DNA of 34,659 nt from Acidobacteriota bacterium (GTDB taxonomy: Bacteria; Acidobacteriota; Terriglobia; 20CM-2-55-15): positions 1 through 34,659 of the forward strand of contig JAHFTY010000016.1 of assembly GCA_023265365.1 (NCBI GenBank), in the 5' to 3' direction. A model generated the notes under the pieces. It had not been told where the DNA came from. It saw nothing but the letters and a program-made list of their open reading frames with translations, and ran no database searches. Position numbers and translations under genes: made by a program. Below, one piece after another: positions 1 to 34,659 of this stretch (its first letter is position 1; every line of letters begins with the position of its first letter).

Positions 1-305
1 TTTCTTGCCACGGCGCTGCGACGTCATCTGGAACAGTTCCCTTCTCTCGACAACGGCCAGTCCCGCACGGAGCGTCAGGTTTTCTTTCCGTTCTTCATGA
101 GAATGGTTCGCACTCCGGGCCACGGCTCTTCCGCTCGGTACAACGACTCGAGGAGCAGGTCTTTATGGGTGACTGCTCGTTTTACCGGATAGTGGCCGAT
201 CTTTCCAATGTCCGGCATCCGCTCGTTCAGGTGTCCTGGGTTCCCGTGGTGAGCGGAAGCAGCAACACGAAAGACCCGGCAGCACCCGGCATCCATTCAA
301 CTTGA
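1..305 (+). pseudogene. 3' fragment of a DUF1835/DUF3658-like gene, frameshifted
   Basis: Reading from base 1 gives LATALRRHLEQFPS...SRTERQ, which resembles the conserved core of DUF1835/DUF3658 proteins. The match then jumps to another frame (codons starting at 75, 78 and so on), which reads on with LFRSVQRLEEQVFMGD and SFYRIVADLS, the usual end of that family, and stops at TGA 303-305. Restoring one T in the run of four T at 80-83 would make the two parts continuous (ERQ-VFLSVLHENG). The fault is therefore a single-base loss in a homopolymer: either real decay or a sequencing or assembly error. The 5' part lies outside the window. The function of the family is unknown to me. The family assignment rests on remembered motif similarity, so it is fairly but not fully secure. 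Confidence 0.65.
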
Positions 306-367
306 CATAACACGTCACAGTAATAGGCTTGCCCCGCCCGAATACGGCCAACAAACGGAGAAGGATT

Positions 368-1018
368 ATGAACAAATTCGTCATCATGGGAGCCAACGGC
401 TCCGGGAAAGGTACACAAGCCAGTCGACTGGCCAAAGCCTACGATCTTATCCACATTTCAGTAGGCGACATTTTCCGGTGGAATATTCAGAACCACACCA
501 AGCTCGCCGCGAAGGTCCAGCGCATCATGAACGCCGGCCTGCTCGTGCCCGACGACGTCGTCGAAGAAACCGTCAAGGCCCGACTCGATCTGCATGACTG
601 GAACTACGGCTTCATCCTCGACGGCTTCCCCCGAAACAGCACACAGGCGATGTTCTTTCTCGAATCCTACGACATTGACGCTGTGATCATGATCGACGTG
701 CCGGACGACGTGGTGAAGCAACGCATGATGGCCCGCCGCTTGTGCAGCCGCTGCGGCATTGACTACAACCTCATTTTCCATCGGCCCAAGAACGAAGACG
801 TCTGCGACGTGTGCGGCGGCAAGCTCGTGGTCCGCTCCGACGACAACCCCGAAGCCATCCAGACCCGCCTCCGGGAATACCACGAGAAGACCGACCCGAT
901 CATCAACCTTTTCCGCAGGAAAGAACTCGTCGTCGTGGTGGACGGCACGAAGCCGGCGGACGACGTGGAAAAGGAAATTCAGTCGCAGCTCCACCTGGGC
1001 CCGCCGGTGAAGAAGTGA
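368..1018 (+). CDS. adk: adenylate kinase (zinc-LID type)
   Basis: A 216-residue nucleoside monophosphate kinase, the normal length for long-form bacterial adenylate kinases, which convert ATP and AMP to two ADP in the cytoplasm. The P-loop GANGSGKGT lies at residues 8-16, and is unusual in having Ala-Asn where Pro-Gly is more common. The AMP-site segment SVGDIFR is at 31-37 and the DGFPR motif at 85-89. The LID carries four cysteines, Cys126, Cys129, Cys146 and Cys149, in the pattern of a structural zinc site. The ATG at 368 is chosen because GGAGAAGG precedes it and the family's N-terminus begins there; an upstream in-frame ATG at 329 would add an atypical basic extension. It stands alone, convergent with the DinB-like gene. 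A paralogue elsewhere in the genome is possible, so the symbol names the family. Confidence 0.88.
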   Translation: MNKFVIMGANGSGKGTQASRLAKAYDLIHISVGDIFRWNIQNHTKLAAKVQRIMNAGLLVPDDVVEETVKARLDLHDWNYGFILDGFPRNSTQAMFFLESYDIDAVIMIDVPDDVVKQRMMARRLCSRCGIDYNLIFHRPKNEDVCDVCGGKLVVRSDDNPEAIQTRLREYHEKTDPIINLFRRKELVVVVDGTKPADDVEKEIQSQLHLGPPVKK

Positions 1019-1071
1019 CGGGGGTGGCGGCATCAGTACTCACAACGGAAGGCTATGATTCGCGCAGATGC

Positions 1072-1098
1072 CGCTTCGTCCTTATTTCGGACGAAGCG
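1072..1098. terminator. perfect hairpin between convergent genes
   Basis: CGCTTCGTCC at 1072-1081 and its exact reverse complement at 1089-1098 enclose a 7-base loop that contains the stop codon of the DinB-like gene (1082-1084). The position between two convergent genes suggests a shared transcription end. There is no T-run on either side, so it is not a standard intrinsic terminator. Confidence 0.4.
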
Positions 1099-1975
1099 CC
1101 GACCATGTGCCTGCCGCGTGGCCGCCGAAGTCAGCGACGCCCGCCATCGCGTCTGTGCCTGGTTTTCCGATGAGCGTCACCGGCAGTGTTTGAAGGAATA
1201 CTGTCAATTTCAATTCAGTGGGATTCAGGTCGCCGGCAAGCTTCACAAGACCCCGTTCGGAATCCGCATCGGCTGAGAGACTCGAACCATCAATGCGGAT
1301 CGTCAGCGTGGCCCGAACCGGACCGTTCGGCGTCTCCACAACCAGGTTCCAGTCTCCGCTCACATCCTTGTATCCGGTCGTGGAAACCCTCGCTTGCACC
1401 GGCGTTCGGACGGCGCGGAGCTGCGAGGTTGGAGGCACCACCTTCTTCATCCTCATGTAGGTCACCAGATTTCCGTAGTGCTCGAACGCGTGCTGGACAT
1501 GAAACGCCAGCGCCGTGAGCTGCGGTACCTGAAGCGGGCCTTGCCGGGTTCCTTCGCCCCCGGCATCGAATTTCACGAGAGCCTTGCCGGCGGCGTCGGT
1601 CATATCCGCGTAGGTCTTGTCGCAATAAGCAAAAGACTCCGCCAGGACTTTCGTGAGCGCCGCCTTCGTAGTCGCGCTTCGCTCGATACCGCTTTCCATT
1701 GGAGGATCCTGGCCGTTGACAATCGAACACATGCGGTAATTCGCATCCGCCAGATGCCCGACAAATTGCCCGAAGCTGCGCACGTCCTGCCCCTGCGTCG
1801 GACGGAACCCATAGTTTTCCTCCAGCATCGCCGCTGCGGTCCCCGTAACGATTCCTTTGATCAGCGAATAATTGAATCGGGCGCCGTCGGAAAGAGGATT
1901 CACCGCATTCGGCTGGACTTGAGCGCATAGCTGGATGTTGACCAACAACACCAAACCTAAGAACGGAGTCTTCAA
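1082..1975 (-). CDS. secreted DinB-fold protein with C-terminal beta domain
   Basis: A 297-residue protein with an N-terminal signal peptide (about residues 1-19, hydrophobic, ending near CAQ). Residues about 25-180 look like the DinB four-helix bundle; the likely metal ligands are His74, His162 and His166, with the last two in the spacing H-x3-H. The last 90 residues form a separate domain of alternating beta character containing GDWNLVVETPNGPVRATLTI, of a kind often found after DinB in secreted acidobacterial proteins. DinB-fold enzymes include metal-dependent thiol transferases, but the substrate here is unknown. The start is TTG at 1975-1973; it is chosen because AGGAGG lies seven or so bases upstream and the signal peptide begins there. 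It follows the large transporter gene by 52 bases on the same strand and may be co-transcribed with it. Confidence 0.75.
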   Translation of the reverse strand: MKTPFLGLVLLVNIQLCAQVQPNAVNPLSDGARFNYSLIKGIVTGTAAAMLEENYGFRPTQGQDVRSFGQFVGHLADANYRMCSIVNGQDPPMESGIERSATTKAALTKVLAESFAYCDKTYADMTDAAGKALVKFDAGGEGTRQGPLQVPQLTALAFHVQHAFEHYGNLVTYMRMKKVVPPTSQLRAVRTPVQARVSTTGYKDVSGDWNLVVETPNGPVRATLTIRIDGSSLSADADSERGLVKLAGDLNPTELKLTVFLQTLPVTLIGKPGTDAMAGVADFGGHAAGTWSALRPK

Positions 1976-2027
1976 GCCACCCTCCTGTTGAAGTCACTGT
2001 TGTCCCAATATGGCGAAATCGAGGAAC

Positions 2028-5000
2028 TTACAAGAGCGTTCCCCGAAGAACGATCAGCGCCACGGTGAAGTAAATAATCAGTCCGGTAACGTCCACCAGC
2101 GTTGCGACGAACGGCGCGGACGACGTGGCCGGATCGAAGCCCATCCTGCGCAGGACAAAGGGCAGGAGCGAACCGACCAGCGTGCCCCACAGCACGACGC
2201 CCACCAGCGAAAGAGACACCGTGAGCGCAACGAGAAGCCAGTGCGGACCGTAGATTGACGAGAAGGCGGACCATATCGAAATCCGCAGGAAGCCGACCAT
2301 TCCCAGAATGGCGCCGAGCGCCAGGCCTGCCAATACTTCGCGGCGCATCACGCGCCACCAGTCCGCCAGGCCCACTTCTCCCAGCGCCAAAGCGCGGATG
2401 ACGAGCGACGTGGCCTGGGACCCCGAGTTGCCGCCGCTGGAGATGATCAGCGGCACGAACAGGGCCAGTACGACCGCTTTTGAAATCTCCAGTTCGAAGA
2501 CGCCCATCGCGGTCGCAGTCAGCATTTCGCCCAGAAAGAGCGCCGTCAGCCATCCCGCGCGTTTGCGGACCATCCGGCTGAACGCGATCCGCATGTACGG
2601 CTCATCGAGCGCTTCGGATCCGCCGATCTGCTGGATGTCCTTGGTGGCCGCCGCCTCGGCGACGTCCAGGACGTCGTCGATCGTGACGATGCCGATGAGG
2701 TTGCCGCCGGTATCCGTTACCGGAAGGGCGCTGCGGTCGTACTGCCGGAACGCCGCGACAGCGGCGGTCTGATCGTCGGTGGCCTTGAGCGCGACGAAAC
2801 GGCGGTCCATCAGGCCGGAAACGTGGTTGTCGAGCGAGGTCAGCAGAAACTCCCGGATCCGGATGTCGTCGATCAACAACCCCTGCTCGTCGACGACGTA
2901 AATCACGTTCAGCGTTTCGCTGTCCTGGCCATGCGTGCGGACATAGTCCAGAACTTCCTTCACGGTCCAGTGCTCGCGGACGCTGACGTAATGCGGCGTC
3001 ATCAGGCGGCCCACCGATCCCTCGGGGTAGCCGAGAAGCCTCAATGCGACGGCGCGTTCCGCCGGCGTCAGCATGGACAGAAGCTGCCGTGTGACGGCCG
3101 CGGGCAGTTCTTCAAGAAACATGGTGCGGTCGTCCGGCGCCATGTTGTTCAACAGGGCCGCCACGTCTTCCTGGGCCATCGCTTTCAGCAGGGCTTCCTG
3201 GCTCTCCAGCGACAGGTACTCGAATACCGCCGCGGCGTTCTTGCGCGGAAGGAAACGGAAGACGATGACCTGGTCCTCGAGGCTGAGGTCCGTCAGGATC
3301 TCGGCCAGATCGTTCGCGTGACGATTGCGAACCAGGTCGCGAAGCCTCGAATAGTTGCCTTCGTGAACCGCCGCGGCCAGCTCGTCTGCCGGGTGCGCGG
3401 CGTTGCGAATGGCCCCCAGCGCTTCGTCGCGCTGCGGACCGGTAAGTTGTTTTTCCATTTGATTGAGCGCCGCACGAACAACGTCGTGATGATGGACGTG
3501 GAGTCCGACCGCCTTGACGGCATCGAGCCACACGCGATGAATCAATTCAAGATCGCCGGCCGAAAGCGATGGCGAGTGAGCGCCGAGGTGGTACGCGTCG
3601 GTGCGGCCACTCTGACGATGAATGACAAGGCGAAGGTGCTGGTTCGGCCCTTTCTCCGCTCGTTCCCACGCCTCGCCGACAAGCCGGGCTTGCTCATCGG
3701 CCGACAATGTCGACGACTCGCCGACATACACTTCAGACGAATGCAGCCGGACCGCCACACCGATCACGCCGTCGAAAACATTGTTCGCCGGAACAATCAG
3801 CAGGCGGACGGGCCGCCCGCCTCGCTCGGTCAGCGCGACAACCTGTGAAAACAAACGGCTCTCCTCGGGCGTCCACACGCTGGATTCACCGGAGGCGTGA
3901 TCCATATCGACTCCGAGCAGACGCACGGTCACCACGACCACATCGCGATCTCCGGCTGCCTGGAGGCCCGCAACCACATGCGACAGGGAGTGGGGATGGC
4001 GCACGGAAACCAGAACATTTCCAGGCCGCACGTCCACCTGGCCCAGCGAAACGTCGGTCGAAGGAAGCAGTTCGAAGGGGCTGTCTTCTTCCGGCCCCAC
4101 CGCCTCGATCCCCTTCGTCCGCGTCGCCAGCGCGACCGCCAGCCCGCCGATCAGGCTGAGGGCCGCAATCGCCGGTATGTCGCCGGATAAGAGAATGACC
4201 GCGGACACCGCGGCGATCAGCGTCCCGACCGCTCCCAAAAGAAAAACCGGAACCTTGAAGATCTGCGGACCGGCCCGCACGCCCCTCAGCCGGATGACCG
4301 ACGCAATTTTCAGGATGACGGTCGACGCCACGGCCAGACCATACGCTCGCGCCAGCCAGGTCACCTGTCCGCCGCTGACCACAATCACCATGACGGCAGC
4401 CGCAGCCGCCGCGTTCAAAGGATCCACGCCAAAGGATCGCCGCTGCGCCGAAAGCCGCCGCAAAAGCTGCTCGGCATCTTCAAGAGAAGCGTGCGCCGCC
4501 GGCACCAGCATCAGAACCGCGGACACACCGACGAGAAGAGTCATGAGACCCTTCAGCCAGAGTGGAATCCGCAGGTATTGGACCAGGCCTGCAAGAGGCG
4601 CCGGCACCCAGAAATGGGCGGCTTCTGCGGGTACCAGCCCGACGAAGAGCAGCGACAGCAGGACCGTCAGCACAAAAACGAAAAACGTCGCAAACACGCT
4701 GGTCCGGCGCAACGCTTCCAGGCGGGGCGGCGCAAATTCGTGCGCGACCCGGGCCAGCGTGTCCCCTCCTCCAATCGCGGGCAGAACCAGTGCGACGGCG
4801 AGAAGCCATTGCAACGCCGGGAAGTCCCCGCCCGGCAGAGGCGGCACCAGAAACAATCCGGAGGACAGTCCGCTTCGCGAGACGGCGGCGACTCCCATCA
4901 TGACCAGCGCGATCAGGACTCCCACGGCCGTCCATACCGCCTTTGCAATCGTCGACGACGGAAGATCCAGGCCAACCCGGGCCCGTGTCCACAGCAGACC

Positions 5001-5474
5001 GACGAGGCCCATCGCCCCAACCGTGACCAGTTCCGTCACGGTCAGCCGGGCCGTGACGCTCCATTCGGCAATCCATACCGCGCCGAAGCTGACCAGATAC
5101 TGGCCGCACAACACGCAAGCCAGCGCGATGAGCAACAGACGCTCGGTCAACACCGCAGCCGAGGCGATGTTCGCGGTACCCCGGCCAAACGCCTGATCCG
5201 TCCGGCCGATCAACCCGCCCGGAATGAACAGCGCCCAACCCTCGATATCGATCGCACGCACCAGCGCCCCGATCATGCACGCGCCGAGAATGAACCACGG
5301 CGCCGGCTCCCCAATCGCCGACCGCGCCACGCCCGACAGGAAGAACGCCGCAATTGCAAGTTCCGGCAAGGCGAGAGCAACCGCTCTCGACACCGAAATG
5401 AACGACAGCAACGTCGTTGTTGTCGAGACGATGCGAACCTGGCGCCTGGTATTCGCGGACACTCCGGCATTCAT
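2028..5474 (-). CDS. APC-like permease / USP-like / MgtE fusion transporter
   Basis: An 1148-residue protein, more than twice the length of MgtE. Residues 1-450 contain about ten to twelve hydrophobic segments and resemble amino-acid/polyamine permeases of the APC superfamily. Residues 480-660 form a soluble region resembling a universal-stress-protein domain. From about 690 it is a complete MgtE magnesium channel: helical N domain (about 700-815), two CBS domains (about 822-945), then five membrane segments (about 975-1145) with SSGGNSGSQAT at 1012-1022 and the pore aspartate Asp1128 in TLVDVTGL. MgtE carries Mg2+ inward and is gated by Mg2+ binding to its N and CBS domains. The MgtE part is closely related to the ordinary MgtE at 13183-14499. 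The permease substrate is not known. The reading frame is open throughout, so this is not two genes joined by a missed stop. The ATG at 5474 has no clear Shine-Dalgarno sequence. Confidence 0.85.
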   Translation of the reverse strand: MNAGVSANTRRQVRIVSTTTTLLSFISVSRAVALALPELAIAAFFLSGVARSAIGEPAPWFILGACMIGALVRAIDIEGWALFIPGGLIGRTDQAFGRGTANIASAAVLTERLLLIALACVLCGQYLVSFGAVWIAEWSVTARLTVTELVTVGAMGLVGLLWTRARVGLDLPSSTIAKAVWTAVGVLIALVMMGVAAVSRSGLSSGLFLVPPLPGGDFPALQWLLAVALVLPAIGGGDTLARVAHEFAPPRLEALRRTSVFATFFVFVLTVLLSLLFVGLVPAEAAHFWVPAPLAGLVQYLRIPLWLKGLMTLLVGVSAVLMLVPAAHASLEDAEQLLRRLSAQRRSFGVDPLNAAAAAAVMVIVVSGGQVTWLARAYGLAVASTVILKIASVIRLRGVRAGPQIFKVPVFLLGAVGTLIAAVSAVILLSGDIPAIAALSLIGGLAVALATRTKGIEAVGPEEDSPFELLPSTDVSLGQVDVRPGNVLVSVRHPHSLSHVVAGLQAAGDRDVVVVTVRLLGVDMDHASGESSVWTPEESRLFSQVVALTERGGRPVRLLIVPANNVFDGVIGVAVRLHSSEVYVGESSTLSADEQARLVGEAWERAEKGPNQHLRLVIHRQSGRTDAYHLGAHSPSLSAGDLELIHRVWLDAVKAVGLHVHHHDVVRAALNQMEKQLTGPQRDEALGAIRNAAHPADELAAAVHEGNYSRLRDLVRNRHANDLAEILTDLSLEDQVIVFRFLPRKNAAAVFEYLSLESQEALLKAMAQEDVAALLNNMAPDDRTMFLEELPAAVTRQLLSMLTPAERAVALRLLGYPEGSVGRLMTPHYVSVREHWTVKEVLDYVRTHGQDSETLNVIYVVDEQGLLIDDIRIREFLLTSLDNHVSGLMDRRFVALKATDDQTAAVAAFRQYDRSALPVTDTGGNLIGIVTIDDVLDVAEAAATKDIQQIGGSEALDEPYMRIAFSRMVRKRAGWLTALFLGEMLTATAMGVFELEISKAVVLALFVPLIISSGGNSGSQATSLVIRALALGEVGLADWWRVMRREVLAGLALGAILGMVGFLRISIWSAFSSIYGPHWLLVALTVSLSLVGVVLWGTLVGSLLPFVLRRMGFDPATSSAPFVATLVDVTGLIIYFTVALIVLRGTLL

Positions 5475-5540
5475 GAAAGTGCCGTCAGTATAGCTTCAAA
5501 TTTTAGTCATCATCGAACTACCGGCGCGGATTCAACCGCT

Positions 5541-5639
5541 GTAGAATGGCCCTGCTTTGAAAACAACGAGCCTTCTGATTACCCTGCCCAGGCCTGCTGC
5601 AACGGCATGAACACCATGATCGATGCGATGACGCACTAA
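5541..5639 (+). pseudogene. decayed 3' end of a second DUF4159 gene
   Basis: Just upstream of the intact DUF4159 gene, bases 5604-5639 encode GMNTMIDAMTH followed by a stop; the intact gene ends GMNIMIYAMTH followed by a stop. The last 36 bases including the stop agree at 30 positions, and both stops are followed at once by a similar GGAG ribosome-binding stretch. Weaker similarity (WPCF against LPCY) may reach back to about 5541. Further upstream is the start of the opposing transporter gene, so only the tail survives. The best explanation is a former tandem duplicate. Confidence 0.6.
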
Positions 5640-5654
5640 GGAGCAATTCGGATC

Positions 5655-6503
5655 GTGAAAACCGCCGGCCTTCTGCTTCTTGTTATCGCACTCGGCACGG
5701 GAGCCTTCATCGGCCTCCGGTCCGTCTTCGCGGATGTCAACCCGGACTCGCCGGAGTTCTACTTCACACGGCTCGCCTACTCCGAAAGCCCCAACGGATG
5801 CTGCCGCCATCGCGGCGGATTCCGGCAGCGGACGATGCCGGTTCCTCCGCCTTTTGACTGTCCCGAGTTTGGCGGCAGGAACTTCTTTCCGCCACAGGGC
5901 TGGGGCTGGGGCACAGACTATCCCGGCGGCGACTGCAAGTTCATGGGAGGCATCCATCGGTTGACCGGGATGCGCGTGAGTCCGAATCCGAACGTCATCG
6001 GGGTCAAGGACCCCCGGCTCTTCAAGTTCCCTTTTGTCTACATCGTCGAACCGGGTGGAATGTACTTCGATGATCAGGACGCCGGTATCATGCGCGAATA
6101 CCTGCTGCGCGGCGGATTCCTATTCGCCGACGATTTCTGGGGACTGCGCGAAGGGGGAAACTTCGCCGCTCAGATGCGGAAGGTTTTTCCGGAACGCGCT
6201 CTCGAAGTGATTCCGCTGACCGACGAAGTCTTTCACACCTTCTTCGACGTCGAGTCGCTGATTCAGGTACCGAATCAGGGCCAGGGTTGTTACGGGGGAC
6301 CGACATTCGAGGTGTACGACGACACGGAACCGCGCGTTTACGGCATCCGTGACGACAACGGCCGTCTGATGGTGATTGCCACTTACAATTCAGATTTTGG
6401 TGATGCGTGGGAGTACATGGACCTTCCCTGCTATCCCGAAAAGTATTCCGGCCGGGCGTACCGCGTCGGCATGAACATCATGATCTACGCAATGACGCAT
6501 TAG
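5655..6503 (+). CDS. DUF4159 domain protein, membrane-anchored or exported
   Basis: 282 residues. An N-terminal hydrophobic stretch (about 3-26) acts as a signal or anchor. The rest fits the DUF4159 domain, a glutamine-amidotransferase-like fold of unknown activity: FYFTRLAYSE near 35, DPRLFKFPFVYIVEPGGM near 120-137, and LLRGGFLFADDFWG near 151-164. Near the N-terminus there is an unusual Cys/Arg/Pro-rich insert (NGCCRHRGGFRQR). The start is GTG at 5655, supported by AAGGAG eleven bases upstream. The cyanophycinase-like gene begins ten bases after its stop, so the two are probably one transcript. DUF4159 proteins are common in acidobacterial genomes, but I know of no demonstrated function. 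Confidence 0.8.
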   Translation: MKTAGLLLLVIALGTGAFIGLRSVFADVNPDSPEFYFTRLAYSESPNGCCRHRGGFRQRTMPVPPPFDCPEFGGRNFFPPQGWGWGTDYPGGDCKFMGGIHRLTGMRVSPNPNVIGVKDPRLFKFPFVYIVEPGGMYFDDQDAGIMREYLLRGGFLFADDFWGLREGGNFAAQMRKVFPERALEVIPLTDEVFHTFFDVESLIQVPNQGQGCYGGPTFEVYDDTEPRVYGIRDDNGRLMVIATYNSDFGDAWEYMDLPCYPEKYSGRAYRVGMNIMIYAMTH

Positions 6504-6513
6504 AGGAGAAGCA

Positions 6514-7389
6514 ATGATCGCAAGAATGCTGACTGCCCTGTTGTTCGTACTGATTTCGACTCCCGCGTTCTCCCAGGAATCCCGGCCCGAATACGGTCCC
6601 GCCAAAGGCACGCTGCTGATCGTCGGCGGCGGCACGCTGGATGGAACCGGAATCTTCGAAAAGTTCATCGAGCTTGGCGGCGGCAAGGACAAGAAGTTCG
6701 TCATCGTTCCCACCGCGGGCGGCAACCGGAGTAACGACGGATCGCTTCGCGTTTACAAAGAGGAAGAGGTTCTGAAGTCCTGGAAAGAACTTGGCCTGAC
6801 CAACGTGCACATGCTGCACTCGCACGATCCGAAGGTGGCCAACACGCCGGAGTTTGCGAAGGTGCTGACGGACGCCAACGGCGTCTGGTTCATCGGCGGA
6901 CGACAGTGGAATCTCGTCGATTCGTACGCGGACACATTGACCCAGCACGAATTCGAGAAGGTGCTCGAACGCGGGGGCGTCATCGCAGGCACTTCCGCAG
7001 GCGCGACCATCCAGGGACAGTTTCTGGTTCGCGGCGCGAGATCGGGTTCCGAGGTCATCATTGCGCCGGAGCCGGAGCATCGTGCCGGATTCGCCTTCCT
7101 GAAGAAATCCGCCATCGATCAGCACATCAATACGCGCAACCGGTGGGACGACATCATTCCGCTCGTCAAACAGAATCCGGACCTTCTCGGCATCGGCCTG
7201 TCCGAAAAAACCGCGATCATTGTGAAAGGCGACCGCTTCGAGGTGATGGGCGCCTGGAAGGTCGCCATCCACGACAACACCCGCCTTTATCAGCCGTGGG
7301 AAAAGCCGTACTACGTCCTGTCCGTGGGCGACGTGTATAACATGAAGACCCGGAAAATCGAGAAGCTGGGCACGGGATCCAAAAACTGA
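6514..7389 (+). CDS. cyanophycinase-like S51 peptidase, exported
   Basis: A 291-residue protein with a clear signal peptide (about 1-20, ending AFS-QE). The mature part fits the cyanophycinase branch of peptidase family S51: LLIVGGGTLDGTG near 34-46, FIGGRQWNLVD near 126-136, and the nucleophile Ser161 in AGTSAGAT. Glu180 and His204 in IDQHINTRNR stand where the remaining catalytic residues are expected. Cyanophycinases cut beta-Asp-Arg dipeptides from cyanophycin. No cyanophycin synthetase is in view, and secretion suggests use of an outside polymer or another isoaspartyl or peptide substrate. AGGAG lies a few bases before the ATG. It is the second gene of a pair with the DUF4159 gene. Confidence 0.85.
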   Translation: MIARMLTALLFVLISTPAFSQESRPEYGPAKGTLLIVGGGTLDGTGIFEKFIELGGGKDKKFVIVPTAGGNRSNDGSLRVYKEEEVLKSWKELGLTNVHMLHSHDPKVANTPEFAKVLTDANGVWFIGGRQWNLVDSYADTLTQHEFEKVLERGGVIAGTSAGATIQGQFLVRGARSGSEVIIAPEPEHRAGFAFLKKSAIDQHINTRNRWDDIIPLVKQNPDLLGIGLSEKTAIIVKGDRFEVMGAWKVAIHDNTRLYQPWEKPYYVLSVGDVYNMKTRKIEKLGTGSKN

Positions 7390-7454
7390 TCGCATTAGCC
7401 GCCTTCGCGCCACCGGTTCTGTCGGAAATGCACGTATGAAACCGTGGCGTCGCA

Positions 7455-7601
7455 GGACGGGGACTTTTCCCCGCCTTGGCCAAGGCGGGGTGCCGCGAAG
7501 CGGCGGGGCGGTTCGTTCAATAAAATCCATTTCGTGAACAGCACCACCCCGGCGCTTCGCGCCACCCCTCCTCGTCGAGGAGGGGAAACCACTTCTCCTC
7601 G
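7455..7601 (+). repeat. palindrome-rich dispersed repeat, copy 1
   Basis: A non-coding element filling the gap between the cyanophycinase-like gene and the ABC-F gene. It contains GGGGA/TCCCC at 7461-7472, a perfect 22-base palindrome at 7469-7490 (CCCCGCCTTGG followed by its reverse complement), GCCGC-gaa-GCGGC at 7492-7504, a variable centre of about 35 bases, GGCGC/GCGCC around 7551-7563, and CCCCTCCTC/GAGGAGGGG at 7565-7585. A second copy in opposite orientation lies at 22527-22670. The conserved hairpin arms around a variable centre resemble REP or MITE-like elements. Confidence 0.85.
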
Positions 7602-7666
7602 ATTTTGCTTCATTGCGACAGCAGTGGCTCGCTGAGGAGAGGAAGAAAGTATGCTAATGGTTTCGC

Positions 7667-9304
7667 ATGATCTCTTTTTCCCGCATTAATAAGCAGTACG
7701 GCCGGCAGGTTCTCTTCGTCGACGCGTCCTTTCAGCTCAACCCCGGTGAAAAAATGGGGCTCGTGGGCCCGAATGGAGCCGGCAAGACGACGTTGTTCCG
7801 GATGATTGCCGGCGAAGAGTCGCCGGACGAAGGCGAAGTGTCCATTCCGAAGAAACTGACGATCGGCTATTTCCGCCAGGACGTGGAGGAAATGTCCGGC
7901 CGTTCCGTTCTCGATGAAGCCATCGCCGGCAGCGGCCGCGTCGGCGATCTGCATCACGAACTCGAGGCCCTTCAGCACGCGATGGCCGATCCATCGCAGG
8001 CTGAAAAAATGGACAAGATTCTCGAACGCTTCGGCGAGGTGCAGGAGGAATACGATCACTTCGGCGGATACGCGCTCGAAAGCCAGGCCCGCGAGGTCCT
8101 TCTCGGCCTCGGTTTCGACAATGAGCGCATCGACGGCGGCGTCGGCGAACTTTCCGGCGGCTGGAAAATGCGCGTGGCCATGGCGCGGGTTCTGCTGGGG
8201 CGTCCGGATGTGCTGTTGATGGACGAACCGACGAACCATCTCGATATCGAATCGATCGTGTGGCTCGAAGCCTTCCTGAAGTCCCTGCCGGGCGCGCTTC
8301 TGATGACGTCGCACGACCGCGAGTTCATGAATCGGATCGTCACGAAGATTGCCGAAATCGACGGCGGCGAAATCGCCGTGTACTCGGGCAACTACGATTT
8401 CTATGAGCGCGAACGTTCCATCCGCGAAACGAACCGCGAGGCGGCTTACGCGCGGCAGCAGGCCATGCTCGCCAAGGAACAGCGCTTCATCGAACGGTTC
8501 GCCGCACACGCCGCCAAAGCCGCACAGGTTCAAAGCCGCGTCAAAGCGCTCGATAAAATCGACAAGATCGAGCTTCCCAGGAAACGGCGCGTCGTGCGCT
8601 TCGATTTCCGGCAGCCGCCCCGCTCCGGCGATCAGGTCGTCAGCCTTGAAAATGTCGGAAAGGCTTTCGGGAGGCGCGTCATCTATGACGGACTGAATCT
8701 GAACATCCGGCGCGGCGAGCGCTGGTGCGTCATGGGAAAGAACGGAGCGGGCAAGTCGACGCTCTTGAAAATGGTCGCCGGAGTTCTTGCGCCGGATTCC
8801 GGCGAGGTGAAACTGGGCGCAAGCCTTCAATTGGGCTACTTCGCCCAGCAAGCCCTCGACCTTCTCAATCCCGACCTGACGATCGAACAACAGTTGCAGC
8901 GTGACTTCCCCGACGAATCGATCGGATCGCTTCGCAGCCTCGCCGGCGCTTTTCAATTCCCGGGTGAAGACGTCGACAAGAAGATCCGCGCGCTTTCGGG
9001 CGGCGAAAAGACCCGTCTGGCGATGGCCCGGATGCTGCTCAATCCGCCGAACTTCCTGGTGCTCGACGAACCCACAAACCACCTCGATGTCGCAACGAAG
9101 GAAATGCTGGTGGACGCCTTGAAGGACTTCGACGGAACCATGCTCTTCGTCTCGCACGACCGCATGTTCCTTCGCGGGCTGAGCAATCGCGTCCTGGAAC
9201 TTGGCGGCGAAAGCGGCACCGACACCGAACCGCACCTCTACCCCGGCTCATACACGGAATACGTGGCGCGCACCGGACACGAGGCCCCGGGCGTTCATCA
9301 TTGA
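7667..9304 (+). CDS. ABC-F family ATPase (YbiT/Uup-like)
   Basis: A 545-residue protein with two ABC ATPase domains and no membrane segments, as in ABC-F proteins that act on ribosomes. The first domain has Walker A GPNGAGKTT near 34-42, signature LSGGW near 163 and Walker B VLLMDEPTNHLD near 181-192. The linker (about 240-310) carries the RFIERFAAHAAKAAQVQSR pattern of the ABC_tran_Xtn region. The second domain has GKNGAGKST near 358-366, LSGGEKTR near 444-451 and VLDEPTNHLD near 464-473. ABC-F members rescue stalled ribosomes or confer resistance to ribosome-targeting antibiotics; which applies cannot be told here. The ATG at 7667 has no strong Shine-Dalgarno sequence, and a TATGCT box ends eleven bases upstream. 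Monocistronic, with the repeat element upstream. Confidence 0.93.
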   Translation: MISFSRINKQYGRQVLFVDASFQLNPGEKMGLVGPNGAGKTTLFRMIAGEESPDEGEVSIPKKLTIGYFRQDVEEMSGRSVLDEAIAGSGRVGDLHHELEALQHAMADPSQAEKMDKILERFGEVQEEYDHFGGYALESQAREVLLGLGFDNERIDGGVGELSGGWKMRVAMARVLLGRPDVLLMDEPTNHLDIESIVWLEAFLKSLPGALLMTSHDREFMNRIVTKIAEIDGGEIAVYSGNYDFYERERSIRETNREAAYARQQAMLAKEQRFIERFAAHAAKAAQVQSRVKALDKIDKIELPRKRRVVRFDFRQPPRSGDQVVSLENVGKAFGRRVIYDGLNLNIRRGERWCVMGKNGAGKSTLLKMVAGVLAPDSGEVKLGASLQLGYFAQQALDLLNPDLTIEQQLQRDFPDESIGSLRSLAGAFQFPGEDVDKKIRALSGGEKTRLAMARMLLNPPNFLVLDEPTNHLDVATKEMLVDALKDFDGTMLFVSHDRMFLRGLSNRVLELGGESGTDTEPHLYPGSYTEYVARTGHEAPGVHH

Positions 9305-9331
9305 TTCCTGAGAGGAGTCAGCCGGACTCGA

Positions 9332-9766
9332 CTAAACGACGCATAGATTCCCCGCCTTGGCACTGGCGACCGCGGAAATGGGAATGCCTCTGTCGAATGT
9401 GGCGAGTCTTCCTTTGTGACGAACCGCCATCGCCAGCAGGTAGAGGTCAGTAATTTGCCGTGAGCCGTGGATTCGCGCTGAAAGAAAGATGGACCCGTCA
9501 CGCAAAGAAATATCATCGGGCCAAAACTCGTGATCGGTCCGATTGGCGAATGTTCTCAATCTGGAAATCAGGTCGCCGGGCGCGAACTGTACATGTTGGC
9601 TGTATGCCGGGTTCGACATGACGCGGATCACGCCGTTTTCCGTGACTGGGCAACTCGACCAACCCTGCTTGATACTGCCAGTCCACCATTCGTGAGCACG
9701 TTCGTGAAAAGCGTGATCGGGATCGAGAAGCGCGATGATCACGTTCACGTCAAGCAGCGCCCGCAA
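9332..9766 (-). CDS. vapC: VapC-type PIN-domain toxin
   Basis: A 144-residue PIN-domain ribonuclease. The four acidic active-site residues are visible: Asp6 in LLDVNVIIALLD, Glu43 in VTENGVIR, Asp107 in QITDLYLLA and Asp125 in LATFDRGI. VapC toxins cut tRNA or rRNA when freed from their partner. It starts three bases after the stop of the antitoxin gene, the usual toxin-second order, so both must be made from one transcript. The gene sits between housekeeping genes with no mobile-element remains. Confidence 0.9.
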   Translation of the reverse strand: MRALLDVNVIIALLDPDHAFHERAHEWWTGSIKQGWSSCPVTENGVIRVMSNPAYSQHVQFAPGDLISRLRTFANRTDHEFWPDDISLRDGSIFLSARIHGSRQITDLYLLAMAVRHKGRLATFDRGIPISAVASAKAGNLCVV

Positions 9767-9769
9767 GAG

Positions 9770-10009
9770 TTACACATTCTCCTTGTCCGCCAGTTTCCGG
9801 ACGTGTTCCAGAGTGACGATTTCGCCGCGCGACTGTAATACGGGAACGCCCGAGCGCAATGCGGAATGTTTCTTTCGCCCTCGCGCCGGCGCCGTCAGAC
9901 CGCGACGAGCCAGGTCAGAAAGGACCTTTCCCGCCGTCAGGCCTTGGCGTTGTGCGAGTTCCCTGGCGGCGCTTAATACATCATCTTCAATATCCAACGT
10001 CGTTCTCAT
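9770..10009 (-). CDS. vapB: VapB-type ribbon-helix-helix antitoxin
   Basis: 79 residues, starting MRTTLDIEDDVLSAARELA, the typical beginning of a ribbon-helix-helix DNA-binding domain (about residues 1-45). The remaining C-terminal tail is basic then mixed (GRKKHSALRSG...) and would wrap around the PIN toxin. It is expected to repress its own operon, helped by the toxin. No Shine-Dalgarno sequence precedes the ATG; instead the start codon abuts a -10 box and an inverted repeat (see the operator and promoter entries), which points to a leaderless mRNA. Confidence 0.88.
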   Translation of the reverse strand: MRTTLDIEDDVLSAARELAQRQGLTAGKVLSDLARRGLTAPARGRKKHSALRSGVPVLQSRGEIVTLEHVRKLADKENV

Positions 10010-10034
10010 GCAGTGATGCTATTGCATCACTGCA
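10009..10034. promoter_or_regulatory. vapBC operator: 11-bp perfect inverted repeat
   Basis: On the + strand TGCAGTGATGC (10009-10019) is followed by four bases and then its exact reverse complement (10024-10034). A further copy of the half-site (TGCATCAC, 10031-10038) overlaps the outer end, so there are two tandem half-sites and one inverted. It covers the -10 box and the vapB start codon, the position expected for an autorepressor site of a ribbon-helix-helix antitoxin. Confidence 0.8.
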
Positions 10035-10044
10035 TCACAGTCAA
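10016..10044 (-). promoter_or_regulatory. vapBC promoter, leaderless
   Basis: On the minus strand TTGACT (10044-10039), a 17-base spacer and TAGCAT (10021-10016) form a good sigma-70-type promoter. Only six bases separate the -10 box from the vapB ATG, so transcription should begin at or next to the A of the start codon. Confidence 0.6.
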
Positions 10045-10333
10045 ATGGCGCCCTGGATTTCCGTCGATCGGAACTCGATCAATTGTCCTGACCGGTCAGG
10101 GGGATGTACGACGCCTTTGCCGAGGCCATTGAGGAGTCGCTCCGCAATTGGCCGAACATCTGGGTGATTAGCTTCAGCGGATTTCATCATCAAGAGACCT
10201 AGGCATTCGGAGGATTCTGCCATGCCGGGGAAAATTCTGTTGTAAGCCCTTCGCCGGCCGATTTACGGTAGGTCCGTCAAGCGCGTTCCGATGCGGCAGT
10301 ATGCTGCGCAGCGTTTTACGAGAAAGGAGTCTC
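10045..10333. other. intergenic region with no supported gene
   Basis: Between the vapBC promoter and the response regulator start I see no convincing gene, RNA or repeat. A 60-codon open frame on the minus strand (10223-10041) has no ribosome-binding site and no recognisable motif. AAAGGAG just before 10334 belongs to the response regulator. Confidence 0.5.
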
Positions 10334-10708
10334 GTGGGTACCTGCAACATCCTCCTTGTGGACGATGATCCATCCGTTCTGAAACTGGTCTCGGTCATGC
10401 TTCGACGGTTGAACATGACCGTCACGGCCACCGCCGATGGCAGCGCCGCCGTCTCGCTTTTGCGCTCATCCACTGAACACTTCGATCTTCTTCTGACGGA
10501 CATCCACCTGACAGACCAGGACGGGCTGGAATTGTCGAGGCTTGTTCTGAACGAAGTCCCGAACATCCGCGTCCTTTATATGACCGGTGACACGGGGATC
10601 GCCGGTTCTCTCCGAAACAGAAACCTGGTCTGCCTGTCCAAACCGTTTCGGCTGCAGGAACTCACGGCGGCGCTAGACTGGGTTATGTCTGAGGAAATGC
10701 GTCGATGA
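10334..10708 (+). CDS. single-domain response regulator (CheY-like receiver)
   Basis: 124 residues forming one receiver domain and nothing else. The acidic pair is in LLVDDDPS, the phospho-acceptor aspartate is in LLLTDIHL, the switch threonine in LYMTGDTG and the conserved lysine in LSKPF. With no output domain it must act by protein contact, for example in a phosphorelay or with a hybrid kinase. The GTG at 10334 is chosen over the in-frame ATG at 10301 because AAAGGAG stands four to ten bases before it and the receiver domain begins there. No cognate kinase is adjacent; the nearest is 6 kb downstream and has its own regulator. Confidence 0.85.
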   Translation: MGTCNILLVDDDPSVLKLVSVMLRRLNMTVTATADGSAAVSLLRSSTEHFDLLLTDIHLTDQDGLELSRLVLNEVPNIRVLYMTGDTGIAGSLRNRNLVCLSKPFRLQELTAALDWVMSEEMRR

Positions 10709-10755
10709 TCGAATGACCGTCGCGTCAATCGAATCGCGAGGGACGCCTCCGGATT

Positions 10756-10761
10756 TATACT
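10756..10761 (+). promoter_or_regulatory. -10 box of a probable leaderless promoter
   Basis: TATACT ends six bases before the ATG of the FG-GAP gene, and no Shine-Dalgarno sequence is present. No good -35 element is seen at the usual distance. Confidence 0.4.
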
Positions 10762-10767
10762 CTTGCC

Positions 10768-12207
10768 ATGCGAATCCTCTTCGTCCTGCCCATCGCCGCG
10801 CTCTGGTTTGCGATGCCCGCGTTCGAAGCTGTTCAACCGGATCTGTTTTCAACCGGCAGCAGTTTCGTGAACGCGTGGGCCGACTTCGACTCCGACGGGG
10901 ACCTCGACCTGTTCGTCGGTTTTAACGGCGCTCCCAATCGTCTTTATCGAAACGACCACGGCGCATTTGCCGACGCGGCCCTCACCGCGGGTGTCGCGGA
11001 TGCAAGGCCGGCAAGGTCCGCCGCGTGGGGTGATTTCGACGGCGACCGCGATCCCGATCTGCTCGTCGGGTTCGCTCCGGCTCCGGGCGTGCCGGTGCTC
11101 AAGCTCTATCGCAACGATGCCGGACATTTTGCCGACATCACGGCTTCCCTGAACGTCCCTTCGGACACAACGGCCGTACGTCAACCGGTGTGGATCGACT
11201 TCGACGCCGACGGAGACCTCGACCTGTTCGTCGCGTTTCGCGACCGGCCCAACGTCATGTTCCGAAATGACCGCGGACGATTCACCGAGATCGCGCAGGA
11301 GATCGGTCTTGCCGACCCGCGAAAAAGTGTGGGAGCGGTATGGTTCGACTTCGATGAAGACGGCGATCTCGATCTTTACGTCGCAAACATGGACGGCGAC
11401 GCGAACGGACTTTTCCGGAATGACCACGGGCGCTTCACGGACGTCGCCGCGGCCGCCGGAATCGGCTGGGGCGGGCGCAAACCGCGTGACACGGCCAATG
11501 GAACGGTGCGGCCCTGTGTGGCCGACGTCAATAACGACGGTCATCTGGACCTGTTCGCGGCGAATTATGGAAAGAACGGACTCTTCCTGAATAAAGGCGG
11601 CGGTCAGTTCGAAGAGGTTTCAGAAGCGTGGGGGATTTCGATCGACAGCCGCTATGACTCCTGCGCCTTCGCCGATTTCGACAACGACGGCAGCCTCGAT
11701 ATGTACGTCAACGGAACCGTCACCGGAGCCGTCAGTTATCGGGACTACCTTTTCAGGAATACCGGAACGGCATTCGAAGACGTCACTCCGGACAACATCA
11801 GATCGCTCGAGGCCGATCACGGCGTGCAGTGGGCCGATTTCGACCGCGATGGCGATATGGATCTCGCGCTGACCGGCAGCCAGGCGAATGGAATGCATTC
11901 GCTTCTTCGAAACATGCTCCCGGCAGCCGTTGCTCCACGTTCCCTGAGCGTGCTGGTCATGAAGCCCGGAGCCGAAGTCCGGGTTTTTGCGGCAGGCACA
12001 AAACGTCTGTTGGGGACGCGCATCGTCGATTCAGGATCCGGATACAACTCGCAGAACGCCGCGCCCGTTCATTTCGGGCTCGCCCAGACGACGCCCGTGG
12101 ATATCGAGGTCGTATTTCCCGGAAACGGAAAACGAAAGCAGACGGTCATGAAGAAAATGAATCCGCGCGATTGGAATGGCCGCTCGATCTCTATTCGATT
12201 CCGTTAG
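10768..12207 (+). CDS. secreted FG-GAP/VCBS repeat protein with UnbV-like C-terminus
   Basis: 479 residues with an N-terminal signal peptide (about 1-19). Seven repeats with the calcium-binding style motif DFDxDGDxDL occur at about residues 37, 87, 142, 192, 251, 302 and 355, each followed by a LYRNDxGxF-type strand. They form a beta-propeller like those of integrin-alpha-like and CRTAC1-like proteins. Residues about 405-470 (including IVDSGSGYNSQNAAPVHFGL) match the ASPIC/UnbV module that ends many such proteins. Extracellular or periplasmic, binding Ca2+; the partner is unknown. Its 3' end overlaps the convergent VWA gene by 17 bases. A TATACT box six bases before the ATG takes the place of a Shine-Dalgarno site. 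Confidence 0.87.
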   Translation: MRILFVLPIAALWFAMPAFEAVQPDLFSTGSSFVNAWADFDSDGDLDLFVGFNGAPNRLYRNDHGAFADAALTAGVADARPARSAAWGDFDGDRDPDLLVGFAPAPGVPVLKLYRNDAGHFADITASLNVPSDTTAVRQPVWIDFDADGDLDLFVAFRDRPNVMFRNDRGRFTEIAQEIGLADPRKSVGAVWFDFDEDGDLDLYVANMDGDANGLFRNDHGRFTDVAAAAGIGWGGRKPRDTANGTVRPCVADVNNDGHLDLFAANYGKNGLFLNKGGGQFEEVSEAWGISIDSRYDSCAFADFDNDGSLDMYVNGTVTGAVSYRDYLFRNTGTAFEDVTPDNIRSLEADHGVQWADFDRDGDMDLALTGSQANGMHSLLRNMLPAAVAPRSLSVLVMKPGAEVRVFAAGTKRLLGTRIVDSGSGYNSQNAAPVHFGLAQTTPVDIEVVFPGNGKRKQTVMKKMNPRDWNGRSISIRFR

Positions 12208-13129
12208 ACACGGGCGCGTAGTAGCCGGATTTTCCCCGGACGATCATGTCGGGCATACCGGCGGGAGGGTTGACTTTCAGGCTGATGCGGCGCCATTTCC
12301 CATCTTTCACGCTGTTCGTCGACCGGTAGCCGAGCACGTACTGGTTTTTCAGCTCGATGGCGATCTTCGTGCAGATGTCGGGAAGCTCGAAGATGGAGTC
12401 CGGAAAGAACGCGCGTCCGCCGGTGAGTTCGGTGAGTTCTTCGATCAGCGCCCGGCCGCTTCTGCCGGCGCCGAGTTCGGAGTTATAGGTCACAATGCCG
12501 ATCGCGTACAGTTCCACGTCCTGTTCCTTGATGAAGTCGCGGACGTTGGAGAAGCTGTAGCGGCTCCGGTTGTCCTCGCCGTCGGTGATCAGCAGGAGCG
12601 CCTTCTTCTTGTTGCTGCTGTCCTGAAGCTTTTCCAGTCCGAGGTAAACCGCGTCGAAAAGCGCGGTGGTGCCGGTGGCCGGAGTGAACATCAGATGGTT
12701 CTGCAGGCGGCTGATGTCCGTCGTGAAATCCTGCGTGACCTGGGCGCGGTTGTTGAACTCCACGAGGAAGTATTCGTCGTCCGGATTGCCGGTTTTCAGG
12801 AAGGCGACCGCCGCGTCCCGCGCGACCGGCAGCTTTTCTTTCATGCTGCCGCTGATGTCGAAGATGATGCCGAGGCTGAGCGGCACATCTTCTTCTGAAA
12901 AGTATTCGATGGCTTGTTGGATCTTGTCTTCCCAGACTTCGAAATCTTCAGGTCTGAGGTCGGTCACCACGCGGCCGTGCTGACGTTCGAGAACGGTGGC
13001 ATTCACCAGCGTGAGATCGACGTCGACGACGATGGTCTGCTGCTTTGCCGGTTGCTGTTGTTTTGCCTGGACGCAAAGCATGACGCCGGAAACGAGAATC
13101 GCACCAACGATGACCGTTCGAAGTTTCAT
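12191..13129 (-). CDS. VWFA-related secreted protein (acidobacterial type)
   Basis: 312 residues with a signal peptide (about 1-22). Residues about 33-80 form the strand-rich N-terminal part typical of the acidobacterial VWFA-related family (VDVDLTLVNATVLE..., then LRPEDFEVWED). The von Willebrand A domain follows, with the metal site DISGS at 91-95, a threonine in the GTTALFDAV segment and LLITDGEDN. The C-terminus ends in NQYVLGYRS and a final strand region reading GKSGYYAP. Such proteins are exported and probably mediate metal-dependent protein binding; the ligand is unknown. A promoter lies upstream at 13153-13180. This family is the strongest single hint for Acidobacteriota. Confidence 0.9.
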   Translation of the reverse strand: MKLRTVIVGAILVSGVMLCVQAKQQQPAKQQTIVVDVDLTLVNATVLERQHGRVVTDLRPEDFEVWEDKIQQAIEYFSEEDVPLSLGIIFDISGSMKEKLPVARDAAVAFLKTGNPDDEYFLVEFNNRAQVTQDFTTDISRLQNHLMFTPATGTTALFDAVYLGLEKLQDSSNKKKALLLITDGEDNRSRYSFSNVRDFIKEQDVELYAIGIVTYNSELGAGRSGRALIEELTELTGGRAFFPDSIFELPDICTKIAIELKNQYVLGYRSTNSVKDGKWRRISLKVNPPAGMPDMIVRGKSGYYAPVSNGIE

Positions 13130-13152
13130 AGGGTTCTGAGCTACGTTGCGGA

Positions 13153-13180
13153 ATTATATATAAACTGCGAAGAAGTCCAA
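13153..13180 (-). promoter_or_regulatory. promoter of the VWA gene
   Basis: On the minus strand TTGGAC (13180-13175), a 16-base spacer and a consensus TATAAT (13158-13153). The predicted start of transcription leaves a leader of about 17 bases. It suggests that the VWA gene is not only read through from mgtE. Confidence 0.5.
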
Positions 13181-13182
13181 CA

Positions 13183-14499
13183 TCAAAGAAGGGTGCCGCT
13201 GAGGATTAAACTTGCCACGGTGAAGTAGATGATCAACCCGGTCACGTCCACGAGAGTGGCCACGAATGGGGCGGATGCGGAGGCCGGGTCCATGCCCATT
13301 CGACGAAGAATAAACGGCAGGGTCGAACCGACAATCGTGCCGAACAGAACCACGCCGATCAGGCTCGCGGCAACCGTTATGGCGATCAGGCGATAGTGTT
13401 CTCCATAAGGCTGGGCAATGGCCTGCCAGACCAGAATCCGGATCAAACCGATCGCCCCCAGGATGCAGCCCAGGGCGAGCCCGGCGGCGAACTCGCGGCG
13501 CACCACGCGCCACCAGTCCCGCAGGCGGACTTCGCCCAGAGCCATGGCGCGAATGACCAGGGTCGTTGCCTGCGATCCGGAATTTCCGCCGCTGCTGATG
13601 ATGAGCGGGATGAACAAGGCCAGAACGACGGCTCTCGCGATTTCGTGTTCGAAGAATCCCATCGCGGTTGCGGTCAGCATTTCACCGAGAAAGAGCGCGG
13701 AGAGCCAGCCGCCGCGTTTGCGGACCATGTCGAGGAAACCGACCTCGAGGTAGGGCGCATCCAGGGCTTCCATACCGCCGATCTTCTGAATATCCTCGCT
13801 GGCTTCCTCCTCGACGACGTCCACAATGTCGTCCACCGTGACGATCCCTTTCATCCGGTTGTTGTCGTCGACGACGGGGATCGCCAGCAGATGCTCTTCG
13901 GAAAACAGGTTCGCCAGCGCTTCCTGATCCATCTCCTCTTTTACCGAGACGAACGTGGTGCGCATGATGTCGCGAACGCTCTGGCCTCGTTGCGCTGAAA
14001 ACAAACGGCGGAAGGTGACGATGCCCAATAGATGCTGCTCCGAGTCGAGCGCGTAGGCGTAGTGGACGGTCTCGACCAGTCCGGACTGGGCCTGGCGTCG
14101 AAGATAAGCGATCGCTTCGTCGATGGGCATTTCCGGGCGCAGCCTTGCAAAACGAGGGCTCATCAAACCGCCGGCTTCATCCTCTTTATAGGCCATCAGC
14201 GCGAGCACTTCGCGAAGGTTGGTTTCGTCCAGCAGCGAAAGCAGGCCGGGCCGGTCTTCTTCCGGCGCTTCCTGAATGACGTCCGTCGCGTCGTCCGGCG
14301 CAAGAAGCCGCATCCAGATTCTCCGTTCCCCTTCGGGCAGCGACAGGATGAGCGACGCCTGATCCCGCGGGTTCAGCGCCAGAAAGAAGTCGTCCGCCTG
14401 CGCGCGGGGAATCTGCTCGAACGCGTCGACACGTTCCTCTTCGGATAGCGTGTCCCATGTTTCGAGTAAGTTGCCGGTTTGAGAAGTGGGAGTGCTCAC
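13183..14499 (-). CDS. mgtE: MgtE magnesium channel
   Basis: 438 residues, the standard MgtE length. The helical N domain covers about 10-110, the CBS pair about 112-235 and the five-helix pore about 265-435. GGNSGSQAT (304-312) and the pore aspartate Asp418 in TLVDVTGL are present. It imports Mg2+ and closes when Mg2+ fills the cytoplasmic domains. The pore half is very similar to that of the fusion protein at 2028-5474, so the two are paralogues on the same strand. The start is GTG at 14499, with AGGAGG only three bases upstream, an unusually short spacing; no better in-frame start is visible. It follows the prolyl oligopeptidase gene by 31 bases. Confidence 0.93.
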   Translation of the reverse strand: MSTPTSQTGNLLETWDTLSEEERVDAFEQIPRAQADDFFLALNPRDQASLILSLPEGERRIWMRLLAPDDATDVIQEAPEEDRPGLLSLLDETNLREVLALMAYKEDEAGGLMSPRFARLRPEMPIDEAIAYLRRQAQSGLVETVHYAYALDSEQHLLGIVTFRRLFSAQRGQSVRDIMRTTFVSVKEEMDQEALANLFSEEHLLAIPVVDDNNRMKGIVTVDDIVDVVEEEASEDIQKIGGMEALDAPYLEVGFLDMVRKRGGWLSALFLGEMLTATAMGFFEHEIARAVVLALFIPLIISSGGNSGSQATTLVIRAMALGEVRLRDWWRVVRREFAAGLALGCILGAIGLIRILVWQAIAQPYGEHYRLIAITVAASLIGVVLFGTIVGSTLPFILRRMGMDPASASAPFVATLVDVTGLIIYFTVASLILSGTLL

Positions 14500-14530
14500 G
14501 ACCTCCTAATGTACCGAATACCGCCGGAGT

Positions 14531-16549
14531 TTATCGAAGGGTTTTCGTGAAAAAGCTGATGATGTCGGTGGCTTCATCGATCAATTTCGACGTGGGCTTG
14601 CCCAGTCCATGGCCGGCCCGCACATCGATGCGGATGAGGATTGGAGCGGAGCCGGCCTGCGCGGCCTGAAGAGCGGCAGCGAATTTGTAGCTGTGAGCGG
14701 GAACGACGCGGTCGTCATGATCGGCGGTCATCACCAGGGTCGGAGGGTACGACACGCCCGTTCGAATATTGTGGCAGGGCGAATACGCGTAGAGAACCTT
14801 GAAGTCCTCCGGATTGTCGGGGGAACCATAGTCCGATACCCACGTCCAACCGATCGTGAACTTGTGAAATCGCAGCATGTCCATCACACCGACCCCCGCA
14901 ACCGCCGAGCCGAACAAATCCGGACGCTGCGTGATGCACGCCCCCACCAGTAGTCCGCCATTGCTTCGTCCGGAGATTCCCAAATGCGGCGTTGACGTAT
15001 AGCCGTTCGCGATCAACCACTCCGCGGCGCCAATGAAATCGTCGAAAACATTCTGCTTACGCGATTTGATTCCCGCCTGATGCCAATCCTCTCCATACTC
15101 GCCGCCGCCCCGCAGGTTGGCGGACGCAAAAACACCTCCCATTTCCATCCAGGCAAGTCTCGACGTGGCAAAAGCCGGGGTCAGCGAAATGTTGAAACCG
15201 CCGTACCCATAAAGCTCCGCAGGATTCCGCCCGTCCAATGTCAGGTCACGCCGGTGGCTGACGAACATCGGGACGCGCGTGCCGTCCTTGCTGGTATAGA
15301 AGACCTGCCGCGTGATGAAGTCGCCGGGATTGAAGGCGAGCTTCGGCTGGTGAAATACGGACGTCTCACCGGTCTTGATGTCGTATCGATAAACGCGAGT
15401 GGGCGTGGTGAACGATGTGAAGTCGAAAAACGTCTCGGCGTCTTCACGGCGCCCGTAAAAACCCGTCACACTGCCGATCCCCGGCAATTCCAACTCCCGC
15501 ACCTTGCCGCCCCGGAGGTCGAGGATCTCGACGTGCGAGCACGCATCGCGCAGATACCTCGCGATGAAATGGTCCCCGACAACACTTACCGCTTCGAGGG
15601 TGTGCTCGCGCTCGGGAATGACCTCGATGAAATCGGACCGCTTCGAAGCGCCCTGCGGTCCGGTCCGCACGGCGATGACGCGGCCGCGAGGGGCGCCGCA
15701 ATCGGTCTGAAACCAGAGGACGGGCCCGTCATTGCCGACGAACTGGTAACGCGATTCGAATTCGGGGATCAGTTCGACGATGGGACCATTCGATCGAAGG
15801 TCCCGATAGAAGATGGCGTTGTGGATGCCCGTCGCTTTCCAGACATGAATGATGAGATAACGGCCGTCATCGGTGACGACGGCGTCGTAGACCCACTCCT
15901 TCTCGTCAGGACGGAAGTAAACAAGCTCATCTTCCGGCTGCGGCGTGCCGACGCGATGGTAGTACAGTTTCTGAAAATAGTTGGCGCCCTGGAATTCAAG
16001 GTCTTTGACCGGCTCATCGTAGCGGCAATAAAAAAACCCCCGGTTGTCCGCGGTCCAGCTCACGCTGGAAAACTTCACCCATTTCAGATGATCCGCCGTT
16101 GGATTTCCGGCGGCCACATCCAGGACCCTCCACTCCTCCCAATCCGAACCCGCGCCGGACAATCCATAAGCGAGGAGCCGGCCGTCGTGGCTGGGGTGAA
16201 CCTGCGTCATCGCGATGGTGCCGTCCGCCGAAAACCCGTTTGGATCGATCAGGACTCGCGGGGGATCGCCCGGCCGTTCGACCGTGCAGAGAACGTTCTG
16301 GTTTTGCAAACCGTCGTTCCGGAGGAAGAAGTACCGGCCGTTCTCTTTAAAGGGGACTCCGGACTTTTCATAGTTCCACAACTCGGTCAGGCGCCTTCGG
16401 ATGGACTCCCGTTCCGGTATCGCGTTGAGAAAACCGAACGTCTTTTCGTTCTGTCTCTCCACCCAGTCCCGGGTCTCGTTCGAATCCAGGTCCTCCAGCC
16501 AATCGTACGGGTCGTCAATGGAAACCCCGTGAAGCGTATATTTCGGCAT
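14531..16549 (-). CDS. prolyl oligopeptidase (S9A)
   Basis: 672 residues, the usual size. The N-terminus (MPKYTLHGVSIDDPYDWLED) matches the family's helical lead-in; a seven-bladed propeller follows (about 75-410) and an alpha/beta hydrolase domain closes the protein. The catalytic triad is visible: Ser529 in SGRSNGG, Asp613 in HDDRVVPAHS and His647 in AGHGLGKP. It cleaves short peptides after proline. No signal peptide is seen, so it is probably cytoplasmic. The ATG at 16549 is preferred to an in-frame TTG at 16564, because the family's conserved sequence starts there; neither has a good ribosome-binding site. It is divergent from the sensor kinase gene 53 bases away. Confidence 0.92.
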   Translation of the reverse strand: MPKYTLHGVSIDDPYDWLEDLDSNETRDWVERQNEKTFGFLNAIPERESIRRRLTELWNYEKSGVPFKENGRYFFLRNDGLQNQNVLCTVERPGDPPRVLIDPNGFSADGTIAMTQVHPSHDGRLLAYGLSGAGSDWEEWRVLDVAAGNPTADHLKWVKFSSVSWTADNRGFFYCRYDEPVKDLEFQGANYFQKLYYHRVGTPQPEDELVYFRPDEKEWVYDAVVTDDGRYLIIHVWKATGIHNAIFYRDLRSNGPIVELIPEFESRYQFVGNDGPVLWFQTDCGAPRGRVIAVRTGPQGASKRSDFIEVIPEREHTLEAVSVVGDHFIARYLRDACSHVEILDLRGGKVRELELPGIGSVTGFYGRREDAETFFDFTSFTTPTRVYRYDIKTGETSVFHQPKLAFNPGDFITRQVFYTSKDGTRVPMFVSHRRDLTLDGRNPAELYGYGGFNISLTPAFATSRLAWMEMGGVFASANLRGGGEYGEDWHQAGIKSRKQNVFDDFIGAAEWLIANGYTSTPHLGISGRSNGGLLVGACITQRPDLFGSAVAGVGVMDMLRFHKFTIGWTWVSDYGSPDNPEDFKVLYAYSPCHNIRTGVSYPPTLVMTADHDDRVVPAHSYKFAAALQAAQAGSAPILIRIDVRAGHGLGKPTSKLIDEATDIISFFTKTLR

Positions 16550-16570
16550 GTGATCGGAATTCAAGAAGTG

Positions 16571-16576
16571 TATACT
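16571..16576 (+). promoter_or_regulatory. possible -10 box for the kinase operon
   Basis: TATACT stands 26 bases before the kinase ATG in the 53-base gap between divergent genes. The expected -35 position (around 16548) reads ATGTGA, a poor match. Confidence 0.3.
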
Positions 16577-16602
16577 TTCGAAACAATCGAGAAATTAGAC
16601 CT

Positions 16603-18705
16603 ATGCGATCCCGCACGTCTCTGCGAAAAAAACTAGCTTACACCTTTCTCGCCGGAGCGCTCCTCACGGTTTTGCTCTTCAGTCTGGTGATCAAAGGCAT
16701 CGTCAGCGATTATTTTCAACGTCAGCAGACGGTCAGCCGTCAGTTCGTCGAAGACCAGAGCCGTCAAGCGGTCCGGGCGAATCTAACGATCCTCAAGGAC
16801 AGAATCCAGCAGACCTTTTCGTCCGGAACCATCGCTTTGGATTCGGTTGCAAAGTCCGGATGGCTCGGCGACCAGATGCCCCGTTTATCTGCCCGGCAGC
16901 GGCAAAGCACCGCGCGGGCGTTGCAGACCGTACAGGTTGAGGGGAAGTTGTCGTTTGTGACGATCGTCGGCCTCGACGGCCGGGTCGCCATACGTTCGAC
17001 GAATCCGTCCGCTTATGGCGACGATACGCTGATGGGTGATTATTCGAACCCCAACGGACCGGTTTCCTCGATACGCCATCTGATCCAGACGGCTCTCGGC
17101 GGAAAAACGGTGAGCGGTTTCGAAGCGCTCGCACCCGAGACGCTCGAACGGGAAAACGCGATCGAGAACGGGAAGGTTGTCGCCTCGCTGAAAGACTATG
17201 TCGCCGTCCCCCTCCGGGAACCGACGAATGCTCCGGCGCGCGGCCGCAAGATCGCGCCGGGGACAGTGGAATCGCGCGCGCTGGCGTTGACTTTTGCGAC
17301 GCCTGTGCTTGACTCGGGCGGAAACATCACAGGGGTGGCGATCGCAGGCAGGGTGGTGAACAAAGACCTCGCCATCGTTCAGGACGTTCAGAATATTTTG
17401 AAGGACCAGGTCACCATCTTTTTCGGGGAGGAGCGGATCGCGACGACCCGAAAGGAAACCCAGGGCGGGCACAAAGGCGAAAGCCAGATGGGAACCATCC
17501 ACCCCAACTATCCGGCCAACGTGCTCAGCGGCCAGTACGAAGAGCGCACGCCCCGGGTCGTCGACGGCGAGGAGCTTGTCGGGATCTTCGACCCGTTCAA
17601 GGATCTCGACGGCGTCGTCCTGGGATCCCTTTACATTGGGCGGCCGACCTCTCTCGTCGATGCGATTTCGAAGGCGCAGGAAGATATCGAAGGGGGCATC
17701 GAACGCAAGACAACCTTGTACATTGCCGTTCTCGCGTTTCTATCCATCCTGATCGGCGTGGTGATCGCATCGATCTTCTCGAAGCGCATCACCAACCAGA
17801 TTGATCAGTTGCGCAAAGGGGCCGAGACGATCTCGGACGGGAACCTCGACTATCGCCTCAAAATCGATTCCGGAGACGAAATCGAAGTGCTGGCCGAACA
17901 GTTCAACGCGATGGCCGCGAAACTCCATGACTCGTACCAGACGCTTGAAAAGAAAGTGGAGGAGCGGACCCGCGAACTCAAGGAGTCGCAGGAGGCGATG
18001 GTGCAGCAGGAAAAAATGGTCGGCGTCGGGCAACTCGCGGCCGGCATCGCGCACGAACTGAACACGCCTCTGGGCACCATCATCGGATACGCGCAGATGC
18101 TTCGCGAAGATCTGTCCTTGCAGCCGTCGGTCAACGGAAGCCTGGCCGACGTCGACGAGGTCATCGAGCAGGCGGGCCGGTGCCGCGACCTGGTGAAAAA
18201 CCTTCTGAACTTCTCGCGCCGCTCCACGACCGAAAAGTCACAGGCCGACATCAACGGCATCGTGCGCAAGATCCTGTCCCTGGTCGAGCACGACTTCGGA
18301 TTGAAGCGCGTGCACATTTACACCACGCTCGCACCGCATCTGCCCAAGGCGAAGGTGAACGAAAACGAAATCGCGCAGGTGGTTCTGAATCTCGCAAACA
18401 ACGCGGTGGACAGCATGCCCGAGGGCGGAGACCTTCACGTGCGAACCGTGTACGAGCCCGACACCGACCGCGTGTGCATCGAGGTCCTGGATACCGGATT
18501 CGGCATCAGCGAATCGGATCGCAACCGCGTTTTCGAACCGTTTTTCACAACGAAAGAGATCGGCAAGGGAACCGGCCTCGGACTTTCGATCTGCTATAAG
18601 ATCGTCGAAAACCACATGGGCTCCATGGAGTTCGATTCCATCATCGGCCAGGGAACCACGTTCCGTGTCTACCTTCCCGTGAATGCCGAGGTCCGCGTTG
18701 TCTGA
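16603..18705 (+). CDS. membrane sensor histidine kinase (Cache-HAMP-HisKA-HATPase)
   Basis: 700 residues. A first membrane helix (about 11-33) and a second (about 371-392) bracket a periplasmic sensor region of about 335 residues that looks like a Cache-type domain. A HAMP domain (about 392-445) and a coiled coil (445-472) lead to the dimerisation domain with the phospho-acceptor His484 in GIAHELNTPLG. The ATP-binding domain has the N box near 596-600, DTGFGIS at 630-636 and GKGTGLGLS near 654-662. It should phosphorylate the NtrC-type regulator whose gene overlaps its 3' end. The signal is unknown; Cache domains usually bind small organic molecules. Confidence 0.93.
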   Translation: MRSRTSLRKKLAYTFLAGALLTVLLFSLVIKGIVSDYFQRQQTVSRQFVEDQSRQAVRANLTILKDRIQQTFSSGTIALDSVAKSGWLGDQMPRLSARQRQSTARALQTVQVEGKLSFVTIVGLDGRVAIRSTNPSAYGDDTLMGDYSNPNGPVSSIRHLIQTALGGKTVSGFEALAPETLERENAIENGKVVASLKDYVAVPLREPTNAPARGRKIAPGTVESRALALTFATPVLDSGGNITGVAIAGRVVNKDLAIVQDVQNILKDQVTIFFGEERIATTRKETQGGHKGESQMGTIHPNYPANVLSGQYEERTPRVVDGEELVGIFDPFKDLDGVVLGSLYIGRPTSLVDAISKAQEDIEGGIERKTTLYIAVLAFLSILIGVVIASIFSKRITNQIDQLRKGAETISDGNLDYRLKIDSGDEIEVLAEQFNAMAAKLHDSYQTLEKKVEERTRELKESQEAMVQQEKMVGVGQLAAGIAHELNTPLGTIIGYAQMLREDLSLQPSVNGSLADVDEVIEQAGRCRDLVKNLLNFSRRSTTEKSQADINGIVRKILSLVEHDFGLKRVHIYTTLAPHLPKAKVNENEIAQVVLNLANNAVDSMPEGGDLHVRTVYEPDTDRVCIEVLDTGFGISESDRNRVFEPFFTTKEIGKGTGLGLSICYKIVENHMGSMEFDSIIGQGTTFRVYLPVNAEVRVV

Positions 18706-20065
18706 CATTCCCAGCATCCTGGTTGTCGAAGATGACGCGAAGCACGGCACCATGTGCGCCCGCCTCCTTGAACGCAAGGGTTACCGCGCCCGGTCCATCA
18801 CTTCCGGACGGGACGCGCTGTCGCTGCTCGAAAACAATGGGATGGTGGATGTCGTGCTCGCCGACCTCCAGATGCCCGAGATGGACGGCATGCAGCTTCT
18901 GAGCGCCGTGAAAACGCGATTCCCTCACGTTGAGTTCATCGTGATGACCGGCTACGGAAGTGTGAAAAGCGCCGTCGAAGCCATGCAGCTCGGGGCCGCG
19001 CACTACATTCAGAAGCCACTGGACCATGACGAGCTGAACATCCTGATCCAACGCGTGATCGAAAAGAAGAATCTCGAAGCGAAAGTCGACAGGCTGCGCG
19101 CGGAACTGCAGGGGAAGTACAGCTTCGAAAACGTCGTCGGACGCAGCGCGGTCATGCAAACGGTGCTGGACAAGATGTCGGCCGCCTGCGGAAATCGCGC
19201 AACGGTTCTGATCACGGGAGAAAGCGGAACCGGAAAAGAGATGGTTGCCCGGGGCATTCACTACAACACCTTCAAAAACGGCGCCCCTTTCGTTCCCGTG
19301 AACTGCGGCGCCTTGCCAAAGGACCTCATCGAAAGCGAGTTGTTCGGCTACAAGAAGGGCGCCTTTACCGGGGCGGTCGGCGATTCCGAAGGTTTGTTCC
19401 GGGCCGCGGAAGGCGGCACGATCTTCCTCGACGAAGTGATGGAGATGTCTCCTGAACTGCAGGTCAAGTTGATGCGCGTGTTGCAGGAACGCAAGATCCG
19501 CCACCTGGGAGACACGCGGGAAATCCCGATCAACGCACGAGTGATTGCCGCGACCAACAAGCAGATTGCGGAAGCACTGGAATCGGGGGCGATCCGGAAG
19601 GATCTCTACTACCGGCTCAGCGTCATCAACATTCACATCCCGCCGCTGCGGGAGCGCGGTGAAGATGTTCCGCTGCTGATCGAGCATTTCCTGAAGAAGC
19701 ATCAGGAGGATTACAAGAGCGTTGTTGCCGGTATCGAACCGGAAGCGATGGAAGTCCTCATGAAGTATCCGTGGCCCGGAAACGTCCGGGAATTGGAGAA
19801 TCTCGTCGAGATGCTCCTGGCCTACGCCCGGCATCCCATGATCCAGGTGCCGGATCTGCCCGAACGGATTGCCGACGCCGCCCCACCTCACAAGAAAGCC
19901 ACCATCGGGGACGATGAGGTCTTCACACTGAAGGAAGCGGAGCGCAAGCTCATCATCAATGCGTTGAGCAGAAGCAAGGGCAACAAGAGCCATGCGGCCC
20001 AGATGCTGGGTATTTCCCGCAAGAGCCTCTACAAGAAACTGGTGGACTACAACATTTCAGAATGA
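18683..20065 (+). CDS. sigma-54-dependent response regulator (NtrC family)
   Basis: 460 residues. The receiver domain (about 10-125) has the acidic pair in VVEDD, the phospho-acceptor Asp61 in LADLQMPEMDG and Lys111. The AAA+ domain (about 150-370) has Walker A GESGTGKE at 179-186, the sigma-54 contact loop GAFTGA at 226-231, and FLDEV for Walker B. The C-terminal Fis-type helix-turn-helix spans about 420-458. It would bind enhancer sites and open promoters bound by sigma-54 RNA polymerase. The ATG at 18683 overlaps the kinase gene by 23 bases; an in-frame TTG at 18698 with GAGG upstream, giving an eight-base overlap, is also plausible. Its stop overlaps the start of glgP in ATGA. Confidence 0.93.
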   Translation: MPRSALSDIPSILVVEDDAKHGTMCARLLERKGYRARSITSGRDALSLLENNGMVDVVLADLQMPEMDGMQLLSAVKTRFPHVEFIVMTGYGSVKSAVEAMQLGAAHYIQKPLDHDELNILIQRVIEKKNLEAKVDRLRAELQGKYSFENVVGRSAVMQTVLDKMSAACGNRATVLITGESGTGKEMVARGIHYNTFKNGAPFVPVNCGALPKDLIESELFGYKKGAFTGAVGDSEGLFRAAEGGTIFLDEVMEMSPELQVKLMRVLQERKIRHLGDTREIPINARVIAATNKQIAEALESGAIRKDLYYRLSVINIHIPPLRERGEDVPLLIEHFLKKHQEDYKSVVAGIEPEAMEVLMKYPWPGNVRELENLVEMLLAYARHPMIQVPDLPERIADAAPPHKKATIGDDEVFTLKEAERKLIINALSRSKGNKSHAAQMLGISRKSLYKKLVDYNISE

Positions 20066-22500
20066 TCGGCAAACAACCGGCCCCTTCCAAAGCTTCGGAA
20101 ATTGCATTTCAGGTCGAAAAAGAGCTGCGTTATTCGCTCGGACAAAAAAAAGACGAGGCGTCTCCCTACGAACTGTTCCGTGCGCTCGGCCTCGTGATCC
20201 GGCGGATGCTCGTCGATGGATTTTTCGAGACGCAGCAGCGGTATGCCGCAACCGATCCGAAATCCGTCTACTACCTTTCGATGGAATTCCTGATCGGGCA
20301 GTCGCTGCGGAACAATCTGCACAACCTGAAGATCTACGAAACGTGCAAGGAAGCGATGGCCGGTTTCGGCTGGGACTTCGATTTCATCGCGGAAGCGGAG
20401 CCTGACGCCGCCCTCGGCAATGGCGGGCTCGGCAGGCTGGCCGCATGTTTCCTGGACTCGCTTGCAACGCTCGACATGCCCGGTTTTGGGTATGGCATCA
20501 ACTACGATTACGGCCTCTTCAAACAGGAATTCAGCGGCGGATATCAGAAAGAGCGGCCCGACCTCTGGCTGGGCAACGAGTCGCCGTGGATGATCGAGCG
20601 GCCGGACCAACTCGTGGTCGTGCCGGTGTACGGCAAGGTGGTGGACAAGACCGAGTCCGGCCGCTACACACCCACCTGGGTGGACTGGCAATGTCTGTTC
20701 GGTATCCCGAGCGACATTCTGATCTGCGGCCTCGGCGGCCGGACGACGAACTGGCTGCGGCTGTTCTCCGCGCGGTCGTCGCAAGACTTCAACATACAGT
20801 CGTTCAATGAAGGCGATTACTTCAAGGCGATCGAAGACAAGATCGAGTCTGAAAAGATCTCGAAAATCCTGTACCCATCGGACACGTATATCTCCGGCAA
20901 GGAACTTCGCCTGACGCAGGAGTACTTCCTCGTCGCCTGCGCTGCTCGCGATATCTTCCGGCGCTATCTCGAACGGCATTCGCAGATGGAGCATTTTGCG
21001 GACAAGGTCGCCATCCAGATGAACGACACGCATCCGGCGCTGACCGTCGCCGAGGTCATGCGCATGCTGGTCGACGAATACGACTACGGCTGGGAGGCGG
21101 CCTGGGAAACCACACAGGCCGTTTGCGCCTTCACCAATCACACGCTGATGCAGGAGGCGCTGGAAAAATGGCCGGTCAACCTCATTCAGCGTGTCCTGCC
21201 AAGACACCTCCAGATTATTTACGAAATCAACCGCAGGTTCCTCCAGCAGGTCGGCAGCCGCTGGCCCGGCGACATGAACCGGATGCGCCGGATGTCGCTG
21301 ATCGAGGAAGGCGGGCTCCAGCAGGTCCGCATGGCTCACCTGGCGATTGTCGGCAGTCACTCGATCAACGGCGTCGCCAAACTGCATACGGAGTTGTTGA
21401 AGAAAAACCTCATACCGGATTTCCACGAACTCTGGCCCGAACGATTCAACAACAAGACCAACGGCGTGACCCATCGCCGCTGGCTGCTGCACGCGAATCC
21501 CGAGCTCGCGGCGCTCATCACGGACACGGTCGGGGAGCGGTGGGTCACCGACCTCGATGAAATCCGCGGAATCGAAAGCCATGCGGATTCGGCCGGGTTC
21601 CGGACACGCTTCGCGGCGGCGAAGAAGGCGAACAAGCAAAGACTCGCCGCCTTCATCTGCCGGGCGACCGGCGTTTCGGTCGACGCCGATTCTCTCTTCG
21701 ACGTTCAGGTGAAGCGGATGCACGAGTACAAACGCCAGCTCCTGAACGTGATGCACATCGTCCACGTGTATCTGCAAATCGTGATGGACGCGAAGTACCC
21801 TGCCTCTCCCCGGACCTTCGTATTTGCCGGCAAAGCGGCCCCCGGTTACGCCACGGCAAAGCTGGTGATCAAACTGATCAACAATGTTGCGGAAGTCGTG
21901 AACAACGATCCGCAAACGGAGAACCTGCTGAAGATCGTTTTGCTCCCCGATTACCGCGTGTCCCTTGCGGAAAGAATCATTCCGGCAGCGGACCTGAGCG
22001 AGCAAATCTCAACGGCCGGCATGGAAGCGTCGGGCACCGGCAACATGAAGCTCTCCATGAACGGCGCGCTCACCATCGGAACGCTGGACGGCGCGAATAT
22101 CGAGATCCTGGATGAGGTGGGAAACGACAACATGTACATCTTCGGTCTCACCGCGCCGGAAATCCAAAAGCTCCGCGCAGGCTGGTCGTACAATCCGCGC
22201 CAGTACTACGATGCCAACCCGGCCATCAGGCGTGTCGTCGATGCCATCGCGGGCGACCGGTTCTGCCGCGCCGAACCAGGCATCTTCCGGCCCATCCACG
22301 ACCGGCTCTTCCGCGATGGAGACCCATACTTTCACCTCGCCGATTTCGCCTCGTACGTCGCAGCGCAGGAACGTGCCGACCGCGACTTTTGTGATCCCGA
22401 TGCCTGGGTACGCCGTGCGATCGTCAATGTCGCCCGCATGGGAAAGTTCTCGAGTGACCGCACGATTCGGGAATACGCACGGGAAATCTGGGGACTCTGA
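20062..22500 (+). CDS. glgP: glycogen/starch phosphorylase
   Basis: 812 residues, full length for GT35. The N-terminal allosteric and catalytic region has SVYYLSMEFLIG near 73-84 and ALGNGGLGRLAACFLDS near 115-131. Further on are NDTHPAL near 321 and VKRMHEYKRQ near 551. The pyridoxal phosphate lysine is Lys663 in EASGTGNMKLS, followed by NGALTIGTLDGANIEI. It releases glucose-1-phosphate from glycogen or another alpha-1,4-glucan in the cytoplasm. It starts inside the stop codon of the regulator gene (ATGA), so translation is coupled. No other glycogen gene is in view. The dispersed repeat lies just downstream and may end the transcript. Confidence 0.96.
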   Translation: MIGKQPAPSKASEIAFQVEKELRYSLGQKKDEASPYELFRALGLVIRRMLVDGFFETQQRYAATDPKSVYYLSMEFLIGQSLRNNLHNLKIYETCKEAMAGFGWDFDFIAEAEPDAALGNGGLGRLAACFLDSLATLDMPGFGYGINYDYGLFKQEFSGGYQKERPDLWLGNESPWMIERPDQLVVVPVYGKVVDKTESGRYTPTWVDWQCLFGIPSDILICGLGGRTTNWLRLFSARSSQDFNIQSFNEGDYFKAIEDKIESEKISKILYPSDTYISGKELRLTQEYFLVACAARDIFRRYLERHSQMEHFADKVAIQMNDTHPALTVAEVMRMLVDEYDYGWEAAWETTQAVCAFTNHTLMQEALEKWPVNLIQRVLPRHLQIIYEINRRFLQQVGSRWPGDMNRMRRMSLIEEGGLQQVRMAHLAIVGSHSINGVAKLHTELLKKNLIPDFHELWPERFNNKTNGVTHRRWLLHANPELAALITDTVGERWVTDLDEIRGIESHADSAGFRTRFAAAKKANKQRLAAFICRATGVSVDADSLFDVQVKRMHEYKRQLLNVMHIVHVYLQIVMDAKYPASPRTFVFAGKAAPGYATAKLVIKLINNVAEVVNNDPQTENLLKIVLLPDYRVSLAERIIPAADLSEQISTAGMEASGTGNMKLSMNGALTIGTLDGANIEILDEVGNDNMYIFGLTAPEIQKLRAGWSYNPRQYYDANPAIRRVVDAIAGDRFCRAEPGIFRPIHDRLFRDGDPYFHLADFASYVAAQERADRDFCDPDAWVRRAIVNVARMGKFSSDRTIREYAREIWGL

Positions 22501-22526
22501 ACACCACCCTTTTCGCTCAGGCACTC

Positions 22527-22670
22527 GCGGAGAAGCGGTTTTCCCCTCCTCAACGAGGGGTGGCGCGAAGCGCCGGGGTGGTGCCCATCATAGAATTTAT
22601 CTTGTTGAACGAACCGCCCCGCCGCTCCGCGGCACCCCGCCTTGGCCAAGGCGGGGAAAAGTCCCCGTCC
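22527..22670 (-). repeat. palindrome-rich dispersed repeat, copy 2 (inverted)
   Basis: The reverse complement of the element at 7455-7601. The arm next to the variable centre, from TTGAACGAACC through the 22-base palindrome (22635-22656) to GTCCCCGTCC, is nearly identical in both copies (about 65 bases with one or two changes). The other arm (CCCCTCCTC..., GGCGC-gaa-GCGCC, CGGGGTGGTGC) is also kept, with a short deletion in one hairpin. About 20 bases in the middle differ. It follows glgP at once. It fills most of the 301-base gap between glgP and the YIP1 gene. Confidence 0.85.
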
Positions 22671-22688
22671 CACCGTCCCACCGTCCCA
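22665..22688. repeat. three tandem copies of CCGTCCCA
   Basis: CCGTCCCA occurs three times head to tail at the outer edge of repeat copy 2. It is absent from copy 1, so it is probably a local slippage product. Confidence 0.7.
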
Positions 22689-22801
22689 CGCGTCCACGGT
22701 TCATGCAAAACCACACTCGTGGATTTCAGGCTGAACCGACACCGCAATTTGTACCGTTCTGCCTCGACGAGGGGTGGCGCCGGGTTTTTGTGCAGAGACG
22801 T

Positions 22802-23506
22802 TCAGAATGGAAAAAACGGCGAGATCGCGACGCGCAGCCCGACCCAGACCAGCCAGATGCTGAAAACACAAATGGCGCGGACCGTCGTCGATACGCTCCG
22901 GGACACAACGAAGCCATAGCCGATCACCATGAGGACGAGTATCCAGAGGGACACCACGTCGATGGAATTGATCAGAGCGAACAGCGGCTTGGAGAGTGCG
23001 GTCCGGTCCAGGAAGATGGCAGGGCTGACGCTGCCGATTTCGTCGATGGCCAGTGACGACTGCGGAATGGCGATCACCATGATGGCGCTGACGATGAGCC
23101 GCACCACCAGGGGGACGCACGCAAATGCCGTTACCGTATAGAAGGCCTTGAACCCTCCATCACGGCCCACCAGAGTGAACAACCCGAAATACAGAAGCGT
23201 GATCAGAAAAACAAGGAACGCCGGACCGATTACGGAGGCAATGACGGCGATGGCATGCGAAAACGTGCCATTGGCCTGCTCCATGATCCGGCTTTTCTGC
23301 TCGGGCGTGAGCTGGGTTCCACGCTGCTCGAGCATCCGTATGCCGATCTCCGCGTCGTTGATGTACTGAAAACGGATCACGGTCACCCCGACCGAAAACA
23401 GCGTGAGGAGAACGAGCGGGGCGAGAAACCTGCGACTCTTCGCGGCCCTGGACATGGCTTCGCCGGGAGACCAAAGGACTTTGAAGATCAGCGAGATGCC
23501 TTCCAT
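22802..23506 (-). CDS. YIP1 family membrane protein
   Basis: 234 residues with a short cytoplasmic start (LIFKVLWSPGEAMSRAAKSR, a typical opening for bacterial YIP1-domain proteins) and five membrane segments at about 28-44, 84-112, 123-147, 172-200 and 210-228. A soluble loop of about 40 residues lies between the first two. The segment GGFKAFYTVTAFACVPLVVR fits the family. The role of bacterial YIP1 proteins is not established. It is divergent from the M23 peptidase gene with 44 bases between the starts. Confidence 0.75.
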   Translation of the reverse strand: MEGISLIFKVLWSPGEAMSRAAKSRRFLAPLVLLTLFSVGVTVIRFQYINDAEIGIRMLEQRGTQLTPEQKSRIMEQANGTFSHAIAVIASVIGPAFLVFLITLLYFGLFTLVGRDGGFKAFYTVTAFACVPLVVRLIVSAIMVIAIPQSSLAIDEIGSVSPAIFLDRTALSKPLFALINSIDVVSLWILVLMVIGYGFVVSRSVSTTVRAICVFSIWLVWVGLRVAISPFFPF

Positions 23507-23550
23507 CGCGGTTGATTTTTACTACTTATTGACTTAGCCTTCAAGGCGCA

Positions 23551-24594
23551 ATGCGCGTCCTCCTGCTCTTTTTTCTGCTGGTGTCTCCGGCGTTCGCGCA
23601 GGACATGGATATTGCGGTTCGGCCGGACGCCATCTACGTGGAGAGCATGGCCGGCAACATCGTTCCCATGGAACGCGTCTTCTTCCACATCGTCGCGCAC
23701 AACACATCACAGAATCCGGTCCAGATCGAATGGCTCCGTTTCGATGTGACCAATTCAACGGGCATCCTCTTTTCCGGACAGTACTCCGGACAGGCGCTGA
23801 TGGCGTTGTTCGACAGCGCGATCGATCGAAAGCGCATCGAACCGACCGCGAAAAGTTCTCTCGACCTGAAGCCCGATGAACGGAAGGCGGTCTCGGACGT
23901 GTTTCTGGATTTTCCGAAGGGGTTTATTGGCGAATCGATGCTTGTCGAAGTCAGTTACAAATCCGGCGGCAAGCCGATGTCCCGTAAAATCTCGACGCCG
24001 CTGAAACACATCGCTGGTCTTTCGGGACGTCTTCCGTTCGATGGCGTCTGGTATGTGGCCGCTGAGCACGGGTACCTGGACCCCCACAAACGTTTTCTCG
24101 CCGAGGCGTATGCTTACGACTTCATCCAGATCGGAGCGAACGGGAAAAGCTTCCAGCGCGACGGCTCCCGCAACACGGACTATTACGGGTTCGGAAAGAA
24201 AGTGTTGGCCGCGAAGGCGGGAACCGTTGTGGCGGTTCGCACGGATATCACGGACAACGATCCCGGCGACCCGAACATCAATACGCCCGGCGGAAACGTC
24301 GTCGTCGTCGATCACGGAAACAACCAGTTCGGATACTATGCCCACCTGAAGGCGAAAAGCGTTTCCGTCAAGGTGGGCGCAAAGCTGAAGGCGGGAGATC
24401 CGGTCGGCGAAGTCGGCAACTCCGGCGACTCCGCCGAACCTCATCTGCATTTTCACGTCATGACCGCCGCGGATCCGTCGCAGGCGGACGGCATTCCTGT
24501 CGTGTTCGAAAACTGGAAAGCACAAGCCTATGGCCGTCTGCCGGTCGAGCGGCAGCAGGGCATCATTCCAAAAGGAGAGTTTGTTCAACCATGA
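23551..24594 (+). CDS. exported M23-family metallopeptidase
   Basis: 347 residues with a signal peptide (about 1-16, ending AFA-QD). Residues about 20-150 form a beta-rich N-terminal domain of unknown type. The LytM/M23 domain covers about 165-320: AYAYDF gives the zinc ligand Asp190, GYYAHL contains His265, and GNSGDSAEPHLHFHV contains His298 and His300. The usual H-x3-D pair is absent (residue 186 is Ala); His179, eleven residues before Asp190, probably takes its place, as in related forms with the ligand farther upstream. M23 enzymes cut peptidoglycan cross-links or other peptides in the periplasm. AAGG stands shortly before the ATG. It overlaps the following RidA gene by four bases (ATGA). 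Confidence 0.85.
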   Translation: MRVLLLFFLLVSPAFAQDMDIAVRPDAIYVESMAGNIVPMERVFFHIVAHNTSQNPVQIEWLRFDVTNSTGILFSGQYSGQALMALFDSAIDRKRIEPTAKSSLDLKPDERKAVSDVFLDFPKGFIGESMLVEVSYKSGGKPMSRKISTPLKHIAGLSGRLPFDGVWYVAAEHGYLDPHKRFLAEAYAYDFIQIGANGKSFQRDGSRNTDYYGFGKKVLAAKAGTVVAVRTDITDNDPGDPNINTPGGNVVVVDHGNNQFGYYAHLKAKSVSVKVGAKLKAGDPVGEVGNSGDSAEPHLHFHVMTAADPSQADGIPVVFENWKAQAYGRLPVERQQGIIPKGEFVQP

Positions 24595-25781
24595 CACGCA
24601 AAAACCTCGTGTACGTTGCGATCGCCGCGCTCGCGGCCGGCAGCATGATGGCCTTTCCACAGACGCGAACGATCATTGCCCCTCCGGGATCGGCGGTCGC
24701 CGGCATTCCGTTCAGCCCCGGAGTGAAAGCCGGGGATCTTCTTCACGTGGCCGGAACCATGGGAACGGACGCTTCAGGAATGGTTGTCAAAGGGGGCATT
24801 GAGGCCCAGACAAAAAAGACACTCGAAAACATCGGCGCAATCCTCAAGGCCGGAGGCATGGAGTACAAAGACGTCGTTTCGGTCAACGTGTACCTGGCCG
24901 ACGCGCGTGACTTCGACGCCATGAACAAGGTCTACCGCGAGGTCTTCCCCACCAATCCTCCGGTGCGCGCCACCACTCAGGCGGACCTGATGCTTCGCGA
25001 CGGTCTGGTCGAAATCTCGGCCATTGCCGCGGCGCCGAATCTGGCGCGCCGTTATCTGAATCCGGCGGGATGGTCCGGCAATCCACTGCCGTACAGCAAA
25101 GGCATCGCAGCCGGCGATTACATCTTTCTCGCCGGACTCGTCTCGCAGAATCCCCAGACCGGCGCCGCCGTGCCTGGCGACGTGAAAATCCAGACCAGGC
25201 AGATTCTGGATAACGCGAAGGTCCTGACGGAAACGGCGGGATTCCAGATGTCGGACATGGTGTGGAGTCGCGTGTGGCTGACGGATCCTCGCGACTTCGC
25301 CGGAATGAATGAGATCTATCGCGGATACTTCGGGGACATTCCACCGACCCGCGCCACGACACGAGCGGGGCTGACGACGACCACCTACAACGTCGAGATC
25401 ATGCTCTGGGGAGTGAAGGGCGTGAAGCAGCGCCTTGGCAATCCGGCAGGCAACACGCCGCTCAGCCAGGCGATCAAGGTGGGAAACCACGTGTTCGTTG
25501 CCGGACTGACCGGCGGGGGCGCGCAGGTCCGGGGCGATATCAAGGGGCAGGCGGCGATGATCCTGACGAACATCCAAACGCTGCTGAAGGCCGGCGGCGC
25601 CGATTTTCCGAATGTCGTCGAAGCGCAGGTCTGGATCACCGACTCCCGGAACTTTGCAGCCATGAACGAAGCCTATACGGCGGCGATCAAAGGCGAAGTT
25701 CCCGCGCGAGCCACAGTCGGAGCGCAATTGATGTCTCCGGACAACCTGGTGGAAATGGCGATGATCGCCGTCACCCCGTAG
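24591..25781 (+). CDS. exported protein with three tandem RidA domains
   Basis: 396 residues made of a signal peptide (about 1-22) and three RidA (YjgF/YER057c/UK114) domains at about 27-148, 155-275 and 282-396. Each has the strand-helix pattern of the family and keeps the arginine that binds the substrate carboxylate: Arg126 in PPVRATTQA, Arg254 in PPTRATTRA and Arg373 in VPARATVGA. RidA normally is a cytoplasmic homotrimer of about 130-residue subunits that hydrolyses reactive enamines and imines made by pyridoxal phosphate enzymes. Three domains in one chain would give a whole trimer from one polypeptide, here sent across the membrane. It is translationally coupled to the M23 peptidase gene. 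The activity of the exported form is unknown. Confidence 0.9.
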   Translation: MTRKNLVYVAIAALAAGSMMAFPQTRTIIAPPGSAVAGIPFSPGVKAGDLLHVAGTMGTDASGMVVKGGIEAQTKKTLENIGAILKAGGMEYKDVVSVNVYLADARDFDAMNKVYREVFPTNPPVRATTQADLMLRDGLVEISAIAAAPNLARRYLNPAGWSGNPLPYSKGIAAGDYIFLAGLVSQNPQTGAAVPGDVKIQTRQILDNAKVLTETAGFQMSDMVWSRVWLTDPRDFAGMNEIYRGYFGDIPPTRATTRAGLTTTTYNVEIMLWGVKGVKQRLGNPAGNTPLSQAIKVGNHVFVAGLTGGGAQVRGDIKGQAAMILTNIQTLLKAGGADFPNVVEAQVWITDSRNFAAMNEAYTAAIKGEVPARATVGAQLMSPDNLVEMAMIAVTP

Positions 25782-25818
25782 CGCCGAACTTGTTGGGCAC
25801 GACGGGCCCGGCATCCGA

Positions 25819-25824
25819 TATATT
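25819..25824 (+). promoter_or_regulatory. possible -10 box close to the TonB-receptor start
   Basis: TATATT ends nine bases before the ATG, and no Shine-Dalgarno sequence is present. No convincing -35 element is seen. Confidence 0.3.
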
Positions 25825-25833
25825 GTTCACGCT

Positions 25834-28230
25834 ATGCCGGTACTCGCGGCAATCCTGCTGTCGTTCTTCCTCCGCGCCACCGATGATCTGACGATCACCG
25901 TCAACGTTGTCGATGCGAACGGCAGGATTGTGAGCGGCGCCACCGTCTCGCTCGAACACACCACCGACCGCCGAAAATGGGAAGGCACGACCTCGGAGAC
26001 GGGAAGCTTTCACGTCGAAAAACTGCCGATCGGCTCGTACGTTCTGCGCGTCATCAAGGAAGGGTTTTACCCGCACGATATCGAACTGCCGCTCGAGGCC
26101 AGCAAAGTCGTCGATTTCACGCTCGTCGCCGTCGAGACGCGCCAGGACGAGGTTGAAGTCATCGCGAGACCGGAACCGATCAACGTCGAGGCGCTATCCA
26201 CCCAGCAAACGGTCAACGATCAGGTCATTCAGAACCTCCCCTATACGGGCCGCAGAAATTTCCTGAATGCGCTCACGATCATGCCGGGCATCGTGAAGGA
26301 CGACATGGGGGCCATGCATATCCATGGCTCGCAGTCGAATCAGATCCGCTACCAGCTTGATGGAATCAATCTCACCGATCCATCGGGAGGCATCGCCTCG
26401 AACATACCGATCGATGCCATTGAAAGCGTCGACCTGGATCTCACGGGCTACTCCGCGGAGTTCGGCAAAGGATCCGGCGGCGTGGTCCGCGTGGAAAGCA
26501 AGTTTGTGGGCGACAAGACGAAGTGGGATATCACCGATTTTCTTCCCGGACTGAACTTCAAGCGCAGGACGGTCTCGGATTTTTCCCCACGCTTCCTGCT
26601 TTCCGGCCCCATTGTGCGCGGCAAAGCGTGGTTCATGTATTCCGGAAGCCTGCGTTACGTTCGGACCTTCAACGAAGGCCTGCCCGAGGGGGTGAACCGC
26701 CAGAATCAAACGGTCGCCGATCAGTTGGTGAAGCTGCAATGGAATCTCGGGGAGGCGCACGTTCTGACGATGAGCCTGCTGAACAACTCCGAGTACTTTG
26801 GAAATCTGGGACTCAGTCCCCTGCGTCCTCTCGAAGCGACAACGAACTACCTGAAGCGCGGAACAACCGCCGCGGTGTCGAACCGGAACATCGTTCGAGG
26901 CACTCTTCTCGAAACAACCGTTCAATGGTCGCACCGGCGCGACAGCGAACTCGCGAAGGGCACATCGATGCTTCTGGTCCGCCCCACCGGCTGGACCGGT
27001 AATTTTTTCGCCGACCGCCGCGGGCGCAACGACCGTTTCCGCGCCAGCCAGGTCGTGGCGATCGAGCGGACCTGGGCGAAAAGGGTTCACCGCATGAAGT
27101 TCGGCGCAGAAGCCGACTACGTCATTTCCGACCTGGCCATGCCCCGGCGCCCGTTCCAGATTCGCGACGACAAGGGCCGGCTCCAACTGGGGGTCCGGTT
27201 CGAAGGCCCGGATTCGGCGGAGAGCCGGAACCGCGAAGCGGGATTCTTTCTGCAGGATCGCGTCACCGTGAATCCGAAATTTCAGATCGAAATCGGGGGA
27301 CGCATCGACCGTGAAAGCGTTGTCGGCCGCGTGAACTACGCCCCCCGGTTTGCCGCGTCGTTTCTGCCGAACGGAACGGATCGCAGCAAGATCAGCGCCG
27401 GCGCCGGCATGTTCTACGACAATGTGACGCTCGATAATTTCCAGTACACGAGAATGCAGCGGCGCATTACCACGGCGTATAGCGCCGACGGCATTGCCGA
27501 ACAGGCCCCTGCGCCGACGGCAATTCGAATCACGCCCGATCTGCGGAGCCCCTACGGCATTCACTGGAATGCTTCCTGGGACCAGCAGTGGGCGACGCGC
27601 TGGGTTTCGCGAATCAACGTCATCCAAAAACGCGGCAGGCATCAGACGAGATTGGGGGCCGTGCCGCGAGGCAGGGAACTCGATCTGGAATTCAACAGTT
27701 CCGGGAAAGCCGCCTACGACGCGGTCGAGTTGTCCATCGATCGGCCGCTGCGCACAAACCTCCGCTTTCTCGGTTCGTATGTGTATTCGCAGACGAAAGT
27801 CCGGCCATCGCTGTCCATCGATTTCCCGGATCCGGCGCTGGAAAACATCGGACTCGGCCTTGCCGGCTGGCACACGCGACATCGCTTTGTGACGTGGGGC
27901 TATTTTCCGTTTCTTCTGAAGACGGCGGCTTCCTACGCCGTGGAGGCGCGGTCCGGATATCCGTTCTCGCCGGTCAATGAGTTCGGCCATCTCGCCGGCG
28001 CGTACAACGGAAGGCGCATGCCTGCTTTTTTCTCGACGAACTTCAGTCTTGAAAAGGAAATCCCCATCGTGTTCAACAAGCGAATGGCGGTCCGGCTGGG
28101 GGTCACCAACCTGTTCAACCGCTTCAACCCCCGCTACGTCGACGCCAACGTCAACTCTCCGGCTTACGGCCGCTTTTCAGATTCGTCCGGCCGGGGATTC
28201 ACCGGCCGCGTCCGCCTGTTGAAAAAATGA
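25834..28230 (+). CDS. TonB-dependent outer-membrane receptor with carboxypeptidase-regulatory domain
   Basis: 798 residues. A short signal sequence (about 1-15) is followed by a carboxypeptidase-regulatory-like beta-sandwich (about 19-98; ITVNVVDANGRIVSGATVSL), the plug (about 115-225; QNLPYTGRRNFLNALTIMPG, then RYQLDGINLTDP) and a beta-barrel to the end. The N-terminal sandwich plus plug arrangement is the common form in Acidobacteriota and Bacteroidota. The barrel ends ...GRVRLLKK, lacking the usual terminal aromatic residue. It takes up a substrate across the outer membrane using TonB energy; the substrate is not evident and no SusD-type partner is adjacent. It converges on the Lon-N gene with nine bases between stops. 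Confidence 0.85.
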   Translation: MPVLAAILLSFFLRATDDLTITVNVVDANGRIVSGATVSLEHTTDRRKWEGTTSETGSFHVEKLPIGSYVLRVIKEGFYPHDIELPLEASKVVDFTLVAVETRQDEVEVIARPEPINVEALSTQQTVNDQVIQNLPYTGRRNFLNALTIMPGIVKDDMGAMHIHGSQSNQIRYQLDGINLTDPSGGIASNIPIDAIESVDLDLTGYSAEFGKGSGGVVRVESKFVGDKTKWDITDFLPGLNFKRRTVSDFSPRFLLSGPIVRGKAWFMYSGSLRYVRTFNEGLPEGVNRQNQTVADQLVKLQWNLGEAHVLTMSLLNNSEYFGNLGLSPLRPLEATTNYLKRGTTAAVSNRNIVRGTLLETTVQWSHRRDSELAKGTSMLLVRPTGWTGNFFADRRGRNDRFRASQVVAIERTWAKRVHRMKFGAEADYVISDLAMPRRPFQIRDDKGRLQLGVRFEGPDSAESRNREAGFFLQDRVTVNPKFQIEIGGRIDRESVVGRVNYAPRFAASFLPNGTDRSKISAGAGMFYDNVTLDNFQYTRMQRRITTAYSADGIAEQAPAPTAIRITPDLRSPYGIHWNASWDQQWATRWVSRINVIQKRGRHQTRLGAVPRGRELDLEFNSSGKAAYDAVELSIDRPLRTNLRFLGSYVYSQTKVRPSLSIDFPDPALENIGLGLAGWHTRHRFVTWGYFPFLLKTAASYAVEARSGYPFSPVNEFGHLAGAYNGRRMPAFFSTNFSLEKEIPIVFNKRMAVRLGVTNLFNRFNPRYVDANVNSPAYGRFSDSSGRGFTGRVRLLKK

Positions 28231-28239
28231 CCCGGCCGT

Positions 28240-28917
28240 TCAGTGCCCGGTCGAACCCGGTTTGCCGAGGTCGCCGTTGCCGCGAACCTTTTGCTGGAGC
28301 CGCCTGTACACGATCTGCTGTTCGAGCTTGCGCACAGCATCGTCTACGTGCGTCACCAGTTCGCGGAGCCGTTTTTCGGTGGACTTCAATTCAAGGAGCT
28401 TCTGTTTCTGCTCCGGCGGGATGTCGAGAACATAACTGACCATGAACGAGAGTTCGATCGGAGCGCCCGGCAGTTGCAGATCGGCGGCCGAGACGGCATT
28501 GAGCTGGACGCCGAGGTCGAACGCCTTCCGGTAAAGTGCCGCGACCTCATCCGCCAGCGGACCCAGGCATTCGTCGTCGCCGGGATCGACCTCGAAGATT
28601 TCGACCTTGCCCTTCCAGAACGGCTCGCTCTCAATAAACCGCAGGACTCGAAAGCGAGACACACCGTGGCAGAGAATGTTCATCCTCCCGCCGTCCAGCC
28701 GTTCCACCTCGACGATGCGCGCCGTCGTGCCGACGCGGTGAATGGTCTGCTCGGTTTCCTCCTGAGCGCCTTCGCGGAGTTGGATCAAGCCGAAAGCCTC
28801 AACGGAATCGATGCAGGAATTGATCATCTGCTTGTAGCGGTCTTCGAAGATATGCAGCGGCAGAACGACGTTGGGAAAGAGAACCAGATTGGGTAGAGGA
28901 AACAGGGGGATTTCCAT
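28240..28917 (-). CDS. stand-alone Lon N-terminal (LonN/PUA-like) domain protein
   Basis: 225 residues matching the substrate-binding N domain of Lon protease (IPLFPLPNLVLFPNVVLPLHIFEDRY at the start), with the helical part after about 120 and a charged tail. It lacks the ATPase and protease domains, as is normal for this stand-alone family. It may bind unfolded proteins or deliver clients, but its function is not settled. A purine-rich AGGGGGG precedes the ATG. It is the last gene of the minus-strand group uvrC - YtxH - DUF948-like - LonN, with gaps of 25, 14 and 11 bases. Confidence 0.88.
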   Translation of the reverse strand: MEIPLFPLPNLVLFPNVVLPLHIFEDRYKQMINSCIDSVEAFGLIQLREGAQEETEQTIHRVGTTARIVEVERLDGGRMNILCHGVSRFRVLRFIESEPFWKGKVEIFEVDPGDDECLGPLADEVAALYRKAFDLGVQLNAVSAADLQLPGAPIELSFMVSYVLDIPPEQKQKLLELKSTEKRLRELVTHVDDAVRKLEQQIVYRRLQQKVRGNGDLGKPGSTGH

Positions 28918-28928
28918 TCAGTCCCCCC

Positions 28929-29411
28929 CTAAATGAACAACTCCTCATCCTGGTGAGCCTGGTCGACCGTGCTGCGATTGCGCTTGAAGAAGAATGCCTC
29001 GAAACCGCGCGTGATGCCTTTCGCCAACGCACCCACTTCGCGGATCGGCTTGACGACGGAATCCTGAACGATCGCCGCCGTCTCGTTGATGCGGCCGACC
29101 ACGTCACGGCTGGCCTGATCCAGCCTGTCGATCTGAACGTGAAGGGCGTCGCCGGTTTCGGCCACCATTGCTTCGACACGCCGGAACTGCTCGCGCGCGG
29201 AAACGCCGATGTCGACGAGGTTGGCGGAAGCCACCTTCAGATTCTCGGTAATCGATTTCACCGGCACGAGCACTTCGCGAGTCTCTTTCATGAAGCGTTC
29301 GAGCTGATCGCTGAGCCGTTTCGAATTGATGTAGATTGCGATGAGAACGCCTGCCTGAGTGATCACGGCAATCGCGGTCAACGCGACAAAGAGCGTGAGT
29401 AATCCTTCCAA
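28929..29411 (-). CDS. DUF948-like membrane-anchored coiled-coil protein
   Basis: 160 residues: one N-terminal membrane helix (about 5-28) followed by a long helical coiled-coil region (about 33-125) and a charged tail (FFFKRNRSTVDQ...). The build and the pairing with a YtxH protein fit DUF948-type proteins, which are often linked to general stress. No catalytic motif is visible. It is anchored in the inner membrane, and its topology is uncertain. Confidence 0.65.
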   Translation of the reverse strand: MEGLLTLFVALTAIAVITQAGVLIAIYINSKRLSDQLERFMKETREVLVPVKSITENLKVASANLVDIGVSAREQFRRVEAMVAETGDALHVQIDRLDQASRDVVGRINETAAIVQDSVVKPIREVGALAKGITRGFEAFFFKRNRSTVDQAHQDEELFI

Positions 29412-29425
29412 ACGGCTCCTCCTGA

Positions 29426-29758
29426 CTACTCCGAACCGGCGCTTTTTTCGTCGCGGTACGCGGCCTTGCCCGCTTCGAAAGCCGCGGCCAGCTGTTCCTT
29501 CTGCCGTGCGACGGCTTCCTTGCTCTTGTCGATGAACGCGTTGAAATCGTCGGTCACCTTCTGCCGGGTGTCTCCGACGTACTGCTTGCCTTCGGTATAT
29601 TTATTGGCGATGAAGTCCTTCGAATCCGTCGCGGTCTTCGCGAGCAACTCGCGAGTCTCGCGGCCGGACTTCGGCGCAAACAACAAAGCGAGCACGGCGC
29701 CAATACCGGCGCCCGCAAGGAAGTACAGGAATTTGTCGCCACCACTGTTTTCAGCCAT
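29426..29758 (-). CDS. YtxH-domain protein
   Basis: 110 residues. The glycine-rich membrane segment FLYFLAGAGIGAVLALLFAP (about 10-29) followed by KSGRETRELL is the hallmark of the YtxH family. The remainder is a charged amphipathic helix region. Such proteins are small membrane-associated, often stress-related proteins of unknown mechanism. It lies between uvrC and the DUF948-like gene in the same orientation, a common pairing. Confidence 0.82.
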   Translation of the reverse strand: MAENSGGDKFLYFLAGAGIGAVLALLFAPKSGRETRELLAKTATDSKDFIANKYTEGKQYVGDTRQKVTDDFNAFIDKSKEAVARQKEQLAAAFEAGKAAYRDEKSAGSE

Positions 29759-29783
29759 GTTGCTTATCTCCTATGAACTCGAA

Positions 29784-31601
29784 TTACGCGCCAATACTAT
29801 CATGGAAATGCTTCCATACCGATCGAGCCTGCGGCCGTGTCAGGACCTGTTCCAGCTCTTCCACGGAAGCGGCCCGCACCTTGTTTAACGAGCCGAAATG
29901 GGTCAGCAGTTTCTGAGTCGTCCGAGCGCCGATTCCCCGAATCTGATTCAGTTCCGAGTTCAGATGACGCTTGCCTCTGCGCTCGCGATGGAAGTTGATC
30001 GCAAACCGGTGACTCTCATCCCGAATCTGCTGAATCAACCTTAACACCGGTGAGCGGCGTTCCAGAACAATCGGTTCGTCTTCCCTGCCCGCAATGAAAA
30101 TGATCTCTTCCCGCTTGGCGATGCTCGCGAGCTGCTGGTCGACGATGTTCAGACCGTCCAGCGCCGACTGGGCCGCATGCAGTTGCCCGAGCCCGCCGTC
30201 GATCAACACCAGGTCCGGCATGTTCAAACCCTCGTCCTGCACCCGCTTATAGCGCCGGCCAACCACCTCGCGCATGCTTTGAAAATCGTCGGGCGCTCCG
30301 GAGACGGACCGGATAATGAAGCGCCGGTAGTCGGATTTCTTCATCCGGCCGTCTTCCCAAACCACCATCGACGCGACAATGTCGCTTCCCTGCAAATTCG
30401 ATATGTCGAAACACTCGATGCGGCGCGGCGGCTTTTCCAGGTCGAGCGTCTCCTCGAGTTCCCTGCCGATGACCGCAGCCGGCGGGACAGCCGCGCGAAA
30501 CCGCTGCAGGAACGACAGCCGGGCATTTCGATGGACCAGGTCGATCAACTCCCGCTTGAATCCGCGGAGGGGCGTTCGGATCTCCACCTTCCGGCCGCGC
30601 TTTGCCGACAGCTGCGCTTCGAGCAGTTCGCGATCCTCGAAATCGGCGGGAACGTGGATCTCAACCGGTATCAGCGGCGCGTCCAGGTAGTACTGCTTCA
30701 GAAGCGAACCGAAAAACTCGCCCGGCTCGAAGTTTTCCAGGTCCTCCCAGAATAACTCCCGCTTGTCCACCACGCGGCCGCCACGCATGTGGAATACGGA
30801 GACGGCGATCAACCCGTCTTCGGCATGGTGGCCGAAGATATCGATGTCGTCGTAACCCGTTACCGCCATCTTCTGGCGCTGCGCCAGTTCCTCCATCGTT
30901 TCGATCGCGTCGCGGTAGTGCGCGGCCAGCTCGAATTGTTCCCGGGAAGCGGCATCCTGCATTTTTTCGAGCAGCCGGTGGATCAGGTCCAGATTGCGTC
31001 CCTCAAGAAACAGGGTGACGTCTTTCACCGCTTCCTGATATTGCGCGTGGGAGGTGAGACCGTCCACGCACGGGCCAAGACATCGATGGATGTAGTGCTG
31101 CAGGCAGGGCCGGGGACGAAGTCCATCGATATGGATACTGCAGTTGCGGATCAGAAAATACCGTTCGATGAGCTTGATGGTCTTCCGGGCGAGGCCCGCG
31201 GGAAAGAAAGGACCCGCATACAGGGCGCCGTCCTTCTTCACGCGGCGGGTAATCAGCGCCCGGGGATAGGGTTCGTTGACCGTAACCTTGATAAAGGGAT
31301 ACGTTTTGTCGTCGCGCAACAGGATGTTGTACTTGGGTTTGTGCTGCTTGATGAGGTTGTTCTCGAGCGCCAGCGCCTCGCCCTCGGTATCGGTCATGAT
31401 GAACTCGACGTCGGCAATGGCCTCCATCATCTGGTCTTTACGCTCGTCGAGATTCCGGGAATCCTGGAAATAGGTCCGCACCCTGTTGCGCAGTGATTTG
31501 GCTTTCCCGCAATAGATGATCTCGTTCCCCGTGTCCTTATAGAGATACACGCCAGGACCCGGCGGTATCCGTTTGAGTTTGGCTTCCAGGGTGGGATTCA
31601 T
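29784..31601 (-). CDS. uvrC: excinuclease ABC subunit C
   Basis: 605 residues from the ATG at 31601, the normal UvrC length. The GIY-YIG nuclease domain comes first (GVYLYK at 17-22, IIYCGKAKSLRNRVRTYF at about 28-45, catalytic Arg39). The UVR motif (about 200-235; LLEKMQDAASREQFELAAHYRD) follows, then the RNase H-like nuclease (CFDISNLQGS near 375) and a helix-hairpin-helix pair (IRGIGARTTQKLLTHFG). It makes both cuts in nucleotide excision repair with UvrA and UvrB. The frame stays open to 31697, but that extension comes from the AATCCGAA-type repeat and is not part of the protein family. No Shine-Dalgarno sequence precedes the ATG because the repeat lies there. Confidence 0.96.
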   Translation of the reverse strand: MNPTLEAKLKRIPPGPGVYLYKDTGNEIIYCGKAKSLRNRVRTYFQDSRNLDERKDQMMEAIADVEFIMTDTEGEALALENNLIKQHKPKYNILLRDDKTYPFIKVTVNEPYPRALITRRVKKDGALYAGPFFPAGLARKTIKLIERYFLIRNCSIHIDGLRPRPCLQHYIHRCLGPCVDGLTSHAQYQEAVKDVTLFLEGRNLDLIHRLLEKMQDAASREQFELAAHYRDAIETMEELAQRQKMAVTGYDDIDIFGHHAEDGLIAVSVFHMRGGRVVDKRELFWEDLENFEPGEFFGSLLKQYYLDAPLIPVEIHVPADFEDRELLEAQLSAKRGRKVEIRTPLRGFKRELIDLVHRNARLSFLQRFRAAVPPAAVIGRELEETLDLEKPPRRIECFDISNLQGSDIVASMVVWEDGRMKKSDYRRFIIRSVSGAPDDFQSMREVVGRRYKRVQDEGLNMPDLVLIDGGLGQLHAAQSALDGLNIVDQQLASIAKREEIIFIAGREDEPIVLERRSPVLRLIQQIRDESHRFAINFHRERRGKRHLNSELNQIRGIGARTTQKLLTHFGSLNKVRAASVEELEQVLTRPQARSVWKHFHDSIGA

Positions 31602-31605
31602 AAGG

Positions 31606-31651
31606 GAATTTCGGATTTCGGATTTTGGAATTCGAATTTCGGATTTCGGAT
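31606..31651. repeat. direct repeat with TTTCGGA heptads before uvrC
   Basis: GAATTTCGGATTTCGGAT occurs exactly twice (31606-31623 and 31634-31651; period 28). Each copy itself repeats TTTCGGA. It is far more AT-rich than its surroundings and sits in the 172-base gap between uvrC and the cyclase gene, directly before the uvrC start. In the uvrC frame it reads as KSEIRIPKSEIRN. Confidence 0.85.
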
Positions 31652-31773
31652 CCGGCAGCCCTGAGTATAACAAGGTCGGCCCAGGGGTTTGGGGCACGCG
31701 GAATCCTTCATCAAGCTTGACCGAGTGGTGGCTTTAACGTACTCTCCCGACTTACTTCCGCGGAATCATCGAG

Positions 31774-34104
31774 ATGGCAAGAGGCTTCCTTCCCGAATCC
31801 ATTCGCAAGCGCGTATCGCCGATCATCGCGGCGGTCTTGACGGTCGCTTTCCTCGTCCTCGGCATTTACCGCCTCAACCTGACCGACGTGAACTTCCTGA
31901 CGCGCGTTGAATTCCTCTGGATGGACGCCAAGTTCAGAATCCGCAGTTTTCAGCAACCCGGGAACGAAGTCGTTCTCGTCGGAATGGATGACCGGACGCT
32001 GGACAAAATCGGTTCGGGCCGTATTTTTCAGCGGTCCTACATGGCCTCGGTCATCGATAAGCTGGCCGAAGCCAAGCCCAAGGTCATCGGATTCGACATG
32101 ATCTATCCGGATGTGGATCCCACCAATCCGGAGAACGACAAGAAGTTTGCCGAGTCGATTCAGAAGGCGGGCAACGTTGTTCTCGGTGTCTATCTCCAGC
32201 TTTTGACTCAGACCGGCGAGCGCCGGGAGGCCACGCCCCTGACCGAAGACCTCATGAGCCTGGTGATCGAGAAGCAGGTCTTTCCGGCCGAGCGCCGGCA
32301 GGGCGGCGCCTCCAACAAGCTCGAAGAACTGATACAGGGAAAGGACCTGCAGCTTGCTATCCCGCCGCTGATGAAAGCGGCCGCATCGTTCGGGTTCGTG
32401 AACTTTCACCGCGACACGGAAGGCGGGCTCCGCTATCAGCCGCAGTTCATCGAGTATGAGGGCCGACTGTGGCCGTCGCTCGATATCCAGCTCACCAGGC
32501 ACTACCTGGCCGCGCCGTCGCCGACCGTCGATATTGAAAACGATCACATCGCCTCGGTACAGATCGGAAACTACGAACTTCAAACCGATCAGCACGGCCG
32601 CTACATGCTGAACTTCGACGGGCCGCGCGGATGGCATCAGACGATATCGATGCTGGACGTCCTTGAAGGGAAAGTCGCGCCGGAGATTTTCAAAGACAAA
32701 ATCGTCATCATCGGATCGCCGGCAATCGGACTCGGCGATATCGTGGTGTCCCCGTTCGATCCCACCCTGCCCGCGATGGAACTGCACGCGAACGTCATCG
32801 ACAATTTCCTCCACCAGCGTTTTCTCTACCGCACGATGATCACGAAGCTCATCGACGTGATGTTCATCGTCCTTTTCGGCGTCGTCGCCGGCGTTTACCT
32901 GCCACGGATGGACGCCAAGCGCAGCATTGCCTACAGCCTGTTTCTCCTGGCTTTATTCACGGTCATCAACATTCTCACGTTCCTGACGATCCACTGGGTT
33001 CTGAGCTTCGTGTACCCGGGACTGGCCCTCGTTGCCACCAGCGGCGGCGTCATCAGTTGGAAATACCTGACGGAGGAAAAGGACAAGAAACGGACCAAGG
33101 ACGCGTTCAAAACCTACCTGGACGAGCACGTCGTCGATCAGGTCGTCGCCAATCCCGATCTGCTCAGACTCGGCGGCGAAAAACGCGAAATGTCGGTTCT
33201 TTTCTCCGACATCCGGGGTTTCACGAGTTTTTCCGAAAAAATGGCCCCGACCGAGGTCGTTCACTTTCTGAACCAGTACTTCGACAAGATGCAGGGCCTC
33301 ATCTTCCTGTACAAAGGCACGCTCGACAAGCTGATCGGCGACGCGGTGATGTGCTTCTGGGGCGCCCCGCTGGAAACCAGGGATCATGCCCTCCGCGCAG
33401 TTTTATGCGCGCTCGAGATGGTTCATGCTGTCGAAGATCTGCGTCCCGTGCTTATACTCCCGGGCGGCGCCAAATTTGAGATCGGAATCGGCGTGAATGC
33501 GGGGCCAATGGTTGTGGGCAACATGGGATCGGAAACGCGAATGAGTTACACGGTCATGGGCGATAACGTGAACCTGGGTTCGCGCCTCGAATCGTTGAAC
33601 AAATACTACGGCACGAGGATTCTCATCTCCGACACCGCTTACGAAGATTGCAAGCACATCGTCTTCTGCCGCCAGCTCGACACGATTCAGGTGAAAGGCA
33701 AATCGCAGGCCGTGACGATCTACGAGCCCCTGGGGATTCGCCGCCTCCGGGATGACCGCCGCCGCACCGATCGCCGCGGCGAACTCACGACAGCGAAGAA
33801 GGTCAAGCGCACGATCATGATGGCCCGATTCGGAGAACGGCGGAACGAAGAGCGGCGGATGGGATCGGACCGGCTGGTTCTGAAACCGGAGCAGGAAGAA
33901 CTCGCCACAATGTACGAGCACGCACTGTCGCTCTATCGCCAGGGGGAATTCGACGCAGCCGAAATGGCCTTCGACCACGTCCTGACGCTCAGCCCCAACG
34001 ATGGCCCATCGCGTCTGATGAAAGGGCGAATCGCCAAATATCGACTCGAGTATGCAGGAGCCACTTCAAAATTCGACGGGGTATACAAGTTCGATGAGAA
34101 ATAG
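31774..34104 (+). CDS. CHASE2-domain class III adenylate cyclase with TPR-like tail
   Basis: 776 residues. One membrane helix (about 15-33), an extracytoplasmic CHASE2 sensor domain (about 40-345), three further helices (about 356-376, 384-406 and 408-428) and a class III cyclase domain (about 465-650). Metal ligands Asp479 (FSDIRGFT) and Asp523 (LIGDAVM), the purine-selecting Lys519 and Asp597, and the catalytic Asn600 and Arg604 (DNVNLGSR) are all present; the Lys/Asp pair indicates ATP and thus cAMP. An arginine-rich linker (about 655-700: RRLRDDRRRTDRRGE, then GERRNEERR) leads to a TPR-like helical end (about 705-770). The start at 31774 has no good ribosome-binding site. A FecR-type gene follows after four bases. 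Confidence 0.92.
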   Translation: MARGFLPESIRKRVSPIIAAVLTVAFLVLGIYRLNLTDVNFLTRVEFLWMDAKFRIRSFQQPGNEVVLVGMDDRTLDKIGSGRIFQRSYMASVIDKLAEAKPKVIGFDMIYPDVDPTNPENDKKFAESIQKAGNVVLGVYLQLLTQTGERREATPLTEDLMSLVIEKQVFPAERRQGGASNKLEELIQGKDLQLAIPPLMKAAASFGFVNFHRDTEGGLRYQPQFIEYEGRLWPSLDIQLTRHYLAAPSPTVDIENDHIASVQIGNYELQTDQHGRYMLNFDGPRGWHQTISMLDVLEGKVAPEIFKDKIVIIGSPAIGLGDIVVSPFDPTLPAMELHANVIDNFLHQRFLYRTMITKLIDVMFIVLFGVVAGVYLPRMDAKRSIAYSLFLLALFTVINILTFLTIHWVLSFVYPGLALVATSGGVISWKYLTEEKDKKRTKDAFKTYLDEHVVDQVVANPDLLRLGGEKREMSVLFSDIRGFTSFSEKMAPTEVVHFLNQYFDKMQGLIFLYKGTLDKLIGDAVMCFWGAPLETRDHALRAVLCALEMVHAVEDLRPVLILPGGAKFEIGIGVNAGPMVVGNMGSETRMSYTVMGDNVNLGSRLESLNKYYGTRILISDTAYEDCKHIVFCRQLDTIQVKGKSQAVTIYEPLGIRRLRDDRRRTDRRGELTTAKKVKRTIMMARFGERRNEERRMGSDRLVLKPEQEELATMYEHALSLYRQGEFDAAEMAFDHVLTLSPNDGPSRLMKGRIAKYRLEYAGATSKFDGVYKFDEK

Positions 34105-34108
34105 GGCC

Positions 34109-34659
34109 ATGAAAACCACTTTCTTCGCAGTCTGGCTGTGCCTCTTTTCTTCCGTCATGGAATTGAAGGCCGCTTCCATCGCACAGGGGCCGATCGGCGG
34201 CGCGCCGATCGCGACCGTCCTGGCGTTGTCCGGCGATGTCCGGGTTGCCCGGGCCGCGACGCCAACCAACAAAGTGCGGATTACGGCGCCCGGTTTCTCG
34301 CTTGCCAGTGGCGACCTCGTCCAGACCATGCAGGGCCGGGTGCAGGTCCGATTCACGGACAACAGCCTCATTTCTCTCAATGAAGGTACGGTCGTCGTGA
34401 TTACGGAACGGCCCGCCGCCGGTGGAATCGCGCGCACCATTACTCAGACGATCGGAAGCCTCTGGTTCAACATTTCGAGACTCGCAGGAACGAACACCAA
34501 TCTGTCGACGCCAACCGCAGTCGCCGCAATCCGAGGAACGCAGGGCACCCAGGACGTTCCCGGTCCCGATCAAAGCACGCACGCATTAAGCGAAGGCCTT
34601 GAGCAAATCACCGAAGGGGTCACGCGGCAATCCGTCACGCTTCGCGCGGGCCAGCAGGT
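34109..34659 (+). CDS. FecR-domain protein (3' end beyond the window)
   Basis: The frame is open from the ATG at 34109 to the window edge (183 codons and two bases). The first 22 or so residues form a signal peptide (MKTTFFAVWLCLFSSVMELKA). A FecR domain follows: TVLALSGDVRV at about 36-46, LASGDLVQTMQGRVQVRFTD at about 67-86 and the closing TPTAVAAIRGTQGTQ at about 135-150. This is the stand-alone exported form of FecR, not the anti-sigma form with an N-terminal helix-turn-helix. It begins four bases after the cyclase stop, with AGGG before the ATG. FecR beside a CHASE2 cyclase is a recurring pairing and suggests that the two act on the same envelope signal. Confidence 0.85.
   Translation, partial: MKTTFFAVWLCLFSSVMELKAASIAQGPIGGAPIATVLALSGDVRVARAATPTNKVRITAPGFSLASGDLVQTMQGRVQVRFTDNSLISLNEGTVVVITERPAAGGIARTITQTIGSLWFNISRLAGTNTNLSTPTAVAAIRGTQGTQDVPGPDQSTHALSEGLEQITEGVTRQSVTLRAGQQ

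Follow-up and report, generated by a model that had tools for sequence, protein, structure and literature searches.

A MgtE-type channel fused to a remodelled KimA-like transporter module in Acidobacteriota

Related systems and organization of the fused gene

Gating of MgtE channels is attributed to intracellular Mg2+ and ATP, and movement of the MgtE N domain, which sets the plug helix, opens or closes the channel. In the MgtE of Thermus (PDB 2yvx/2zy9), closure was blocked by mutation at any one of the sites Mg2 to Mg7 (PMC5882242). The K+/H+ symporter KimA (KUP/APC superfamily, PDB 6s3k) was found to be inhibited by c-di-AMP (PMC10284832). Its ion site, comprising the residues for K+ coordination, gating and proton coupling, includes D36, Y43, D117, T121, S125, T230, E233 and Y377; K+ uptake was abolished when Y43 was changed to Ala, and growth was unaffected by the D117E replacement (PMC6994465). 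CbrA and other transporter-kinase transceptors carry a transporter domain and another module in one chain, and CbrA combines signalling with transport, still transporting histidine (PMC13022988, PMC7096432). Ssy1 of yeast is a permease homologue that senses without transport and signals via Ptr3 and the Ssy5 protease (PMC6423903). These transceptors and non-transporting sensors are the closest known concepts to the protein described here. However, the output of this protein is an ion channel rather than the histidine kinase of the CbrA type, and neither Ssy1 nor KimA is joined to a channel. No published MgtE joined to a transporter was found in the open-access literature searched. The novelty lies in this combination and in the apparent retirement of the permease, since the component families were already known.

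The window, a stretch of 34,659 nucleotides from an Acidobacteriota bacterium (assembly GCA_023265365.1, contig JAHFTY010000016.1), contains a single ATG-initiated open frame of 1148 codons plus stop, encoded on the minus strand between 5474 and 2028; the plus strand across 2028-5474 is interrupted by stops. The unbroken 1148-residue frame had been recognized in the initial annotation, from which the strand was missing. All features given below lie on the minus strand unless stated otherwise. The chain starts with a remodelled APC/KimA-type membrane domain of ~12 hydrophobic segments (residues 1-455, 4110-5474), delimited by hydropathy and alignment to the unfused family, and continues with a cytosolic domain (residues 474-669, 3468-4055), alpha/beta by predicted secondary structure. 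The C-terminal helices of the permease part lead straight into MgtE (residues 646-697, 3384-3539; 64-84% identity among the fusions), with the junction at about residues 690-697. The two parts are joined end to end, the MgtE start following the last permease helix within ~10 residues, and the unfused MgtE of genome G507 begins at the point equivalent to this junction.

The MgtE half is complete, as had been claimed initially. The model TIGR00400 matched residues 703-1143 (E 3.6e-110, 368.8 bits against a cutoff of 232.75), and the alignment to Thermus MgtE (PDB 2yvx) covered residues 697-1144. The N domain (residues 719-819, 3018-3320; PF03448, E 1.4e-24) is followed by the CBS pair (residues 826-938, 2661-2999; PF00571 in two stretches), the plug helix region (residues 939-970, 2565-2660) and the membrane pore (residues 971-1148, 2031-2564; PF01769, E 1.9e-36, match at 1007-1138). 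The pore aspartate D1128 (2091-2093) corresponds to Asp432 of Thermus MgtE and is Asp in all fusions covering the position. Although this order of parts is that of Thermus MgtE, the channel of the fusion sits behind a 690-residue transporter-derived module, part of its lock acids are missing and its ATP contacts are replaced. The closing acids D91, D226, D247 and D250 (Thermus numbering) were kept in all fusions, the D95 position was an acid in none, and E59 was lost in 12 of 13. The window protein has lost E59, D95, E216, E255 and E258, with A942 and K945 at the positions of E255 and E258, and the ATP-contact positions Y170, N203 and F227 (PMC5529423) are substituted. E216, E255 and E258 vary among the fusions. 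Their loss was considered as an effect of the fusion and this was dropped, as they were retained in some fusions (G797, G798) and some of them were lost in the near unfused MgtEs of G507 and G464. Some of the lock-residue changes occur in several unfused neighbours as well, so the changes are a trait of the MgtE subclade rather than of the fusion as such; being regulatory, and partly missing in several unfused MgtEs, the lock residues do not decide membership in the MgtE family.

A search of the window's genome for CorA gave no match, therefore MgtE-type channels are likely important in this genome. A separate ordinary MgtE, 50% identical and of another MgtE clade, is encoded 8 kb from the fusion (13186-14499); together with the CorA result, it points to a reliance of this genome on Mg2+ uptake of the MgtE type.

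Distribution and single origin of the fusion

The survey covered draft (MAG-type) assemblies and was searched at depth within Acidobacteriota only. The same architecture was found in 14 assemblies from two classes of the phylum, and in ten of these the frame is unbroken and 1148-1368 codons long. Three relatives from the family of the window's genome carry it, namely G007 (1108 codons, ended by the contig edge), AA63 (= G009; a copy containing N gaps) and G006. The G006 copy (L007, G006:C449), a 15th one, carries a frame break; the contig is 3.4 kb long and the reading frame shifts inside the CBS region, which indicates either a real pseudogene or an assembly error. In the second class, 11 of 193 genomes, belonging to families f59, f88 and f97, contained the fusion. 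A 1218-codon frame in G587 was rejected as a fusion, as it proved to be an unfused permease preceded by a stretch of open reading frame. No plasmid carrying the fused N-terminal half was found in a plasmid search.

The recurrence of the architecture in 14 assemblies argues against a chance or assembly join. The draft nature of the assemblies, the frame break in G006 and the N gaps in AA63 speak for an artefact joining two adjacent genes. Against it, in ten assemblies a single frame runs uninterrupted between the first and the last helix, several of these frames lie well inside contigs, and the codon substitution pattern is protein-coding along the entire fusion, so that the probability of an artefact is practically negligible. 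Neither homologues that are always split nor a break between 3400 and 4000 was encountered.

All fusions formed one clade in the MgtE tree (support 89/97) and in the tree of the cytosolic domain (support 100/100). In a smaller first set, the branching G479, (G631, (window, G007)) was identical in both halves. The nearest unfused MgtEs were those of G507 (70%) and G464 (67%), and no permease-type relative was found in either of these two genomes. It was concluded that the fusion is real, conserved and of single origin.

Unfused relatives and the change of the permease half

No Pfam or NCBIfam model matched residues 1-690 of the fusion, and no Pfam permease match was obtained for the eight fusions scanned (the window protein and seven others). 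The fusions nevertheless align over the whole permease domain to unfused relatives of ~760 aa, which consist of an APC-fold domain and an alpha/beta cytosolic domain and are widespread in Acidobacteriota (match in 40 of 61 relatives). This layout of a membrane domain followed by a cytosolic domain resembles that of KimA. AA_permease_2 (PF13520) was matched by 27 of 31 aligned members with a best E of 2e-55; the aligned set comprised 27 unfused and 4 fused proteins, thus the number of matches equals that of the unfused members. The initial label of an APC-like permease is hence supported indirectly, through the unfused relatives, whereas the fusion itself matches no Pfam permease model.

A search with the unfused-only profile gave no KimA match, and a profile-profile comparison was used in its place. 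The alignment between the unfused-family profile and KimA-type proteins spanned 480 columns (97.9% probability, E 5.5e-13), and a mixed profile of fused and unfused proteins matched KimA at E 7e-10. The equivalents of the eight KimA ion-site residues, D38, Y45, D111, T115, S119, S235, E238 and Y378, were invariant in 27 of 27 unfused proteins, with Ser (S235) at the position of KimA T230. Because the unfused family has all eight of these residues, K+ is a better guess for the substrate than the organic solute or amine assumed initially. We propose with moderate confidence, from these sequence comparisons, that the unfused Acidobacteriota family imports K+. Annotation by general permease models would have assigned it to amino acid transport; a widespread acidobacterial family matching such models may therefore consist of KimA-type K+ importers. 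The genome of the window contains two unfused genes for KimA-like permeases in head-to-head arrangement (L036, G000:C177, 2-1642 on the minus and 3499-5760 on the plus strand), and paired or tandem copies also occur in G617:C29, G019:C676, G053:C118 and G003:C359.

In the fusions, the constraint on the two N-terminal domains is reversed relative to the unfused proteins. The permease domain was less identical than the cytosolic domain in 78 of 78 fusion pairs (means 37% and 60%, with MgtE at 78%), while the opposite order was found in 347 of 351 unfused pairs (63% for the membrane and 45% for the cytosolic domain). The species pair G000/G479 shows both patterns, with permease/cytosolic identities of 36%/59% for the fused and 61%/43% for the unfused proteins, therefore the reversal does not result from species divergence. 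Among the 53 invariant polar positions of the unfused permease, 3 were conserved throughout the fusions and a fusion retained 30% on average, whereas the unfused proteins with the closest cytosolic domains (G807, G809, G811) kept 99%. Of the 11 invariant polar positions of the cytosolic domain, 10 were kept in all fusions. Within the fusions, the loss of constraint is thus confined to the permease domain.

The KimA-like site was changed as well. Its hydroxyls are swapped in the fusions (Y45F/L/V, T115L/F, S119A/V, S235G), and basic residues are newly present at 112, 242 and 328 in most of them, beside the site acids. In the window protein, F45 (5340-5342) replaces the Tyr of the unfused relatives (KimA Y43), R112 (5139-5141) lies beside the TM3 acid in place of Tyr/Phe (KimA Y118), and L115 (5130-5132) replaces Thr (KimA T121). 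The site acids remained Asp or Glu at 38 and 111 in all fusions with data and at 238 in 10 of 12, and Tyr378 was kept in 12 of 13; the proton-coupling acid is absent from the fusions of G007 and G631. The set is thus incomplete, with the acids mostly kept but the equivalents of Y43, T121, S125 and T230 lost. Since most of the acids and Tyr378 survive, the permease remnant may still bind a cation or transport in an altered form. For the closest fusion pair, a dN/dS of ~0.10 was obtained for the permease and of 0.05 for the MgtE N domain, these ratios being rough as dS was high. With dN/dS at about 0.1, the permease domain is not decaying and is still maintained.

Proposed control of the channel and genomic surroundings

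Based on these comparisons, it was proposed that the fusion is a predicted Mg2+ channel with an in-cis N-terminal control module derived from a retired K+-type transporter, a reading to which we give an even chance. The ancestor of the module would have been a complete KimA-like cation importer of the APC fold that also carried an alpha/beta domain in the cytosol. Following a single fusion, the membrane part of this importer would have been freed from the transport constraint and remodelled into a probably non-transporting anchor or sensor, in the manner of Ssy1. The cytosolic domain has retained the invariant residues, and its last helix leads directly into the MgtE N domain, so that occupancy of the cytosolic domain by a ligand or ion could shift the N domain and the plug helix and thereby set Mg2+ entry. 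The signal probably enters via the cytosolic domain, and coupling in which the N-terminal module acts on the channel is more likely than the reverse. Candidate signals are a nucleotide, for example ATP or c-di-AMP, and the K+ state as sensed by the membrane domain. The pattern of kept and lost residues suggests that an old transporter now serves channel control. The fusion is a clean evolutionary case of a transporter turned channel regulator, with unfused controls in the same genomes, and through it a connection of Mg2+ uptake with K+-type transport modules becomes open to testing.

The conserved residues of the cytosolic domain include R483, D511, H633, H661 and H662. The Usp model of Pfam (PF00582) touched 6 of the 31 aligned members (best E 0.023) and did not match the window protein, and no match to the cytosolic domain of KimA (PPAT-like, c-di-AMP-binding) was obtained by hhalign; sequence comparison thus supports neither the USP-like label of the initial annotation nor a KimA-type cytosolic domain. 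AlphaFold gave unusable models, with a pLDDT of 39 for the whole chain (5 sequences) and 50 for the cytosolic domain (2 sequences); a fold search with the poor model returned hits at E above 0.02 and TM ~0.2 only and was discarded. A diadenylate cyclase was encoded in 6 of 6 fusion genomes tested. The candidacy of c-di-AMP follows from this presence and the inhibition of KimA and has no other ground; it is a guess, as the cytosolic domain failed to align with that of KimA. The fuller version of the proposed control, a channel transceptor in which the retired K+-type transporter responds to K+ or to a nucleotide (for example c-di-AMP) and controls Mg2+ entry in the same chain, is put forward tentatively and is rather unlikely to hold in full. 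If true, one protein would balance the two main cations of the cell.

The initial annotation had proposed two working transporters under a shared Mg2+ gate, and such a protein could couple cation or solute transport to the channel, for example in K+/Mg2+ balance. The mostly preserved site acids, Tyr378, the purifying selection on the permease and the KimA D117E variant without a growth effect speak for continued transport. However, most invariant permease polar residues are lost when those of the soluble domain are kept, with 3 of 53 common to all fusions; the site hydroxyls are gone, basic residues stand beside the site, and two fusions are without the proton-coupling acid. Additionally, unfused paralogues of the permease half, available for the old job, coexist with the fusion in the genomes of the window, G007 and G479, and the suggested gating of both parts by the Mg2+-sensing domains disagrees with a MgtE subclade without part of the known Mg2+ lock. 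Two working transporters are therefore considered decidedly doubtful.

In another explanation, the permease part merely anchors, dimerises or stabilises a channel with ordinary Mg2+ gating. The variability of the permease segment (33-58% identity between genera in pairwise comparison of the fusions, against ~78% for MgtE) and its many unconstrained positions would fit an inert tether, yet this leaves the 10 kept invariant polar residues of the cytosolic domain and the retention of a ~12-helix domain across two classes unexplained. We hold it to be unlikely, and the control module is preferred.

No conserved operon context was found around the fusions examined, and no riboswitch scored above the gathering threshold in 116 kb. 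In G479 (L103, G479:C44, 7473-11272, minus strand), the genes for glutamine synthetase III (glnN), P-II and the ammonium transporter (amtB) are located immediately upstream of the fusion and share its strand, an arrangement not found around the other fusions examined. Elsewhere in the window, on the plus strand, a Cache-domain sensor kinase, a sigma-54 response regulator and a glycogen phosphorylase overlap by a few bases and likely form an operon (16603-22497). A 396-residue protein (24591-25778, plus strand) has three Ribonuc_L-PSP (RidA) matches in one chain, and a CHASE2 domain is fused to an adenylate/guanylate cyclase domain at 31774-34101 (plus strand).
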